DNA from: Rhizobium etli 8C-3 | GTDB lineage: Bacteria > Pseudomonadota > Alphaproteobacteria > Rhizobiales > Rhizobiaceae | Direction of reading: 5' to 3' | Assembly: GCF_001908375.1 (NCBI RefSeq) | Contig: NZ_CP017241.1 | Location: 4,109,501-4,173,500 of the forward strand | Length of the DNA stretch: 64,000 bases | In this document: positions 1 to 64,000 of the stretch, one piece after another | Layout of the letters: each line of letters begins with the position of its first letter | Numbering within the stretch: the first letter of the stretch is position 1 | Position numbers and translations under genes: made by a program | Notes under the pieces: generated by a model | Seen by the model: only the letters and a program-made list of their open reading frames with translations | Databases searched by the model: none | Told to the model about the DNA's origin: nothing

Positions 1-344
1 GATGCAGCAAAGCACCTCATCAAGATCACTGCCACAGACGTAACTTCTGCTATAATGGTCCGATCCTCACTGGATCACTGGATGGTAGAACGCACTGCGT
101 TCGCAGCCTGAGAGATAGATCCAGCTCCCAACCTCATGTTCCAAGCGAAGAGTTACCGCTTGCGAAACGAGCTCCCAAGTTGGATCGCCACGGTGTCGGA
201 AGCCTGTTTCGTGGGAGCAGGTGCGGCCAACGGCATGACTCTTTCACGATGACAACTTAATCGGGCCTGGTACTGGATCGCTATCGCGATTGAGTGGCGA
301 AGCGCAGCTCCCAGTAAGGACCTGCGCCTTGCAAGTCGCAAGTT
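1..344. other. No recognisable gene
   Basis: About 340 bases downstream of the epoxide hydrolase gene. A 62-codon reading frame on the minus strand (341-153) has no recognisable motif and no good ribosome binding site, so I do not call it. No tRNA, repeat or strong terminator was seen. Confidence 0.5.
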
Positions 345-1670
345 TTAACGGACCTTCCTGAAGGCCGCACGCAGCTCCTCTGCGAATATATCAGGCTGCT
401 CCCAAGCCGCGAAATGCCCCCCATGATCAACCTGATGGTAATAGTTTATCGACGGATAAGCTTCCTTGCTCCAGCTCTCCGGCGCCTTGTAGATCTCTTT
501 CGGGAAGACGGTGATACCAACGGGAATTTTGATATCCTTGGTCTTCTGAGCATCTGAGCTGAAGTTGTTGTTGTCGTTCTCCCAATAAAAGCGGGAGGCT
601 GAAGCGCCACTGTTGGTCAGCCAATAAAGGGTAATGTCATTGAGCATTTCGTCTTTGGTGAGCACGCGTTCCGGCTCTCCGTCGCTGTCGCTCCATTGCA
701 CGAACTTCTCGTAGACAAAGGATGCAAGACCGGCCGGGGAATCAGACAGCGAGTACCCGATCGTTTGGGGCCGCGTGACCATCATTGCTCCATACGCAGC
801 ATTTCTGCCGAAGAATTCGCTTAGAGAATTGTAGGCATCTCGCTCCAATGGCGACAGATTGGCCGGCGCAGGCTCGCCACCATTGATACGCTTCATGAGC
901 GAACCAGGCACGGTAGCCGGCATATTCAGATGGATCCCGAGGAGCCCCTCCGGTGCTTGCCGAGCCAGTGCATCGGAGATCACCGAACCATGGTCGCCGC
1001 CTTGAGAAACATAGCGAGTGTAGCCAAGGCGCTTCACCAGCGTATCCCAGGCTCGCGCGACGCGATCGGGCCCCCAACCCAAGTCTGTCGGATGGCCTGA
1101 GAAACCGTATCCGGGGATTGAAGGAATGATCACGTCAAATGCATCTTCCGCCTTGCCGCCATATGCGGTCGGGTCAGTTAACGGACCTATGACCTTTATA
1201 AACTCGAAAATCGAGCCCGGCCACCCGTGCGTCAAGACCACAGGAAGAGCGTTAGGATGGCGGGAGCGGACATGCGTAAACTGTATGTCTACACCGTCGA
1301 TCGTTGTGACGAATTGCGGCAAAGCATTGAGCTGATCCTCAGCCTTTCGCCAATCATAGTTGCTACCCCAGTAGTGGACGAGTTCTCGAACCCGTTCCAG
1401 CTGAATTCCCTGAGAGATGTCCCCAACAGTCTCCTTATCCGGCCAACGCGTGTTCAAAATCCTATTCTTCAGATCATTGATTTGCGCTTGCTCGACATGG
1501 ATCCGAAATGGCCGAATGCTTTCATCTGCGGTTGAGTTGTCGACTTGGTCTTTGAGGCCACTGTCAGCCGCCAGGACAGGTTGAAAGTTGGCCACGGAAA
1601 CAAGCATCGTCGATCCAAGGGCCAGAGCAGCTCGTCGGCCCCATCTTCCGATGTGTGCAGCTTGATTCAT
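345..1670 (-). CDS. Exported epoxide hydrolase (EHN domain, alpha/beta hydrolase)
   Basis: 441 aa. The product resembles the microsomal/juvenile-hormone type of epoxide hydrolase: an N-terminal EHN domain (about residues 50-160, starting RPFRIHVEQAQINDLKNRI) followed by an alpha/beta hydrolase fold. HGWPGS is the oxyanion-hole motif, the Asp in QGGDHGS is the expected nucleophile, and the late His in DHGGHFAAWE completes the catalytic site. Residues 1-35 form a signal peptide (RR, hydrophobic run, then VLAAD), so the enzyme is probably periplasmic, which is unusual for this family. The ATG at 1670 has GGAGATA just upstream. The gene stands alone, and its natural substrate cannot be read from sequence. 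Confidence 0.88.
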   Translation of the reverse strand: MNQAAHIGRWGRRAALALGSTMLVSVANFQPVLAADSGLKDQVDNSTADESIRPFRIHVEQAQINDLKNRILNTRWPDKETVGDISQGIQLERVRELVHYWGSNYDWRKAEDQLNALPQFVTTIDGVDIQFTHVRSRHPNALPVVLTHGWPGSIFEFIKVIGPLTDPTAYGGKAEDAFDVIIPSIPGYGFSGHPTDLGWGPDRVARAWDTLVKRLGYTRYVSQGGDHGSVISDALARQAPEGLLGIHLNMPATVPGSLMKRINGGEPAPANLSPLERDAYNSLSEFFGRNAAYGAMMVTRPQTIGYSLSDSPAGLASFVYEKFVQWSDSDGEPERVLTKDEMLNDITLYWLTNSGASASRFYWENDNNNFSSDAQKTKDIKIPVGITVFPKEIYKAPESWSKEAYPSINYYHQVDHGGHFAAWEQPDIFAEELRAAFRKVR

Positions 1671-2331
1671 AGTTATCTCCTTCGCATTTCGTTCCGCGAC
1701 TATTTCGCGCCAAGAACAAGTAGATGCCGATCGTATCCCGGCTGTTTCTTAGGGCCTGCTGCTGCGTCACGAAGTGTTTGCTTCCCGACCCCCCGAAACG
1801 TGCAGATACAAATGTTGCCAGTGCTGGTTACTGATGCCAGCTTTGCCAGCCTGAAAGCGCGAGCGGCTGGGCGATCGCTCAACCCCCGCCAGCGCCGCCT
1901 TTAGATTGTGCTTCCGCGCCCCTAACACTGTGGACTTGCTAACAACCATCCACCGGTCGGAATCGTGGCGGCGAATTCTTCTGCCTCGTCCAGAACAAGG
2001 AGTGCGTCGGTCCAAGCACAAGATGCGCCGGGAGGTCATCGCCGCCCGGCTCAAGGGCAACCACCGTGAGCCCAGATGTCCTACTTCGGCCCGAAAAACC
2101 TCGGGGAATTCGCCCAACGGCCTTTTAGCTGATTGACAAGCGGCAGATCGGGGCGTCCCGGCACGACCCCCAATCGAGGAAAGGTTGAATATGGGGTCTG
2201 AGCGCTTACTCCTTATCCGAGGCTCTGCTCAAGGGCCTCGAAAGTGACCACACCGAGCACTATTGACCAGGTCGTCGCATACTTGGCTCTTGGCGTGTCA
2301 AGGTCTCCAGGTCTTTGTTGAGTAAGCTCAG
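1671..2331. other. Intergenic stretch without a supported gene
   Basis: About 660 bases between the epoxide hydrolase start and the aldehyde dehydrogenase stop. Several overlapping open frames exist on both strands (1906-2136 plus, 2117-1767 minus), but none carries a family motif or a convincing ribosome binding site. The mutual overlap of frames suggests high-GC noise or decayed genes. One minus-strand peptide contains GARKHNLK, which resembles the start of UvrA, but nothing after it fits. Confidence 0.45.
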
Positions 2332-3750
2332 CTACGGGGTGAGAATGGCCCGTGGCTCGAGCATGCCGTCGAGACCGTAGGCGCCGATTTCTCTGCCAAT
2401 GCCGGATTGTTTGAAGCCGCCGAACGGTGCTCGCGGATCGTGGGGGGCGCCGTTGACCACAACGCGGCCAGCAATCAACCTTTCGGAAAATTGCCTGGCA
2501 CGGTGCAGGTCAGATCCCAGCACATAGGCCTGTAGCCCGTAATCGCTGTCGTTGGCGATTTTGACGGCTTCGTCCTCATCCGCATAGGCGATCAGGCACA
2601 ACACGGGACCAAATATTTCTTCACGAGCAATCCTCATATCGTTCGTCACGTCCGCGAAAATAGTCGGTCGAGCGAACCATCCTTTTTCGAAGCCCGCGGG
2701 TCGGCCAGTCCCGCCTGTAAGAAAGGTGGCTCCTTGTTCGGCGCCTAGGCGAATGTAGGTTTGAATTCTCTCCCACTGAGCGCGGCTTGCAAGCGGCCCA
2801 ATCCGAACCTCGGGGTCGCGAGGGTCACCGACTTTCAGCCTTTCGGCTTCTATCCTCAGCCTCTCCGAAATCTCGACTAGTCGAGACCGTGGCGCCAGGA
2901 TTCGGCTTCCCGCAACACAGGCCTGACCGCTATTTGCGAAACCGGACATCAACGCGATAGGGATCGCCTCTTCAAGGTCGGCATCTGACAGAATGATTGT
3001 TGGCGCCTTGCCTCCCAGTTCCAGAACCACTCTCTTGATTCCGTCGATGGCTGCGTGCTGAATGATTTTCGCTGCCTGCGTGGAGCCGGTGAAGCTGATA
3101 GTTGCTACATCCGGATCGTTCGTAAGCGCCGCGCCGACGACCGGGCCTGTTCCGTTGACAATATTGAGAACGCCTGCAGGGAGGCCAGCCTGATGCAGCC
3201 GTTTAGCAAGCACTTCGGTTTGAAAGGCACTCTGTTCAGCCGGTTTGATGACCAGGGGTGAACCGGAACCGATCGCATGAGCGAGCTTGGTGGCGATAAA
3301 TCCGAAGTTGCTGTTCCAAGGCGTGATAGCGGCGAGCACCCCGCGCGGGAGCATCCTTACCGTGCTTTTACCAACAACTCGTTCAAAGTCGTAGGCAGCC
3401 ACGGTTTCTGCCATGACATCGAAGATCGATGCCGTGTTCTGCACTGAAAACTCGGTGAAGTAAGCGGGAGCTCCGTACTCCTCTGTCATGGCTTGAACAA
3501 GCTCATCGGGCCTCGCTGCGATCACATCGCGAAGGCTCCTGAGCATATCAATGCGCTCTTGCGTCGTTGATGCCGCTAAAGCGGGAAAAGCTTGCTTAGC
3601 GGCCTCCACCGCAGCCTTTGCGTCTTCCGCATTCCCAAGCCGCACGTCGCCAATTTTCTCTTCGGTGGCCGGGTTGATGAGCTCTGACCGCTCATTGCCC
3701 TTCGGCACCACGAATTCGCCGTTGATGTAGACATGTTCGATTGATCGCAT
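2332..3750 (-). CDS. Aldehyde dehydrogenase family protein
   Basis: 472 aa, the full length of a soluble NAD(P)-dependent aldehyde dehydrogenase. Visible family motifs are TPWNSNFGF (cofactor region), SFTGSTQAAK, the general-base Glu in LELGGKAPTII, the catalytic Cys in NSGQACVAGSRI, and EEIFGPVLCLI near the C-terminus. It oxidises an aldehyde to an acid in the cytoplasm, but the substrate class is not evident. The ATG at 3750 is preceded by GAGG. It is transcribed divergently from a LysR-type regulator across about 330 bases, so that regulator is its likely controller. Confidence 0.92.
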   Translation of the reverse strand: MRSIEHVYINGEFVVPKGNERSELINPATEEKIGDVRLGNAEDAKAAVEAAKQAFPALAASTTQERIDMLRSLRDVIAARPDELVQAMTEEYGAPAYFTEFSVQNTASIFDVMAETVAAYDFERVVGKSTVRMLPRGVLAAITPWNSNFGFIATKLAHAIGSGSPLVIKPAEQSAFQTEVLAKRLHQAGLPAGVLNIVNGTGPVVGAALTNDPDVATISFTGSTQAAKIIQHAAIDGIKRVVLELGGKAPTIILSDADLEEAIPIALMSGFANSGQACVAGSRILAPRSRLVEISERLRIEAERLKVGDPRDPEVRIGPLASRAQWERIQTYIRLGAEQGATFLTGGTGRPAGFEKGWFARPTIFADVTNDMRIAREEIFGPVLCLIAYADEDEAVKIANDSDYGLQAYVLGSDLHRARQFSERLIAGRVVVNGAPHDPRAPFGGFKQSGIGREIGAYGLDGMLEPRAILTP

Positions 3751-3910
3751 TGATCGGGCCTCAATAAGGTATGGTTCGGGATTTGGCTGGCCCCAAGGCC
3801 GCCAGGGGCAGATCGAATGTTGCGCGCTATCATTGCCGAAGGAGAGACAGCATCTCCTCGGCTTGTGTCTCTTCTGTTTCGGGTCGGACGCAAAACGAAA
3901 GCTCGTGTGG

Positions 3911-3928
3911 CAACCGTCGACACGGTTG
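3911..3928. promoter_or_regulatory. 7-4-7 inverted repeat between aldehyde dehydrogenase and LysR genes
   Basis: CAACCGT, four bases, ACGGTTG: a perfect dyad with seven-base arms in the 327-base divergent region (3751-4077). A dyad between a LysR-type gene and a divergent target is a plausible operator, but the T-N11-A core is not clearly present here, so the role is inferred from position only. The rest of this gap shows no gene. Confidence 0.35.
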
Positions 3929-4077
3929 AAACAGAACCCCCGATGAAATCTTGCTTAATGCACTCCTTTGGAGGGACGTGCGTCGATCGCCCTCAAGCTG
4001 ATGCGCCTAATGTAGCTTTTGCCTATTATGCTGATAAGCAGACCAAACCTGCACGAGCTGATAAGGGAACAAGGACA

Positions 4078-4974
4078 ATGATGCGCGGATCACTTGCGGA
4101 GCTTGAGGCGGTGGTCGCGGTTGCCGCACGCGGCGGCTTTCGCGCAGCCGCCCGCGACCTGGGTATCTCCTCCTCCGCACTAAGCCAGCAGATCGGCGCG
4201 TTGGAGACCCGCATCGGTGTGCGGCTCTTCAATCGGTCCACCCGCAGCGTAGTGCTGTCAGCAGCTGGCGAGCGGTTCGTTTCGGAGATTACACCGGCGC
4301 TGGCTGCGATCCGGAGTGCCATTGCCCATGCCGACGAGCATCGAGTTGAGCCGACGGGTACGCTACGCTTAAACAGCTCGATCGGCGCTACCAGAATGAT
4401 CCTTGCCCCCGTCGTGATCGAGTACATGCGCCGCTATCCGCAAGTGGCGGTGGAGATTGTAACGGAGGATGCGCTTGTTGATATCAACGCGCAGGGCTTT
4501 GATGCTGGAATCCGGATCCGTGAGACCGTGCCGCCGGATATGGTGGTTGTACCGATCAGCGACAGCATCCGCCCTGCGATTGTCTGCGCACCGGAATACT
4601 TGAAGAACTACGGAGAACCGGAAGTCCCCGCCGATCTTCAGGCTCATCAGTGCATCCGGGCTCGCATGGCCAATGGCGCCTTATATAGCTGGGAATTCGA
4701 GCGCAGGGGGCAGACCTTCAGCATAACCGTCCACGGCAAGCTGACGCTCGACGACAGCGACCTGATACTTCGCGCCGCGAGAGAAGGGGTGGGACTGGCC
4801 TATCTGAACGAGTGGCAGGTTTCTGAAGACCTTGCGAATGGTCGCCTTCAGAAAGTCCTCGAAGATTGGACGGCTCCCTATCCAGGCCTTTGCCTCTACT
4901 ATCCGGGCCGCCGTCACATACCCGCGAAGCTACGCAGTTTCGTCGAACTCATCAGAGAGGTCAGACGGGAGTAG
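4078..4974 (+). CDS. LysR-family transcriptional regulator
   Basis: 298 aa from the ATG at 4078, or 297 from the next codon, also ATG. AAGG lies just upstream, whereas the longer open frame to 3817 has no support. The N-terminus is a LysR winged helix (LEAVVAVAARGGFRAAARDLG, then SSSALSQQIGALETRIGVRLF, residues about 6-60). The effector-binding domain follows from about residue 90 (GTLRLNSSIGATRMILAPVV). The GxR/ARD style resembles the many rhizobial LysR paralogs of unknown ligand. Its divergent neighbour, the aldehyde dehydrogenase, is the likely target. Confidence 0.92.
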   Translation: MMRGSLAELEAVVAVAARGGFRAAARDLGISSSALSQQIGALETRIGVRLFNRSTRSVVLSAAGERFVSEITPALAAIRSAIAHADEHRVEPTGTLRLNSSIGATRMILAPVVIEYMRRYPQVAVEIVTEDALVDINAQGFDAGIRIRETVPPDMVVVPISDSIRPAIVCAPEYLKNYGEPEVPADLQAHQCIRARMANGALYSWEFERRGQTFSITVHGKLTLDDSDLILRAAREGVGLAYLNEWQVSEDLANGRLQKVLEDWTAPYPGLCLYYPGRRHIPAKLRSFVELIREVRRE

Positions 4975-5058
4975 GCTCCATCGCTGCCCGCGAGAGATAG
5001 GAAAGGAACGGCTCCTGCCACGTGGATGAGCCGATCTGCGACGGCGTCTAATTAGACG

Positions 5059-5196
5059 TTACGCCATCCGCTTGGCCGGCAAGGGCGAGGGCGCAAGCTT
5101 GATATCCTGCGCGCCGTCGTCGCTGCGCGCAAAACCATCGCGCCCGCCGGAGGTGTGGGTTCTGCCGGCTCAAAGGACATTCTCAATCTCGGTCAT
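5059..5196 (-). pseudogene. ohr: 5' remnant of an organic hydroperoxide resistance (ohr) gene
   Basis: Starting at ATG 5196, with a strong AAGGAG-type site just upstream, the frame reads MTEIENVL, a TGA stop at 5172-5170, then in the same frame AGRTHTSGGRDGFARSDDG and DIKLAP, ending at a TAA (5061-5059). This matches the N-terminus of Ohr (typically NVLYTGKTHTTGGRDG...SSDGRLDIKL). The in-frame TGA stands where Tyr is expected. The region with the two redox cysteines (the NPEQLFAAGY part onward) is absent. The gene is therefore broken by a nonsense change and by loss of about three quarters of its length. It lies just after the two-component operon, on the same strand. Confidence 0.75.
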
Positions 5197-5360
5197 GGCA
5201 GACTCCTTTCGTTCCGCCGCCAACAGCGGCGCTCTCTGACAAGATTGTTCTGACCGATCGGCAAATCCGGCATGTTTGCCAAAACGCCGAATGTGTATCG
5301 AAGCGTCGCCGGTGACCACCCGCTGGCGCCCGCATTGTCCAAAACACGAGGCTGGCCCGA

Positions 5361-6677
5361 TCAGCGGAAAGTCACCTCAGCCGCCAGCCCCCCACCTTGC
5401 CGATTATAGAGGCGCACAGAGCCGCCGATCGTTCCCGCAAGCTGCTGGGCGATCGCAAGTCCAAGACCTGTTCCGCCTGTGTCACGGTTGCGCGATGTCT
5501 CAATCCGGAAGAAGGGTTGCATGGCGCTATCCAGCATATCGTCAGGGATGCCCGGGCCGCGATCCAGCACGGTAACGACGACATCGCCCTCGCCACTCCG
5601 CTCGACGGCGATCTCGGCGCTACCGGCGAACTTGATGGCGTTATCTATAAAGTTCGTCAGTATCCGTCGCAGCGCGTGCGGTTTGGTCGACGCCGTGCCC
5701 TGGATAACGCCGAGAACGGTTACGGCTTTTCCGGTGTCCTGGTAGTCGTAGGCGATGCTGTCGATGAAGGAGGCAAGATCGATCCGAGAGGTCTTTTCGC
5801 CGTTGCCGTGCGAGCTGCGCGCGTAGGCAATGCCGTCCTGCACCAGCCGCTCGATCTCCCGCAGGTCGCTGACCAGCTTTTCCTTCTCCGGCGTATCGTC
5901 AGCCATATCGGCGCGCAGCCGCATACGGGTGATCGGTGTCTGCAGGTCGTGCGAGATCGCCGCGAGAATCTGTACACGCTCCTCCAGATAATGCGCGATC
6001 CGGTCGCGCATCGCGTTGAAGGCGCGGGCAGCGTGGGCGACTTCACTCGGCCCGCCGGCGCTCATCGGCGATCCCTTTTTGCTTGGATCGAGCGCCTCGG
6101 CCGCTGCGGCAAGCGCGCTCAGGGGGCGGATGGCCTGGCGCACCGCAAACCAAGTGCACAGAACCAAAAGCGCCATTTGCGCGGCGAAGACATAGGGCAG
6201 CCACTCGGCCAACGGCATGACGCCGCGCGGGGTGACATCGATCGTCAATGGCGCGCCGTCGGACAACGTCAAGTGGGCCTGAAGCCTCTTGCCATCACCC
6301 GGGATGGATTCGACCCTGAGCGGAAACTTGTGGCCGGCCGCCTCCTCTATTCTTTCCGCGATCTCAGCGCCCCGGCCGGACATGTCGGAAACACCCGGAA
6401 GGCCGGGACCGAGAACAAGGCGATAATTGCCGCGGCTCAGCCGATCGACCCAATCGGCTCTCTCGTTGGCGGGAAGGCGATCAACGACGGCGATCGACGT
6501 CGCCAGATCGCTCTCCAGCGTGCCGAGCATGACGGCCTTGGCCGACATATAGCGTTCGGCAAAGAGGATGCTGAACGACAGGCCATAGGCAATGGCGAGA
6601 CCGGCGAACAGGATCAGAAAGAGCCGGGACCGCAACGAGCCCGGCCACCAGCCGATGCGACGGCTGCCCTCTCTCAT
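5361..6677 (-). CDS. Sensor histidine kinase, HAMP type
   Basis: 438 aa inner-membrane sensor kinase. TM1 spans about residues 17-38 and TM2 about 162-180, enclosing a periplasmic sensor of about 120 residues. A HAMP linker follows (180-232), then the H-box ISHDLQTPITRMRLR with His243, the N-box TNFIDNAIKFAG (Asn346), and the ATP-lid motifs DRGPGIPDD and GGTGLGLAI. This is the EnvZ/CpxA-like class that pairs with OmpR-type regulators. It overlaps the response regulator gene by four bases (6674-6677), so the two are co-translated. The signal sensed cannot be deduced; the neighbouring ohr remnant and DipZ suggest envelope or redox stress. Confidence 0.93.
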   Translation of the reverse strand: MREGSRRIGWWPGSLRSRLFLILFAGLAIAYGLSFSILFAERYMSAKAVMLGTLESDLATSIAVVDRLPANERADWVDRLSRGNYRLVLGPGLPGVSDMSGRGAEIAERIEEAAGHKFPLRVESIPGDGKRLQAHLTLSDGAPLTIDVTPRGVMPLAEWLPYVFAAQMALLVLCTWFAVRQAIRPLSALAAAAEALDPSKKGSPMSAGGPSEVAHAARAFNAMRDRIAHYLEERVQILAAISHDLQTPITRMRLRADMADDTPEKEKLVSDLREIERLVQDGIAYARSSHGNGEKTSRIDLASFIDSIAYDYQDTGKAVTVLGVIQGTASTKPHALRRILTNFIDNAIKFAGSAEIAVERSGEGDVVVTVLDRGPGIPDDMLDSAMQPFFRIETSRNRDTGGTGLGLAIAQQLAGTIGGSVRLYNRQGGGLAAEVTFR

Positions 6678-7414
6678 GCCCTCGGCTCCGAAATCTCGAC
6701 CGGAACCGAAAAAACATAGCCTTCAGCGCGCACCGTCTTGATGTAGGTCGGCTCGCGTGCATCGTCGCCCAGCCGCTGGCGCACGCGGCTCACCAGGAGA
6801 TCGATTGACCGGTCGAACAGCTCCGCATCGCGACCCTGCGTGAGATTGAGCAGCTGGTCACGATTGAGGACGCGTTGGGGATGATCGATGAAGACCCTGA
6901 GCAGCCGATATTCGGCGCCGCTCAAGGCGATCTCCGTTCCCTCCTTGTCGAGCAGATGACGTCCGACCGTATCAAGGCGCCAGTCACCGAAGCTCAAAAG
7001 CCGACCGGCCTCGCTGATCTGCAGGTTGGGCGGCAGCATCCGGGTCCGACGCAGCACAGCCTTGATCCGTGCGAGAAGCTCGCGTGCCGCGAAGGGTTTC
7101 GGCAGATAATCGTCGGCACCCATTTCCAGTCCGATGATCCGGTCCATCTCGTCGTCGCGCGCCGTCAGCATGAGCACGGGCGTAGCTTTGTGCTTACCGG
7201 CCCGCAGCTCGCGGCACAGGACCAGGCCGTCATCGCCCGGCATCATCACGTCGAGCACGATCAGATCGACCGTGTTCCCCTCCAGAAAGGTTCTCATCTG
7301 CCGCCCGTCGGCCGCCACGGTTGCGCGCAAGCCATTCTTTTTCAGGTAGTTCGAGACCAGTTCTCGGATTTCTCGGTCGTCGTCGACGACAAGGATATGA
7401 TCGATGTGTTCCAT
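6674..7414 (-). CDS. OmpR/PhoB-family response regulator
   Basis: 246 aa from the ATG at 7414, with GAAGG eight bases upstream; an upstream TTG at 7429 is a weaker alternative. Receiver domain: acidic pocket DDD (residues 11-13), phosphoacceptor Asp55 in LIVLDVMMPGDDG, and the conserved Lys in LPKPFAARELL. The C-terminal winged-helix DNA-binding domain includes LLRVFIDHPQRVLNRDQLL, then RSIDLLVSRVRQRLGDD and IKTVRAEGYVF. It is the partner of the kinase encoded immediately downstream. The 10-base-spaced direct repeats at 8672-8690 are a candidate binding site. Confidence 0.94.
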   Translation of the reverse strand: MEHIDHILVVDDDREIRELVSNYLKKNGLRATVAADGRQMRTFLEGNTVDLIVLDVMMPGDDGLVLCRELRAGKHKATPVLMLTARDDEMDRIIGLEMGADDYLPKPFAARELLARIKAVLRRTRMLPPNLQISEAGRLLSFGDWRLDTVGRHLLDKEGTEIALSGAEYRLLRVFIDHPQRVLNRDQLLNLTQGRDAELFDRSIDLLVSRVRQRLGDDAREPTYIKTVRAEGYVFSVPVEISEPRA

Positions 7415-7513
7415 GGATGCTGCCTTCAACGTTCCGACACTCCTAAAAGACCCGCTACTGCGTAACCAACTGGCAGACTCACTAAAGATAACGGTTCGCC
7501 GGCCGCGGCAAGC

Positions 7514-8560
7514 TTAAAGCTTCGCAACGTCCAAAACGGCTTTGGCAAAAGCCTCAGGCGCTTCCTGCGGCAGATTGTGTCCGATGCCACCGCTGACATT
7601 GCGGTGTTCGTATTTGCCGGAAAACTTCGCCGCATAGGTCGACGGATCTGGATGTGGCGCGCCATTGGCATCACCTTCCATGGTGATCGTCGGCACGGTA
7701 ATTACAGGAAATTTCGCAAGCCGGCTTTCATAGGCATCATATTTGGCTTCGCCCTCAGCCAGCGCAAGACGCCAGCGATAGTTATGGATGGTGATTGCCA
7801 CATGATCCGGATTATCGAAGGCAGGCGCCGAGCGATTGAAGGTTTCGTCGCTGAACTTCCAGGTCGGCGATGCCGTCTGCCAGATCAGGCGGACAAAATC
7901 GAGAGTATTGGCGGCGTAACCGGCGCGGCCGCGTTCGGTGGCAAAATAAAACTGGTACCACCAGGACAGTTCCGCTTTCGGAGGGAGAGGCTTCTCGTTG
8001 ATCTTCTGGCTGCCTATGAGGTAGCCGCTGACCGAAACCAGGGCTTTGCAACGTTCGGGCCAGAGAGCAGCCATGATGTCGGCGGTACGAGCGCCCCAGT
8101 CATAACCTGCAACTACGGCTTGTTTGACACCTAGTGCGTCAAGGAACGCAATCATGTCGGCCGCAAGTGCGGCTTGCTGGCCGTTGCGGGGTGTATCGCT
8201 CGATAGAAAACGGGTCGTGCCGTAACCGCGCAGATAGGGGATGAGCACGCGATACCCTGCCGAAACGAGAATCGGTGCAACATCGACATAGCTATAAATG
8301 TCATAGGGCCAACCGTGCAGGAGCAGGACAGCCGGGCCGTCCGCGGGGCCTGCTTCGGCGTAACCGACGCTGAGCACACCTGCGTCGATCTGTTTTAAAG
8401 GACCGAAGGATGTATGTCCCCCACTCTTGGCAGATGCCGAAGACGCGGCGGTGGTTTTGGCATTAGCCAGGCCCGTTGCGCCAAGTTCGACAGCTGCGAC
8501 GGTCATGGCTGCGATACCGAAGAAACGGCGGCGCTGAAGGTCGATCTGGTGGGTAGTCAT
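7514..8560 (-). CDS. Exported alpha/beta hydrolase, epoxide hydrolase/dehalogenase-like
   Basis: 348 aa from the ATG at 8560, with GGAGAGAAAG upstream; a longer frame to 8635 is less likely. The N-terminus has a twin-arginine signal (QRRRFFGIAAMTVAA...GLANA), implying Tat export. The fold motifs are HGWPYDIYSY (oxyanion region), AGYDWGAR (Asp in the nucleophile position, as in epoxide hydrolases and haloalkane dehalogenases, not Ser), and GIGHNLPQEAPEAF with the catalytic His. It ends 100 bases before the response regulator on the same strand, so hydrolase, regulator and kinase may form one operon. The substrate is unknown. Confidence 0.86.
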   Translation of the reverse strand: MTTHQIDLQRRRFFGIAAMTVAAVELGATGLANAKTTAASSASAKSGGHTSFGPLKQIDAGVLSVGYAEAGPADGPAVLLLHGWPYDIYSYVDVAPILVSAGYRVLIPYLRGYGTTRFLSSDTPRNGQQAALAADMIAFLDALGVKQAVVAGYDWGARTADIMAALWPERCKALVSVSGYLIGSQKINEKPLPPKAELSWWYQFYFATERGRAGYAANTLDFVRLIWQTASPTWKFSDETFNRSAPAFDNPDHVAITIHNYRWRLALAEGEAKYDAYESRLAKFPVITVPTITMEGDANGAPHPDPSTYAAKFSGKYEHRNVSGGIGHNLPQEAPEAFAKAVLDVAKL

Positions 8561-8662
8561 TGCTTTCTCTCCGATCCGTGTTGATACGATCGACAAGAAG
8601 CCTGGTTCATGTATCCCCGATGTGTCTTGAGACAATCGATTGTGAATAGTTCTGTAGCAAGG

Positions 8663-8698
8663 CCTTGCTCAGATACATTCTGATACGTTCCCTTGCTC
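8663..8698. promoter_or_regulatory. Nested direct repeats in the hydrolase/dipZ divergent promoter region
   Basis: GATACATTC (8672-8680) and GATACGTTC (8682-8690) are direct repeats with 10-base spacing. They are flanked by two exact copies of CCTTGCTC (8663-8670 and 8691-8698). Tandem half-sites one helical turn apart are the usual binding pattern of OmpR-family regulators, and such a regulator is encoded just downstream of the divergent hydrolase. The assignment is inferred. The rest of the 319-base gap (8561-8879) shows no gene. Confidence 0.4.
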
Positions 8699-8879
8699 CC
8701 CGCCACGAGGAAAAGCGTCACCGCGTTAAAAGCTGTCGTCCAAGCGCCTCTTCTACATTTCCATACAAATCCACTAGAGCCCGGACACATCCGAGATACG
8801 TCACGTCTCCAACCTGGCATCATTGCTGGTCGCGCCACATCGCCGTCCAGAGCCTCTAAATCTTGTTTCAAAGGAAACG

Positions 8880-10649
8880 ATGATGACGCTTTTGATCATT
8901 GCCTATCTCGGCGGGGCGCTGACTATCCTCAGCCCCTGCATCCTGCCCATCCTTCCCTTCGTCTTCGCACGTGCAGGAAAGCCGTTTCTCCGCAGCACGC
9001 TGCCTATGCTTACCGGCATGGCGGCTACATTTGCCGCCGTCGCGACGCTGGCGGCTGTTGGCGGCAGTTGGGCGATCAACGCCAATGAATATGGCCGGCT
9101 TGCCGCTCTCGCGTTGCTTGCCGTATTCGGCATCAGCCTGATCTCACCGCGCGCAGCGAGCCTCATCACCCGGCCGGTCGTGGAGTTCGGCAGCCGCCTG
9201 GCCAATGCCTCCGGCAAGGCCGGCACCGTCCCCACCGTCGCAAGCTCGCTGATCCTGGGCATCGCCACCGGCCTGCTTTGGGCGCCCTGCGCCGGGCCGA
9301 TCCTCGGCCTTGTGCTGACGGGTGCAGCACTGCATGGCGCCAATCTTGAAACAAGCTTGCTGCTTGCCGCCTATGCCGCCGGCGCTGCCACCTCGCTTGC
9401 CTTTGCGCTATTGATCGGAGGCAAGGTCTTCGCCGGCATGAAACGGTCGCTCGGCTTCAGCGAACGGATCCGTCAGATCCTGGGCGCCGCCGTTCTGGCC
9501 GGCGTCACCATTATCGCGCTCGGCCTGGATACCGGCCTTTTGTCAAGACTGTCGTATGCCAGTACCGCATCCTTCGAACAAACCGTCCTCGACCGGCTGC
9601 GCACCAACGCGGGCGCCGCGTCGCAGGTCGCTATCAATTCCAACGTGATCCCGGTGAGCACCGCGGCGCCGTTTCGGTCAAATCTGCCTGTCGAAGGCCC
9701 TGCACCTTCACTGAATGGGGCTGTGGAATGGTTGAACTCGCCGCCGCTCGCTACCGGACAACTGCGCGGCAAGATCGTGCTCATCGACTTCTGGACCTAT
9801 TCCTGCATCAACTGCATCCGCACCACGCCCTTCGTCCGCGCCTGGTACGAGAAGTACAAGGACCAGGGTCTTGTCGTGGTTGGTGTGCACGCCCCGGAAT
9901 TTGCTTTCGAAAAGAAGATCGACAACGTCAAGCAGGCCGTAAGCGACTTCAAAATTGGTTACCCGGTCGCGATCGACAACAACTACAAAATCTGGCGCGC
10001 GTTCGACAACAGCTATTGGCCGGCGCATTACCTGATCGATGCGAAGGGCCAGATCCGGTACCACCATTTCGGTGAAGGAAACTACCGACAGACCGAGCAG
10101 GCAATCCAGGATCTGCTGCGCGAGGCAGGTAGCGAGACGAAGGCTGGCTCACCCGTAGCGCCGAATGCAAAAGGCGCCGAGGCAAGCCCGGATCTGAAGC
10201 ACATTCGTTCCGGCGAAACCTACCTGGGCTACCAACGCGCCACGGGTTTTGCATCGACGGAAGCTCTTCGCGCCGACGCGTCCCAACTGTATTCGCTCAG
10301 CAGTCCCGGCCTGAACGAATGGGGCCTCTCCGGAACCTGGACGATCCGCGCGGAACAGGCGGTTTTGGACCGACCCGATGGCAGCATCGCCTACCACTTC
10401 AGCGCCCGTGACCTGCATCTGGTCCTTGGTCCCGGCCATTCGGGAAAGCCTGTCCGCTTCAAGGTGACGATCGACGGGAAAGCACCTGGAGCAGATCACG
10501 GCGCCGATGTTGATAGCGATGGCAACGGCACTGTCACCTCTACGAAGCTCTATCAGCTCGTCCGCCAAGCCGGCGATGTGGAAGCACGAAACTTCGAGAT
10601 CCGCTTCCTCGACCCGGGCGTCGAAGCCTACGCCTTCACCTTCGGCTGA
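8880..10649 (+). CDS. DipZ-like thiol-disulfide protein (CcdA + thioredoxin-like domain)
   Basis: 589 aa from the ATG at 8880 (AAAGGAAAC upstream; a second ATG follows at once). The N-terminal membrane half is CcdA/DsbD-beta-like, with Cys20 in LSPCILP and Cys137 in WAPCAGP as the electron-transfer pair. A periplasmic TlpA/thioredoxin-like domain carries Cys309-Ile-Asn-Cys312 in WTYSCINCIRTTPF. The C-terminal part, from about residue 450, resembles the beta-sandwich domain of mycobacterial DipZ. It probably carries reducing electrons from the cytoplasm to periplasmic proteins. It is followed 38 bases later by an exported hydrolase. Confidence 0.88.
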   Translation: MMTLLIIAYLGGALTILSPCILPILPFVFARAGKPFLRSTLPMLTGMAATFAAVATLAAVGGSWAINANEYGRLAALALLAVFGISLISPRAASLITRPVVEFGSRLANASGKAGTVPTVASSLILGIATGLLWAPCAGPILGLVLTGAALHGANLETSLLLAAYAAGAATSLAFALLIGGKVFAGMKRSLGFSERIRQILGAAVLAGVTIIALGLDTGLLSRLSYASTASFEQTVLDRLRTNAGAASQVAINSNVIPVSTAAPFRSNLPVEGPAPSLNGAVEWLNSPPLATGQLRGKIVLIDFWTYSCINCIRTTPFVRAWYEKYKDQGLVVVGVHAPEFAFEKKIDNVKQAVSDFKIGYPVAIDNNYKIWRAFDNSYWPAHYLIDAKGQIRYHHFGEGNYRQTEQAIQDLLREAGSETKAGSPVAPNAKGAEASPDLKHIRSGETYLGYQRATGFASTEALRADASQLYSLSSPGLNEWGLSGTWTIRAEQAVLDRPDGSIAYHFSARDLHLVLGPGHSGKPVRFKVTIDGKAPGADHGADVDSDGNGTVTSTKLYQLVRQAGDVEARNFEIRFLDPGVEAYAFTFG

Positions 10650-10687
10650 ACCGATAGCCTTCCACCTGAACGAAAGGAGCAAGTCTC

Positions 10688-11446
10688 ATGAATCGCCGTA
10701 CAATCGCCGCTCTTGCCATCGCTTTTTCCACCGGCGTTATCGCCTATGCGGCCCAGGCTGCCGAGGTGAAGAACATCGTCATCGTCCACGGCGCGCTCGC
10801 CGACGGTTCTGGCTGGCGCAAGGCAACCGAAATTCTCGAAAGACGCGGCTTCAATGTCACAATAGTCCAGGAGCCGATCACCTCGCTTGCAGACGATGTC
10901 GCCGCGACCAACCGCGTTCTTGACCTTCAGGAAGGACCGAGCCTGCTCGTCGGTCACAGCTACAGCGGCATGGTCATCACCGAAGCAGGAAACAGACCGG
11001 ACGTCGCCGGACTCGTTTATGTTGCTGCGTTCCAGCCGAAGAAGGGCGAAAGTCTCCTCGACCTCGCCGGATCTAAGCCGCCAGCTGGCAACGGCATCAA
11101 GCAAACGAAGGACGGCAAGTACCTCTACCTCGAGCCCTCCGCCTTCGCGAATGACTTCGCTGCCGATCTGCCAAGGGAAGACGCGGCGTTTCTGGCTAAA
11201 AGCCAGGTGTTCGCCTCCAAGGATGCCTTCGCCGCCAAGGTTGGCGAGCCGGCATGGAAATCGAAGAAGAGCTGGTCGATCGTTGCCACGCAGGATCGCT
11301 CGATCAACCCTGATCTCGAACGTAATATGGCACGGCGCGCCGGCAGTCAGATCACCGAGATCGCAGCAAGCCATGCCGTTTTCGCTTCGCAGCCGGAGAA
11401 GGTCGCCGATGTGATCGAGGAAGCTGCTCGTCAGTCTGCGGAATAG
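10688..11446 (+). CDS. Exported alpha/beta hydrolase (esterase-like)
   Basis: 252 aa. A Sec signal peptide covers residues 1-24 (MNRRTIAALAIAFSTGVIAYAAQAAE). The domain starts NIVIVHGALADGSGWR, has nucleophile Ser in VGHSYSGMV, and the catalytic His in AASHAVFASQPEKVADVI. This is the compact, lid-poor esterase/hydroxynitrile-lyase-like group, often annotated as pimeloyl-ACP methyl esterase-like, though biotin synthesis is unlikely for an exported protein. AAAGGAG lies upstream of the ATG. It is co-directional with the dipZ-like gene and probably in its operon. It is the third exported alpha/beta hydrolase within 11.5 kb. Confidence 0.86.
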   Translation: MNRRTIAALAIAFSTGVIAYAAQAAEVKNIVIVHGALADGSGWRKATEILERRGFNVTIVQEPITSLADDVAATNRVLDLQEGPSLLVGHSYSGMVITEAGNRPDVAGLVYVAAFQPKKGESLLDLAGSKPPAGNGIKQTKDGKYLYLEPSAFANDFAADLPREDAAFLAKSQVFASKDAFAAKVGEPAWKSKKSWSIVATQDRSINPDLERNMARRAGSQITEIAASHAVFASQPEKVADVIEEAARQSAE

Positions 11447-11469
11447 GATTTCGCATCGATACAAGGATG

Positions 11470-11499
11470 TTCAGCCGCTCCGAAAACGGAGCGGCTGAA
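11470..11499 (+). terminator. Strong hairpin after dipZ-hydrolase operon
   Basis: A 13-base perfect stem (TTCAGCCGCTCCG / CGGAGCGGCTGAA) with an AAAA loop, 24 bases after the hydrolase stop. No U-run follows, so it may act as a 3'-end stabiliser or a factor-assisted terminator. Confidence 0.55.
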
Positions 11500-11652
11500 G
11501 TGCATTCAGGATACGCCAGGCTCGAACCATCGATCGATCCCAGAACACAGGCAAGACCCGCCCGCAAAATCTGCCCGCCTTCGGCGTGCCAACGGGCCGC
11601 AAAGGTGCGTAGGCGATCTTTCATGGCAATCGACAATGTCAAAGCTCGACGA

Positions 11653-11676
11653 CGATATATTCGTCAAAACATATCC
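11653..11676 (+). promoter_or_regulatory. Candidate Mo-box 1 (ModE operator) upstream of modA
   Basis: CGATATAT, eight bases, ACATATCC. This has the layout I recall for the E. coli modA operator (CGTTATAT, eight bases, ACATAACG). The left part also forms a perfect 15-base dyad (11651-11665, GACGA/TCGTC arms). It is probably bound by molybdate-loaded ModE to repress modABC. Confidence 0.6.
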
Positions 11677-11696
11677 CTAGCCAATGCTGCTGATAT

Positions 11697-11720
11697 CGAT
11701 ATATTCCTTTGAATATTTCG
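11697..11720 (+). promoter_or_regulatory. Candidate Mo-box 2 adjoining the modA ribosome binding site
   Basis: CGATATATTC, CTTT, GAATATTTCG: a nine-of-ten-base dyad in the CGnTATAT-N8-ATATnnCG layout. It starts 44 bases after Mo-box 1 and abuts AAGGAG at 11721. Two phased boxes suggest cooperative ModE repression. Confidence 0.6.
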
Positions 11721-11736
11721 AAGGAGAATCGAAGAT

Positions 11737-12525
11737 ATGCATCGTCGCCGGCATTGGATGAAACGGGTGGTCGCGATCATGGCCTGGATTGGCGCTGCAG
11801 GGCTGGTGCCGCAGCCCGCAGGCGCGTCAGACCGAATTGCCGTCTTTGCGGCAGCGAGCCTCAAGAATGCCCTTGACGCCGCAAATGCAGCCTGGGCCAG
11901 GGAAAGCGGCAAGGAAGCCGTCGCTTCCTATGCAGCGAGCTCCGCACTCGCCAGGCAGATCGAAAGTGGCGCACCAGCCGATATCTTCATCTCCGCTGAT
12001 CTCGACTGGATGGACTACATCGCCGGAAAAGGCCTGATCCGGAAGGACACCCGCGCTGACTTGCTTGGCAACCGCATCGTGCTGGTAACCGCCAGCGATA
12101 AGGCAAAGCAGGTCGATATCAAGCCCGGTTTCGATCTTTCCGGGCTTCTGGGTGATGGCAGGCTTGCGATGGGAGAAGTGAAATCCGTCCCCGCCGGCAA
12201 ATACGGCAGGGCCGCACTCGAAAAGCTCGGCGTGTGGGCATCGGTCGAGCCGAAGATTGCCGGTGCGCAAAGCGTGCGTGCCGCTCTTGCGCTCGTCTCG
12301 CGCGGCGAAGCACCATATGGGATTGTCTATCAGACAGATGCAGCGGCAGATAAAGGCGTCGCAATCGTCGGCATGTTTCCAGCCGATTCGCATCCGCCGA
12401 TCATTTACCCTGTCGCGGTGCTTGCCGCCAGCAAGAACCCTGACGCCGTTGCCTATCTGAAGTTTCTGAAGTCGGCTATCGCCACTCCCTTCTTTACCGC
12501 TCAGGGCTTTACGATCATGAAGTGA
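11737..12525 (+). CDS. modA: Molybdate ABC transporter, periplasmic binding protein
   Basis: 262 aa. A signal peptide (residues about 1-30, ending PQPAGASD) precedes a class II binding-protein fold with the family motifs AAASLKNALDAANAAW, ASYAASSALARQIESGAPADIFIS and MGEVKSVPAGKYGRAALE, which form the oxyanion pocket. It captures molybdate (or tungstate) in the periplasm and hands it to ModB. The ATG at 11737 has AAGGAG ten bases upstream; an internal ATG at 11758 is possible. It is the first gene of modABC and its stop overlaps the modB frame start by four bases. Confidence 0.95.
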   Translation: MHRRRHWMKRVVAIMAWIGAAGLVPQPAGASDRIAVFAAASLKNALDAANAAWARESGKEAVASYAASSALARQIESGAPADIFISADLDWMDYIAGKGLIRKDTRADLLGNRIVLVTASDKAKQVDIKPGFDLSGLLGDGRLAMGEVKSVPAGKYGRAALEKLGVWASVEPKIAGAQSVRAALALVSRGEAPYGIVYQTDAAADKGVAIVGMFPADSHPPIIYPVAVLAASKNPDAVAYLKFLKSAIATPFFTAQGFTIMK

Positions 12526-13274
12526 GTGGAGATTTCATCCTGCAGCTTCGAACCGGTTTTTTGGAGACACCCAATTTGGACTTTGGCCTGAGCAATGACG
12601 AATGGACGGCAATCTTGCTCAGCCTGCGGGTTTCCGTTGTCGCCATGTTGGCGAGCCTGCCGCTCGGCATTGCGGTTGCGCTGCTTCTTGCCCGCGGCCG
12701 CTTCCATGGCAAGGCTGTTGTCAATGGCATAGTGCATCTGCCGCTGATCCTTCCGCCCGTCGTCACCGGCTTCATTCTTCTGATCCTCTTCGGCCGCAGG
12801 GGACCGATCGGCAGCTTCCTGGACCAGCACTTCGGGATCGTCTTTTCCTTCCGTTGGACGGGCGCAGCTCTCGCCTGTGCGGTCATGGGGTTCCCGCTGA
12901 TGGTCCGGAGTATCAGGCTTTCGATTGAAGCGATCGATCGCAGGATAGAAGAAGCGGCAGGCACCCTTGGAGCGAGTCCGTTATGGGTTTTCCTCACCGT
13001 CACACTGCCGCTGACGGCCCCTGGAATCGTCGTCGGCATGATCCTGTCCTTTGCCAAGGCCATGGGCGAATTTGGAGCAACCATCACCTTCGTATCGAAC
13101 ATCCCAGGTGAGACGCAGACGCTGTCGTCCGCCATCTACACATTCACGCAGGTTCCAGGCGGTGACGCCGGCGCTATGCGCCTTACGCTGGTTGCTATCG
13201 TCATCTCCATGGCAGCGCTGCTGACGTCTGAATTCATGGCGAATCTCGCGGGCCGGAGGATGGACCCGGAATGA
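12522..13274 (+). CDS. modB: Molybdate ABC transporter permease
   Basis: 250 aa if the GTG at 12522 (overlapping the modA stop) is used. A TTG at 12576 with GGAG nine bases upstream would give 232 aa, nearer the usual family size, and start at [12 protein letters not shown]. About five membrane segments are visible. The ABC-coupling EAA-like loop reads [28 protein letters not shown], the segment that docks on ModC. The N-terminal [21 protein letters not shown] is typical of ModB. The stop overlaps the modC start by four bases. Confidence 0.94.
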
Positions 13275-14338
13275 CGCTCACCATCGAAACCAGACACCGT
13301 TTCGGCGCATTCACCCTTGATGCAGCGTTTACCTCCGAAGTCGGCGTGACGGCCCTCTTCGGCCGGTCCGGTTCGGGCAAGACCTCGATGATCCGCATCA
13401 TTGCCGGCCTCGTCCGGCCGGATGAAGGCCGGGTTCTCCTTGACGGTACGCCATTGACCGACACGGCCAAAGGCATCTTCGTTCCCCGCCATCGCCGCCG
13501 CTTCGGTTATGTCTTCCAGGACGGCAGGCTCTTCCCCCACTTGAGCGTTCGAAAGAATCTCTCTTATGGAAGCTGGTTTGCACCGAAGGTTTCCCAAACC
13601 GGCAACTTTGACCATATCGTCGATCTACTCGGCATCGAAAGCCTGCTCAATCGAAGTCCTTCCAACCTCTCAGGTGGAGAAAAGCAACGGGTGGCGATCG
13701 GCCGCGCGCTGCTTTCCTCTCCGCGTCTTCTGCTCATGGACGAACCGCTCGCAGCTCTTGATGAGGCCCGCAAAGCAGAGATCCTGCCCTATCTCGAACG
13801 TCTGCGTGACGAGACGCAGATTCCGATCGTCTACGTCAGCCATTCCATCTTGGAGGTGGCACGCCTGGCCAATCAGGTGGTCGTGATGCGTGATGGCAAG
13901 GTTGAGGCGTCAGGCCGCGCGACCGATGTCCTGAGCCGTCCTTCGGCGGCCGAAGACCGGCGCGAAGCAGGTGCCCTTCTGGAAGGCGCAGTCGAAAGCT
14001 TCGATGAGAAACATCGCCTTGCGACGCTCGCGTTGAAGGCGTCCCGCCTTTACGTGCCCGGTGCCGCGGTGCCGCCGGGCAAGCGCGTTCGCGTCCACAT
14101 CCCTTCTCGCGATGTCATGCTGGCGACCGTCAGGCCGGAAGGTTTGAGCGCGTTGAATATTATCGAAGGCATCATTCGGCAGATAACGCCTGCGGAAGAC
14201 GGAACGGTCGAGGTGAAGATCGACTGCGGAGGCGATATCATCCTGTCACGCATCACGGCACTGTCCGTCGAGAGGCTCGATCTGGTGCCGAACAAACCCG
14301 TCTTCGCCGTCATCAAGACAGTCGCACTGCAGCCTTGA
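13271..14338 (+). CDS. modC: Molybdate ABC transporter ATP-binding protein
   Basis: 355 aa. The ATPase domain has Walker A GRSGSGKT (residues 31-38), a Q-loop at [14 protein letters not shown], signature [15 protein letters not shown] (about 133-147) and Walker [13 protein letters not shown]. From about residue 290 there is a TOBE/MOP-like regulatory domain ([27 protein letters not shown]) that senses molybdate in this family. It powers ModB for uptake. The start overlaps the modB stop. Its stop codon directly abuts the stop of the convergent modE-like gene, with no base between. Confidence 0.95.
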
Positions 14339-14716
14339 CTATCTCCTCACCGCCTCGGCCTGACTGCGGTTGCCTTCCAGCCAGGCAAGATCACCCGCAA
14401 GCGCTGTTCGCATGGCGTCTTCCATATGCCGGAATCGCGACAAAAGCTCCTCTCCGAATGGCGTCAGCGCCGCACCGCCACCCCTCTGGCCACCGCGCTG
14501 GGATTCGACGACCGGCGCCTTGAACATGCGGTTCATGTCGCTGACGAGCAACCAGGCGCGCCGGTAGGACATGTCCATCGCCCTGCCGGCTGCCGAGATC
14601 GAGCCAGTTTCGCGGATGTGCTCCAAAAGTTCCATCTTGCCACGGCCCAGGCGATCCTCGTGCGGAAAGCTGATACGCAGGATGGGAACGAGTTGATGTC
14701 TGGCGGTACTGTCCAT
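14339..14716 (-). CDS. ModE-type regulator with DNA-binding domain only
   Basis: 125 aa. The sequence matches the N-terminal winged helix of ModE (KMELLEHIRETGSISAAGRAM, MSYRRAWLLVSDMNRMF, GGGAALTPFGEELL). The C-terminal MOP/TOBE domain that binds molybdate in full-length ModE (about 260 aa) is missing. Such single-domain ModE proteins are common in alphaproteobacteria and act on mod genes in some. Convergent with modC. It presumably acts at the two Mo-boxes upstream of modA, but how it would sense molybdate without the MOP domain is not clear. Confidence 0.85.
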   Translation of the reverse strand: MDSTARHQLVPILRISFPHEDRLGRGKMELLEHIRETGSISAAGRAMDMSYRRAWLLVSDMNRMFKAPVVESQRGGQRGGGAALTPFGEELLSRFRHMEDAMRTALAGDLAWLEGNRSQAEAVRR

Positions 14717-14948
14717 TCGGTTCTGCAGTTACAAGAAATTGAAGCCACTTTACGCTTGGCCGTTGGCGCTGTACACAGCCGCCTTGCTGCCGGTAACGAC
14801 ATAAATCTTGAACGCGAATTCAAGTCTTCGCGAAATGATAACCGGCTCGTGTCTTGAAAGATTAACGGTTTGATGCCTATCTTAACCAGGATTTGGTTCG
14901 CCCAAATCAGTGATGCGCATGTTCTGTTATTGCAGGAAAGGAAAAGCA

Positions 14949-15362
14949 CTGACAACAGTACACGCCAAGGGAAGAACGCTCGCCGTTATCCCGAAGAGCC
15001 TGGAACGTGGCGCCGATGCTGCCGCCCGCGCTCTGCAAGCTGTCCTCACGAGCCTTGAGGACTCCAAAGCTGAAGATATCGTCACCATCGACATTGCCGG
15101 AAAATCTGCGCTGGGGGACTATATGGTCGTCGTCTCCGGCCGATCGAACCGCCATGTCCTGGCGATCGCGGATCATCTGCTTACCGACTTGAAAGACGAG
15201 GGCTTTGGCGCAGCCCGCGTTGAGGGCAAGGACGGCGGTGATTGGGTCTTGATCGACACCGGCGATATCATCGTGCACGTTTTCCGCCCCGAGATCCGCG
15301 AGTTCTACAACATCGAAAAGATGTGGGCAGCGCCGGATATGGACGAAGAAACGCGGCACTGA
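14949..15362 (+). CDS. rsfS: Ribosome silencing factor RsfS (Iojap family)
   Basis: 137 aa from a likely CTG start at 14949, with GGAAAGGA just upstream, giving MTTVHAKGRTLAV. In-frame GTG/ATG codons at 14910, 14913 and 14919 lack a ribosome binding site and would add an MFCYCRKGKA extension. Core motifs are LEDSKAEDIVTIDI, GDYMVVVSGRSNRHV, GDWVLIDTGDIIVHVF and REFYNIEKMW. It binds ribosomal protein uL14 and blocks subunit joining during starvation. It is the first gene of a core block with rlmH, envC and ctpA; the nadD gene that usually precedes it in rhizobia is not here. Confidence 0.93.
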   Translation: MTTVHAKGRTLAVIPKSLERGADAAARALQAVLTSLEDSKAEDIVTIDIAGKSALGDYMVVVSGRSNRHVLAIADHLLTDLKDEGFGAARVEGKDGGDWVLIDTGDIIVHVFRPEIREFYNIEKMWAAPDMDEETRH

Positions 15363-15473
15363 CCGGCGGCCGGCTTGTCCGGTCCTGAGACGCGGCAGTA
15401 ACCAGGCCGGAAATACGAGAACCCGGCCCAAAGCCGGTATTGTGCCCTTGCGGCGCATGACAGGAGCGGATGA

Positions 15474-15956
15474 ATGCGGGTTGGTCTTTTTGCGGTGGGA
15501 CGGCTGAAATCCGGCCCCGAGAAGGATCTTGCGGCCCGTTATTTCGACCGTTTTGCCAAGGCCGGTCCTGCGATCGGTCTTGAGTTCTCCCGCGTTGCCG
15601 AGGTTGCGGAAAGTCGCGCCTCCAATGCAGAAACGCGCAAGCGCGAAGAGGCGGCCCTGCTTCAAAAGACGCTGGCTGAGGGCAGCATTCTCATTCTTCT
15701 CGACGAGCGCGGCAAGACGTTGGACAGCGAAGCGTTTGCCAAAGTCCTCTCCAGCTATCGCGACCAGGGAAAACGGGATCTGATGATTGCCATCGGCGGA
15801 GCCGATGGCCTTGACCCGGCGCTTTACGAGCGTGCCGACATGACCTTATGCCTCGGCAAGATGACCTGGCCGCATCAGTTGGTGAGGACGCTCATTGCCG
15901 AACAGCTCTACCGTGCGGTCACAATTTTATCCGGTCACCCCTATCACCGCGTCTGA
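15474..15956 (+). CDS. rlmH: 23S rRNA pseudouridine-1915 N3-methyltransferase
   Basis: 160 aa, the normal length of the SPOUT-class methyltransferase RlmH. Features: MRVGLFAVGRLKSGPEKDLAARYFDRF at the N-terminus, LDERGKTLDSEAFAKVL, the SAM-binding knot loop AIGGADGLDP, and the C-terminal LGKMTWPHQLVRTLIAEQLYRA with HPYHR. It methylates pseudouridine in helix 69 of mature 70S ribosomes. GGAG lies eight bases before the ATG. It follows rsfS by 111 bases, as in most rhizobial genomes. Confidence 0.96.
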   Translation: MRVGLFAVGRLKSGPEKDLAARYFDRFAKAGPAIGLEFSRVAEVAESRASNAETRKREEAALLQKTLAEGSILILLDERGKTLDSEAFAKVLSSYRDQGKRDLMIAIGGADGLDPALYERADMTLCLGKMTWPHQLVRTLIAEQLYRAVTILSGHPYHRV

Positions 15957-16069
15957 TCAGTCACGCAGCCGTGCTTTGCCAACCGTGTCCTTCTGCGCCA
16001 ATCTTTCTGGCAAATGACGCCAAATCGGCATAGTCTGCGCGCGATTTGAAAGTTAGCTCTGAACCCCGC

Positions 16070-17503
16070 ATGAAAACTGCCCGCAAGCGAAAGCGACTGA
16101 TCCTGCCCGCATTCGCGGCTGGCCTCGGCGCGACAGTCATTTTCGCCCAGTTTGATGTTGGGAAAGATGGGGCGTTCGCCCAGAATGCAGTGGTTCCAGC
16201 ACCTGCGGCCGGGACGTCTGAACAGGTCGATCCGGCATTGCCGGACCCGGCTGCCGAGCTCAGAAAAAAACGTGACGAGACCCGCACCGAGCTCGAGACC
16301 TTGTCAAAGTCGATCAATCTTTCGTCAGATAAGGTGATGGCGCTGCAAAAAAGCATCGCCGATCTGGACAAAAGCAGCACGAACATCCGCCAGGCGCTGA
16401 TCGATTCCGCCGCGCGGCGCAAGACGCTTGAAAGACAGATCCTCGAAAGCGAAAAGAGACTTGCCGACCTTGGCATCAAGGAAGACGTTATCCGCCGCTC
16501 GCTTCATGAGCGGCGAGGATTGCTTGCCGAAGTGCTCGCCGCCCTTCAACGCATGGGCCGAAATCCGCCGCCCGCGCTGCTTGTGACGCCGGATGATGCG
16601 CTTGCCTCGGTGCGTAGCGCCATCCTGCTGGGCGCCGTCGTGCCGGGCATGCGCAAGGAGACCGATAAGCTTGCAGCAGATCTGGGCAACCTGGCGGCCC
16701 TTCAGGCTGAAAGCGTGATGGAAAAGACAAATCTCACCGCCACCATGACGAATGGTATCGAGGAGGAGCGGCGCATGGACCTGCTGCTTTCCGAAAACGA
16801 CAAGCTAAGCCGCAGCAACGCTGCCGATCTGGAAGCAGAAAAGAAGCGCTCTGAAGAATTGGCAGGCAAAGCGACAACGCTCGAAGGCCTCGTGGCTTCG
16901 ATGGAATCCGAGATTGCCTCCGTGCGCCAGGCCGCTGAAGCAGCAAGGCGCGAAGAAGAGAACCGGAAGCTTCTCACGGACGAGCAGCGGGCACAGGCCA
17001 GGGCACTTGCCGATAGCGGTGTGCCCGATAAAAACCGTATTGCGCCCGCATATCCGTTCGGAGAATTGAAGGCAAAATTGGAGCTGCCCGTGGCGGGCGA
17101 TATTCTGCGCCAGTTCGGCGACGCCGACGGCACTGGGCACGAGGCCATGGGAATGACGCTGGCCACCAATCCGGATACGGTGGTGACTGCGCCGGCGGAT
17201 GGACTGGTGGTATTTGCCGGCGCCTTCCGCAGCTACGGCCAGATGATCATCCTCGATGCAGGCGAGGGCTATCACTTGGTCCTCTCCGGAATGGACATAA
17301 TCAGCACGCGCCAAGGAAAATTCGTTTTCGCAGGCGAACCGCTTGCGGTGATGGGTGCAAAAAGAGTCGCGAGCGCAACAGCATTGGCGCTGGAAACCAA
17401 CCGGCCAACGCTTTACATTGAATTTCGAAAAGACGGAAAACCGGTCGATTCCCGGCCGTGGTGGTCCGCCAAAGACACTGGAAAGGCACGCAATGATTCG
17501 TAG
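16070..17503 (+). CDS. Murein hydrolase activator, EnvC/M23 family
   Basis: 477 aa from the ATG at 16070 (MKTARKRKRLIL). Signal/anchor segment at residues about 7-25. A long coiled coil rich in K/E/L covers about residues 65-300. A C-terminal LytM domain contains VVTAPADGLVVFAGAFRSYGQMIILDAGEGYHLVLSGM. The zinc-ligand His residues of active M23 peptidases are not in their places (the first falls in a GHEAMG stretch, and the HxH is YHL), as in EnvC, which activates amidases rather than cutting itself. It acts at the septum in the periplasm. The stop overlaps the ctpA start by 11 bases. Confidence 0.88.
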   Translation: MKTARKRKRLILPAFAAGLGATVIFAQFDVGKDGAFAQNAVVPAPAAGTSEQVDPALPDPAAELRKKRDETRTELETLSKSINLSSDKVMALQKSIADLDKSSTNIRQALIDSAARRKTLERQILESEKRLADLGIKEDVIRRSLHERRGLLAEVLAALQRMGRNPPPALLVTPDDALASVRSAILLGAVVPGMRKETDKLAADLGNLAALQAESVMEKTNLTATMTNGIEEERRMDLLLSENDKLSRSNAADLEAEKKRSEELAGKATTLEGLVASMESEIASVRQAAEAARREEENRKLLTDEQRAQARALADSGVPDKNRIAPAYPFGELKAKLELPVAGDILRQFGDADGTGHEAMGMTLATNPDTVVTAPADGLVVFAGAFRSYGQMIILDAGEGYHLVLSGMDIISTRQGKFVFAGEPLAVMGAKRVASATALALETNRPTLYIEFRKDGKPVDSRPWWSAKDTGKARNDS

Positions 17504-18815
17504 GGCTTCTCTTGTTCTGGTCGGCGCATTGATGGGTGCGACCGCCATGAGCGTCATTTATGCGGCGGGAGTGCCGGCCGAAGCGGCCGGGGCATCTACC
17601 TACAAGGAACTCTCCGTGTTCGGGGACGTCTTCGAGCGCGTCCGCGCCCAGTACGTCACGCCGCCGGCAGAAGACAAACTGATCGAAAATGCCATCAACG
17701 GCATGCTTTCATCCCTCGATCCGCATTCGAGCTATATGAACGCCAAGGATGCCGAGGATATGAGCACCCAGACGAAGGGTGAATTCGGTGGTCTCGGCAT
17801 TGAAGTCACGATGGAAGACGAACTCGTCAAGGTGATCACGCCGATTGACGATACGCCGGCGGCCAAGGCAGGCGTTCTTGCCGGCGATTTTATTTCCGAG
17901 ATCGACGGCCAGTCGGTCCGCGGACTGAAGCTCGAAGAAGCTGTCGAAAAGATGCGCGGCGCCGTCAACACTCCGATCAAGCTCACACTCATCCGCAAGG
18001 GCGCCGATAAGCCGATCGAGTTGACGATCGTTCGCGACATCGTCGCGGTACAGGCCGTCAAGTCCCGCGTCGAGGATGATGTCGGCTATCTCCGGGTCAT
18101 CTCCTTCACCGAAAAGACCTACCCGGATCTCGAAAAGGCGATCGCCAAGATCAAGGCGGCGGTTCCGGCCGACAAGCTCAAGGGTTACGTGCTCGACCTG
18201 CGCCTCAATCCCGGCGGCCTGCTCGATCAGGCGATCAAGGTTTCTGACGCTCTGCTGCAGCGCGGCGAGGTGGTCTCGACCCGTGGCCGCAATCCCGACG
18301 AAACCCGTCGCTTCAATGCCGGCCCGGGCGATCTCACGGATGGCAAGCCGGTGATCGTGCTCGTCAACGGCGGCTCGGCTTCCGCTTCGGAAATCGTGGC
18401 CGGCGCCCTGCAGGATCTACGCCGCGCGACCGTTCTCGGCACGAGGTCCTTTGGCAAGGGTTCCGTCCAGACGATCATTCCGCTTGGCGAAAACGGCGCA
18501 CTGCGGTTGACGACCGCGCTCTACTACACGCCGTCGGGCCGCTCGATTCAAGGCACCGGCATCACGCCGGACATCAAGGTCGAAGAGCCTCTGCCGGACG
18601 ATCTGAAGGACAAGATGGCAACCGAAGGCGAATCCAGCCTGCGCGGCCATATCAAGGGTCAGAGCGAGACCGATGAAGGCTCAGGTTCCGTCGCCTATGT
18701 CCCCCCGGATCCGAAGGACGACGTTCAGTTGAACTATGCGTTCGACTTGCTTCGCGGCAAGAAGACCGACCCGGCCTTCCCCCCGAATCCGGACAAGGCG
18801 GTTTCCGCGAAGTGA
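17493..18815 (+). CDS. ctpA: Carboxy-terminal processing protease, S41 family
   Basis: 440 aa from the ATG at 17493 (GGAAAGGCACGC upstream), which lies inside the end of the envC-like gene. Signal peptide (MIRRASLVLVGALMGATAMSVIYAAG), an N-terminal helical part with LDPHSSYMN, a PDZ domain (about residues 85-175, FGGLGIEVTMEDELVKVI), then the S41 protease core: catalytic Ser in NGGSASASEIVAGAL and Lys in GTRSFGKGSVQT. It trims periplasmic substrates, often cell-wall hydrolases, which fits its pairing with the EnvC-type activator. A strong terminator follows. Confidence 0.95.
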   Translation: MIRRASLVLVGALMGATAMSVIYAAGVPAEAAGASTYKELSVFGDVFERVRAQYVTPPAEDKLIENAINGMLSSLDPHSSYMNAKDAEDMSTQTKGEFGGLGIEVTMEDELVKVITPIDDTPAAKAGVLAGDFISEIDGQSVRGLKLEEAVEKMRGAVNTPIKLTLIRKGADKPIELTIVRDIVAVQAVKSRVEDDVGYLRVISFTEKTYPDLEKAIAKIKAAVPADKLKGYVLDLRLNPGGLLDQAIKVSDALLQRGEVVSTRGRNPDETRRFNAGPGDLTDGKPVIVLVNGGSASASEIVAGALQDLRRATVLGTRSFGKGSVQTIIPLGENGALRLTTALYYTPSGRSIQGTGITPDIKVEEPLPDDLKDKMATEGESSLRGHIKGQSETDEGSGSVAYVPPDPKDDVQLNYAFDLLRGKKTDPAFPPNPDKAVSAK

Positions 18816-18827
18816 ACATCTTGGGTC

Positions 18828-18860
18828 ATCAGGCCGGATTTTGATCCGGCCTGATTTTTT
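18828..18860 (+). terminator. Intrinsic terminator after ctpA
   Basis: A perfect 12-base stem (ATCAGGCCGGAT / ATCCGGCCTGAT), a four-base loop and a run of T. It separates the rsfS-rlmH-envC-ctpA unit from the deacetylase gene downstream. Confidence 0.85.
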
Positions 18861-18892
18861 GCTGTTTCCCGGTTTTGGAGCGGGCGAGGAAA

Positions 18893-20083
18893 TTGGGAAC
18901 GGATTTGCATGCACCACTGGGCCAGAACCGCAAGGCTGGCAAGCGGCCGAATATCCTGCGGATCGGCCGGATTGCCGCCAGCCTCTGCCTGATCACGATC
19001 GGCGGCTTTTCTCTCTACACGATGCTCAGTGACGATGGCCTTCAGCCGACAAGGCCGCCTCTGGCCGATCAAGCGGCCTCACCACCGACGGATACCGTCC
19101 AGCCCGCCCCCACGCAGAGCCAGACGGCAAATGGGATGTCGCGCTCCGATCCGCATTCCGGTGCGAATATCGAGCGGATGGTGACCGGAGACGGCTCGGT
19201 CGTGACCAAATACAGCCCGCGGCCACGCGACGACAAGGGTCCAGCTCTGGTGGACGCCATGCAGGTCGGCCAGGATCCGCGCATGGCAGCGATGCCCAAT
19301 GAGAGCCTTCTGGAGGACAGCCCGTTTGGCCGCCTACCCGTCATCGGACCGGATGGCCGTCGCCCGATGGATCAGTATGCGCGTCCGTGGTCCGGCGCCC
19401 GCGGCACCCGCGTTGCGATCGTGGTGAGCGGTCTCGGCCTCAGCCAGACGGGTACGCAGCGCGCCATCAAGGAGCTTCCTGAGGAAGTCACCCTCGCATT
19501 CGCCGCCAGCGGCAATAGCCTGCAGCGTTGGATGCAGGAAGCGCGACGCAGCGGCCATGAAATCCTCCTGCAAGTTCCACTGGAGCCCTTCGATTATCCG
19601 GCAAACGACCCCGGCCCCGGGACGCTGCTTACCTCGAAGTCACCAGCAGAAAATATCGAAAACCTGCATCGCGCGATGGCCGAAATCACCAACTATACGG
19701 GCATCATGAACTATCTGGGAGGACGCTTCCTCTCCAATCCCGATGCCATGGAGCCGGTGATGCGCGACATCGGCAAGCGGGGCTTGTTGTTTCTCGACGA
19801 CGGTTCCTCCGCGCAATCGAAGACGGACGCTGTGGCGAAGGGAACGGAGCTTGCCCATGCTTTCGCCGATCTGCAGCTCGATGGTCAGGTCGATGTGAAC
19901 GCCATCCTGCATAGGCTTGACGAGCTCGAACGCATTGCCAAGCGCAACGGCCAGGCAATTGGCGTTGCAGCGGCTTTCGACGAGAGTATCGAGGCAATAT
20001 CCAAATGGAGCGAAGAGGCAGGAATGCGCGGCATTGAGATCGTCGGTGTTGCTGCCCTTGCTGCGGATGCTAAAAATCCTTGA
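18893..20083 (+). CDS. Divergent polysaccharide deacetylase (YibQ/DUF610 family)
   Basis: About 396 aa. The start is uncertain: TTG at 18893 follows GAGGA closely and gives [12 protein letters not shown], as in rhizobial relatives; TTG at 18875 is also open. One N-terminal membrane segment ([19 protein letters not shown]) precedes a low-complexity Pro/Thr/Gln linker. The family domain follows from about residue 165 ([55 protein letters not shown]). The family is often encoded beside envC and ctpA, which suggests a peptidoglycan role, but activity is unproven. The stop overlaps the rppH ribosome binding site. Confidence 0.85.
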
Positions 20084-20094
20084 GGAGCACCCCC

Positions 20095-20628
20095 GTGAAC
20101 CAGGCGACAATCAAAGCCGAAGACCTTCCCTACCGGCCCTGCGTCGGCGTGATGATCCTTAACCGCGACGGGCTTGTATGGGCAGGCCGGCGTGTCCCGG
20201 TCGGCAATTCCGAATATGATGGCACACCACAACTGTGGCAAATGCCGCAAGGTGGTATCGACAAGGGCGAGGATCCGCTCGAAGCGGCATACCGCGAACT
20301 CTACGAGGAAACCGGTATCAGAACGGTGACCTTGCTCGCGGAGGCGAGCGATTGGATCAACTATGATCTGCCGCCGCAGCTGATCGGCATCGGGCTCAAG
20401 GGAAGGTTTCGCGGCCAGACGCAACGCTGGTTCGCCTTCCGCTTCGAAGGCGACGAAAGCGAAATCAGGATCAACCCGCCGCCGGGAGGCCACGAGCCAG
20501 AGTTTGACGCCTGGGAGTGGAAATCCATGCACGAGCTACCTGGGTTGATCGTGCCTTTCAAACGGGCTGTCTACGACCGGGTCGTATCGGAATTCAGCCA
20601 TTTGGCCGACCTGCGAGCGGCGGGCTGA
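20095..20628 (+). CDS. rppH: RNA pyrophosphohydrolase (Nudix)
   Basis: 177 aa from the GTG at 20095, with GAGGAG eight bases upstream. The Nudix box occupies residues 53-75 ([23 protein letters not shown]), with the metal-binding REXXEE. The flanking [20 protein letters not shown] and [22 protein letters not shown] are typical of RppH/IalA. It removes pyrophosphate from triphosphorylated 5' mRNA ends and so starts decay; relatives also cleave dinucleoside polyphosphates. It is 11 bases after the deacetylase gene and translated with it. Confidence 0.95.
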
Positions 20629-21008
20629 CGGCGGCAGCGGTCTCCCGGCCTCAGAACCAATTTTCCGATTTCCGAGCAAGCGAAGACGCCAGGGCTTGTA
20701 CGAGGATGGTTTTGGACCTCCCAGTTCAACCTCGGTAATTTGAAGAAAGCGGGATTGTCGCCGGCAAGCCTTGCAACGGCATGCCTTTGCCGCTTCCCTT
20801 TTCCCATCCTGTTCAACATAGAAAATTTCAATGCGATGAAGGCTCTGCAGTGGATCAAGGCTGGGCGGCTGCAGTAGACGCGGCCACTTTCCAGGACACC
20901 GGGTTGTCGTAAAGTCTCGAGCCGGAGAGCAGCTGAGAGCGAAGCCAACCCTGTTCAAAATTGCCTTCGCAGCCACTATACTGTCTGCCTTGGACGGGAG
21001 AGAATTTC
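20629..21008. other. Gap without a supported gene
   Basis: About 380 bases between rppH and the exported methyltransferase gene. Overlapping minus-strand frames (20976-20536 and 20948-20571) show no motif. The region marks the left edge of the three-gene operon and could be a junction of an insertion. No terminator-grade hairpin was found. Confidence 0.45.
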
Positions 21009-21761
21009 ATGCGTCCATTAGCCCAGTGCCAAACGCTATTGGCCGCGGTTCTGGCGGGCACGGCCGCCGTGGTTTCGACATCTGCGTGCGCGCAGGATCG
21101 CCTCGCCGAGCGTGCAGCGATGATCGAAACAATCAATTTGCACGCCCGCTCAGCGCCGTCAGCCGTCGAGGGCCAGGGCATTGACCCGGTGGTGCTGAAG
21201 ACGATGGGGAAAGTGCCGCGCCACTCCTTCGTGCCCGAGGAGCTGCGCGGGGCGGCCTATCGAGATCGACCGCTGCCGATCGGATACGGTCAGACGATCT
21301 CGCAACCCTTCATCGTCGCGCTGATGACCGACCTGATCAACGTCGGCCCTGGTGACGTCGTCCTGGAAATCGGCACTGGATCGGGCTATCAGGCAGCCGT
21401 CCTGTCGCCGCTCGCAGCAAAGGTCTACTCGATCGAGATCATACCGAAACTGGGCGAACGGGCAGCCTCCCTGCTTGCGCAGCTTCACTTCGACAATGTC
21501 GAGGTGAAGGTAGGCGACGGTTACTATGGCTGGCCAGCACACGCGCCATTCGACGGAATCGTGGTCACTGCCGCTGCCAGCCACATCCCCCCGCCGCTGG
21601 TAGAACAGCTCGCAAGGGGCGGGCGGATGGTCGTCCCCGTCGGGGGTCCTTTCGCGACCCAGTTTCTGATGCTGGTCGAGAAGCGCGTGGACGGAAGCAT
21701 TACGACCCGGCAGCTGCTGCCGGTGAGCTTCGTACCGCTGAGGGGAGGTCAGGCCCGATGA
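21009..21761 (+). CDS. Exported protein-L-isoaspartate O-methyltransferase
   Basis: 250 aa from the ATG at 21009, with GGGAGAG upstream. The PCMT family core is complete: AMGKVPRHSFVP-like segment (TMGKVPRHSFVPEELRGAAY), GYGQTISQPFIVALMTDL, SAM motif I VLEIGTGSGYQAAVLS, and FDGIVVTAAASHIPPPLVEQL. Residues 1-28 are a Sec signal peptide with an Ala-Cys-Ala/Gln cleavage site, so the enzyme is predicted periplasmic although SAM is cytoplasmic. It would methylate isoaspartyl residues of damaged proteins. The stop overlaps the next gene by four bases (ATGA). Confidence 0.88.
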   Translation: MRPLAQCQTLLAAVLAGTAAVVSTSACAQDRLAERAAMIETINLHARSAPSAVEGQGIDPVVLKTMGKVPRHSFVPEELRGAAYRDRPLPIGYGQTISQPFIVALMTDLINVGPGDVVLEIGTGSGYQAAVLSPLAAKVYSIEIIPKLGERAASLLAQLHFDNVEVKVGDGYYGWPAHAPFDGIVVTAAASHIPPPLVEQLARGGRMVVPVGGPFATQFLMLVEKRVDGSITTRQLLPVSFVPLRGGQAR

Positions 21762-24304
21762 GAATGGGTCGCCTGGTGCCGGTCGGTCTTATATCGGCGG
21801 CGACCCTTGCCCACGAGGTGCTACTGATGCGGTTCTACTCGATCATTCAGTGGCATCATTTCGCCTATATGATCATCAGCATCGCGCTCCTTGGCTTCGG
21901 CGCGAGCGGCACGTTGCTTGCGCTCGCCCGCCGCCCCCTGGTTAAACGCTATCCCGAAGCGTTCGCAGCATCGGCGGCCCTGTTCGGCATTACTGCGGTT
22001 GCCAGCGTCGCTACCGCCGAACGGCTCCCGTTCAATGCCCTCGAAATTGTCTGGAATCCGGGGCAGCTCGGCTGGCTCGCGGCCAGCTATGCTCTCCTGG
22101 TCCTGCCGTTCTTTTTCGGTGCTAGCTGTATCGGCCTTGCCTTCATCCGCCACCCTGGCCAGATTGGACGCGTCTATTCCTTCGACCTGGTCGGCGCAGG
22201 GGTCGGTGCGCTGGGCACCGTCGGGCTCTTGTTTATCGTCCCTCCTCCTGTGGCGCTGTGCTTCGTGGCAGCGCTGGGATTCGCCGCAGCTGCCCTCGCC
22301 GCGACGGGCATGGCTCGGCATCGGTGGCCCGCCGTGGGCGGCTTGGGACTTGCAGTCCTGGTCATCGGCGTGTGGCTGCCACCGTCCTGGGCGGCCCCTG
22401 GCCCGCACATGTCGCAGTACAAGGGCCTGCGCATGGCCCTCGAAGTGCCGAACGCACGAGTGGTCGAGGAACGATCAAGCCCCTTGGGACTGCTGACGGT
22501 CGTCGAGAGCCCGACCGTGCCCATCCGCTACGCGCCGGGCCTCAGCCTCGCCAACACCCAAGAGCCGCCCGCCCAACTCGCCGTCTTCACCGATGGCGAC
22601 AGTATTACGGCGATCACCGCCTTTAGCGGCGATCCGGCGACGGTCGCTTATCTCGACCGGACGACGGCCGCGCTCCCGTACCGCATCCTTAAGCGGCCGC
22701 GAGTCCTGATCCTTGGTGCCGGCGGCGGCGAACAGGTGCTGCTCGCGCTGCGCGCCGGAGCCGACATCGTGGATGCCGTTGAGCTCAACCCGCAGATGAT
22801 CGATCTTGCTCGCAATCGTTTCGCTGACTTCGCCGGCCGCATCTTTAGCCGCCCGAATGTGCATCTGCATTTAGGCGAGGCGCGCGCCTTCGCCGCGGCC
22901 ACTGGCGAGCGTTACGACCTGATCCAGATGCCGCTCCTTGACTCATTCAGCGCCTCCGCGGCCGGCGTACAGACCATGCATGAGAACTATACCTATACAC
23001 TGGAGGCGCTGCGGGATTATCTCGCGGTGCTGAGACCGGGTGGTATCATCGCCATCACGCGATGGCTGCGGGTGCCGCCACGTGACATTCTCAAGTTGTT
23101 TGCCACCGCTACGGCAGCGCTTGAAGCTGACGGCGTGACCGAGGCCGGCCAGCAGCTTGCGCTGATCCGCAGCTGGAATACCGCAACACTCCTCGTCGCC
23201 AAGTCGGCGTTCACCGGCGAAGACGTCGAAGCCATCCGCAGCTTCGCGTCCGATAATTTCTTTGACATTTCCTGGGCGCCTGGCATCTCGTCGACGCAAG
23301 TGAACCAGTACAACCAGCTCGACCGGGAATATCTTTACGAGGGAGCCCTGGCTCTCCTCGGCCCAGAGCGGACCGACTTCATCGAGCGCTACAAGTTCGA
23401 TATTGCACCCGCCACTGACGATCGCCCTTATTTCTTCGACTTCTTCCGCTGGCGCGCCCTGCCCGAGCTCCTGACGCTGCGCACCCAAGGTGGGGCTGCG
23501 ATGCTCGATTGGGGTTACCTGATCCTGGCGACGACGCTCGTCCAGGCCACGATCCTCAGCGTGGTCCTGATTCTGCTGCCGCTCTGGCTTGGCCGGCAAG
23601 CACTCGCAAGAGGAGTACCTCGGCTGCGCTTCGGGCTCTATTTCCTTGCCTTGGGCCTGGCCTTCCTCTTCATCGAGATTGCCTTCATCCAGCGCTTCGT
23701 GCTGTTCCTCGGCCATCCGCTTTACGCTGTCGCCGTCGTGCTTGCGGGATTCCTTGCCTTTGCGGGTCTCGGCAGCGCCGTAGCCGCACGCTGGATGGCG
23801 CTGGCCGGAGGCGGATCAGCGGTGCGCGGCATTGCACTCGCCGTCGTTGTGATCGCATGCCTTTGTGCCACCTACCTGCTTGCGCTGCCTTCGGTATTTG
23901 AACGGCTACTGGCGCTGACGGATGCCGCAAAGATTTCGATCGCACTCCTGATGATAGCGCCGCTTGCCGTCTTCATGGGCATGCCCTTTCCCCTTGGCCT
24001 TAGTCACGTTGGCACCTGCTCGCAGGCGTTCGTTCCCTGGGCATGGGGGATCAATGGCTGTGCGTCGGTGTTGAGCGCGATCCTCGCCGTCCTGATTGCC
24101 ATGCATATCGGGTTCACTGGCGTCGTTGTGATCGGCACTATCCTTTATCTTGTCGCCCCGGCCCTGCTCGCCGGGGCGGGGGACCGGTACGATCAGAAGA
24201 CGCCGCCTGGCCTTGTTCCGGATCGAAATCGTGCGCCAGCTGGACCAATGCCAAAAAACCCGATCCGGCTGGCGAGTGGGCCGATCGAATCCGGGAGGGG
24301 ATGA
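21758..24304 (+). CDS. Membrane protein with spermidine-synthase-like domain
   Basis: 848 aa. Three parts: an N-terminal membrane block of about seven helices (residues about 1-215), a soluble Rossmann domain (about 300-500), and a C-terminal membrane block (about 575-825). The middle has the aminopropyltransferase/methyltransferase nucleotide motif VLILGAGGGEQVLLAL (from about residue 316), acidic DAVELNPQMIDLARNRF, and the FSASAAGVQTMHENYTYT segment. Such SpeE-like membrane proteins are usually annotated as spermidine synthases without proof of that reaction. It is coupled by four-base overlaps to the exported methyltransferase and to the DUF429-like gene. Confidence 0.82.
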   Translation: MRMGRLVPVGLISAATLAHEVLLMRFYSIIQWHHFAYMIISIALLGFGASGTLLALARRPLVKRYPEAFAASAALFGITAVASVATAERLPFNALEIVWNPGQLGWLAASYALLVLPFFFGASCIGLAFIRHPGQIGRVYSFDLVGAGVGALGTVGLLFIVPPPVALCFVAALGFAAAALAATGMARHRWPAVGGLGLAVLVIGVWLPPSWAAPGPHMSQYKGLRMALEVPNARVVEERSSPLGLLTVVESPTVPIRYAPGLSLANTQEPPAQLAVFTDGDSITAITAFSGDPATVAYLDRTTAALPYRILKRPRVLILGAGGGEQVLLALRAGADIVDAVELNPQMIDLARNRFADFAGRIFSRPNVHLHLGEARAFAAATGERYDLIQMPLLDSFSASAAGVQTMHENYTYTLEALRDYLAVLRPGGIIAITRWLRVPPRDILKLFATATAALEADGVTEAGQQLALIRSWNTATLLVAKSAFTGEDVEAIRSFASDNFFDISWAPGISSTQVNQYNQLDREYLYEGALALLGPERTDFIERYKFDIAPATDDRPYFFDFFRWRALPELLTLRTQGGAAMLDWGYLILATTLVQATILSVVLILLPLWLGRQALARGVPRLRFGLYFLALGLAFLFIEIAFIQRFVLFLGHPLYAVAVVLAGFLAFAGLGSAVAARWMALAGGGSAVRGIALAVVVIACLCATYLLALPSVFERLLALTDAAKISIALLMIAPLAVFMGMPFPLGLSHVGTCSQAFVPWAWGINGCASVLSAILAVLIAMHIGFTGVVVIGTILYLVAPALLAGAGDRYDQKTPPGLVPDRNRAPAGPMPKNPIRLASGPIESGRG

Positions 24305-25251
24305 TGTCCTTAGCCCTCGTCGCACATTGCGACTGGAGCATCGATCGGCAGAAACGCTGGAAGTGCGTCGCTGTTTGCGACGGTAGCCGTTGGATAATCT
24401 CGGCGCCGGAGCCCGTCAGTGATACGGCGACATTGCTGCCCCGGCTACGGCAGCGTGCCAAAATCGATGGTGCGACGCTTGTAGGCTTCGACTTTCCGAT
24501 TGGACTGCCAGAAGCCTATGGCAGGGCGATCGGTCTTTCTTCTTTCCGCGAGGCATTGCAGACCTTCGGCACGGGTTCCTTTGCCGAGTGGTACATGGTC
24601 GCCGAGCATCGCAGCCAGATCTCGCTGCACCGGCCATTCTATCCAATGCGTCCGGGCGGCACGCAACGCCAGCATCTTTTCGACGCGCTGGGAGTCGCGA
24701 CAGGCGCCGATCTTCTCCGGCATTGCGAGCGTGCCACTGGCGAGCGGGGAAATGCCTGCATGATCTTCTGGACGTTGGGGGGCAATCAGGTCGGCAAGGC
24801 GGCGATAACCGGTTGGCGAGAAATCATCGTCCCCAACCTTGATGAGATCGCCCTGTGGCCCTTCGACGGTGGGATCGATGTCCTGGCGCATCCTGGCGCC
24901 ACCATCGTCGCCGAGACCTATCCCGGCGACGTCTACGGCCAGATCGGCATCTCCCCTCGACCCCTCTGGAGCAAACGGCGGCAATCGGGGCGCCGATCCA
25001 TCAGCCACCATCTCACGCGTTGGCTGGATGCGCGCCCGCAGGTCGACGGGACGGCGATACTCGACGCCATCTCCGACGGATTTGGATCAGACAGGGCCGG
25101 CGAGGACCGTTTCGACGCGACGGTCGGCCTGTTCGGTATGCTCGATGTGGTCGATGGCTATCGTAGCGACGGCGCATCGGATGATCGGGTTATTGGTCAG
25201 TGGGAAGGTTGGATCCTCGGCCAGGCAGGCGCAAGGAGCGAGGGTTTTTGA
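24301..25251 (+). CDS. DUF429-like protein (predicted RNase H-like fold)
   Basis: 316 aa. The ATG at 24301 (another follows) overlaps the previous stop and has GGGAGGGG upstream. Motifs resemble DUF429: an early Asp in HCDWS (residue 11), VGFDFPIGLPEAYG, the Glu in VAETYPGDVYG, and EDRFDATVGLFGMLDVV near the C-terminus. These four acidic positions would form the active site of an RNase H-like nuclease. The family's function is unknown. Its place in an operon with an exported methyltransferase and a membrane SpeE-like protein is not explained by a nuclease role. Confidence 0.6.
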   Translation: MMSLALVAHCDWSIDRQKRWKCVAVCDGSRWIISAPEPVSDTATLLPRLRQRAKIDGATLVGFDFPIGLPEAYGRAIGLSSFREALQTFGTGSFAEWYMVAEHRSQISLHRPFYPMRPGGTQRQHLFDALGVATGADLLRHCERATGERGNACMIFWTLGGNQVGKAAITGWREIIVPNLDEIALWPFDGGIDVLAHPGATIVAETYPGDVYGQIGISPRPLWSKRRQSGRRSISHHLTRWLDARPQVDGTAILDAISDGFGSDRAGEDRFDATVGLFGMLDVVDGYRSDGASDDRVIGQWEGWILGQAGARSEGF

Positions 25252-25610
25252 CGATGTGGACGGCACCCTTGAGAAAATGCCGTTGTTCGCACGCGGCGAC
25301 GGTCATTTTGCCGCAATCCCAGCCACGGTCGCAAGGACCAACCTCAATGCTTGAACGGCCTTGAACCGTCGATTGAACCCGACGCGCCGTTATCAGCGGA
25401 TCGACCGACGACGGGAAGTTTCAAGCGCCAGCGTCAGAGCAAGGAAGATCATTCGCTTTGGCGGACGGGGCAGGCGCGATGGAAAGAGCACCGTGCCGGC
25501 AAATTTGGAGAAAACCTGGATCGAAGATCCCGATCTTCGCTCCAACATCATCGAGCGTCACCGGCACCCACAATGGAAATAGCCGACCTCTTGCGTGCAT
25601 AAGGTCATCG
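25252..25610. other. Gap without a supported gene
   Basis: About 360 bases after the DUF429-like gene. Short frames overlap each other without motifs or clear ribosome binding sites. It marks the right edge of the three-gene operon. Confidence 0.4.
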
Positions 25611-25739
25611 ATGGCGCAAGGACCGGCACGTCCAGGAAAGAAGGATTTGAGAGAAATTGACCGGAATGACCTGGGGACCTGGGTGCAGCGCTCGCTCGAA
25701 CACGATCCCATCCTGCCGCAACACCCGCCCTCGACTTGA
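25611..25739 (+). CDS. Possible 42-aa small protein
   Basis: ATG 25611 to TGA 25739, with AAGG six bases upstream. The peptide is hydrophilic (GKKDLREIDRNDLGTWVQRS) and matches no family I know. The call rests on the start context and on a terminator hairpin that begins at its stop codon. That hairpin could equally belong only to the convergent bacterioferritin gene. Confidence 0.3.
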   Translation: MAQGPARPGKKDLREIDRNDLGTWVQRSLEHDPILPQHPPST

Positions 25740-25779
25740 AAAGCCAACCGGCTGCACTTTTTGCGGCCGGCTGGCTTTT
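25739..25779. terminator. Bidirectional terminator at the bacterioferritin 3' end
   Basis: A 14-base stem (AAAAGCCAACCGGC / GCCGGCTGGCTTTT, one mismatch), loop of 13. It has an A-run on one side and a T-run on the other, so it can work in both directions. It lies ten bases beyond the bfr stop. Confidence 0.8.
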
Positions 25780-25788
25780 GAAGGTTAC

Positions 25789-26274
25789 TCACTCGGCGTC
25801 GTTGGCCGAGTCCGCGTTCAGCTGGCCATACTTGGATTCGCCGATCTTCTCGAGGAGGTCGAGCTGCGTTTCGAGGAAGTCGATATGCCCTTCCTCATCG
25901 GCAAGGAGCTCCTCGAATAGCTTCATGGAGACATAGTCACCGGCGTCATGACAGATGTCGCGCGACTTCTTGTAAGCCGTGCGGGCATCATACTCGCCGG
26001 CAAGATCGGCTTCCAGAACCTCCTTGACGTTCTGGCCGATGCGCAAGGGCGCAAGCGTCTGCAGGTTCGGATGCCCCTCAAGGAATATGATGCGCGCGAC
26101 AAGGCGGTCGGCATGGTGCATCTCTTCAATGGATTCGGCGCGCTCCTTTTTGGCGAGCTTGGTATAACCCCAGTCTTCCAACAGCCGGTAGTGAACCCAG
26201 TATTGATTGACTGCGCCGAGTTCGAGGAACAGTGCCTCGTTAAGCCGCTCGATGACCTTTTTGTCGCCTTTCAA
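25789..26274 (-). CDS. bfr: Bacterioferritin
   Basis: 161 aa from a TTG start at 26274 (GGAGAGCGGACA upstream). This numbering puts the ferroxidase ligands Glu18, Glu51 and His54 and the haem ligand Met52 exactly where they are in E. coli Bfr, which supports TTG over the ATG at 26298 (169 aa). Later ligands are in GEYDART and [16 protein letters not shown]. The 24-subunit shell stores iron as ferric mineral in the cytoplasm. The 5' end overlaps the bfd-like gene by 35 bases, so the two are co-expressed. Confidence 0.95.
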
Positions 26275-26551
26275 TGTCCGCTCTCCTGTTTTCTTCATGG
26301 AATTGTTTCAGGCGGGACATGAAATCAAATATCTCGTCGTCCGTCGAGTCGCGGCGGGCATGATATTCTTCAGTCGTCCGGATGATGATATCGACGACGT
26401 TGGGGAAACAGCCGCAGCAACGGCCGCGCTTTTCCATGGCATGATAGACCTTCGCAGGCACGATAAGCTGCCAACAGTCTTCATCGAGAAGGTCGTTGAT
26501 GACCTCCCGGATTTCCTGGTCGGTTATATAGTTGCAGCTGCAGACGAGCAC
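26240..26551 (-). CDS. bfd: Bacterioferritin-associated ferredoxin-like [2Fe-2S] protein
   Basis: 103 aa from the GTG at 26551, which gives the family N-terminus [10 protein letters not shown]. Cluster ligands are Cys4, Cys6, Cys45 and Cys48 (CxC, then CCGC in [14 protein letters not shown]). Bfd reduces the core of Bfr through its haem to release iron. A C-terminal tail of about 35 charged residues (after EEYHAR) goes beyond the E. coli protein of 64 aa, and part of it is the region overlapping bfr. A TTGACA sequence (26613-26608 on the minus strand) is a possible -35 element. No clear Irr or RirA box was identified. Confidence 0.88.
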
Positions 26552-26754
26552 GTCTTCATTCCAAACATGACACTGACTATCGTGTTTTCTGCTAAAGAAG
26601 ATGGTGGCTGTCAAGAAAAAAATCGAGGTGGAAGGCGCAGCGGACGATAGTGACCGTTGGTTTGGAGACCTTCCGCGCAATGCATTTTGATCCTCAGCGC
26701 GATCTGGCCCAGCAGCTGGCATGCTGCTCGGCAACATCATCGATCGCTGCGGCA

Positions 26755-29700
26755 TCAATGAAAGTTGCGCCCTTTCGGCATGACCTTTGCGGTTTCCCCA
26801 GCATCCTTCCCGCTGCCCACTGATATCATCGGCCCTTCCATTGCGTCCTTTTCAAGGATGCCTGCCGCCTTCCTTGCGCCGGAATGGTCCGTCGGCCGCA
26901 TGGTCTCGTCGGCGCCTTGGCAAAGACCAAAGCGCTGCGCCTCCTTCTGCAGAAGGCCAAGAGCGGGCGTCATATCTTCGATATGCTCGACCACAGTGTG
27001 AATGACGCCGCTTTGACTTTGCAGTTTGCCATGGATTTTCACAAGCCGCGCCCCCATGACGACCGAGCGGTATTTCTCGAAGGCCGTTTTCCAAACGATG
27101 GCATTGGCAACACCCGTTTCATCCTCAAGCGTCATGAAGATCACGCCCTTGGCCGAGCCCGGGCGCTGGCGCACCAGCACCAGGCCGGCAATCGTCACTC
27201 TCTTTCCGTTCGGCACGGCCAGAAGGTCGACATTGCGCGTAATCCCTGCTTTTTGGAAATCCTCTCGCAGGAATGAGACGGGGTGTCCCTTCAGTGACAG
27301 CGAGAGATAGCGATAATCCTCCACCACCTGTTCGCCCGACAGCATTTCGGGCAGATTCACCCTTGGTTCGACTTGGAGATCGACATGGGACACGCGGTCG
27401 AACAAGGGCAGTCTTTCTGCGGCGCTTTTCACATCAAGCGCCCGCGCCGCCCAGAGCGCCTCTCGCCGTGACAAGCCTATAGAACCGAAGGCATCTGCAT
27501 CTGCCAGCCGTTCGATCTGCGATTTCTCAAGGCCTGATCGCAGCCATAGATCGCGGATCGAGCTATACCCGGCACCTCGATTCGCAATCAGTTTCGCCTT
27601 TATCATGTCGCCGGAAAGGCCCTTCACTTGCCGAAAACCGAGGCGGACTGCTCTTTTCGTGCGGATGACCTTGTGCATGTCCTTGTGCCGGAAGTCGATC
27701 TTTGACTTGTCGAAGCATGCATCCTCCAACAGGCAATCCCAATCCGAACGGTTGATATCCACGGCACGAATTTCCACGCCGTGCTCGCGCGCATCGCGGA
27801 CCAGTTGCGCCGGCGCATAGAACCCCATCGGCTGCGAGTTCAGCATCGCCGCACAGAAGACATCGGGGTAGTAGGCCTTGATCCAAGATGAAGCATAGAC
27901 GAGCAACGCAAAGGAGGCCGCATGGCTTTCCGGAAAGCCATATTCGCCGAAGCCTTTGATTTGATTGAAACACTGATGCGCAAAGTCAGAGGAATAGTGT
28001 CTTGAAACCATTCCTTCGATGAATCGCTTCTGGAAATTGCCGATCGTGCCGGTTCTCTTGAACGTTGCCATGGCCCGTCGAAGCCGATCTGCCTCCGCCG
28101 GCATGAAGCCTGCGGCGGTGATCGCAATCTGCATTGCCTGCTCCTGAAACAGTGGAACGCCGAGCGTTCTTTCCAGCACCGCCTTCAATTCACTGCTGGG
28201 ATACTCGATGGGTGTCTTCTGCTGTCGTCTCTTGAGGTAGGGGTGGACCATATCGCCCTGTATCGGTCCCGGCCGGACGATTGCCACCTCGATCACGAGA
28301 TCATAGAATTCCCTCGGCTTCAGGCGCGGCAGCATGCTCATCTGCGCCCGGCTTTCGATCTGGAACACCCCCAGCGTATCGGCCCGGCATATCATCTCGT
28401 AGACCGGTTTGCCCTCTTGCCCATGCTCCCTGTTGCCGAGATCGGCGAGTGTTTTCTTCACATCGTAGTGCAGTTGAAGAAGTTGGAAAGCCTTCCGCAG
28501 ACAGGTCAGCATCCCGAGCGCCAGAATATCGACCTTCAGAATCTTGACATTGTCGAGATCGTCCTTGTCCCATTCGATCATGTAGCGGTCCGGCATCGCC
28601 GTCTTCATGATCGGCACGACTTCATCGAGCCGATCGCGGGTGATGACAAATCCGCCGACATGCTGGGTGAGGTGACGCGGAAATCCGAGAAGCTCGGAGG
28701 CATATCTGAGGACGTTCTTCGTCACCGGATCGCCGATGTCAAGACCGGCCGCCTTCGCATCGCGCTCCGACAGATTGTCTTCCGACCAGCCCCAGACGAG
28801 GCTGCTGATCGCCGATTGGACATCTTCCGAAAGCCCGAAGGCCTTGGCAACTTCGCGGCCAGCAGAGCGGGTGCGATAGGTGGTCACCCCCGCCGTCAGG
28901 CCTGCATGGTCTATGCCGTATCTTTTATAGATGTACTGGATGACTTCTTCGCGCCTGTCGTGCTCGAAATCGACATCGATATCCGGCGGTTCATCGCGGT
29001 CCATCGAGATGAACCGATCAAAAAGCAAGGTCGCCTTGTTCGGATCGACTTCCGTTATTTCAAGGCAATAGCAGATGACCGAATTCGCAGCCGATCCACG
29101 TCCCTGGCACAGAACCTCGAGCTTATAGCGGGCGTGCTGAATGATCTTGTAAACGGTGAGGAAATAGGAAGCGTAGTTTTTCTGCCTAATGAGATCCAGT
29201 TCATAATCGATCTGCTTCACGATCTTCTGCGGCACCTGCTCCGGGTGGTAGCGTTTTGCAGCTCCCGCCCAGGTTAACCGTTCGAGCGTTTGATACGGCG
29301 TTTCCCCGGGATCGTTTTCAGGCGGATAATTGTGCTCCAGCTCGCTGAGCGAAAAGGTCAAGCTGGAGAAGAATGCATGCGTATTGTCGATCGCGCCGGG
29401 ATAGTCCTTGAAGAGATGCACCATTTCCCGCATTCCCTTGAGATAGCGCTCTGCATTCGGCGCCAGAAGGAAACCGGCTTCGGCAACTGGAACGTGGCTG
29501 CGGATTGCGACCACGATATCGGAGAGGGGCCGCCGGTCAGGATGATGATAAAGGGGCTGATTGGTTACGATCAGCGGAATGCGGTGGCGGGCGGCAATGA
29601 TGGCCAGTGTTGCAAAAACCTGTTTGTCGCGGCCGTCATAAGCCGGCGCCAGCGCCATATGAACCGTCCTGCCAAAGCGTTTTCGAAAACGCTGCAGGCA

Positions 29701-30210
29701 ATCTTCAAATGCCTGCAGGCCGACGGCATCATCCACAAAGAGGCGATCAGGAATAATGGCGAGCATCATCTCGTCTCCCCATTCCATGATCTCCGTTTCG
29801 GTGAGAATGCAGGAGCCTTTCTCCGCCTCCGGCTTTAGATTCCCGGCACTCAGCAGACGGCAGAGATGCGCCCACCCTCGCCTGTTTTGTGGATAGGCAA
29901 GAACATCGGGAGTTCCATCCGAAAAGACGAGGCGCGCACCTGGCTGGAGGCGGATTGGATCGAAAATGATCTGCTTCTTCTCGTCTCCTTCCAGAAGCCC
30001 GGCTTCCTTCCTCTCGAATTTTTTCCTGATCTCCTCCGCCTGCGCATGCGCCCGCACGACGCCGGCAACCGTATTCTTGTCGGCAATCCCGAGCCCGCCG
30101 AGCTTCAGGCAAGCCGCCTGCACCACCATCTCCTCGGGACTGGAGGCTCCTTCAAGAAACGAGAAGTTCGTTCTCGCACCAATCTCGAAAAATGCGGGCG
30201 CCGTGCTCAT
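26755..30210 (-). CDS. dnaE2: Error-prone DNA polymerase DnaE2 (ImuC)
   Basis: 1151 aa, full length for DnaE2. N-terminal PHP domain ([21 protein letters not shown]), the palm with the catalytic acidic motif [20 protein letters not shown], helix-hairpin-helix region, and a C-terminal OB domain ([30 protein letters not shown]). It is the translesion polymerase of the ImuA-ImuB-DnaE2 mutasome and carries out SOS mutagenesis across DNA lesions. The start overlaps the imuB stop by four bases, completing a three-gene operon led by imuA and its LexA box. Confidence 0.97.
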
Positions 30211-31820
30211 GCAAAGAGCCCATGCATGAACCAGCGAGGAGGAAGCTCATGCCCGTAAAAACCTTCGCGATACATCCAGAAGCGGTGACCGGCATCATCT
30301 TCTACACGGAAATAATCGCGTGCCGCAGCGTCCGAGCCATCGATCCACCATTCCATGGCAAGCCGCTCCGGTCCCTCGCTTCGCGCCACGCGATGCTTTA
30401 TGCGCCGCCAGCGGAAGATCTGCGGCGGACCGTCGGGAACTTCGGCAAGCAGGGCCTCCACTTGCTCCGGCCTGGCAAAAAGCCGCAGCGGCCGCTCACG
30501 TCGCGGGAAAAAAGGGGTTCCTTCCTCTGCCTTGCCCCGTGCCTGAAGGCCTTCCATGGCGGCAGTAGCGATCGCCGCCCGCTCCGGCACATGGCTTTCG
30601 CGCAGTTGAAAACTCTGCAGGCAATCCGCCCCGAGGCGGGCGGCAATTTTGTCGACGAATGCCGCAAGCGATGTCTCCCGCTGTCTGCCTCCTTCGAAAT
30701 CCCCCTGCGCCGCATTGAATGGATCATGGCGCAGGACATTCAGCCGCAGGATTTCAAAGCCGTAGCCGGCATCGAGATCGTCGTGGATTGCCTGCAGTCG
30801 CTCGCAGAAGAGCGAAGCGATATGCCTTGGGTCCCTGAGAGGCTGTGAGGCCCCGACGCGAATCCTGAAGACCCTGCCGTCGACGCGAAACAGCACGAGT
30901 TCGAATACGCGACCGCCGGCACCGCGTGCCTCAAGCGACGCTTTGAGTGATAGGGCGATCTGGTCGGCCATGGCGAGGATATCTTCTTCCGTGCCGATCG
31001 GCTCGATAAGGCGTCGTTCGGCGGAAAGACTGGCGACCGGCCGGCGTGGCGAAACAGGCTCCTCTTCCAGTCCAAGCGCCTGGTCTAGCCTGAGCAGGAG
31101 CTGCGCGCCGAAACGGCGGGCCAGCGGTGCGCGTGGGGCAGACAGGAGGTCGCCGATATACTTGAAGCCGAGCTTCTTCAGGGCCTCGATAGTGCCTTCC
31201 TCGAGGCGAAGGGCTGCGACCGGCAGTGGTGCCAGGACATGTTCCGTCTGATCGGCGTCGATGACGCCCCCATCCCCGAAGCGGGACACGGCCCAGGAAA
31301 GGCCCGGCGAGGACGAGATAACGCCGCACACATCGAGCCCCATATGAAATAGCCGGGAAAGGATATCCTTGAGCATGGTCGTTTCGCCGCCAAAGAGATG
31401 GGCGCAGCCGGTAATATCAAGAAACAGTCCGTCCTTGCCGTCGAAGGCCACCAGCGGTGTATAACGGTCGCACCAATCCGCGATGCCTTCGAGAAGCCGA
31501 CGATCGGCGGCCAGGTCTTCCTCATTGACATCCAAAAGCGGGTAAATCGCACGCGCTTCTGCCACTCCCTGGTTCTTCTTGAGTTTAATCCGCTCCGCCA
31601 CCTCGTCGAGCGCCGTTAGGCGCATGGTATTGTTGAGCCGTCCAGAACAGACGATCGGCGGCGCGTCAGGGCGTCCGGCCGAACGCCAAGACAGACCCCA
31701 CCTCTTGCGGGCGATCCTGTCGGTTGGAAGATGGGGAAAACTGAGCGACAGAATGCGCTGGTTGCTCGCCTGGAGAACGAGTGCGCTCTGGCTGGCTAAC
31801 GGGGAAAAACTGGCGGTCAT
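30207..31820 (-). CDS. imuB: ImuB, catalytically inactive Y-family polymerase homolog
   Basis: 537 aa from the ATG at 31820 ([20 protein letters not shown] upstream). Y-family fold is visible ([25 protein letters not shown], then [18 protein letters not shown]), but the first catalytic Asp motif of DinB is replaced by [17 protein letters not shown], as in other ImuB proteins. It is the hub that binds the beta clamp, ImuA and DnaE2. It overlaps imuA by about 155 bases in a different frame and dnaE2 by four bases. Longer frames to 31964 lie entirely inside imuA and lack support. Confidence 0.93.
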
Positions 31821-32616
31821 GAGGGTTCCATTCCAGAAGAAAGGAGAGGGGAGCCGCGTTGCGGCTCTTCTCCAGGATGAGACGAAAAACCGGACTGCCG
31901 ATGCTGCCGGCAAACAGCGAACCATCCGGCAGAGGCCGTGTGCTGGCTGGCGCAGGTTCGGCACGGAATCGGAAAGAGGCGCTGCTCGCCTCCTCCTCGC
32001 CTCCCTGCCGCAACAGAAGAAGCGGCCGGCCGGAAGCCCTTGCCCGCATGCTCAATCGCCGGCTTTCTGTAAGACCAAACTGGGCAGGGTTGCCGCGCAC
32101 CTCCAGGATCGTGGCTGGGAACACAGCGCTTTCGACCGCCGTTTCGGCAAGCCACAGCGCCTCTTCCAGCTTGTGTGGCGACGCAATGAGAAAGCGTTCC
32201 GGCTCCAGGCCGAAATCCTTGAGGCCAACCGCATAGGGATGGCCTGCTTCCATTGTCGATATTCTGTCACCGATCCAAAGGACCGGCATGCCATCCGCCG
32301 TCTCGTGCCGCTGCAGCCAGGCCGCAAGCGCCAGCACGAAACCGCTGGCGCCGCCCGCGTCCCTCAGCATCACAGACCGGACTTCGGTAATGCCGTTAAG
32401 CGGCAGACCACCTTCGAGCGCTTCATCGAGAATAGGAATGTCAAAGGACAGGCGCGGCGGCGGGGGCGTTGTTGCAGGTCTCGAACGGGTCTCATCGCCA
32501 GTTGCACGAGACTCTTGCGTGGCTGCCGCAAGCGCAGGTGCCGGCTTGCCTTCGAGTTTCGCAATGGTTTCGCGGAGCGCAAAAAGCTGCTCGCGCGCCA
32601 CGGCCGTCTGCGCCAT
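31666..32616 (-). CDS. imuA: ImuA, SOS mutagenesis accessory protein
   Basis: 316 aa. RecA-like N-terminal domain: ALRETIAKLEG, LDEALEGGLPLNGITEVR, FVLALAAWLQ, and VLWIGDR in the Walker B position. The last 50 residues (after HDRQFFPV) are low complexity, and their bases also encode the ImuB N-terminus. GGAG stands nine bases before the ATG at 32616. In this system ImuA promotes recruitment of DnaE2 to lesions. It is the first gene of the SOS operon, with the LexA box 25 bases upstream. Confidence 0.92.
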   Translation of the reverse strand: MAQTAVAREQLFALRETIAKLEGKPAPALAAATQESRATGDETRSRPATTPPPPRLSFDIPILDEALEGGLPLNGITEVRSVMLRDAGGASGFVLALAAWLQRHETADGMPVLWIGDRISTMEAGHPYAVGLKDFGLEPERFLIASPHKLEEALWLAETAVESAVFPATILEVRGNPAQFGLTESRRLSMRARASGRPLLLLRQGGEEEASSASFRFRAEPAPASTRPLPDGSLFAGSIGSPVFRLILEKSRNAAPLSFLLEWNPHDRQFFPVSQPERTRSPGEQPAHSVAQFSPSSNRQDRPQEVGSVLAFGRTP

Positions 32617-32640
32617 GACGTTTCACTCCAGAGTCAGATT

Positions 32641-32655
32641 GTTCCTGTTATGTTC
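32641..32655 (-). promoter_or_regulatory. LexA (SOS) box of the imuA-imuB-dnaE2 operon
   Basis: GTTC, seven bases (CTGTTAT), GTTC: an exact match to the alphaproteobacterial LexA direct repeat GTTC-N7-GTTC. It lies 25 bases from the imuA start codon. The operon should be repressed by LexA and induced by DNA damage. The divergent metallopeptidase gene starts 126 bases away on the other side. Confidence 0.88.
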
Positions 32656-32780
32656 TTATGGATTCCAGAGCTTGCTAGAAGAGTCAACAACCAATTCTTG
32701 TGAATTTATTCCTGCCTTTGATTCCACACTCGAAAATCCTACGCAAAGGTTCTATATGGGCGCCAAAGGAAGGAATTTTC

Positions 32781-33218
32781 ATGGCCCGCATAGACCAGAG
32801 CGAGGATTGGCGGGATCGCCATGCCCCAACGCTCAGCACATTCGAGTCTCTGGCAATGGAGGCCTATAGCCACTTGCCGGATGAATTCCGCTCGCTCACC
32901 GACAATCTGACAATCGAGATCGAGGATTTTCCGGACGACGATGTTTTCGAGGATATGGCGCTGGAAACGCCCTTCGACCTGCTTGGCCTCTTCGAAGGCC
33001 GGGGCATTTCCGAGCGCTTCACGGTCGAGACCGGCGAGATGCCCAATCGTATCCGCCTCTACCGGCGTCCCATTCTCGATTACTGGGCAGAAAACGATGA
33101 AACGCTCGGAGACATCATCACCCACGTCCTCATCCATGAGATCGGCCACCATTTCGGCCTGAGCGATGACGACATGGAGCGGATCGAAGCCAGCGTCGAG
33201 GAAGCCGTCGACCGCTAA
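32781..33218 (+). CDS. Small metallopeptidase-family protein (zincin-like, DUF1025)
   Basis: 145 aa from the ATG at 32781 (AAAGGAAGGAA upstream). The zinc motif HExxH is at residues 119-123 in VLIHEIGHHFGLSDDDMERIE. The upstream FESLAMEAYSHLPDEFRSL and NRIRLYRRPILDYW are typical of the family, which has the compact minimal zincin fold. No signal peptide, so it is cytoplasmic. Substrate and role are unknown. It is divergent from the SOS operon and its stop lies one base from the stop of the convergent DUF1737 gene. Confidence 0.88.
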   Translation: MARIDQSEDWRDRHAPTLSTFESLAMEAYSHLPDEFRSLTDNLTIEIEDFPDDDVFEDMALETPFDLLGLFEGRGISERFTVETGEMPNRIRLYRRPILDYWAENDETLGDIITHVLIHEIGHHFGLSDDDMERIEASVEEAVDR

Positions 33219-33219
33219 G

Positions 33220-33426
33220 CTATTGCTCGGAGAGCTTCATCTGCGGATGATAATCCTTGCCTTCGACCTCTTTGACGATCGCCTGGCCGGCGATTACCTG
33301 TCCGGTCTGAATATTGTAGGTCAGCGACGGTACACCGTGAAGCGACCAGCCCTTGTTGAGCGCATCGGTCACGCGATGGCAGAATGCGGCGTCGTCCTGG
33401 CCGGTCAGAAGGCGATAGAGCTTCAT
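33220..33426 (-). CDS. DUF1737 domain protein
   Basis: 68 aa, a small cytoplasmic protein of unknown function. It matches DUF1737 along its whole length: KLYRLLTGQDDAAFCHRVTDALNKGWSLHG, then PSLTYN. Its ATG overlaps the stop of the upstream citrate-lyase-like gene by four bases, so it is the second gene of a two-gene operon. Confidence 0.85.
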   Translation of the reverse strand: MKLYRLLTGQDDAAFCHRVTDALNKGWSLHGVPSLTYNIQTGQVIAGQAIVKEVEGKDYHPQMKLSEQ

Positions 33427-34346
33427 GATAAAGGCTTTCGTTCAATTGTCTGGCGTTTCGCAATCAGGCGGCCCTTATGGACCAGGCTTTCTGCCTGTAC
33501 AAGATGCAGCCGCTCGATCATCCGGCCGTTCAACGTGATGACGTTGAGACCTTCGGACGAGGGATGGGCGAAAGCGGCGATGATTTCTTCCGCCTCCCGG
33601 ATGGCAGCCTCGTCGGGAGCGAAGTGCCGATTGGCAGCCTCGATCTGCATCGGATGGATCAGCATTTTGCCATCATATCCCATGGCCCGGGCATGGGCGC
33701 ATTCGGCCTCGAAGGCATCTGTTTCCCTGAAATCATTGAAAACGCTATCGATCGCATCCAGACCATAGGCACGCACGGCAAGGATGACCTGCATCAGCCA
33801 GGGCACGAGATAGGTTCGGCCCGGTTGAGGAAGAACGCCGGTCTCTTTGCGCAGATCATTGAGCCCGACGACAAAGCAATCGAGTCTCGAGCCTAAGGTG
33901 CGCCCAGCCTCAGCGATTGCCGCCGCGTTCAGGATACCGCGGGGCGTCTCGATCATCGCCCAGATACGCAAGGTCTCCGGCACGTCCGCGTCAGCAAGAA
34001 GATCGCTCACGGCCATGACATCCTGCGGCTCATCCACCTTCGGCAAAAGCACGGCATCTGGCCGCAGCGCCTGTACCAGCTCCATGTCGGCGTGGCCGAA
34101 AGCCGACGAGAGCGCGTTGATACGGATGATCCTTTCCTTGTTCGCAAGTGGCTTGCCCGAAAAGAAGGCTTTCAGGTTTTCGCGAGCTTCCTCCTTCTTC
34201 TCCAACGCCACGGAATCTTCGAGATCGAAAATGACTGCATCGCAATCGAGCCCATGGATCTTTTCGAGCGCGCGCTGATTGATTGCGGGAACACTCAGCA
34301 CGGAGCGGTGCAAACTGAACGAACGGATGGGCGAATTCTGGCTCAT
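33423..34346 (-). CDS. CoA ester lyase-like protein (HpcH/HpaI / CitE family)
   Basis: 307 aa from the ATG at 34346 (MSQNSPIRSFSLHRSVLSVP). TIM-barrel motifs of the CitE/malyl-CoA lyase group are present: LSVPAINQRALEKIHGLDCDAVIFDLEDSV, RINALSS, LLPKVDEP, the metal-binding Glu in AMIETPRGILNA, and GYDGKMLIHPMQIEAAN. It probably cleaves or forms a C-C bond on an acyl-CoA such as malyl-CoA or citramalyl-CoA. The frame is open to 34856, but the upstream part runs into unrelated genes on the other strand. Confidence 0.88.
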   Translation of the reverse strand: MSQNSPIRSFSLHRSVLSVPAINQRALEKIHGLDCDAVIFDLEDSVALEKKEEARENLKAFFSGKPLANKERIIRINALSSAFGHADMELVQALRPDAVLLPKVDEPQDVMAVSDLLADADVPETLRIWAMIETPRGILNAAAIAEAGRTLGSRLDCFVVGLNDLRKETGVLPQPGRTYLVPWLMQVILAVRAYGLDAIDSVFNDFRETDAFEAECAHARAMGYDGKMLIHPMQIEAANRHFAPDEAAIREAEEIIAAFAHPSSEGLNVITLNGRMIERLHLVQAESLVHKGRLIAKRQTIERKPLS

Positions 34347-34457
34347 CACAAATGTGTGCCAAGCTTTGTGAAAAGTGGCAAGACAACAAAAAGCCATGCT
34401 TGACTTGCAGAAATAAAGACCAGGGACCACATTCCTTTCGAAGAAAGGTCTAAACTC

Positions 34458-34688
34458 ATGCAGAATATACGTTCCATCTTCCTCATGCTCGCAGGGATCA
34501 CTGTATTCGTGGCGCTCGCTGCCCTTACCTTTTCGGTAACGCTCGCCGTTGGCGCCATCCTGACCGTGCTCATGGCCGGCCGCGCGCTTTCGATGAAGAT
34601 GAAGCCGGCGCCCGTCCGCGCCAAGGCTGCGCCAAAGCGCGAAATGCGCATCTGGAACGACGGCCGCGGCACGATCATCGATCTCTAG
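34458..34688 (+). CDS. Small membrane protein, conserved hypothetical
   Basis: 76 aa. Two hydrophobic stretches or one long hairpin ([35 protein letters not shown]) are followed by a basic cytoplasmic tail ([30 protein letters not shown]). GAAAGG precedes the ATG. I recognise no characterised family. The start, codon pattern and intergenic setting suggest a real gene. Confidence 0.7.
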
Positions 34689-34776
34689 GCGCCCGCCAAG
34701 ATTCCCCTTCATTTTTACGGCGTTTTGCTCTATTGCCGAGCAATCGTTGAAAAACGGCATACAAAGGCAGGTTTCC

Positions 34777-35385
34777 ATGGAAAAGTTCGTGAAGCTCACG
34801 GGCGTTGCAGCACCCCTCCCGGTCGTCAATATCGACACGGACATGATCATTCCCAAGGATTACCTGAAGACCATCAAGCGCACCGGTCTTGGCAAGGGGC
34901 TCTTTGCCGAAGCCCGCTACAACGAAGACGGCACGCCGAACCCGGACTTCGTGCTCAACAAAGCGGCTTATCAGAATGCCAAGATTCTTGTTGCCGGTGA
35001 TAATTTCGGATGCGGCTCCTCTCGCGAGCATGCTCCGTGGGCGCTTCTCGATTTCGGCATCCGCTGCGTCATCTCCACAAGCTTCGCGGACATCTTCTAC
35101 AACAACTGTTTCAAGAACGGTATTCTCCCGATCAGGGTCAGCCAGGAAGACCTCGACAAGCTGATGGACGATGCCTCTCGCGGTTCCAACGCAGTCCTGA
35201 CGGTCGATCTCGAAAACCTGGAGATCACCGGCCCGGACGGTGGTTCGATCAAGTTCGACCTCGACGAATTCAAGCGCCACTGCCTGCTGAACGGTCTCGA
35301 CGATATCGGCCTGACGCTGGAAAAGGCCGCTGCGATCGACAAGTTCGAAAAGTCGAACGCCGCATCGCGTCCCTGGGCAGCTTAA
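34777..35385 (+). CDS. leuD: 3-isopropylmalate dehydratase small subunit
   Basis: 202 aa from the ATG at 34777. LeuD swivelling-domain motifs: [60 protein letters not shown], and [10 protein letters not shown]. With LeuC (not in this window) it isomerises 2-isopropylmalate to 3-isopropylmalate in leucine synthesis. It is followed by a terminator and, 188 bases later, by leuB, so the two are probably separate transcripts. Confidence 0.96.
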
Positions 35386-35408
35386 TCGTCCGAACCCGAC
35401 ATGCGACC

Positions 35409-35436
35409 AAGCCGGGCATCGACCCGGCTTTTCTTT
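35409..35436 (+). terminator. Intrinsic terminator after leuD
   Basis: An eight-base stem (AAGCCGGG / CCCGGCTT), a six-base loop and a T-rich tail (TTCTTT), 24 bases after the leuD stop. Confidence 0.75.
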
Positions 35437-35573
35437 GCGCACCCTTGAGAAATTCCCGGGATGTACAACGCCGTCATGAGGCGGCAAACCGTACCGATTC
35501 AGCCGTTCTGTTCCTTGAAATGGCTTTCGACGGGGTCTAAGAAGCCGCAACTTGTTTTTCAGCGGAGGGTTTC

Positions 35574-36686
35574 ATGACAGCGCGCAATCTTTTCCTGCTG
35601 CCGGGCGACGGCATCGGTCCGGAGGCAATGGACGAGGTCCGCAAGATCATTGCTTACATGAACGAGGCGATGAACGCCGGATTCGTCGTCGGCGAAGGCC
35701 TTGTCGGCGGCAGTGCCTACGATGCGCATGGCGCGGCCATCTCGGAAGACGACATGAAAAAGGCGCTGGCAGCAGATGCCGTTCTCTTCGGTGCAGTCGG
35801 CGGTCCGAAATGGGACAGCGTGCCCTATGAAGTGCGTCCGGAAGCAGGCCTTCTGCGCCTGCGCAAGGACTTGGAACTCTTCGCAAACCTGCGCCCGGCG
35901 ATCTGCTATCCGGCGCTTGCCTCCGCCTCCTCGTTGAAGCCTGAACTTGTCGAAGGTCTTGACATTCTCATCATCCGCGAGCTCACGGGTGGCGTCTATT
36001 TCGGCGAACCTAAGGAGATTATCGATCTCGGCAACGGCCAGAAACGCGGCATCGATACGCAGGTCTACGATACGTACGAAATCGAACGCATTGCCGGCGT
36101 CGCCTTCGAAATGGCCCGAACCCGCCAGAACCGTGTCTGCTCCATGGAAAAGCGCAACGTCATGAAGTCCGGCGTGCTCTGGAACCAGGTCGTGACCGAG
36201 ACGCACAAAGCAAAGTATTCCGACGTCCAGCTGGAGCATATGCTGGCCGATGCCGGCGGAATGCAGCTGGTGCGCCAGCCGAAGCAGTTCGACGTGATCG
36301 TCACCGACAATCTCTTCGGCGACATGCTTTCGGACGTCGCGGCGATGCTGACGGGTTCGCTTGGCATGCTGCCGTCTGCTTCTCTCGGTGCACCGGATGG
36401 CAAGACAGGCAAACGCAAGGCGCTCTACGAACCGGTCCACGGCTCCGCTCCCGATATCGCCGGCAAGGGCGTCGCCAACCCGATTGCGATGATCGCCTCC
36501 TTCGCCATGTGCCTGCGTTATTCCTTCAACCTCGTGAAGGAAGCCGACGATCTCGAGAAGGCTATTGCCAACGTGCTCGATAAGGGTATCCGCACGGCCG
36601 ACATCATGGCCGAAGGCGCCAGGAAGGTCGGAACTGTTGAAATGGGCCAGGCGATCCTTGCCGAGTTCAAGACGCTTTCTGCCTGA
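35574..36686 (+). CDS. leuB: 3-isopropylmalate dehydrogenase
   Basis: 370 aa, normal length. Motifs: [18 protein letters not shown], substrate loop [33 protein letters not shown], the metal Asp residues in [14 protein letters not shown], and [18 protein letters not shown] (NAD-binding side). It oxidises and decarboxylates 3-isopropylmalate, the step after LeuCD in leucine synthesis. GGAGGG precedes the ATG. A parS-like palindrome starts at the base right after the stop codon. Confidence 0.97.
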
Positions 36687-36702
36687 TATTTCACGTGAAA
36701 CG
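36687..36702. promoter_or_regulatory. parS: Candidate parS (ParB-binding) site
   Basis: TATTTCACGTGAAACG matches the near-universal chromosomal parS 16-mer (TGTTTCACGTGAAACA) at 14 of 16 positions. It contains a perfect 12-base palindrome TTTCACGTGAAA at 36689-36700. It sits directly after the leuB stop codon. parS sites cluster near the replication origin and load ParB for chromosome segregation. The match is seen; binding is inferred. Confidence 0.65.
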
Positions 36703-36709
36703 CTTTTAC

Positions 36710-36744
36710 GCCCTTCGTATCTATCGGTACGGAGGGCTTTTTAT
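36710..36744 (+). terminator. Intrinsic terminator after leuB
   Basis: A ten-base stem with one G-T type mismatch (GCCCTTCGTA / TACGGAGGGC), an eight-base loop and a T-run, just beyond the parS candidate. Confidence 0.75.
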
Positions 36745-36774
36745 TGAAGGTATCAGTTCCGTTTCCTATGTCCT

Positions 36775-36804
36775 GCAAAACGACGAAGGGCAAAACGACG
36801 AAGG
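36775..36804 (+). repeat. 15-base tandem duplication before the PAP2 gene
   Basis: Two exact adjacent copies of GCAAAACGACGAAGG. Each copy ends in the purine-rich GAAGG of a ribosome binding site, and the second lies six bases before the ATG at 36811. The duplication therefore doubles the Shine-Dalgarno-like element. Confidence 0.85.
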
Positions 36805-36810
36805 GATGGA

Positions 36811-37569
36811 ATGAGCAATACCGCCGATCAAAAACGGGGCTGCCGATCCTATCTTGGCAAGCGCTACGACGCCCGACGCACGATCCATCGCAGAGTTCCC
36901 TGGAAGGCGTTTACGCTTTCGGCGGTCAATGTCGTCGTCATCGCCTTTTTTGTCTTCGACAGGCCGCTCGGACAGGCAGCCAAGAGCCTCTCGCCTCCCC
37001 TGGTATCGATCGCCGGCGAGGTGACGGATATCGGCCGGCTTGCATGGATCCTTGCGGGGCTTTGCACCATTCTCGCCACCGGTTACGCCGTTCGCCGGCG
37101 GCTTTGGAAAGTCCGCCGCCGGTTCCGCATGGCCTGTTTCGTCCAGATGACAGCCTATGTCGGGCTCTCCGTCATCCTCGCCAGTGTCTGTGCCAACACT
37201 TTGAAGTTCCTGATCGGGCGGGCGCGTCCGCTCATCTACGAGCAGGAGGGCATTTTCAGTTTCTCGCCCTTGAACACGGATTTCCTGCATCAGAGCTTCC
37301 CGTCGGGTCATTCGGCCAACATCGGCGCGCTCTTTGTGGCACTGATCCTCCTCTTTCCCCACGTCAGGCTCATTTTCATCGGTATCGGGCTCTGGCTCGG
37401 TGCAACCCGCATCATCATCGGCGTCCACTATCCGAGCGACGTCGTAGCAGGACTGGCGCTCGGCGCCTGGCTCGCATTTGCCGTCTCGATCCTCTTTGCC
37501 CGCTTCGGCCTGATCTTTGCCGTCGGTCGCGAAGGCTGGCCCGTGCCACGTCTCAGCAGACTCATTTGA
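36811..37569 (+). CDS. PAP2-family phosphatase, integral membrane
   Basis: 252 aa inner-membrane protein with about six helices. The three PAP2 motifs are intact: K132...R139-P140 (KFLIGRARP), P164-S-G-H167 (SFPSGHSAN) and R200...H206...D210 (TRIIIGVHYPSD). It likely removes phosphate from a lipid pyrophosphate or phosphatidic/phosphatidylglycerol phosphate at the periplasmic face. The positively charged N-terminus (RRTIHRRVPWK) is cytoplasmic. The specific lipid substrate is not evident. Confidence 0.9.
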   Translation: MSNTADQKRGCRSYLGKRYDARRTIHRRVPWKAFTLSAVNVVVIAFFVFDRPLGQAAKSLSPPLVSIAGEVTDIGRLAWILAGLCTILATGYAVRRRLWKVRRRFRMACFVQMTAYVGLSVILASVCANTLKFLIGRARPLIYEQEGIFSFSPLNTDFLHQSFPSGHSANIGALFVALILLFPHVRLIFIGIGLWLGATRIIIGVHYPSDVVAGLALGAWLAFAVSILFARFGLIFAVGREGWPVPRLSRLI

Positions 37570-37739
37570 GCCTCGGTTCGACGTTCTGCTATCCTTGCGC
37601 CTTCCCCAGAATGCTTTTCGAACGGATGTGTTTTTTGCAGGCTCTGAGGACCGCCACTCGTCCATTCGCACTACGGGCCGCTCTTCAACCGCGGCCTTGA
37701 CGGATGGCGACATCGAATGGGCTTGTCCAGATACAAGAA

Positions 37740-37764
37740 ACCCGGCGCCTCGAGGGCGCCGGGT
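37740..37764. terminator. Hairpin between convergent PAP2 and transporter genes
   Basis: A perfect ten-base GC-rich stem (ACCCGGCGCC / GGCGCCGGGT) with a five-base loop. On the minus strand it is followed by TTTCTT, which suits termination of the transporter gene that ends at 37793. Confidence 0.7.
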
Positions 37765-37792
37765 GCTGTTTTCGCAATTGCGATGGATCGCC

Positions 37793-39679
37793 TCAATCCA
37801 TCGTGCGGATATCGCGGTCCTTGGTTTCCGGCAGGAAAATCATACCGATGACCAGGGTGATGCCCGCAAAGATGATCGGGTACCAGAGACCGTAGTAGAT
37901 GTCGCCCTTGAAGGCGCTCATCGCGAAGGCGGTTGCCGGAAGCAGACCACCGAACCAGCCGTTGCCGATGTGATAGGGAAGCGACATGCCGGTATAGCGG
38001 ATCCGGGTCGGGAAGAGCTCCACCAGAAGGGCAGCGATCGGCCCGTAGACCATCGTCACGTAAATGACGAGGACGGTCAGGACGGCGATGACGCCCACCC
38101 AGTTCAGTCTTGCCGGGTCGGCAACCATGGTGAAGGTACCACCGTTGGCGATCGTGTAGACAGTCATGTCGGTGACGCCCTTGGCCTCGTCGGCCGTCAG
38201 CAGCTTGTCGGTCACGAGCTTTTCGGCCGGTACGGTCTCCTTCTGACCTGCACGAACCGCATCAGCATTGAGAGCCAGTTCCGGGTTGGCGGCGATGAAG
38301 GCATCGAGCTTGGATTCCGGAACCTTGGCCGCGCCGCGAACCAGGGGGTAGCCAGCATCGCGAAGCGCGATGTTGATGCCCTTTTCGAAAGCGCCGTTCA
38401 TCGCTTTCGCCTTGTCGCCAGCAGCGGCGGCATCATAGCTTGTAATCGAGTCGTCGCCGATCTTGACCGTGGCGGCCGAACCGGCGGGGCCGCTTACGAC
38501 ATCATATGGCACCGAGTTCTTCGTCAGGAACGACGTGGCGATATCGCACGAGGTGGTAAACTTCGCGGTGCCGGTCGGGTTGAACTGGAACTTGCAATCG
38601 CCCGGTGCCGCAGTAACCGTTGCGCGGATCGTGGCCTGGGCCTCTGCAAGCGCCGGATTGGCAAAATTGGTCAGAGCCTTGAACAGAGGGAAGTAAGTCA
38701 CCATGGCGAGCAGGAGGCCGGCCATGATGATCGGCTTGCGACCGATCTTGTCGGAAAGCCACCCGAAGAAAACGAAGAAGCCGGTCCCGAGCAACAACGA
38801 CGCCGCGACCATCAGGTTGGTCGACTGCGCGTCGACTTTCAGGATGTTTTGCAGGAAGAACAGCGCGTAGAACTGACCGCAATACCAGACGACGGCCTGC
38901 CCCATGACAGCGCCAAGAAGCGCAAGCAGCGCCACCTTGGCGTTACGCCACTGGCCGAAGGCTTCCGTCAGCGGCGCCTTCGAACCCTTGCCCTCGGCCT
39001 TCATCTTCTGGAAGGCCGGTGATTCGTTCATCTTCAGACGGATCCAGACGGAAACACCGAGCAGGACGACCGAGACGAGGAACGGGATACGCCAGCCCCA
39101 GGCGGCGAAATCGGCGGCACCCAGCATGGACTGGACGAAGAGAATGATCAGCAGCGACAGGAACAGGCCGAGTGTTGCCGTCGTCTGGATCCATGACGTG
39201 AAGAAACCGCGCCGGCCATGCGGCGCATGTTCGGCCACATATGTCGCTGCGCCACCGTATTCACCGCCGAGGGCCAAGCCCTGCAGGAGGCGCAGACCGA
39301 CCAGGATGATCGGGGCTGCGATGCCGATGGACGCCGCTCCTGGAAGGATACCGACGAGGAAGGTCGACAGACCCATGATCAGGATTGTGATCAGGAAGGT
39401 ATATTTGCGGCCGACCAGATCGCCGAGGCGGCCGAAAACCAATGCGCCGAACGGACGCACCAGGAAGCCGGCTGCAAAGGCGAGCAGGGCGAAGATGTTT
39501 CGCGTCGTTTCCGGATACTGGCTGAAAAAGGTAGCGCCGATATAGGTGGCGAGTGAACCGTAAAGATAGAAGTCATACCATTCGAAAACGGTCCCGAGCG
39601 AGGAGGCGAAGATGACCTTCTTCTCCTCGCCTGTCATCGGGCCGACTCTCGCGTCTCCGACGCTTGCGACATTTGCCAT
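37793..39679 (-). CDS. MFS transporter, metabolite:H+ symporter type, with a large insert
   Basis: 628 aa from the ATG at 39679, with GGAGGAC upstream. The MHS/ProP-like signature is clear: SSLGTVFEWYDFYLYGSLA in helix 1, FLVRPFGALVFGRLGDLVGRK in loop 2-3, RLLQGLALGGEYGGAATYVAEHAP, and ELFPTRIRYTGMSLPYHIGNG near the end. About 190 hydrophilic residues (about 330-520) interrupt the second half between membrane helices. They contain a Cys pair (DCKFQF and SCD). Normal family members have about 430-450 aa. The substrate, probably an organic acid or osmolyte, is unknown. Confidence 0.88.
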   Translation of the reverse strand: MANVASVGDARVGPMTGEEKKVIFASSLGTVFEWYDFYLYGSLATYIGATFFSQYPETTRNIFALLAFAAGFLVRPFGALVFGRLGDLVGRKYTFLITILIMGLSTFLVGILPGAASIGIAAPIILVGLRLLQGLALGGEYGGAATYVAEHAPHGRRGFFTSWIQTTATLGLFLSLLIILFVQSMLGAADFAAWGWRIPFLVSVVLLGVSVWIRLKMNESPAFQKMKAEGKGSKAPLTEAFGQWRNAKVALLALLGAVMGQAVVWYCGQFYALFFLQNILKVDAQSTNLMVAASLLLGTGFFVFFGWLSDKIGRKPIIMAGLLLAMVTYFPLFKALTNFANPALAEAQATIRATVTAAPGDCKFQFNPTGTAKFTTSCDIATSFLTKNSVPYDVVSGPAGSAATVKIGDDSITSYDAAAAGDKAKAMNGAFEKGINIALRDAGYPLVRGAAKVPESKLDAFIAANPELALNADAVRAGQKETVPAEKLVTDKLLTADEAKGVTDMTVYTIANGGTFTMVADPARLNWVGVIAVLTVLVIYVTMVYGPIAALLVELFPTRIRYTGMSLPYHIGNGWFGGLLPATAFAMSAFKGDIYYGLWYPIIFAGITLVIGMIFLPETKDRDIRTMD

Positions 39680-40190
39680 TGTCTGTCCTCCACAGAGTGA
39701 TAAGCAACGAGGCGCGTCCCAAGCTCTCCTCAAAGCATCCTTGGACGCAACTCGCCTGACAAGAGTGTGACAGAAAAGGATTCGGAGAAAGAGAGCGGCT
39801 TTGGGATTATGACTTTAGTCTAATGCCTTTGCACAGATTGTCGCAGGCAAGGCTCCTTCCGAAGGACCGCAATCTCTGCCCGGGTGCTCGAGACAGCAGG
39901 TTGCAAAAACCTTGACTCCTGTGGAAAACCTTTTAAGAGCAACGGCGGAAGGGAATATCCATGGTTCGAGACGAACACGCCATTGCTGCACGCAATGATC
40001 TGGCACCAGGTGCCGGGATGGATATTGCTGTTCCGGTTTCTTCCAAAACCAAGGCCAAAACGACGACGAAAACCGTCTGACGTCTCTGGCCTGCCGCTCT
40101 CTCCCCGGCCCGGCTGGGGACAGGAAGCCGCGATCGTCTCGCGCCTTCCCCCTCACCGGACAAGAGGAGAGAAGAGAAAGAGAGCTTGAA
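39680..40190. other. Gap without a supported gene
   Basis: About 510 bases between the divergent transporter and asd genes. A plus-strand frame (39884-40189) has a repeat-like C-terminus (SRLPPHRTRGEKRKRA) of the sort produced by intergenic palindromic elements of rhizobia, rather than by a gene. The stretch 40090-40175, with CTCTC-rich and GAGAG-rich ends, may be such an element. It must also hold the promoters of both flanking genes. Confidence 0.4.
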
Positions 40191-41225
40191 ATGGGTTTCA
40201 AAGTTGCAGTTGCGGGAGCGACCGGAAATGTGGGCCGGGAAATGCTCAACATCCTCTCGGAGCGCGGCTTCCCCGCCGACGAAGTCGTGGCGCTCGCCTC
40301 CGCGCGTTCGCAGGGTACGGAGGTTTCCTACGGTGATCGGACACTGAAGGTTTCCAACCTCGAGAACTACGATTTCTCCGACACTGACATCTGCCTGATG
40401 TCTGCGGGTGGCGAAGTGTCCAAGAAGTTCTCGCCGAAGATCGGCCAGCAGGGATGCGTCGTGATCGACAACTCCTCGGCCTGGCGCTACGACGCCGACG
40501 TGCCGCTGATCGTTCCGGAAGTGAATCCGGATGCCGTGACGCCGTTCACCAAGCGCAACATCATCGCCAACCCGAATTGCTCGACCGCACAGCTCGTCGT
40601 GGCTTTGAAGCCGCTGCATGACTTTGCCAAGATCAAGCGTGTTGTCGTCTCGACCTACCAGTCGGTTTCCGGCGCAGGCAAGGACGGCATGGACGAGCTC
40701 TTCAACCAGACACGCGCCGTCTTCGTTGCCGATCCGATCGAAAACAAGAAGTTCACGAAGCGCATCGCCTTCAATGTCATTCCCCATATCGACGTCTTCA
40801 TGGAGGATGGCTACACCAAGGAAGAATGGAAGGTTCTAGCCGAGACCAAGAAGATGCTCGACCCGAAAATCAAGGTCACGTGCACGGCCGTACGGGTTCC
40901 GGTTTTCATCGGCCATTCAGAATCGGTCAATATCGAGTTCGAAAACGAGATCACCGCCGATCAGGCGCGCGAGATCCTGCGGGACGCTCCGGGCTGCCTC
41001 GTCATCGATAAGCACGAAAACGGCGGCTATATCACGCCTTACGAATCTGCCGGCGAAGACGCGACTTATATTTCGCGCATCCGCGAAGATGCGACAGTCG
41101 AGAATGGCCTCAACATCTGGGTGGTTTCAGACAACCTGCGAAAGGGCGCGGCTTTGAATGCAATCCAGATTGCCGAGCTCCTCGTCAACCGCGGTCTCAT
41201 CAAGCCCCGCAAGAAGGCCGCCTAA
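40191..41225 (+). CDS. asd: Aspartate-semialdehyde dehydrogenase
   Basis: 344 aa. NADP-binding N-terminus KVAVAGATGNVGREML, catalytic Cys130 in IIANPNCSTAQLVVALKPL, and the substrate-binding VVSTYQSVSGAGKDGMDEL and VTCTAVRVPVFIGHSESVNIEF. It reduces aspartyl phosphate to aspartate semialdehyde, the branch point for lysine/diaminopimelate, threonine and methionine. The ATG at 40191 follows GAGAGAAG/AAGAGAG. It is a single gene in its transcription unit. Confidence 0.97.
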   Translation: MGFKVAVAGATGNVGREMLNILSERGFPADEVVALASARSQGTEVSYGDRTLKVSNLENYDFSDTDICLMSAGGEVSKKFSPKIGQQGCVVIDNSSAWRYDADVPLIVPEVNPDAVTPFTKRNIIANPNCSTAQLVVALKPLHDFAKIKRVVVSTYQSVSGAGKDGMDELFNQTRAVFVADPIENKKFTKRIAFNVIPHIDVFMEDGYTKEEWKVLAETKKMLDPKIKVTCTAVRVPVFIGHSESVNIEFENEITADQAREILRDAPGCLVIDKHENGGYITPYESAGEDATYISRIREDATVENGLNIWVVSDNLRKGAALNAIQIAELLVNRGLIKPRKKAA

Positions 41226-41234
41226 CACCAAAAA

Positions 41235-41249
41235 TTAACCATAATTTAC
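41235..41249 (+). promoter_or_regulatory. Possible CtrA site upstream of the lytic transglycosylase gene
   Basis: TTAACCATAATTTAC: a TTAACCAT half-motif as reported for rhizobial CtrA, with a second near half (TTAC) at the N7 spacing. It lies 160 bases before the transglycosylase start and just after the asd stop. CtrA is the cell-cycle master regulator of alphaproteobacteria. Inference from motif only. Confidence 0.35.
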
Positions 41250-41254
41250 TATCA

Positions 41255-41283
41255 GCCCCGCATATCGCCTGATGATGCGGGGC
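41255..41283 (+). terminator. Hairpin after asd
   Basis: A perfect nine-base stem (GCCCCGCAT / ATGCGGGGC) with an 11-base loop, 30 bases after the asd stop. The tail is TTCCT, so it is not a strong U-run. Confidence 0.55.
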
Positions 41284-41408
41284 TTCCTACGAAAACTGGC
41301 CGATGGCCATCAGGTTGCAAGGCACCGAAAGGTGATCGTGACAAAATTATCTGCTGCTGGCATTCTTGCGCGGCGCCAAGCTTGTGCAGATGGAGATCGG
41401 GGTTTCTG

Positions 41409-42230
41409 ATGAGCATGACAAAATTCTTTGTGGCGGTCATCGCAGCGGCGAGCGTACTCCACGCCGTTCCGGCAGCGGCAAAGGCTGCCCAGTGCGGCAA
41501 CAACGGCGCGGGTTTCCAAGCTTGGGTTGCCGACTTCAAGCAGCAAGCAGCCGCCAGCGGCGTCAGCCCATCGGTGCTGGACCGGGCCTTCGCCAATGTG
41601 AACTATAATAAATCGACAATCGCAGCCGACCGTGGGCAGAAGAGCTTCAAGCTCTCCTTCGACGCATTCATGAAGAAACGGGGTGGCGCCACGATCATCT
41701 CCCGCGGCAGAAGCATGAAGCGCGCCAATCAAGGACTCTTCGCCTCGATCGAAAGCCGCTACGGCGTGCCGGCCGGACCGCTGATCGCGATCTGGGGAAT
41801 GGAGACCGGCTTCGGCAGTTATATGGGCAATCAGCATACCCTGTCTGCCGTTTCGACCCTCGCCTATGACTGCCGCCGCTCGGATTATTTCACCGATCAG
41901 CTTTATGCCGCTCTGCAACTTGTTTCCGAAGGCTACCTCAGCCCGCAGGCTCGCGGCGCGGCGCACGGCGAAATTGGACAGACGCAGTTCCTGCCGCGCA
42001 ACGTGGTCCGTTTCGGAGCCGACGGCGACGGCGACGGACGCGTCGACTTGGTCGGCTCGCGCGCTGATGCCCTGGCTTCGACGGCAAACTTCCTCAGAGG
42101 CCACGGCTGGCAGGCAGGCGCGGGTTATCAGCCAGGCGAAGCGAATTTTGCAGCAATCGCTGGCTGGAACGCAGCAACCGTCTATCAACAGGCAATCGCT
42201 TACATCGGCCAGCAGATCGACGGCCAGTGA
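41409..42230 (+). CDS. Lytic murein transglycosylase (MltB-like)
   Basis: 273 aa from the ATG at 41409 (another ATG two codons later). Signal peptide MSMTKFFVAVIAAASVLHAVPAAAKAA. The catalytic Glu is in IWGMETGFGSYMGNQ; downstream are GEIGQTQFLPRNVVRFGADGDGDGRVDL and ALASTANFLRGHGWQ, typical of the MltB/SLT_2 domain. It cleaves peptidoglycan glycan strands with 1,6-anhydro product formation in the periplasm. There is no lipobox, unlike E. coli MltB, and no C-terminal peptidoglycan-binding domain. Confidence 0.92.
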   Translation: MSMTKFFVAVIAAASVLHAVPAAAKAAQCGNNGAGFQAWVADFKQQAAASGVSPSVLDRAFANVNYNKSTIAADRGQKSFKLSFDAFMKKRGGATIISRGRSMKRANQGLFASIESRYGVPAGPLIAIWGMETGFGSYMGNQHTLSAVSTLAYDCRRSDYFTDQLYAALQLVSEGYLSPQARGAAHGEIGQTQFLPRNVVRFGADGDGDGRVDLVGSRADALASTANFLRGHGWQAGAGYQPGEANFAAIAGWNAATVYQQAIAYIGQQIDGQ

Positions 42231-42237
42231 GCTTTCC

Positions 42238-42265
42238 CGCCCGCGAAGTTCATACTTCCGGGCGG
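42238..42265. terminator. Bidirectional hairpin between transglycosylase and carbonic anhydrase genes
   Basis: An 11-base stem with one bulged C (CGCCCGcGAAGT / ACTTCCGGGCG) and a four-base loop between two convergent genes. It overlaps the last codons of the carbonic anhydrase gene. No clear U-run. Confidence 0.5.
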
Positions 42266-42891
42266 ATAAAATCGCGCGTTTCGGCGTCCATCACCCATAA
42301 TTCGCCGGTCGAGATATCGAACCAGGCCCCGTGCAGGGCGATCTCGCCTGCCTCTTCAAGCGCCTTGATATCCGGAAAAGTTCTCAGGTTGTTGAGCGAG
42401 TTGCGGATCGAGACGCGCTCGAGCGCCGTCTGGCGCTCGGCGGCAGTCATCACGTCGTTGCTTTGAATCTGCTCGGCAGCCGGCCGGACGAGTGACATCC
42501 AGCGGCCGATGAAATCACCAGGCGACAGCGGTTCGGAATTGGGATCGAGTGCTGCGCGTATACCACCGCAGCGGCCATGGCCCATGACGACGATGTCGGA
42601 AACCTTCAAGACCTGCACCGCGAATTCCAAAGCGGCCGACGTCGAGTGGAAATGGCCATCCGGCTCGTAAGGCGGGACCATGTTGGCGACGTTGCGGATG
42701 ACGAAAAGCTCACCGGGGCCAGCGTCGAAGATAAGTTCCGGTGCTGCGCGCGAGTCCGAACAGGCAATAACCAGCGTATTCGGATTCTGGCCGTTTTCAG
42801 CCAGCATCTTATAGCGGTCGCGGGCGTCGGCATAACGACCGTTCATGAAGTTGCGATAGCCGTCCAGAAGGGTAGTTGGAAAACACTGCAT
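42250..42891 (-). CDS. Beta-class carbonic anhydrase
   Basis: 213 aa. Zinc ligands of the beta class are Cys44, His105 and Cys108, with the Asp46-Arg48 dyad in CSDSRAAPELIF and the second motif GHGRCGGI. It interconverts CO2 and bicarbonate in the cytoplasm, supplying bicarbonate to carboxylases and supporting growth at low CO2. The gene ends convergently with the lytic transglycosylase gene, and its stop lies within a hairpin. Confidence 0.95.
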   Translation of the reverse strand: MQCFPTTLLDGYRNFMNGRYADARDRYKMLAENGQNPNTLVIACSDSRAAPELIFDAGPGELFVIRNVANMVPPYEPDGHFHSTSAALEFAVQVLKVSDIVVMGHGRCGGIRAALDPNSEPLSPGDFIGRWMSLVRPAAEQIQSNDVMTAAERQTALERVSIRNSLNNLRTFPDIKALEEAGEIALHGAWFDISTGELWVMDAETRDFIRPEV

Positions 42892-42961
42892 GACTGTCGA
42901 TTAGCGCGCAGTCGCCGCAAGATCAACTGCTGCACGTGCGAAATGCGAAAACTGCCGTCGC

Positions 42962-43840
42962 TTAGCTCTTCTTCCGTTGAGCGGGATGCATGAGGCGGCG
43001 CATCTGCACCATGGCCATTGGCGTCGAGAGGCTTGATGCATCACTTGCGAGCGTGAGCTCGTCACTGCCGCGTTTGACAGCACGTACCAGCACTTCATAG
43101 ACGCTGGCTGTTGCAAGCTGCAATGCTTTTTCGTCGTCCATCCCGGAAAGCAGCCGCGAGAGGAAGACGGCTGCCAGCAGGTCGCCCAATCCATTCGGTG
43201 GCTTGTCGACGACGCGATGCTCGGCAAGCAGGGCATGGCGGCCCGAGAGATAGAGATTTCCGGTGCCGCCAGCCATCATCGGAACAGCGGAGGTGACAAG
43301 CATGCGGGAAGGGCCGAGGGACAGGGCAGCCTCCATGACGGCCGTATTGTCCTCCAACGGGGCGCCCACCATCCAGGCCAGCTCATAGCGGTTGGGTGTG
43401 GCCAACGAGGCCAGTGGGATCAGATGGTCGCGGATCGCCTCCGCTGTTGCTTCGGGAACATAGAGGCCGCCCAGATCCCCCATCACCGGATCGCAGACAT
43501 AGAGCAGCTCGGGGTTTCTTTCACGCAATGCGCTGACCAGACGGGCAACGGAACCAGCCTGGGCAGCGTTTCCGAAATAACCAGACAAAACCGCCTTCAC
43601 TTCTCCAACCCACGGCGCACGGATGAGATCATCGATAGCGGCATCGAAATCGGCCTCCGCAAAGGTGAGCCGGGTCGAACGGCCATGGCCGGGATGCCAG
43701 GGCAGAATGATGGTCGGCAGTGCCCAGACCTGATGGCCCAGCGTCTCAAGCGCGAAGACGGCGGCGCGATTGCCCACCGAACCGCGAACGACATGGCTGG
43801 AGATGACGATCACCGCTCCTGCAGCACTATTGTCCGGCAT
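42962..43840 (-). CDS. pdxY: Pyridoxal kinase
   Basis: 292 aa, ribokinase-like fold. N-terminus VIVISSHVVRGSVGNRAAVFALETLGHQVWALPT (substrate loop SxxVxGxVGN), CDPVMGDLGGLYVPEATAEAI, and the ATP/phosphate loop PPNGLGDLLAAVFLSRLL, where the usual GTGD is GLGD as in PdxY. It phosphorylates pyridoxal to pyridoxal phosphate in the salvage pathway. It is upstream of carbonic anhydrase on the same strand, 70 bases apart, and divergent from the glutamate dehydrogenase gene. Confidence 0.93.
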   Translation of the reverse strand: MPDNSAAGAVIVISSHVVRGSVGNRAAVFALETLGHQVWALPTIILPWHPGHGRSTRLTFAEADFDAAIDDLIRAPWVGEVKAVLSGYFGNAAQAGSVARLVSALRERNPELLYVCDPVMGDLGGLYVPEATAEAIRDHLIPLASLATPNRYELAWMVGAPLEDNTAVMEAALSLGPSRMLVTSAVPMMAGGTGNLYLSGRHALLAEHRVVDKPPNGLGDLLAAVFLSRLLSGMDDEKALQLATASVYEVLVRAVKRGSDELTLASDASSLSTPMAMVQMRRLMHPAQRKKS

Positions 43841-44106
43841 AGTAATTCTGAACCCCGCATTCGATGCGCTTTTGATCGTCCTTTTGCCGCGCCGCTGTCA
43901 ACCATTCTTCATCCATGCGTGGAAATCTGGGCGAGCCGACAAAACACTGGCCTTACGCTTCCAAAAATCGGGAAATTCTCCGAAATCTTACGAAATCCGG
44001 ATCAAAAACGCACAAAAACTGCCAGGGCGGAGCCTCTTTTAGGGGTTTTTTCGATAATTCTTCTGCTAACTTGCGGCAAATCACACACATCGGGGGAATG
44101 TCTTCA

Positions 44107-47100
44107 ATGGCTGCCAAAAACAATCCGCGACGCGAAAAGCTGATCGAAAGCGCGAGGAAGATCGCTGCTGCGGCCAAGGAACAGCATCTCGATCCGGAGA
44201 TCCTCTTCGGCCGGGCAAGCGGAGACGACCTCGATCGCTATACAGCGCAGATGCTGGCGCTTTGTGCCGTTCATTCTGCCAAAGAGCTTGCGGGCTGGGA
44301 CGGCAAGGTCCCGCGCGTTACGATCGAAACGCTGGCTGATGTCGAACCCGATGGCGTTTCAGTCTCGATCCTGACGGTGACCGATCACAACAAGCCGTTC
44401 CTTTACGAGTCGGTTATGAGCGAGGTCACAAGCACGTATCGCGATCTCTATATGGCGGTGCATCCGATCCTGGTGATGGAGCCTGGAAAAACGCCGGTCC
44501 TTTATTCAGCCGAGGAGCCGAGCGATCCGGCAAGACGTGTCAGTCATATCCAGATTCACATTTCGCCTTTGACTGCGGCCCAATCCGACGACCTTCGCAA
44601 GCGCGTCATGATCGTCTTGGAGCAGGTCCGCCAGGCTGTTTCCGACTGGAAGCCGATGCTTTCCAAGCTCGACACCGTGATTGCCGAATTGCGCAGCTAC
44701 AGCGCCAGCCGCAAGAAGGCCGATCGAGACGAAGCACTTGCTTTCCTGACCTGGCTACGCGATGAAAACTTCACCTTCCTTGGGATGCGTGAATATGTCT
44801 ATTCCGGCAGGGGCAGCGAAGCCAAGGTCGAGCGTGACAAGGGCGCTGGCCTCGGCATTCTTTCTGATCCCGATGTGTTGGTGCTGCGCACCGGCAAGGA
44901 TGCCGTAACGACAACGCCGGAAATCCTCGCCTTTCTCGATGGTCCGGATTTCCTGATCGTCACCAAGGCGAATGTTAAATCCGTCGTCCACCGCCGCGCC
45001 TATATGGACTATGTCGGTGTCAAGCGGTTCGACAAGGATGGCAATGTCACCGGTGAGCTGCGCATCGTCGGCCTCTTTACATCGACGGCCTATACGTCCT
45101 CGACGTCGGAAATTCCGCTCATCCGTTCCAAAGTCGCCAAAGTAACAGATCATTTCGGCTTCGATCCCATGAGCCATTCCGGCAGAATGTTGGCCAACAC
45201 GCTGGAATCTTATCCACGCGACGATCTTTTCCAGATCGACACGACGCTGCTTGCGAATTTTGCGGAACAGATCAACGATCTGGTCGAACGGCCGCGCGTC
45301 CGCGTTCTGCCGCGCATCGATCATTTCGATCGTTTTGTGTCGGTCATCGTCTATGTGCCACGCGAGGAATATGATTCCATCGTCCGAGAAAAGATCGGCA
45401 CCTACCTGAAGACCGTCTATGACGGCCGGGTCTCTGCCTATTACCCGGCTTTCCCGGAAGGGCGGGTTGCGCGCGTACACTTCATCATCGGCCGCTCCGG
45501 AGGCAAAACGCCGCGCATACCGCAATCGAAACTCGAAGAAGCAATCCGCGCCATCACCGCCCGCTGGGACGATCGCTTCGAAGCGCTGGCTGGGCCCAAG
45601 GCGCCGAAGATCGGCGTCAGCAACGCCTTCCAGGATTCCTTCACCGCTGAAGAAACGGTTGCCGATCTGCCGGACATCATCGATTGCGCCTCTGGCGAGC
45701 CGATACGGATCGCATTCTATTACCGCAATGATGCAGAACGCGGCCGGATCTTCTCACTCAAGATTTTCCATGCAGGCGAGCAGCTCCCGCTTTCACGCCG
45801 CGTGCCGCTTCTCGAAAATCTCGGTTTCAACGTGCTGAGCGAGCGAACCTTTGACATCGAAGTTCCAACCGCAGACGGCTCGGTCAACATCGTCGTACTG
45901 CACGATATGGAGCTTGAAGACCGCAGGGGCGCCGAAATTGACCTAAGCCGTCATGGTGCGGCGCTGGAAGAGGCCTTTATTTCTGCTTTCGACGGCACGA
46001 TCGACAATGACAGTTTCAACCGGCTGATCCTTTCGGCGGGGCTTTCTGCACGCGAGACGAATGTCCTGCGGGCCTATGCGCGTTATCTTCGTCAGGCCGG
46101 TATCGCCTATTCGCAGGATTACATCGCAACGACCCTCGACAAATACCCGGAGATTGCCGCTTCGATCTTCCGCCTGTTTTACGACGCGCTCGATCCGCAG
46201 CTTAGCGAGAGGGCCCGCATGAGAAAGCTCGCCGAGCTGCATCGGTCGATCGAGGCGGCGCTCGCCAATGTGCCGAGCCTCGACGATGACCGCATCCTGC
46301 GCCGATACATCAATATCGTCGACGCAACGCTGCGGACCAACTACTTCCAGCGCAATGCCGATGGTTCGCCGAAGGCGATGCTTGCCTTCAAGCTCGATCC
46401 GAACCTCGTCGATGGTCTGCCGGACCCGAAGCCTTTTCGCGAGATCTTTGTCTATGGAGTCGAGGTCGAAGGCGTGCACCTGCGTTTCGGCAAGGTTGCC
46501 CGCGGCGGCCTGCGCTGGTCGGATCGCGCCGAGGACTACCGCACGGAAGTGCTGGGCCTCGTAAAGGCCCAGCAGGTGAAGAACGCCGTCATCGTTCCAG
46601 TCGGCGCCAAGGGCGGCTTTTATCCGAAGAAACTGCCTGCTGGCAGCCGGGATGAAATCTTCAATGCCGGCCGCGAAGCCTACAAGACTTATATCCGCAC
46701 ACTGCTTTCGATCACCGACAACATTTCAGGCACCGATATCGTGCCTCCGGCAGATACGGTACGGCTCGATGGCGACGATCCCTATTTCGTCGTCGCCGCC
46801 GATAAGGGAACGGCAACCTTCTCCGACACGGCCAACGCACTGGCGCAGGAGGCTGGTTTCTGGCTCGACGACGCCTTTGCCTCAGGTGGATCGGCCGGCT
46901 ATGACCACAAGAAAATGGGCATCACCGCGCGTGGCGCGTGGGAAACCGTAAAGCGTCATTTCCGCGAGATGGATATCGACATCCAGACGACACCGTTTAC
47001 GGTGGCCGGTGTCGGCGACATGTCCGGCGACGTTTTCGGCAACGGCATGCTGCTTTCTCCGAAGATCAAGCTGCTTTCGGCCTTCGACCACCGTGACATC

Positions 47101-48882
47101 TTCATCGATCCCGATCCGGATATGGAAAAGACGCTCGCCGAGCGGCAGCGACTTTTCAACCTGCCGCGTTCAAGTTGGCAGGACTTCGACAAGTCGGTAC
47201 TTTCCAAAGGCGCGATGATCATTTCACGCTCTTCGAAATCCGTGACGCTGACCCCGGAAGCGGTTGGCGCGATCGGCATCGACAAAGCGGTGGCAACGCC
47301 CTTCGAGATCATCACGGCAATCCTGAAGAGCCCGGTAGACCTTCTCTGGTTCGGCGGCATCGGCACCTATGTGAAAGCGCAGTCGGAAACCGATACGGAA
47401 GTGGGAGATCGTTCCAACGATCCGATCCGAATCACGGCTGACGAGGTGCGGGCGAAGGTGATCGGCGAGGGCGCCAACCTCGGCGTCACGCAAAAGGGCC
47501 GCATCACTTATGGCCTGAAAGGCGGACGGAGCAATTCCGATGCGATTGACAATTCGGCCGGCGTCAACACCTCGGACGTCGAGGTGAATATCAAGATCGC
47601 GCTCGCCAATGCGATGCACGACGGGCGGCTCACACGGGCAAAACGCAATCAGCTGCTGTCCTCGATGACGGACGAAGTCGCAGCACTCGTTCTGCGAAAC
47701 AACTATCTGCAATCGCTGGCGATTTCGCTGACTGAGCGCAGGGGAACCGCTAACGGCCTTGAGCTCGCGCGCTTCATGAGCGTGCTGGAAGGAGCCAAGC
47801 AGCTCAACCGGAAGGTGGAAACGCTTCCCGATGAGGCGACGCTTGCCGAGCGTTATGCTGCCGGCAAGCCGCTGACGCGGCCGGAAATCGGCGTGTTGCT
47901 CTCTTACGCCAAGATCGTGCTTTTCGATTCCGTTACGGCAAGCGACCTCCCGGATGATCCTTATTTCGCGTCGACGCTTTCAAACTACTTCCCGGCGAAG
48001 ATGCAAAAAACCAATGCCTCCGATATCGCAAGCCACCGGCTGCGACGCGAAATCATCGGGACGGTACTTGCCAACGAGGCCATCAATCGTGGCGGCCCTG
48101 GCTTTGTGGTGAGCATGATGGATGCGACAGCTGCGTCAGCCCCGGAAGTCGTCCGTGCCGCGATCATCGCCCGCGATGGCTTCGACCTGACCAGGCTTTG
48201 GACCGAGACGGATGCGCTCGACGGCAAAATTTCCGGCCAGATCCAGAATCGCGTATATGAAGAGATCGGCCACAGCTTCACCGTCTTGACTCGCTTGCTC
48301 CTGAAGACCGGCATGGCCAAAGGCGGCATAGCAGAAACCATTAGTCGGCTTCAGACCGCGTTGAAGAAGCTGAAGCCCTCCTTCGCCGCGCAGGCTCCCG
48401 CAGAGTTTGAAGCGCGTGCCGCGGAGTATCGCGAAGCGGGGCTTCCAGAAAGTTTGGCCGTCGTCATCGCCGGGCTGCCGGGTTTTGTACTGGTGCCGGA
48501 GATCATGCAGATCGCCGAACGCACTGGCGAGGCGCTTGGACGTGCCGCGGAAAGCTATTTTGCGGTATCGCAGACCTTCCGCGTTGGACGGCTGCTTGCA
48601 GCCGGCGCCCGCATTCTCACTTCGGATCACTACGAGAGCCTGGCTTTGGCGCGCAGCATCGACCAAATTGCCAGCGCCCGCCGCGATATCGTGATCTCGG
48701 CGCTGACCGAGCATGGCAAGGAAAAGCTGCCGGTTCAGGCGTGGCACGGTGTCGATCGCATCAGGATCAACCGCATTGCCGAAGAGCTGTCGAACCTCAG
48801 CGAGAGCGGCGATCCGACCCTTGCGCGAATCACGGTGGCCGCAGGTCTTTTAACCGATCTTGCGCGCGACCGGGCGAGGTGA
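44107..48882 (+). CDS. gdhZ: NAD-specific glutamate dehydrogenase, large (about 180 kDa) type
   Basis: 1591 aa from the ATG at 44107, with GGGGGA nine bases upstream; an ATG at 44098 is too close to that site. The GDH-180 class has a long N-terminal part with ACT-like segments, a catalytic core of about 500 residues ([56 protein letters not shown], the nucleotide part [19 protein letters not shown] with [20 protein letters not shown]-like sequence), and a C-terminal helical domain. It deaminates glutamate to 2-oxoglutarate, a catabolic role. A transporter gene follows 31 bases later. Confidence 0.95.
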   Translation: [1591 protein letters not shown]

Positions 48883-48913
48883 CACAGTCCGCCGCGAAAG
48901 CGGGAGTGTAGGC

Positions 48914-50314
48914 GTGAGCAGAATAGACTGGACCGGAACGGGAACGCCGGCGCCGCAGAAGGCTTCGGAAAAGGGCATCTGGAGCTGGATGCTTTTCGAT
49001 TGGGCGGCGCAGCCGTTTTTCACGGTCGTGACCACGTTCATCTTCGGACCCTACTTCGTCTCACGCCTGACCGACGATCCGGTTTCCGCACAAGCAATGT
49101 GGAGCAATATGGCGACGATCTCTTCGGTGATCATAGCCCTGCTCTCTCCGATCCTCGGCTCCATCGCCGATCAGTCCGGCGCCCGCAAACCCTGGATTGC
49201 CTTTTTCGCCATCATCAAGGTTGTCAGCCTCTTCGGTCTTTGGTTTGCCGCGCCCGGTTCGCCAGTTGTCTATCCGGTGGTCTTGATGATCCTGGCCTCG
49301 ATCGCCGCGGAATTCTCGATCGTCTTCAACGATTCCATGATGCCGCGCCTTGTGGGCAAGGATGAGGTCGGCAAGCTGTCCAATACGGCCTGGGGGCTTG
49401 GCTATCTGGGCGGCATGATCGTGCTCATCGCTGTTGTGGCGCTGCTTGCGGCAAACCTGGAAACGGGAAAGACGCTTTTGGGGTTCGACCCGTTGTTCGG
49501 GCTTGATCCTCGAACCGGTGAGGACGCGCGCGTTACAGGGCCGATTTCCGCGGTCTGGTACCTCGTCTTCATCATTCCGATGTTTCTTTTCACACCCGAT
49601 GCGGCGAAGGGCTTGCCGCTCGCTGCTGCGGTCCGTTCCGGCCTCAGGCAGGTCAGGAGTACGATTGGCGAGTTGAAGAACCGAAGGGGCATCCTGAAAT
49701 TCCTGATTGCGCGTATGATCTATCAAGACGGCGTCAACGGATTGCTGATCCTTGGGGGCGCCTTCGCCGCCGGCATGTTTGGATGGGCGACGATCGAAAT
49801 CGGACTCTATGGGATCATTCTCAACGTGGTGGCGATTTTCGGCTGCGTCATCGCCGGACGCGTTGATCACCGGATCGGATCAAAGGCAACGATCCTGATC
49901 AGCCTGACGCTGCTTTTGCTCGCAACCGGCGGAATCGTTTCGACGGGGCCGGGATATACGCTTTTCGGCCTGCTGCCGATGTCGATGGCCGACGCCGGAG
50001 GGCTTTTTGGCACGGCGGCGGAAAAAGCCTATATTCTTTACGGGCTGCTGATCGGCCTCGCCTTCGGTCCCGTCCAGGCTTCGTCGCGCTCTTATCTGGC
50101 GCGCAGCGTCAGCCTGCAGGAGGCAGGGCGCTATTTCGGCATCTATGCGCTGTCGGGCCGGGCCACGAGCTTCATGGCAACGCTCTTCTTCTCACTGATA
50201 ACCTATGCCACCGGATCGGCGCGTCTCGGCATGGCGACGCTGGTGCTTTTCCTCGCAGGCGGATTGATCCTGCTGATCGCGACGCCTTATCCAGCCGACA
50301 GGAAGCAAGCCTGA
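48914..50314 (+). CDS. MFS transporter, UMF1/Atg22-like
   Basis: 466 aa from the GTG at 48914 (MSRIDWTGTGTPAPQKASEKG). Membrane protein with about 12 helices. WSWMLFDWAAQPFFTVVTTFIFGPYF and ISSVIIALLSPILGSIADQSGARKPWI match the UMF1/Atg22 permease family. LPMSMADAGGLFGTAAEKAYILYGLLIGLAFGPVQASSRSYLARSV is in the second half. The yeast member exports amino acids from the vacuole, but the bacterial substrate is unknown. It is 31 bases after the glutamate dehydrogenase gene and probably co-transcribed, which could hint at an amino-acid role. Confidence 0.85.
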   Translation: MSRIDWTGTGTPAPQKASEKGIWSWMLFDWAAQPFFTVVTTFIFGPYFVSRLTDDPVSAQAMWSNMATISSVIIALLSPILGSIADQSGARKPWIAFFAIIKVVSLFGLWFAAPGSPVVYPVVLMILASIAAEFSIVFNDSMMPRLVGKDEVGKLSNTAWGLGYLGGMIVLIAVVALLAANLETGKTLLGFDPLFGLDPRTGEDARVTGPISAVWYLVFIIPMFLFTPDAAKGLPLAAAVRSGLRQVRSTIGELKNRRGILKFLIARMIYQDGVNGLLILGGAFAAGMFGWATIEIGLYGIILNVVAIFGCVIAGRVDHRIGSKATILISLTLLLLATGGIVSTGPGYTLFGLLPMSMADAGGLFGTAAEKAYILYGLLIGLAFGPVQASSRSYLARSVSLQEAGRYFGIYALSGRATSFMATLFFSLITYATGSARLGMATLVLFLAGGLILLIATPYPADRKQA

Positions 50315-50349
50315 CATGAACCCCGGTTGAGCGCCGGGATTCTGTCCGG

Positions 50350-51966
50350 TCAATGACGGAAATGGCGCATCCCGGTGAACACCATTGCGACGTCGTGCTC
50401 GTTGGCAGCGTCTATCACCTCTTGGTCGCGCATCGAACCGCCCGGCTGGATAACTGCCGTCGCACCTGCGGCAATCATCGACAAAAGACCATCGGCGAAA
50501 GGCAGGAAGGCTTCCGAAGCAACCGCAGAGCCGCGTGTCATCGGAGTTGGCAAACCCAGGGCCCTGGCGGCTTCCTCTGCTTTCAGTGCAGCGATACGGG
50601 CGGAATCGACACGGCTCATCTGGCCGGCGCCGATGCCGGCGGTCTGGCCATCTTTGGCGTAAACGACGGCATTCGACTTCACGTGCTTGCCGACCTTGAA
50701 GGCAAACTTCATGTCTTCCAGTTCCTGTGCCGTCGGCGCGCGCTTGGTCACGACCTTCAGCTCCAGGTCCTCGATCATGCCATTGTCACGGCTCTGGACC
50801 AGCAGACCGCCGGAGACCGTTTTCGCAGTGAGGCCCGCGGCACGCGGATCGGGCAGACCGCCGACGGAAAGCAGGCGCAGATTAGGCTTCCTCGCAACGA
50901 TCGCCTTGGCTTGTTCGGTTACATTCGGAGCGATGATAACTTCTGTAAAGAGCTTGATGATCTCTTCGGCGGTCTCTGCATCGAGCGTGCTGTTGAGCGC
51001 AATGATGCCGCCGAACGCAGAAACGGAATCGCAGGCGAGGGCCCGTCTGTAGGCTTCGACAAGGCTTGGCCCCGTGGCAACGCCGCAAGGATTGGCATGC
51101 TTGATGATGGCGCAGGCGGGTGCCTTTTCTGGCAGGAATTCAGCCACGAGCTCATAGGCGGCATCGGTGTCGTTGATGTTGTTGTAGGAGAGCTGCTTGC
51201 CCTGCAGCAGCGTCGCCGTCGAAACGCCGGGTCGTTTGTCACCGGTGATGTAAAAAGCCGCCTTCTGATGCGGATTTTCACCGTAGCGCATCTCTTCCTT
51301 CAGGACGCCGCCGATCACCCGATGGCGCGGCGTATCGACAAGAAGCGCGTCGGCGAACCAGTTGGAGATCATCGCGTCATAGGCCGCGGTGCGGGCATAC
51401 GCCTTGGCCGCCATACGCTGGCGAAACGCATAGGTCGTCTGGCCGGCATCGGATGAAAGCTGTTCGAGCAGTTCCGGGTAATCTGCAGGATCGGTGAGGA
51501 CCGTAACGTAAGCGTGATTTTTGGCAGAGGCACGGATCATTGCCGGACCGCCGATATCGATGTTCTCCACCGTCGTGGGATAATCACCACCGGCGGCACG
51601 CACATCTTCGAACGGATAAAGGTTTATGACGGCAAGATCGATACCGTCGATACCATGCATCTTCATGGCTTCCTGATGCTCGCTGTCATCACGGATCGCC
51701 AGGAGACCGCCGTGGACCTTCGGATGCAGCGTCTTAACACGACCATCCATGATTTCCGGAAAGCCGGTGACTTGCGAAACGTCGGTAACGGCCAAACCCG
51801 CGGCCGCGATGGCCATGTGCGTCCCGCCTGTCGAAAGCAGGCGGATACCCTTTTCGGAAAGGGCGCGGGCAAGCTCGACAATGCCCGTCTTGTCGGAGAC
51901 GGAGAGCAGCGCGGTTTTGACTTTGACCCTGTCGGGGGCGGGGATTTTCTTGGAGGTGACGGCCAT
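50350..51966 (-). CDS. purH: Bifunctional AICAR formyltransferase/IMP cyclohydrolase
   Basis: 538 aa from the ATG at 51966 (GGAGAAGG upstream). The N-terminal cyclohydrolase domain has [66 protein letters not shown]. The C-terminal formyltransferase domain has [36 protein letters not shown] and [25 protein letters not shown]. It catalyses the last two steps to IMP in purine synthesis. It is the last gene of the htpX-rsmB-heparinase-purH run, 97 bases after the heparinase-like gene. No riboswitch was recognised in the leader. Confidence 0.96.
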
Positions 51967-52063
51967 GAACCTTCTCCGTTCGGGGTTCGGGAGACATCCG
52001 GCAAGGGACGCACAGGATAATGGCGCCGCGTTAGCACGGGCTATGGCGATGCGCAAACAGCGA

Positions 52064-53737
52064 CTAGCTCTTGCGGGACAAAAACCAGCGAATTTCCGGC
52101 TTCTCGGCAACAACGAAGTCGATCTCGATCTGGTCAGAACCGCAGATGCCGGAGGCGTCGGCAAAAAAGATATCTTCAGTGACCAGAACCTCGTTCCCCG
52201 GCGACGAGAAGAGCCAACTCTCTCCATCCGGCGCCGTCAGCAACACGGACTCGCGATCATTCTGCTTCACATTTATGGCCGGATGGATATGGAAACGAGC
52301 CGCAGCACGAAGAGGCTCTTCGATGGCGCGCTCGTCCTGCCGCACCAGCCGATCACGGCCGGTAACGATGGAACCTGCGGCATTCAGCGTCAGTTCGCGC
52401 TCATGAAGCATGCCGAAATTCCTAAGATACCCGTCGTGACTGACCTTGATGCCATCGCGTCCGTCGTCAGTTTCGGCGCGCTCAACGCTAACGGTCTTGA
52501 CCGAATCGGTCATGACATGACCGAGAAATTCCGAGGCCGAGAACCGGCTGGATGAGGTGTCGTTCAGTGTCACGGTCGAATGCGTTGCGGTCGTGCGCGC
52601 CATCTGTACATAGCGTCGGCCAGCGAATTTCGGTGAGCCGGAGTTGACGATAAAGCGGTGGCGACCCGACGACATTTCAAAGGAAAGGCAGCCCGCATGC
52701 GCCGTGCGTGACAGGGGGCCGGCTGCGGGAGGGCCGGTATCGGCGATCAAGATAGTATTTCCCGCCGCAAGACGTTGATAGCGCGAATGCGGCATTGCCT
52801 TGAAAGGCGGGCCGGCCGTTTCGTCATAACGCAGAACCGACATCAGCTCATTGGCAAGCGTCGATGTCGCGCCGTTAAACAGCGCAAGATCACCGTTGTG
52901 GTGGCGGAAAAAGCGTAGCGCCGGATACATGCGATCGATGCCCGAAATCAGCTTCTGCGGCAGATCGTGACCGAGATTCACATAGGTCTGCCGAAGCGGC
53001 AGGAGATCGAGAAGCAATTCCAGGCCTGTGCGCGGATTGCGGGAGATATGGCCGCCATCGGGCAGAATCTGGCTATCGAATTCATTATCCAGCGCCTGGG
53101 CGGCCTTGCGCAGCACGCTTTGCCGCGCCGGCATTGCAATCGAAGCCATGGCGAGGGCGATCCGCAAGCGGAAGAGAACTTCCCCCGGCGGCGCGAAAGC
53201 TGCCATGCGCCGCAGGTAGCGAACCTGAAAGGCAAGGGACTTCATAAATCGGCGGTAGAAGCTTCGATCGGCATTCTGCAGCACGACCGGCGAATGCGAG
53301 AGCCAGGCAATCACCCGCTGTGACGTGACGTCGATTTCCCAGGCAATGCCTTCCATGCGGCTACCATGCAGCGACAGCCAGCTATCGACGATCGCCCGGG
53401 CAACCGCACAAGCTTGATCGCTCTTGTAGGCACGCATATGACGAAGCCAGCCGAAGCCATGCAAACGGTTGGCGAAAGCGCGTGAGGGAAGGGTAAAGCC
53501 GAAGGGCGATTTGCCGTTCGTCTCCAGTAGGCGGCCCGCCAGAGCAAAGCGGCCGTTCATGATCTCCTCGGCGATATGAGGATCGATGGCGCGAAGATCC
53601 GTCGGCGCGACGATAAGCCTTTCGGGCACTTGGATTGTATGGCGGAAAAGGCGCAGGCGCAGCGATGCGATGCGCCGCGACATGCGGCGCCAAGCCTCCC
53701 GAACATACAAACTCGAAAACCGCGGGCCGGACTGCAT
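52064..53737 (-). CDS. Heparinase II/III-family protein
   Basis: 557 aa. An alpha/alpha-barrel N-terminal part ([72 protein letters not shown]) is followed by a beta-sandwich from about residue 345 ([23 protein letters not shown]...[16 protein letters not shown]). Family members are polysaccharide lyases, but this group, constantly next to purH and rsmB in rhizobia, has no known substrate. No signal peptide is obvious, though the basic N-terminus ([14 protein letters not shown]) may associate with membrane. Confidence 0.85.
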
Positions 53738-53849
53738 ATCCTATTGTCTATTGATCCTCATGATTAAGAATAGGTGAATGAGGGCCGGTTTCAGCGGCAA
53801 GACCGCGTGAATTTGTGACGGAACCGAAATCTGGGGAAGGTCCATGCAA

Positions 53850-55229
53850 TCAGGCAACACGCCGCAGCACTGCAGCATAAAAACCGTCGAGGCCTGAAGC
53901 GACCGTCGCGGGCATGCGCAGCATGGCGGGGGTCGTCCGGAACTCGCCCAGGGGACTGATTGCCATTTCCAAACCGGGCCATCGAGCAGCGTCGATCGGG
54001 ACGCGCTCGACATTCGGTGTGTCGGCCAAGACTCGGCGGACGACATCCTCGCCTTCCACGGGATCAAGCGAACAATTTGAAAAGACGAGAGTACCGCCAG
54101 GCTTCAGGAGCGTCAGCGCATGGCGAAGCAATCGTTCTTGCACGCCAGCAAGCTTTGCGATGTCATCAGGCCCCTTTGTCCAGAGAACATCCGGATGACG
54201 GCGCGTCGTGCCCGTCGAGGAGCAAGGCGCGTCGAGCAGGATGGCGTCAAACGGCTCCTCCGGCTGGTACTTCACAAGATCCGTCGCGAGCGTTTCAGCC
54301 TTGAGGGCGAGGCGATCGAGATTGGAGCGTAGGCGCTTCAATCGATTTTCGGATTGATCAATCGCAATGACGCTGCCTCCGGCGAGAACGAGTTGTGCGG
54401 TCTTGCCGCCGGGTGCAGCGCAAAGATCGATGACGCGTTTGCCGGACAGGTCCCCAAGCAGCTTGGCCGGAATGCTTGCTGCGGCGTCCTGCACCCACCA
54501 TTCGCCTTGATCGAAACCTTCGAGGGAAGGGATGGTGCCATCAAAGGCTGCGAGACGCACGCCGCCGGTCGGCAGAACTTCCCCATTCAGCCTGGCTGCC
54601 CAGCCCGCCGCATCCGACTTCACGCTGAGATCAATTGCCGCCGGCTCGAGCTGAGATTCGGCGATCGCCGCGGCGGCTTCTTTCCCGTAAGCCTTCTCGA
54701 GGCGGTCGACAAACCAAGCCGGCATCGGCGAAATCTTCGCAGTCTCTTCGAGGACCTGCTCCTTCTCGCGGCTAAGACGTCGCAGGATTGCATTCACCAG
54801 TTTTGCAAAGCGGCGATTGCGGGGATCCTGATTTGCCTGCTCGACGGCAAGATCGACCGCGGAATGGTCGGGGACGTCGAGATAAAGGATCTGGGCCGCT
54901 CCAACCGCAAGCACATGATGAAGTGCGCGTGCGCCTTCCGGCAACGGCGAGTCCAATAGGGAAGCAATCGCCACATCGATACGGGGCAGGTAACGCAGCG
55001 CCGTGTTGAGGATTGCGCGGACCAATGCGCGATCACTCTCCCCGAGTGCCTTATATGCTGGATTTCCGTGTTCGTGATCCAAAGCACCATCTAGCGGCAG
55101 TTTACGGTCGACCACGGCAGCGAGAATCTTCGCCGCGGCCGCGCGCGCCTCTAGGCCCGGCTTTGGGGCGAAGCCTTCTGCAGGCTTTATCTTCTTGTCG
55201 AAAGGCTTGTTTCTGCCGTCTGAGTTCAA
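53850..55229 (-). CDS. rsmB: RsmB-family rRNA cytosine-5 methyltransferase
   Basis: 459 aa from a likely TTG start at 55229, which overlaps the htpX stop as TTGA. The frame open to 55304 lies inside htpX. An N-terminal NusB-like domain ([39 protein letters not shown]) precedes the RsmB/NOP methyltransferase: SAM motif [16 protein letters not shown], motif [20 protein letters not shown] and the catalytic motif [17 protein letters not shown]. It probably forms m5C967 of 16S rRNA. The SN in motif VI replaces the ST of E. coli RsmB. Confidence 0.92.
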
Positions 55230-56188
55230 GACCAGGGCCCTTTTGGCGGTTGGGAACCACCGCGGCCAATACCCGTGTTCGGAACCGAGCGCGATTTGCG
55301 CCACGGATTACCAGCGCGAACGGTCGCCGTCGAGCCGTTCATGCCGTTGCCTGCCATTTCGTGAAGTGCTGCAATACGGTTTTCCGTGTTGGGGTGCGTC
55401 GAAAACAGATTGTCCATCCGTTCCCCCGAGAGAGGATTGATGATGAACATATGGGCTGTCGCAGGATTGCGCTCGGCATCGTAATTCGGGATATGCGCCG
55501 CGCCACGGGCAATCTTGCCAAGCGCTGAAGCCAGCCAGAGCGGTTCGCCGCAGATTTCGGCACCGCGCCGGTCGGCAGAATATTCGCGCGTCCGGCTGAT
55601 CGCCATCTGCACAAGCATGGCGGCGAGCGGTGCTACGATCATCGCCAGTAGCATGCCGACGAAACCGAAGGGGTTGTTGTTGTTCTCGCGATTGCCGCCG
55701 AAAAAGAAAGCGAAGTTGCCGATCATCGAGATTGCACCGGCAAGCGTCGCCGTGATCGTCATCGTCAACGTGTCGCGGTTCTGGATATGGGCCAGTTCAT
55801 GGGCCATCACACCCGCCACCTCCTCCGGCGAGAGCGCGCTGAGCAGCCCTGTCGAAGCCGCAACGGCGGCGTTCTGCGGATTGCGACCCGTAGCGAAGGC
55901 ATTCGGCTGCGGATTGTCGTAGAGATAGACTTTCGGCATGGGCAGACCGGCATTTCGCGCAAGATCGCGGACGATGCGGAAGAATTCCGGCGCGTTGCGC
56001 TCATCGACCTCCTGCGCCCGGTAGGCTGAAAGAACCATCCGGTCCGAATTCCAGTAGGAAAAGAAATTCATGCCCGCAGCAATTAGGAAGGCGATCATCA
56101 TGCCGCCGCGGCCACCGATCAGAAATCCGACGAACATGAACAGGGCCGTCATGAAGGCAAGCAACATGGCAGTGCGAACAAGGTTCAT
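55226..56188 (-). CDS. htpX: Membrane zinc metalloprotease HtpX
   Basis: 320 aa from the ATG at 56188 (GGAGACC upstream). Two N-terminal helices ([38 protein letters not shown]), the zinc motif H130-E131-x-x-H134 in [16 protein letters not shown], two more helices, and the third ligand Glu in [14 protein letters not shown]. It degrades misfolded inner-membrane proteins on the cytoplasmic side, as part of envelope stress quality control. The C-terminal Arg/Ser/Gly-rich tail is typical of rhizobial HtpX. It is the first gene of the run toward purH. Confidence 0.95.
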
Positions 56189-56296
56189 CGAGGTCTCCAT
56201 TTCCCATCTGCGGCAAAAGGGTTTCAATCGAGCTGCCGGCGCATTATGATTTGGTTATTCGCCAGCCATTTTCAATATTTCCGGCGGGAGACGCAA

Positions 56297-56521
56297 TTGC
56301 AGCCAGCTGACAACGACAATGTAGACAGCACTGCGGCAGAAGAAGCAGAGCCGCCGCGCAAGGTTCTGTCACCGGCCGCCAAACGCGCGCTTGCCGAAGC
56401 CGAAGAGCGCCGCAGGAACCAGAAGCCCCTGGAACTGCCACCGGAGATCGGTGGACGGGGAGGAGCCGAGCCCGCGCGCTTCGGCGATTACGAAATCAAC
56501 GGCCGAGCGATCGATTTTTGA
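56297..56521 (+). CDS. DUF1674 / SDHAF4-like succinate dehydrogenase assembly factor
   Basis: 74 aa from a likely TTG at 56297 (GGGAGAC upstream, giving MQPADNDN); an ATG at 56246 would add 17 hydrophobic residues. The C-terminal motif RGGAEPARFGDYEINGR, ending IDF, is the hallmark of the DUF1674/SDHAF4 family. SDHAF4 helps assemble flavinated SdhA into succinate dehydrogenase. It is divergent from htpX by 108 bases. Confidence 0.85.
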   Translation: MQPADNDNVDSTAAEEAEPPRKVLSPAAKRALAEAEERRRNQKPLELPPEIGGRGGAEPARFGDYEINGRAIDF

Positions 56522-56536
56522 GGAATATTCCTCGCT

Positions 56537-56773
56537 TCACGCCTTGAGGCCCTTGCAATTCTCCCGGTGATGCAGTCGGGGGCTCCTGCTACGGGTTGGC
56601 ACGCTTGAATCGAAAGCCCAGTCGCCGCTGACATCGGTGACAGATATGTTGCTGTTGAGGCGACACCATTGGCCCCGGCAGGCAACGAAAAGTCCATGTG
56701 TGCCGGCTCCATTGATGCGCCAGAGATGCTTTAGAGCTTGCAGAAGAGCGCGCCGGGAGAAGGCGCACGGCAT
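56537..56773 (-). CDS. Possible small protein of unknown function
   Basis: 78 codons from the ATG at 56773. The stretch GAGTHGLFVACRGQWCRLNSNISVTDVSGDWAFD looks like ordered protein rather than frame noise. The ribosome binding site is weak, and I know no family for it. It lies between the convergent SDHAF4-like gene and the acs terminator; the remainder of the gap (56774-56890) shows nothing. Confidence 0.35.
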   Translation of the reverse strand: MPCAFSRRALLQALKHLWRINGAGTHGLFVACRGQWCRLNSNISVTDVSGDWAFDSSVPTRSRSPRLHHRENCKGLKA

Positions 56774-56890
56774 GCGCTGCCAGAATTAAGGCCCGTTCAC
56801 GCGCACCGTTGCTCAACATGGGACGACACATGTCTCGGGATTGTCGCCGGCGCGCGCAAGCTGCGCGCGATCTGTACCAGCACGAACTGA

Positions 56891-56926
56891 AAAGCGGCTC
56901 CCTGGTATTCGGGGAGCCGCTTTTTT
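56891..56926 (-). terminator. Intrinsic terminator of acs
   Basis: A perfect 12-base stem (AAAGCGGCTCCC / GGGAGCCGCTTT) with a nine-base loop, abutting the acs stop codon. It has T/A runs on both sides, so it can act in both directions. Confidence 0.85.
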
Positions 56927-58881
56927 CAGGCGGTTACCTTGTTCTGCCTGTTGGCGATGAGGTCATCGACTACCGCCGGATCGGCAAGCGTGGACGTATC
57001 CCCGAGCGCGCCGAAGTCGTCTTCGGCAATCTTGCGCAGGATACGGCGCATGATCTTGCCGGAACGGGTCTTTGGCAGGCCGGGCGCAAACTGGATCTTG
57101 TCCGGAGATGCGATCGGGCCGATTTCCGTGCGAACATGCTTCACCAGCTGTTGGCGCAGCTCATCGGATCCCTCGTTGCCGGCCATCAGCGTCACGTAGC
57201 AATAGATGCCCTGTCCCTTGATCGAATGCGGGTAGCCGACGACCGCGGCTTCCGAAACCAGGTTATGCGAGACGAGCGCGGACTCCACCTCGGCCGTGCC
57301 GAGGCGGTGACCGGAGACGTTCAGCACATCGTCGACACGACCGGTGATCCAGTAGTAGCCGTCCTCGTCGCGGCGGCAGCCGTCGCCGGTAAAGTACTTG
57401 CCCTTGTACGTGGAAAAGTATGTCTGGATGAAGCGATCATGGTCGCCATAGACCGTGCGCATCTGCCCGGGCCAGCTGTCGGTAATGCAGAGGTTGCCGT
57501 CGGCAGGGCCTTCCAGCACCTTGCCCTCATTGTCGACCAGCTGCGGCTTCACCCCGAAGAACGGTACCGTCGCTGAACCCGGCTTCAGGTCGATCGCACC
57601 AGGCAGCGGTGTGATCAGGATACCGCCCGTCTCTGTCTGCCACCAGGTATCGACGATCGGGCAACGGCCATCGCCGACGACATTGTAGTACCACTCCCAG
57701 GCTTCCGGGTTGATTGGCTCGCCGACCGTCCCGAGCAGGCGCAAGGACGAGCGGGACGAACGGGTAACAAAATGATCGCCGGCGCCCATCAGCGAGCGGA
57801 TCGCTGTCGGAGCGGTATAGAAGATATTGACCTTGTGCTTGTCGATGATCTCCCAGAAGCGGCCCTGGTCCGGAAAGTTCGGCACGCCTTCGAACATCAG
57901 CGTCGTCGCGCAATTGGCAAGCGGACCGTAGACAATGTAGGAATGGCCGGTCACCCAGCCGACATCGGCCGTGCACCAGTAGATATCGCCATGGTGATAG
58001 TCGAAGACATATTCATGCGTCATCGACGCGTAGACGAGGTAACCGCCCGTCGTGTGCAGGACGCCCTTCGGCTTGCCGGTCGAGCCTGAGGTATAGAGAA
58101 TGAACAGCGGGTCTTCCGCCTTCATCTTCACGGGCGGGCACTCGGCTTTGACCGTCGCCGCTTCCTGGTGGTACCAAAGGTCGCGGCCGGGAGCCCAACC
58201 GGTCTTGCCGCCGGTCCGGCGCACGACGAGAACCTTGCTGACCGTCACATGCTGGCGGGCCGCAATGTGGATCGCGGTATCGGTATTGTCCTTCAACGGC
58301 ACGGGCTTGCCGCCGCGCACGCCCTCGTCGCAGGTGATGACGAACGTCGATTCACAGTCGACGATACGTCCGGCAAGCGCCTCCGGCGAGAACCCGCCGA
58401 AGACGACGGAATGCACGGCGCCGATGCGCGCGCAGGCGAGCATGGCATAGGCCGCCTCGGGTATCATCGGCATATAGATGGTGACGCGGTCGCCCTTCTT
58501 GACGCCATGCTTCTTCAACACGTTCGCCATGCGGCAGACATGCTCGTAGAGCTCGTTGTAGGTGATCTTCTTGTCGATATAGGGATTGTCGCCTTCGAAG
58601 ATGATGGCGACCTGGTTGCCGTGCGTTTTCAGGTGGCGGTCGATACAGTTGTAGGAAACGTTCGTCTGGCCGTCTTCGAACCACTTGATCGAGACCTTGC
58701 CGGTAAAGGACGTGTTCTTGACCTTCGTATAGGGCTTGAACCAGTCGAGGCGCTTGCCGTGCTTGCCCCAGAATTTGTCCGGGTTCTCGATGCTCTCCTC
58801 GTACCATTTCTCATACTTGGCCTTATCGATCAGGGCATGACTCTTCACCAGTTTGGTAACCGGATGGATCTTTTCCGACAT
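56926..58881 (-). CDS. acs: Acetyl-CoA synthetase
   Basis: 651 aa from the ATG at 58881, with GAGGAGGAAC upstream. ANL-family motifs: [18 protein letters not shown] (AMP/phosphate loop), [47 protein letters not shown], and the catalytic Lys in [17 protein letters not shown], a known site of regulatory acetylation. It activates acetate to acetyl-CoA in two steps. No propionate-type substitution is evident (compare prpE at 60964). Confidence 0.97.
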
Positions 58882-59109
58882 GTTGTTCCTCCTCAACACA
58901 GGCACCGGCTAACTGCGAAAAGCGATCACCGGAACTCGATTCATGGCATTCATAGCAGGTCAAAAGCACCCGGCAATTAGACAAAGGTCATTTCATTCCT
59001 GATCAATTGCAATTCTGCGTCACTCCAGTTATATAGCGCCATATTTCCGGATATTATCGTGATATCCACGGACCGCGACACCGGCGCGGACGACAGAAGG
59101 ACTATATCC

Positions 59110-59817
59110 ATGGCTCAACAATTGCTCATGCCGAAGGCGACCGCCATCTGGCTCGTCGACAATACGGCGCTGTCTTTCGATCAGATCGCCCAGTTCTGCA
59201 AGCTGCATCCGCTCGAGGTGAAAGCAATTGCCGACGGCGAGGCAGCGCAGGGCATCAAGGGCCTGGACCCGATCTCGACCGGTCAGCTTTCACGCGACGA
59301 AATCGCCCGAGCCGAAGCAAACCCGAACCACAAGCTGAAACTCTCGGAGCCGAAGGTTCGTGTTCCTGAATCCAAGCGCCGTGGTCCGCGTTACACGCCT
59401 GTATCCAAGCGCCAGGACCGTCCGAATGCCATTCTCTGGCTCGTTCGCAACCACCCGGAGCTGAAGGATGCTCAGATTTCGCGCCTCGTCGGCACGACGA
59501 AATCGACGATCGAGCAGATTCGTGAACGCACGCATTGGAACTCGGCCAATCTGACGCCGATGGATCCGGTCACGCTCGGCCTCTGCAGCCAGATCGATCT
59601 CGATATGGAAGTGGAAAAGGCATCCAGGGGGCGGCCACTGCCGACCGCCGCCGAGCTTGGCGCCACGCTGCAGTCCGCCCAGGAAACTGAGCGCATGAGC
59701 CCGAATTTCGAACGCGAAGAAGAGCGCGAAATCGACGCCGATGCCGTCTTCGCCAAGCTCAAGTCCTTGAAGTCTTCCTCCAAGGATAAGGATGAAGACG
59801 AAGACGATCGCTTCTGA
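59110..59817 (+). CDS. trcR: DUF1013 / TrcR cell-cycle regulator family
   Basis: 235 aa from the ATG at 59110 (AGAAGGAC upstream). The whole protein matches DUF1013: LLMPKATAIWLVDNTALSFDQIAQFCKLHPLEVKAIADGE, then a central helix-turn-helix-like RPNAILWLVRNHPELKDAQISRLVGTTKSTIEQIRERTHW, and an acidic/lysine-rich C-terminal tail (KDKDEDEDDRF). In NCBI annotation the family is called cell cycle transcriptional regulator TrcR. It is confined to alphaproteobacteria. It is followed by a strong terminator. Confidence 0.9.
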   Translation: MAQQLLMPKATAIWLVDNTALSFDQIAQFCKLHPLEVKAIADGEAAQGIKGLDPISTGQLSRDEIARAEANPNHKLKLSEPKVRVPESKRRGPRYTPVSKRQDRPNAILWLVRNHPELKDAQISRLVGTTKSTIEQIRERTHWNSANLTPMDPVTLGLCSQIDLDMEVEKASRGRPLPTAAELGATLQSAQETERMSPNFEREEEREIDADAVFAKLKSLKSSSKDKDEDEDDRF

Positions 59818-59833
59818 CCTGTCGGCAAGGATA

Positions 59834-59863
59834 GACCCGCCGGATCGCTCCGGCGGGTCTTTT
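59834..59863. terminator. Bidirectional terminator between trcR and flagellin genes
   Basis: A perfect 11-base stem (GACCCGCCGGA / TCCGGCGGGTC) with a four-base loop and TTTT. It separates the convergent trcR and flagellin genes. Confidence 0.85.
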
Positions 59864-59883
59864 GTTTTCTGCTGTTGCCGCGT

Positions 59884-60789
59884 TTAGCTGCGGAAGAGCG
59901 ACAGGATGTTCTGAGATGCCGAGTTCGCAATCGACAGAGATTGGATTGCAAGCTGCTGCTGCGTCTGAAGAGCGGTGAGCTTGGAAGATTCTTCTTCCAT
60001 GTCGGCGTCGACAAGACGGCCGATGCCCGAGTCGATCGAGTCGCTCAGGGTCGAGACGAAATCTTCCTGGAGTTGGATGCGTGTGGAGATCGAGCCGAGC
60101 TGTGCACCGGCGCTGGTCATTGCCTTGAGAGCGGATTCGACAGCCGTCAGCGCCAGACCGACATCTTCCGTGGTGAAATTGGTGATGTCCATCTTGTAGA
60201 CGGAGCCGATCGTACCGTTCGACGTGCCGATGATACCCGTGGACGTTTCGATAAGGCCCCCGCTCATGCCGAACAGGACGTTGCCGACCGAGGTATCGTC
60301 CAGGATGTATTCCGTCTGTTTGACAGATACAGCGTTCGAGCCATCGCGCACGAAAGTCGAAACGACGCTCTTCGTACCCTCGCCTGCGACCCAGTTCTCG
60401 CCGGAGAAGGAAGCAGACTGAGCGATGCTCAGTAGCTGGGCCTGAAGCTGGGAAATCTCTTCCTGGACCTTCGCCTTGTCGACGCCCTTTTCGGTTGCGG
60501 CAACCAGCTTGGCCTTGATTTCGGACACAATATCGATAGCGCTGTCCATCGCGGCATAGGCAGTGTCGACCTTGGCGGCACCGAGGCCGAGAGCGTCGGA
60601 AACGGCCGAAAGGGCCTTGTTGTCGGAACGCATGGTCGTTGCGATCGACCAGTAAGCAGCATTGTCAGCGGCCTTGCCGACCCGCAGGCCGGACGAAACG
60701 TGATCCTGGGTTTCCTTGAGGCTCTGGTTTACACCGCGAAGGGTCTGCAGTGCCGCCATCGCGGCAGTGTTCGTTAGAATGCTTGACAT
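59884..60789 (-). CDS. Flagellin
   Basis: 301 aa. The N-terminal D0/D1 domain (SSILTNTAAMAALQTLRGVNQSLKETQDHVSSGLRVGKAADNAAYWSIATTMRSD) and C-terminal D1/D0 domain (LVDADMEEESSKLTALQTQQQLAIQSLSIANSASQNILSLFRS) are intact. The variable middle is short, as in rhizobial complex flagella. Subunit of the external filament, exported by the flagellar type III system with no cleaved signal. The gene stands alone, away from any flagellar cluster, so it is probably a secondary flagellin (FlaD/FlaE/FlaH type; which one is not assigned). Direct repeats lie upstream at 60901-60939. Confidence 0.93.
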   Translation of the reverse strand: MSSILTNTAAMAALQTLRGVNQSLKETQDHVSSGLRVGKAADNAAYWSIATTMRSDNKALSAVSDALGLGAAKVDTAYAAMDSAIDIVSEIKAKLVAATEKGVDKAKVQEEISQLQAQLLSIAQSASFSGENWVAGEGTKSVVSTFVRDGSNAVSVKQTEYILDDTSVGNVLFGMSGGLIETSTGIIGTSNGTIGSVYKMDITNFTTEDVGLALTAVESALKAMTSAGAQLGSISTRIQLQEDFVSTLSDSIDSGIGRLVDADMEEESSKLTALQTQQQLAIQSLSIANSASQNILSLFRS

Positions 60790-60900
60790 CGCTTTTTGTC
60801 CAATTCGCTTGGGTGAAAGGGCATTCCGGCCGAGACCGGGAGCGGCGGTGCATCATGCTCACCTGCAACAGGTGTCCGTGCGCCGAACCTAGCGAAAACA

Positions 60901-60939
60901 TGGTTAACAACTCGTCAACACTGGTTACATCTCGTCAAC
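60901..60939 (-). promoter_or_regulatory. Direct repeat pair upstream of the flagellin gene
   Basis: TGGTTAACAACTCGTCAAC (60901-60919) and TGGTTACATCTCGTCAAC (60922-60939): two near-identical copies, 21 bases (two helical turns) apart, 112-150 bases upstream of the flagellin start. Copy 1 also holds TTAACCAT on the minus strand (60907-60900), the half-motif of CtrA. A small hairpin (CACCTG-CAA-CAGGTG, 60860-60874) lies between the repeats and the gene. A flagellar activator or CtrA site is inferred. Confidence 0.45.
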
Positions 60940-60963
60940 GAATCTTACCGAATAGGTAATTCC

Positions 60964-62874
60964 CTACATTGGAAGCGAACCAAAACCCTTGCTGCGCAGG
61001 GCATCCGCGATTTCATGCAGAATAGCGGGATCGTCGATGGTCGCCGGCATTTTCCATGGTTCGCCGTCCGCGATCTTCTGGATTGTGCCACGTAGGATCT
61101 TGCCGGAACGGGTCTTCGGCAGACGTTCGACGACAATCGCCGTCTTGAATGCAGCCACCGGACCGATCTGGTCGCGAATCAGCTCGACGACCTCAGCTTC
61201 GATCGCTGCCTTCGCCCTTGTGACGTTTTTCTTGAGCACGATGAAGCCGCACGGCACCTGGCCCTTGAGCGGATCGGCAATACCGACGACTGCGCACTCG
61301 GCAACATCCTCATGCTGTGCGCAGACCTCTTCCATTGCTCCTGTCGAAAGCCTGTGGCCTGCACAATTGATGATGTCGTCCGTGCGCGACATGATGAAGA
61401 GATAGCCGTCGTCGTCCACATAACCAGCGTCCGCTGTCTTGTAAAATCCCGGAAATTCCTCGAGATAAGCCGAGCGAAAACGCTCGTCTGCACCCCAAAG
61501 CGTTGGCAGACAGCCCGGCGGCAAGGGCAGCTTGGCGACGATGTTGCCGAGCGTGCCGGGCCGAACCTGATGTCCTGCATCGTCGAGAACCTGGATCTCG
61601 TAGCCAGGCACGGGTACGGACGGCGAACCGTGCTTTACCGGCAGCACACCGAGGCCGAGTGGATTTGCAGCGATCGGCCAGCCGGTTTCCGTCTGCCACC
61701 AATGATCGATGACGGGAACCCCAAGCATCTTTTCCGCCCATTTAAGGGTTTCGGGATCGGCTCTTTCACCCGCAAGAAAAAGAGCCCGGAAATGCGGTTT
61801 CGAATAGCGGCGCACGAGCTCGCCATCGGCATCCTCGCGGCGGATCGCCCGGAAGGCTGTCGGAGCGGTAAAGAGAACACGCACGTCGTATTCGCAAATC
61901 ACGCGCCAGAAGGCGCCGGCGTCGGGCGTGCCGACGGGTTTGCCCTCGAAGATTACAGTCGCTACACCCGCAAGCAACGGCGCATAGACGATATAGGAAT
62001 GGCCAACCACCCAGCCGATATCGGAGGCTGCCCAGAAAACTTCGCCGGTTTTCATTGCGTAAATGTTCGCCATCGACCAGTGCAGCGCGACCATATGCCC
62101 ACCATTGTCACGCACGACGCCTTTCGGCTGACCGGTGGTGCCGGACGTGTAAAGGATATAGAGCGGATCGATTGCCTTGACGGCTACGCAAGGAATGTTC
62201 TTGCCATGGTGGAGCGCCACGGCTTCTTGGAAGGCATGGTCGCGCCCAGGCATGAGTTCGGCCCTCAGTTGCGGCCTTTGCAGAACGAGGCAATGCGCAG
62301 GCTTTGATTTCGCCGCAGCGATCGCCTGATCGACGAGCGGCTTGTAAGCCACGACACGGCCGGGCTCCAATCCGCAACTGGCAGTGACCACGAGCTTTGC
62401 ACCGCAATCATCGATGCGAGCCGCCAGTTCATTGGCAGCAAACCCTCCAAAGACCACGGAGTGGATGGCGCCGATGCGAGCGCAGGCAAGCATGGAGAAA
62501 ATGGCTTCGGGCACCATCGGCATGTAAATGATGACACGATCACCTTTGCCGATGCCCAACGCTTGAAAGGTCGCCGCGATTGCCTGCACTTCGGCAAGTG
62601 CTTGCTCGTAACTAAAGCGTGCCTTGGCTCCACTCATGGCACTGTCGAAGATGACGGCTGTTTCGGTGCCGCGCCCGGCCAACACATGACGATCCAGGCA
62701 ATTGTAACAGGTGTTGGTCTCACCGTCTGCGAACCAGCGGCCGTAAACCCCTTCTGATGGCGAGAAGATCTGCTGCGGTTGCTTGAACCAGGTGATCGCT
62801 CTTGAAGCCTCGCGCCAGAATGCTTCCGGATCGCTCTTCCAGCCCGCATAGACCTGATGATAGCTGCTCTGCAT
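60964..62874 (-). CDS. prpE: Propionyl-CoA synthetase (PrpE-like)
   Basis: 636 aa from the ATG at 62874, with GAGGAG upstream; the frame open to 63132 is not supported. ANL motifs: YTSGTTGQPKGVVRDNGGHMVAL, the WWQTETGWPIAANPLGL acyl-pocket segment, YKTADAGYVDDDGYLFIMSRTDDIINCAGHRLS, and the Lys in [20 protein letters not shown]. The RDNGGH motif and overall length fit PrpE rather than Acs. It activates propionate (and perhaps acetate) to the CoA ester. It follows the YggS-type gene by 83 bases on the same strand. Confidence 0.9.
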   Translation of the reverse strand: MQSSYHQVYAGWKSDPEAFWREASRAITWFKQPQQIFSPSEGVYGRWFADGETNTCYNCLDRHVLAGRGTETAVIFDSAMSGAKARFSYEQALAEVQAIAATFQALGIGKGDRVIIYMPMVPEAIFSMLACARIGAIHSVVFGGFAANELAARIDDCGAKLVVTASCGLEPGRVVAYKPLVDQAIAAAKSKPAHCLVLQRPQLRAELMPGRDHAFQEAVALHHGKNIPCVAVKAIDPLYILYTSGTTGQPKGVVRDNGGHMVALHWSMANIYAMKTGEVFWAASDIGWVVGHSYIVYAPLLAGVATVIFEGKPVGTPDAGAFWRVICEYDVRVLFTAPTAFRAIRREDADGELVRRYSKPHFRALFLAGERADPETLKWAEKMLGVPVIDHWWQTETGWPIAANPLGLGVLPVKHGSPSVPVPGYEIQVLDDAGHQVRPGTLGNIVAKLPLPPGCLPTLWGADERFRSAYLEEFPGFYKTADAGYVDDDGYLFIMSRTDDIINCAGHRLSTGAMEEVCAQHEDVAECAVVGIADPLKGQVPCGFIVLKKNVTRAKAAIEAEVVELIRDQIGPVAAFKTAIVVERLPKTRSGKILRGTIQKIADGEPWKMPATIDDPAILHEIADALRSKGFGSLPM

Positions 62875-62957
62875 TTGCTCCTCCCCAGGACTTGCAAGCC
62901 GTGCGCCAAGTTTAGGCGAGGGGAGGCTGGACCGGAAGCCCGACGAAAGCAGAAGGA

Positions 62958-63617
62958 CTAACGCGCGCCGAAAATAGCGGAGCCGACGCGCACGCTCGTC
63001 GCACCGAAGGCCACGGCCGTCTCGTAATCCCCCGACATGCCCATGGAGAGTCTTTCCACTGCGCATTCGCCTGCGATCTTGGCCAGCAGAGCAAAATGCG
63101 GACCGGGATTTTCCTCGGCGGGGGGGATGCACATCAGGCCTTCGATCGAAAGGCCGAGTTTATTCCGGCAGAAACCGACAAATGCAGGAGTATCGGCAGG
63201 CGCAATCCCGGCCTTTTGCGGTTCCAAGCCGCTATTGACCTGGACGTAGAGCCGCACGGTCTTTCCCTGCCGTTTCATTTCTGCGGCGATCGCGCGGGCA
63301 ATCTTTTCGCGATCGACGGTTTCTATCACATCAAAGAGCGCAACGGCATCCGCTGCCTTGTTCGATTGCAGCGGCCCTATGAGGTGCAGCTCGATGCCGG
63401 GCGTCTCGGTCTTGAGTTGCGGCCATTTTCCTTGGCTTTCCTGAACGCGGTTCTCGCCGAAAATGCGCTGACCAGCCGCAATCGCGGGGCGGATGGCCTG
63501 CGCATCGAAGGTCTTTGACACGGCAACGAGTTGAACCGATCCGGCAGGACGTCCGGACAGACGCTCTGCTGCCGAAATGCGCGCGCGAACCTCGTCCAAC
63601 CGCTCTTGAAGTCCCAT
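62958..63617 (-). CDS. YggS-family pyridoxal phosphate homeostasis protein
   Basis: 219 aa from the ATG at 63617 (MGLQERLDEVRARISAAERL). PLP is bound by Lys35 in LVAVSKTFDAQAI. Other family motifs are FGENRVQESQGKWPQL, ELHLIGPLQSNKAADAV, LMCIPPAEENP and LSMGMSGDYETAVAFGATSVRVGSAIFG. It is a non-enzymatic PLP carrier that balances B6 vitamers and amino-acid pools. Divergent from leuS across about 200 bases. Confidence 0.95.
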   Translation of the reverse strand: MGLQERLDEVRARISAAERLSGRPAGSVQLVAVSKTFDAQAIRPAIAAGQRIFGENRVQESQGKWPQLKTETPGIELHLIGPLQSNKAADAVALFDVIETVDREKIARAIAAEMKRQGKTVRLYVQVNSGLEPQKAGIAPADTPAFVGFCRNKLGLSIEGLMCIPPAEENPGPHFALLAKIAGECAVERLSMGMSGDYETAVAFGATSVRVGSAIFGAR

Positions 63618-63816
63618 TATCTTATCCCGACATGTCCGCATAAGGAGGATGGCATGCACTAGCCGGGCCCGACATTCTTGCCAAGACCCTGTCTGCCAAA
63701 AAGCAGTCTTCTGCGAAGGATCAAACGCTTGCAGTGCCCGCAAAACTTGACGCTACAGCGGTTTCATGGTGAAGGTCACCACCAACCTCCCCTGATTTTC
63801 CGGAAATTCGAATACC

Positions 63817-64000
63817 ATGGCTACCGAACGTTACAATCCGCGCGATGCCGAGCCCCGCTGGCAGCAAAAATGGAACGAGGCGAAGGTCTTTGAGACCGAC
63901 AATGCCGATCCGCGCGAAAAATACTATGTGCTTGAAATGTTTCCGTATCCATCGGGCCGGATTCACATGGGCCATGTGCGCAACTACGCGATGGGCGACG
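63817..64000 (+). CDS. leuS: Leucyl-tRNA synthetase, 5' part only
   Basis: The first 61 codons are in the window; the gene runs off the right edge. The ATG at 63817 gives [21 protein letters not shown], and the class I HIGH signature appears as [20 protein letters not shown], the usual LeuRS form. It charges tRNA-Leu and edits misacylated products. Confidence 0.95.

Follow-up and report, generated by a model that had tools for sequence, protein, structure and literature searches.

A conserved parS-like site directly after leuB as a putative outlying ParB-binding site in Rhizobium etli 8C-3

The stretch of DNA analyzed here (the window, 64,000 nucleotides) stems from Rhizobium etli 8C-3, the genome of which comprises 7,309,118 bases on four contigs, and covers positions 4109501-4173500 of contig 1 (4,186,145 bases). 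It contains leuB (Table 1), whose TGA stop codon (36684-36686) directly abuts the 16-mer TATTTCACGTGAAACG starting at position 36687. The 16-bp parS consensus reads TGTTTCACGTGAAACA, and the 16-mer after leuB is identical to it at 14 of 16 positions, the mismatches being located at positions 2 and 16. Its right half, CACGTGAAAC, is identical to the consensus, and the left half has A at position 2, where the consensus has G. Within the 16-mer, the uninterrupted 12-base palindrome TTTCACGTGAAA can be read. In all these details, i.e., the 16-mer and its coordinates, the 14/16 match, the palindrome and the start right after the leuB stop, the original prediction was exact. Further downstream and separate from the parS-like site, a hairpin resembling an intrinsic terminator is followed by TTTTTATT. 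The scan that detected this one hairpin gave a mean of 0.7 in shuffled sequences and is thus not significant on its own. The next gene downstream encodes a PAP2-superfamily protein, for which we found no evidence here of a tie to the segregation system.

Table 1. Features in the window (window positions) and parS-like sites with up to two mismatches on contig 1 (C1 positions)
Feature	Position	Strand	Basis or remark
leuB, 3-isopropylmalate dehydrogenase	35574..36686	+	NCBIfam TIGR00169, 445.6 bits vs cut-off 353.2
parS-like 16-mer	36687..36702	+	consensus match, genome-wide clustering, conservation after leuB
12-base palindrome	36689..36700	.	read within the 16-mer
Intrinsic-terminator-like hairpin	36710..36737	+	hairpin scan
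PAP2-superfamily protein	36811..37569	+	Pfam PF01569, E 2.2e-23
leuB site, 2 mismatches	C1:4146187		directly after leuB stop
Perfect site, 0 mismatches	C1:4179810		inside 5' end of rsmG
TGATTCACGTGAAAC, 1 mismatch	C1:4181767 (L096:8368-8383)		begins with TGA stop codon of mnmE
TGATTCACGTGAAAC, 1 mismatch	C1:1930 (L097:1930)		begins with TGA stop codon of maf
TGATTCACGTGAAAC, 2 mismatches	C1:40097 (L098:4098)		15 bases past pckA TAG stop

When up to three mismatches to the consensus are allowed, the site after leuB is the sole match within the window. The original prediction had rated a chance match in 64 kb as low, and a mean of just 0.10 matches is indeed expected at this threshold, but nine out of 100 dinucleotide-preserving shuffles contained at least one match, so that the window by itself lends only modest significance to the site. 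That the leuB site goes beyond chance follows from its clustering with other sites on contig 1 and from its conservation rather than from the match within the window.

A search of the whole genome with at most two mismatches yielded five matches on contig 1, all of which reside in one arc of 80,070 bases that extends across the contig ends. For uniform and independent placement on a circle, the chance of five sites falling into such an arc is 7e-7. The arc also holds parB, a parA-like gene, rsmG, mnmG, mnmE, rho and hemE. Together with the pckA site, the leuB site is the least consensus-like of the five. Outside of contig 1 a single match is present, TGTTTCGCGTGAAATA with the core CGCGTG (contig 4, 2139541-2139556; L006). 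A ParB_N protein is encoded on the same contig at position 2251730, some 112 kb away from this match. The match likely arose by chance because a control with the reversed pattern reaches the same rate, with one match in the whole genome at up to two mismatches. Exactly three mismatches occur at ten places that are spread over the contigs and look like background, the forward pattern giving a total of 16 matches versus 11 for the control. It had been foreseen that a genome-wide search would not return scattered sites, and this proved correct, with five of five contig-1 matches at up to two mismatches found within 80 kb at parB and hemE. Alphaproteobacterial gene order would place oriC near hemE, at the ends of contig 1, which is presumably circular. 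The clustering of the five sites around parB and hemE supports an origin-proximal location of the window, which, as far as gene order shows, lies about 40 kb from the inferred origin. The proximity to the origin proposed in the original prediction is therefore borne out by gene order, the leuB site being situated 33.6 kb from the perfect site in rsmG. A strict symmetry of the outlying sites, suggested by their distances from the contig ends (leuB -40.0 kb, pckA +40.1 kb), fails in relatives. A third TGATTC-type site, in strain 8C-3 the one near pckA, is present in 13 of 37 same-genus genomes as read by eye, with the neighboring gene assigned in the own genome only.

The T-to-A change at position 3 of TGATTCACGTGAAAC would be explained by the overlapping TGA stop codon alone in the mnmE and maf sites. 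In all three sites of this type, the change additionally gives rise to GATTC within the ParB half-site, and thus to a GANTC motif as methylated by CcrM. When the rest of the core was held constant and position 3 was any base but T, A was encountered in 54 of 61 matches from the own order, own genome included, in none of four from other orders of the class and in seven of 14 from outside the class; this hand count is based on 46 matched genomes out of 398, comprises related genomes and considers matches anywhere relative to parB. A simple methylation explanation is disfavored by the lack of A in the other orders of the class and by the overlap with stop codons.

The best ParB_N protein of the genome is encoded at position 4178008 of contig 1, approximately 31-32 kb to the right of the leuB site and outside the window, and four weaker ones occur elsewhere. 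Contig 1 encodes another protein with a ParB_N domain (3296658-3296891), far from the parS cluster. At E <= 1e-60, the genome contains one chromosomal ParB of such type. This protein aligns to Caulobacter ParB 6t1f with an E value of 5e-70 and features R, S, K and G at Caulobacter positions 173, 179, 184 and 201, which were located by hand on the alignment and are R, T, A and G in the Caulobacter row, in agreement with PMC7383237. All 23 ParBs compared within the genus, the own one among them, show the R-S-K-G combination. Seven other ParBs of the order carry RTKG (four proteins), RTTG, RMKG and RMTG (one each), in a comparison that left out six further ParB matches without a locus. R173 and G201 are described as the parS-reading residues of ParB (PMC7383237), and the cognate chromosomal ParB of strain 8C-3 possesses both. 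Among the NCBIfam matches listed, none places the parA-like protein above a cut-off.

Conservation was assessed in a set of 37 same-genus genomes, own included, from which one (G003, 82% complete, no leuB match) was dropped. The parS-like site follows leuB in all 36 genomes with leuB, at a distance of 0-115 bases past the stop. TATTTCACGTGAAAC, read by eye, occurs exactly once in 32 of the 37 genomes and always after leuB, and the reversed control gave no match in any of them. Four of the five genomes devoid of TATTTCACGTGAAAC have a one-base variant after leuB, and the fifth is G003. Among the 36 sites, TATTTCACGTGAAACA dominates with 27 occurrences, accompanied by variants ending in ACG (five) or starting with TTTTTC (two), TAGTTC (one) and CATTTC (one). 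The mean entropy per column amounts to 0.08 bits for the site, compared with 1.26 bits for the left flank, a value that partly reflects leuB codons, and 1.70 bits for the right flank. Eleven of the 12 palindrome columns are invariant across the 36 genomes and the first column differs in a single genome. The palindrome is thus kept after leuB while the bases downstream drift (0.08 versus about 1.7 bits per column), as anticipated, and across all 36 genomes with leuB, conservation of the site exceeds that of its flanks. In 31 genomes, leuB and the perfect site are on one contig and their positions could be compared; leuB positions of G024, G025, G028 and G036 were taken from the leuB match, and for G014, G027 and G033, in which the variant on the mnmE side is missing, the orientation was deduced from the arrangement. 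Twenty-six of these genomes are collinear, with the leuB site 31.2-40.4 kb from the perfect site. In the remaining five, leuB is inverted and 82.9-105.1 kb from the perfect site, and the parS-like site has moved along with leuB.

Beyond the genus, we scanned 300 bases after the stop in the best 80 of 588 confirmed leuB loci. These named loci and the same-genus genomes may overlap and were not summed, related genomes not being independent. A parS site after leuB was detected in 20 of the best 80 loci at up to two and in 21 at up to three mismatches, whereas the reversed motif gave none and no shuffled palindrome out of 100 matched more than one locus. All 20 loci with up to two mismatches have A at position 2. 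In a leuB tree that combines the window with the best 80 of 588 loci (81 rows), the presence of the site requires two changes. All 21 rows positive at up to two mismatches, window included, fall into one Rhizobium/Agrobacterium group of 22 rows, which has an only moderate branch support of 86, and the odd row of this group, L066, has a site with three mismatches. On the Agrobacterium side, L047, L050, L054 and L057 carry TATTTCACGTAAAACA at +239 from the leuB stop, and TACTTCACGTAAAACA is found at +266 in L066; both sequences are imperfect in both halves and keep A at position 2. No site with up to three mismatches is present within 300 bases past the stop in any of the 59 rows outside the group (best 80 of 588), four Sinorhizobium/Ensifer loci among them, implying that the family does not depend on the site in general. 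The view of leuB-PAP2 as a conserved segregation locus has to be narrowed accordingly: it holds for the leuB site within the Rhizobium/Agrobacterium group and does not extend to the other 59 loci or to PAP2, which none of our results implicates.

Taking position and conservation together, we regard the leuB site as very probably a genuine chromosomal parS and as a putative nucleation site for chromosomal ParB. Its location between the leuB stop and the terminator-like hairpin would also suit a sequence that acts on leuB or PAP2 and not on segregation, either as the operator of a different transcription factor or as part of the leuB terminator. On contig 1, however, variants with up to two mismatches occur only at rsmG, the mnmE stop, the maf stop and pckA, which is a pattern of position and not of a regulon. 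The hairpin is separate from the site, and by reasoning a loopless 12-base palindrome would make a poor RNA hairpin, so we consider a role as operator or terminator part very unlikely. The site itself was rejected as the intrinsic terminator of leuB, i.e., a G+C-rich stem-loop with a T run, since the hairpin at 36710-36737 is outside of it. Similarly, a Noc-binding site (NBS), which has C for A at half-site position 6, does not match the core CACGTG seen in 36 of 36 genomes. The two mismatches, the 0.10 matches expected in the window and the absence of the site from other groups (best 80 of 588 leuB loci) could be taken to indicate a random near-match or a once functional, neutral remnant devoid of ParB occupancy. 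Near-invariance in all 36 genomes next to drifting downstream sequence and the retention of the site where leuB is inverted make such an origin extremely unlikely.

With the leuB site read as a genuine parS, it is an ordinary distal member of a standard ParABS system, in which only the deviation at position 2, which is conserved, comes as a surprise. Across the 36 genomes this position is A in 34 and T in two and is never G or C. Its entropy is 0.31, and none of 60 right-flank columns is equally conserved, their minimum being 1.08. Since the consensus G never occurs, the deviation itself is conserved. An explanation of A at this position as a by-product of the abutting stop codon was rejected: in 12 genomes with the site at least 11 bases downstream, A is found ten times, T twice and G not at all. 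Several of these have CCTGA, resembling an old leuB stop, at most two bases before the site, so that the 12 genomes do not represent 12 independent moves. The deviation may reflect another overlapping constraint, or it may reflect near-equal binding of A and T plus slow turnover; selection for lower affinity is conceivable, though we are doubtful. In light of PMC7383237, it is plausible that a ParB with the R/S/K/G combination would tolerate A at half-site position 1. Tentatively, and rather against our expectation, the Rhizobium parS array could be graded, each kind of site retaining its particular sequence, with a perfect core near parB, variants of the TGATTC type and an A2 half-site after leuB. 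The latter would be maintained by selection as an outlying site at which ParB loads with half strength, its deviation being functional, and would be readable because the own ParB carries a permissive Lys at position 184. A non-consensus base nearly as conserved as the palindrome offers a handle on the question of why bacteria keep parS sites of unequal strength.

From what is established for ParABS biology, ParB-CTP dimers would load at the leuB site, close and slide into the flanking DNA. As ParB from Caulobacter crescentus is reported to spread over about 10 kb (PMC5815017), a distance exceeded by the 33.6 kb to the rsmG site, the leuB site would act as a separate outlying loading point that extends the ParB-covered region of this arm for segregation driven by ParA. 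Its imperfect left half-site probably makes it a weaker site than the perfect one in rsmG. Its occupancy by ParB could be low because the G-to-A exchange hits a position that distinguishes parS from Noc sites and because the weakest Caulobacter sites are doubted in vivo. The leuB site adds a well-conserved and very probable outlying parS to the rhizobial ParABS system. Neither a mapping of rhizobial chromosomal parS sites nor a mention of this position was found among the literature matches listed. We make no claim that the site is unpublished, and no literature was found that names parS, Rhizobium, ParB and leuB together.

The parS sites of C. crescentus resemble those described here in being 16-bp near-palindromes in which the second half, GTGAAA, is conserved among sites (PMC5815017). 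According to the same source, they differ in affinity, the two weakest perhaps being unlikely to be significant in vivo, and a permissive zone for extra parS sites is centered on the native cluster (PMC5815017). The five strongest Caulobacter sites are within 5 kb (PMC5815017), whereas those of R. etli extend over 80 kb, the leuB and pckA sites being the outliers. In Bacillus subtilis, the four strongest parS sites are approximately 5, 13 and 39 kb apart (quoted in PMC5815017), and a site tens of kilobases away is therefore normal; being a Firmicute Spo0J system, it is likened to that of R. etli by spacing alone. Agrobacterium tumefaciens, which belongs to the same order as Rhizobium, has ParB1-parS1 at ori1, with ParB1 enriched at parS1 in ChIP-seq and a parS1 consensus reported as identical to that of B. 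subtilis (PMC9239152). Half-site positions 1 and 6 distinguish parS from the Noc site NBS (PMC7383237). The left half of the leuB site shares A for G at half-site position 1 with NBS but, unlike NBS, the site keeps the parS A at position 6 in both halves, has a right half that is fully parS and is accompanied by a ParB with R173 and G201.
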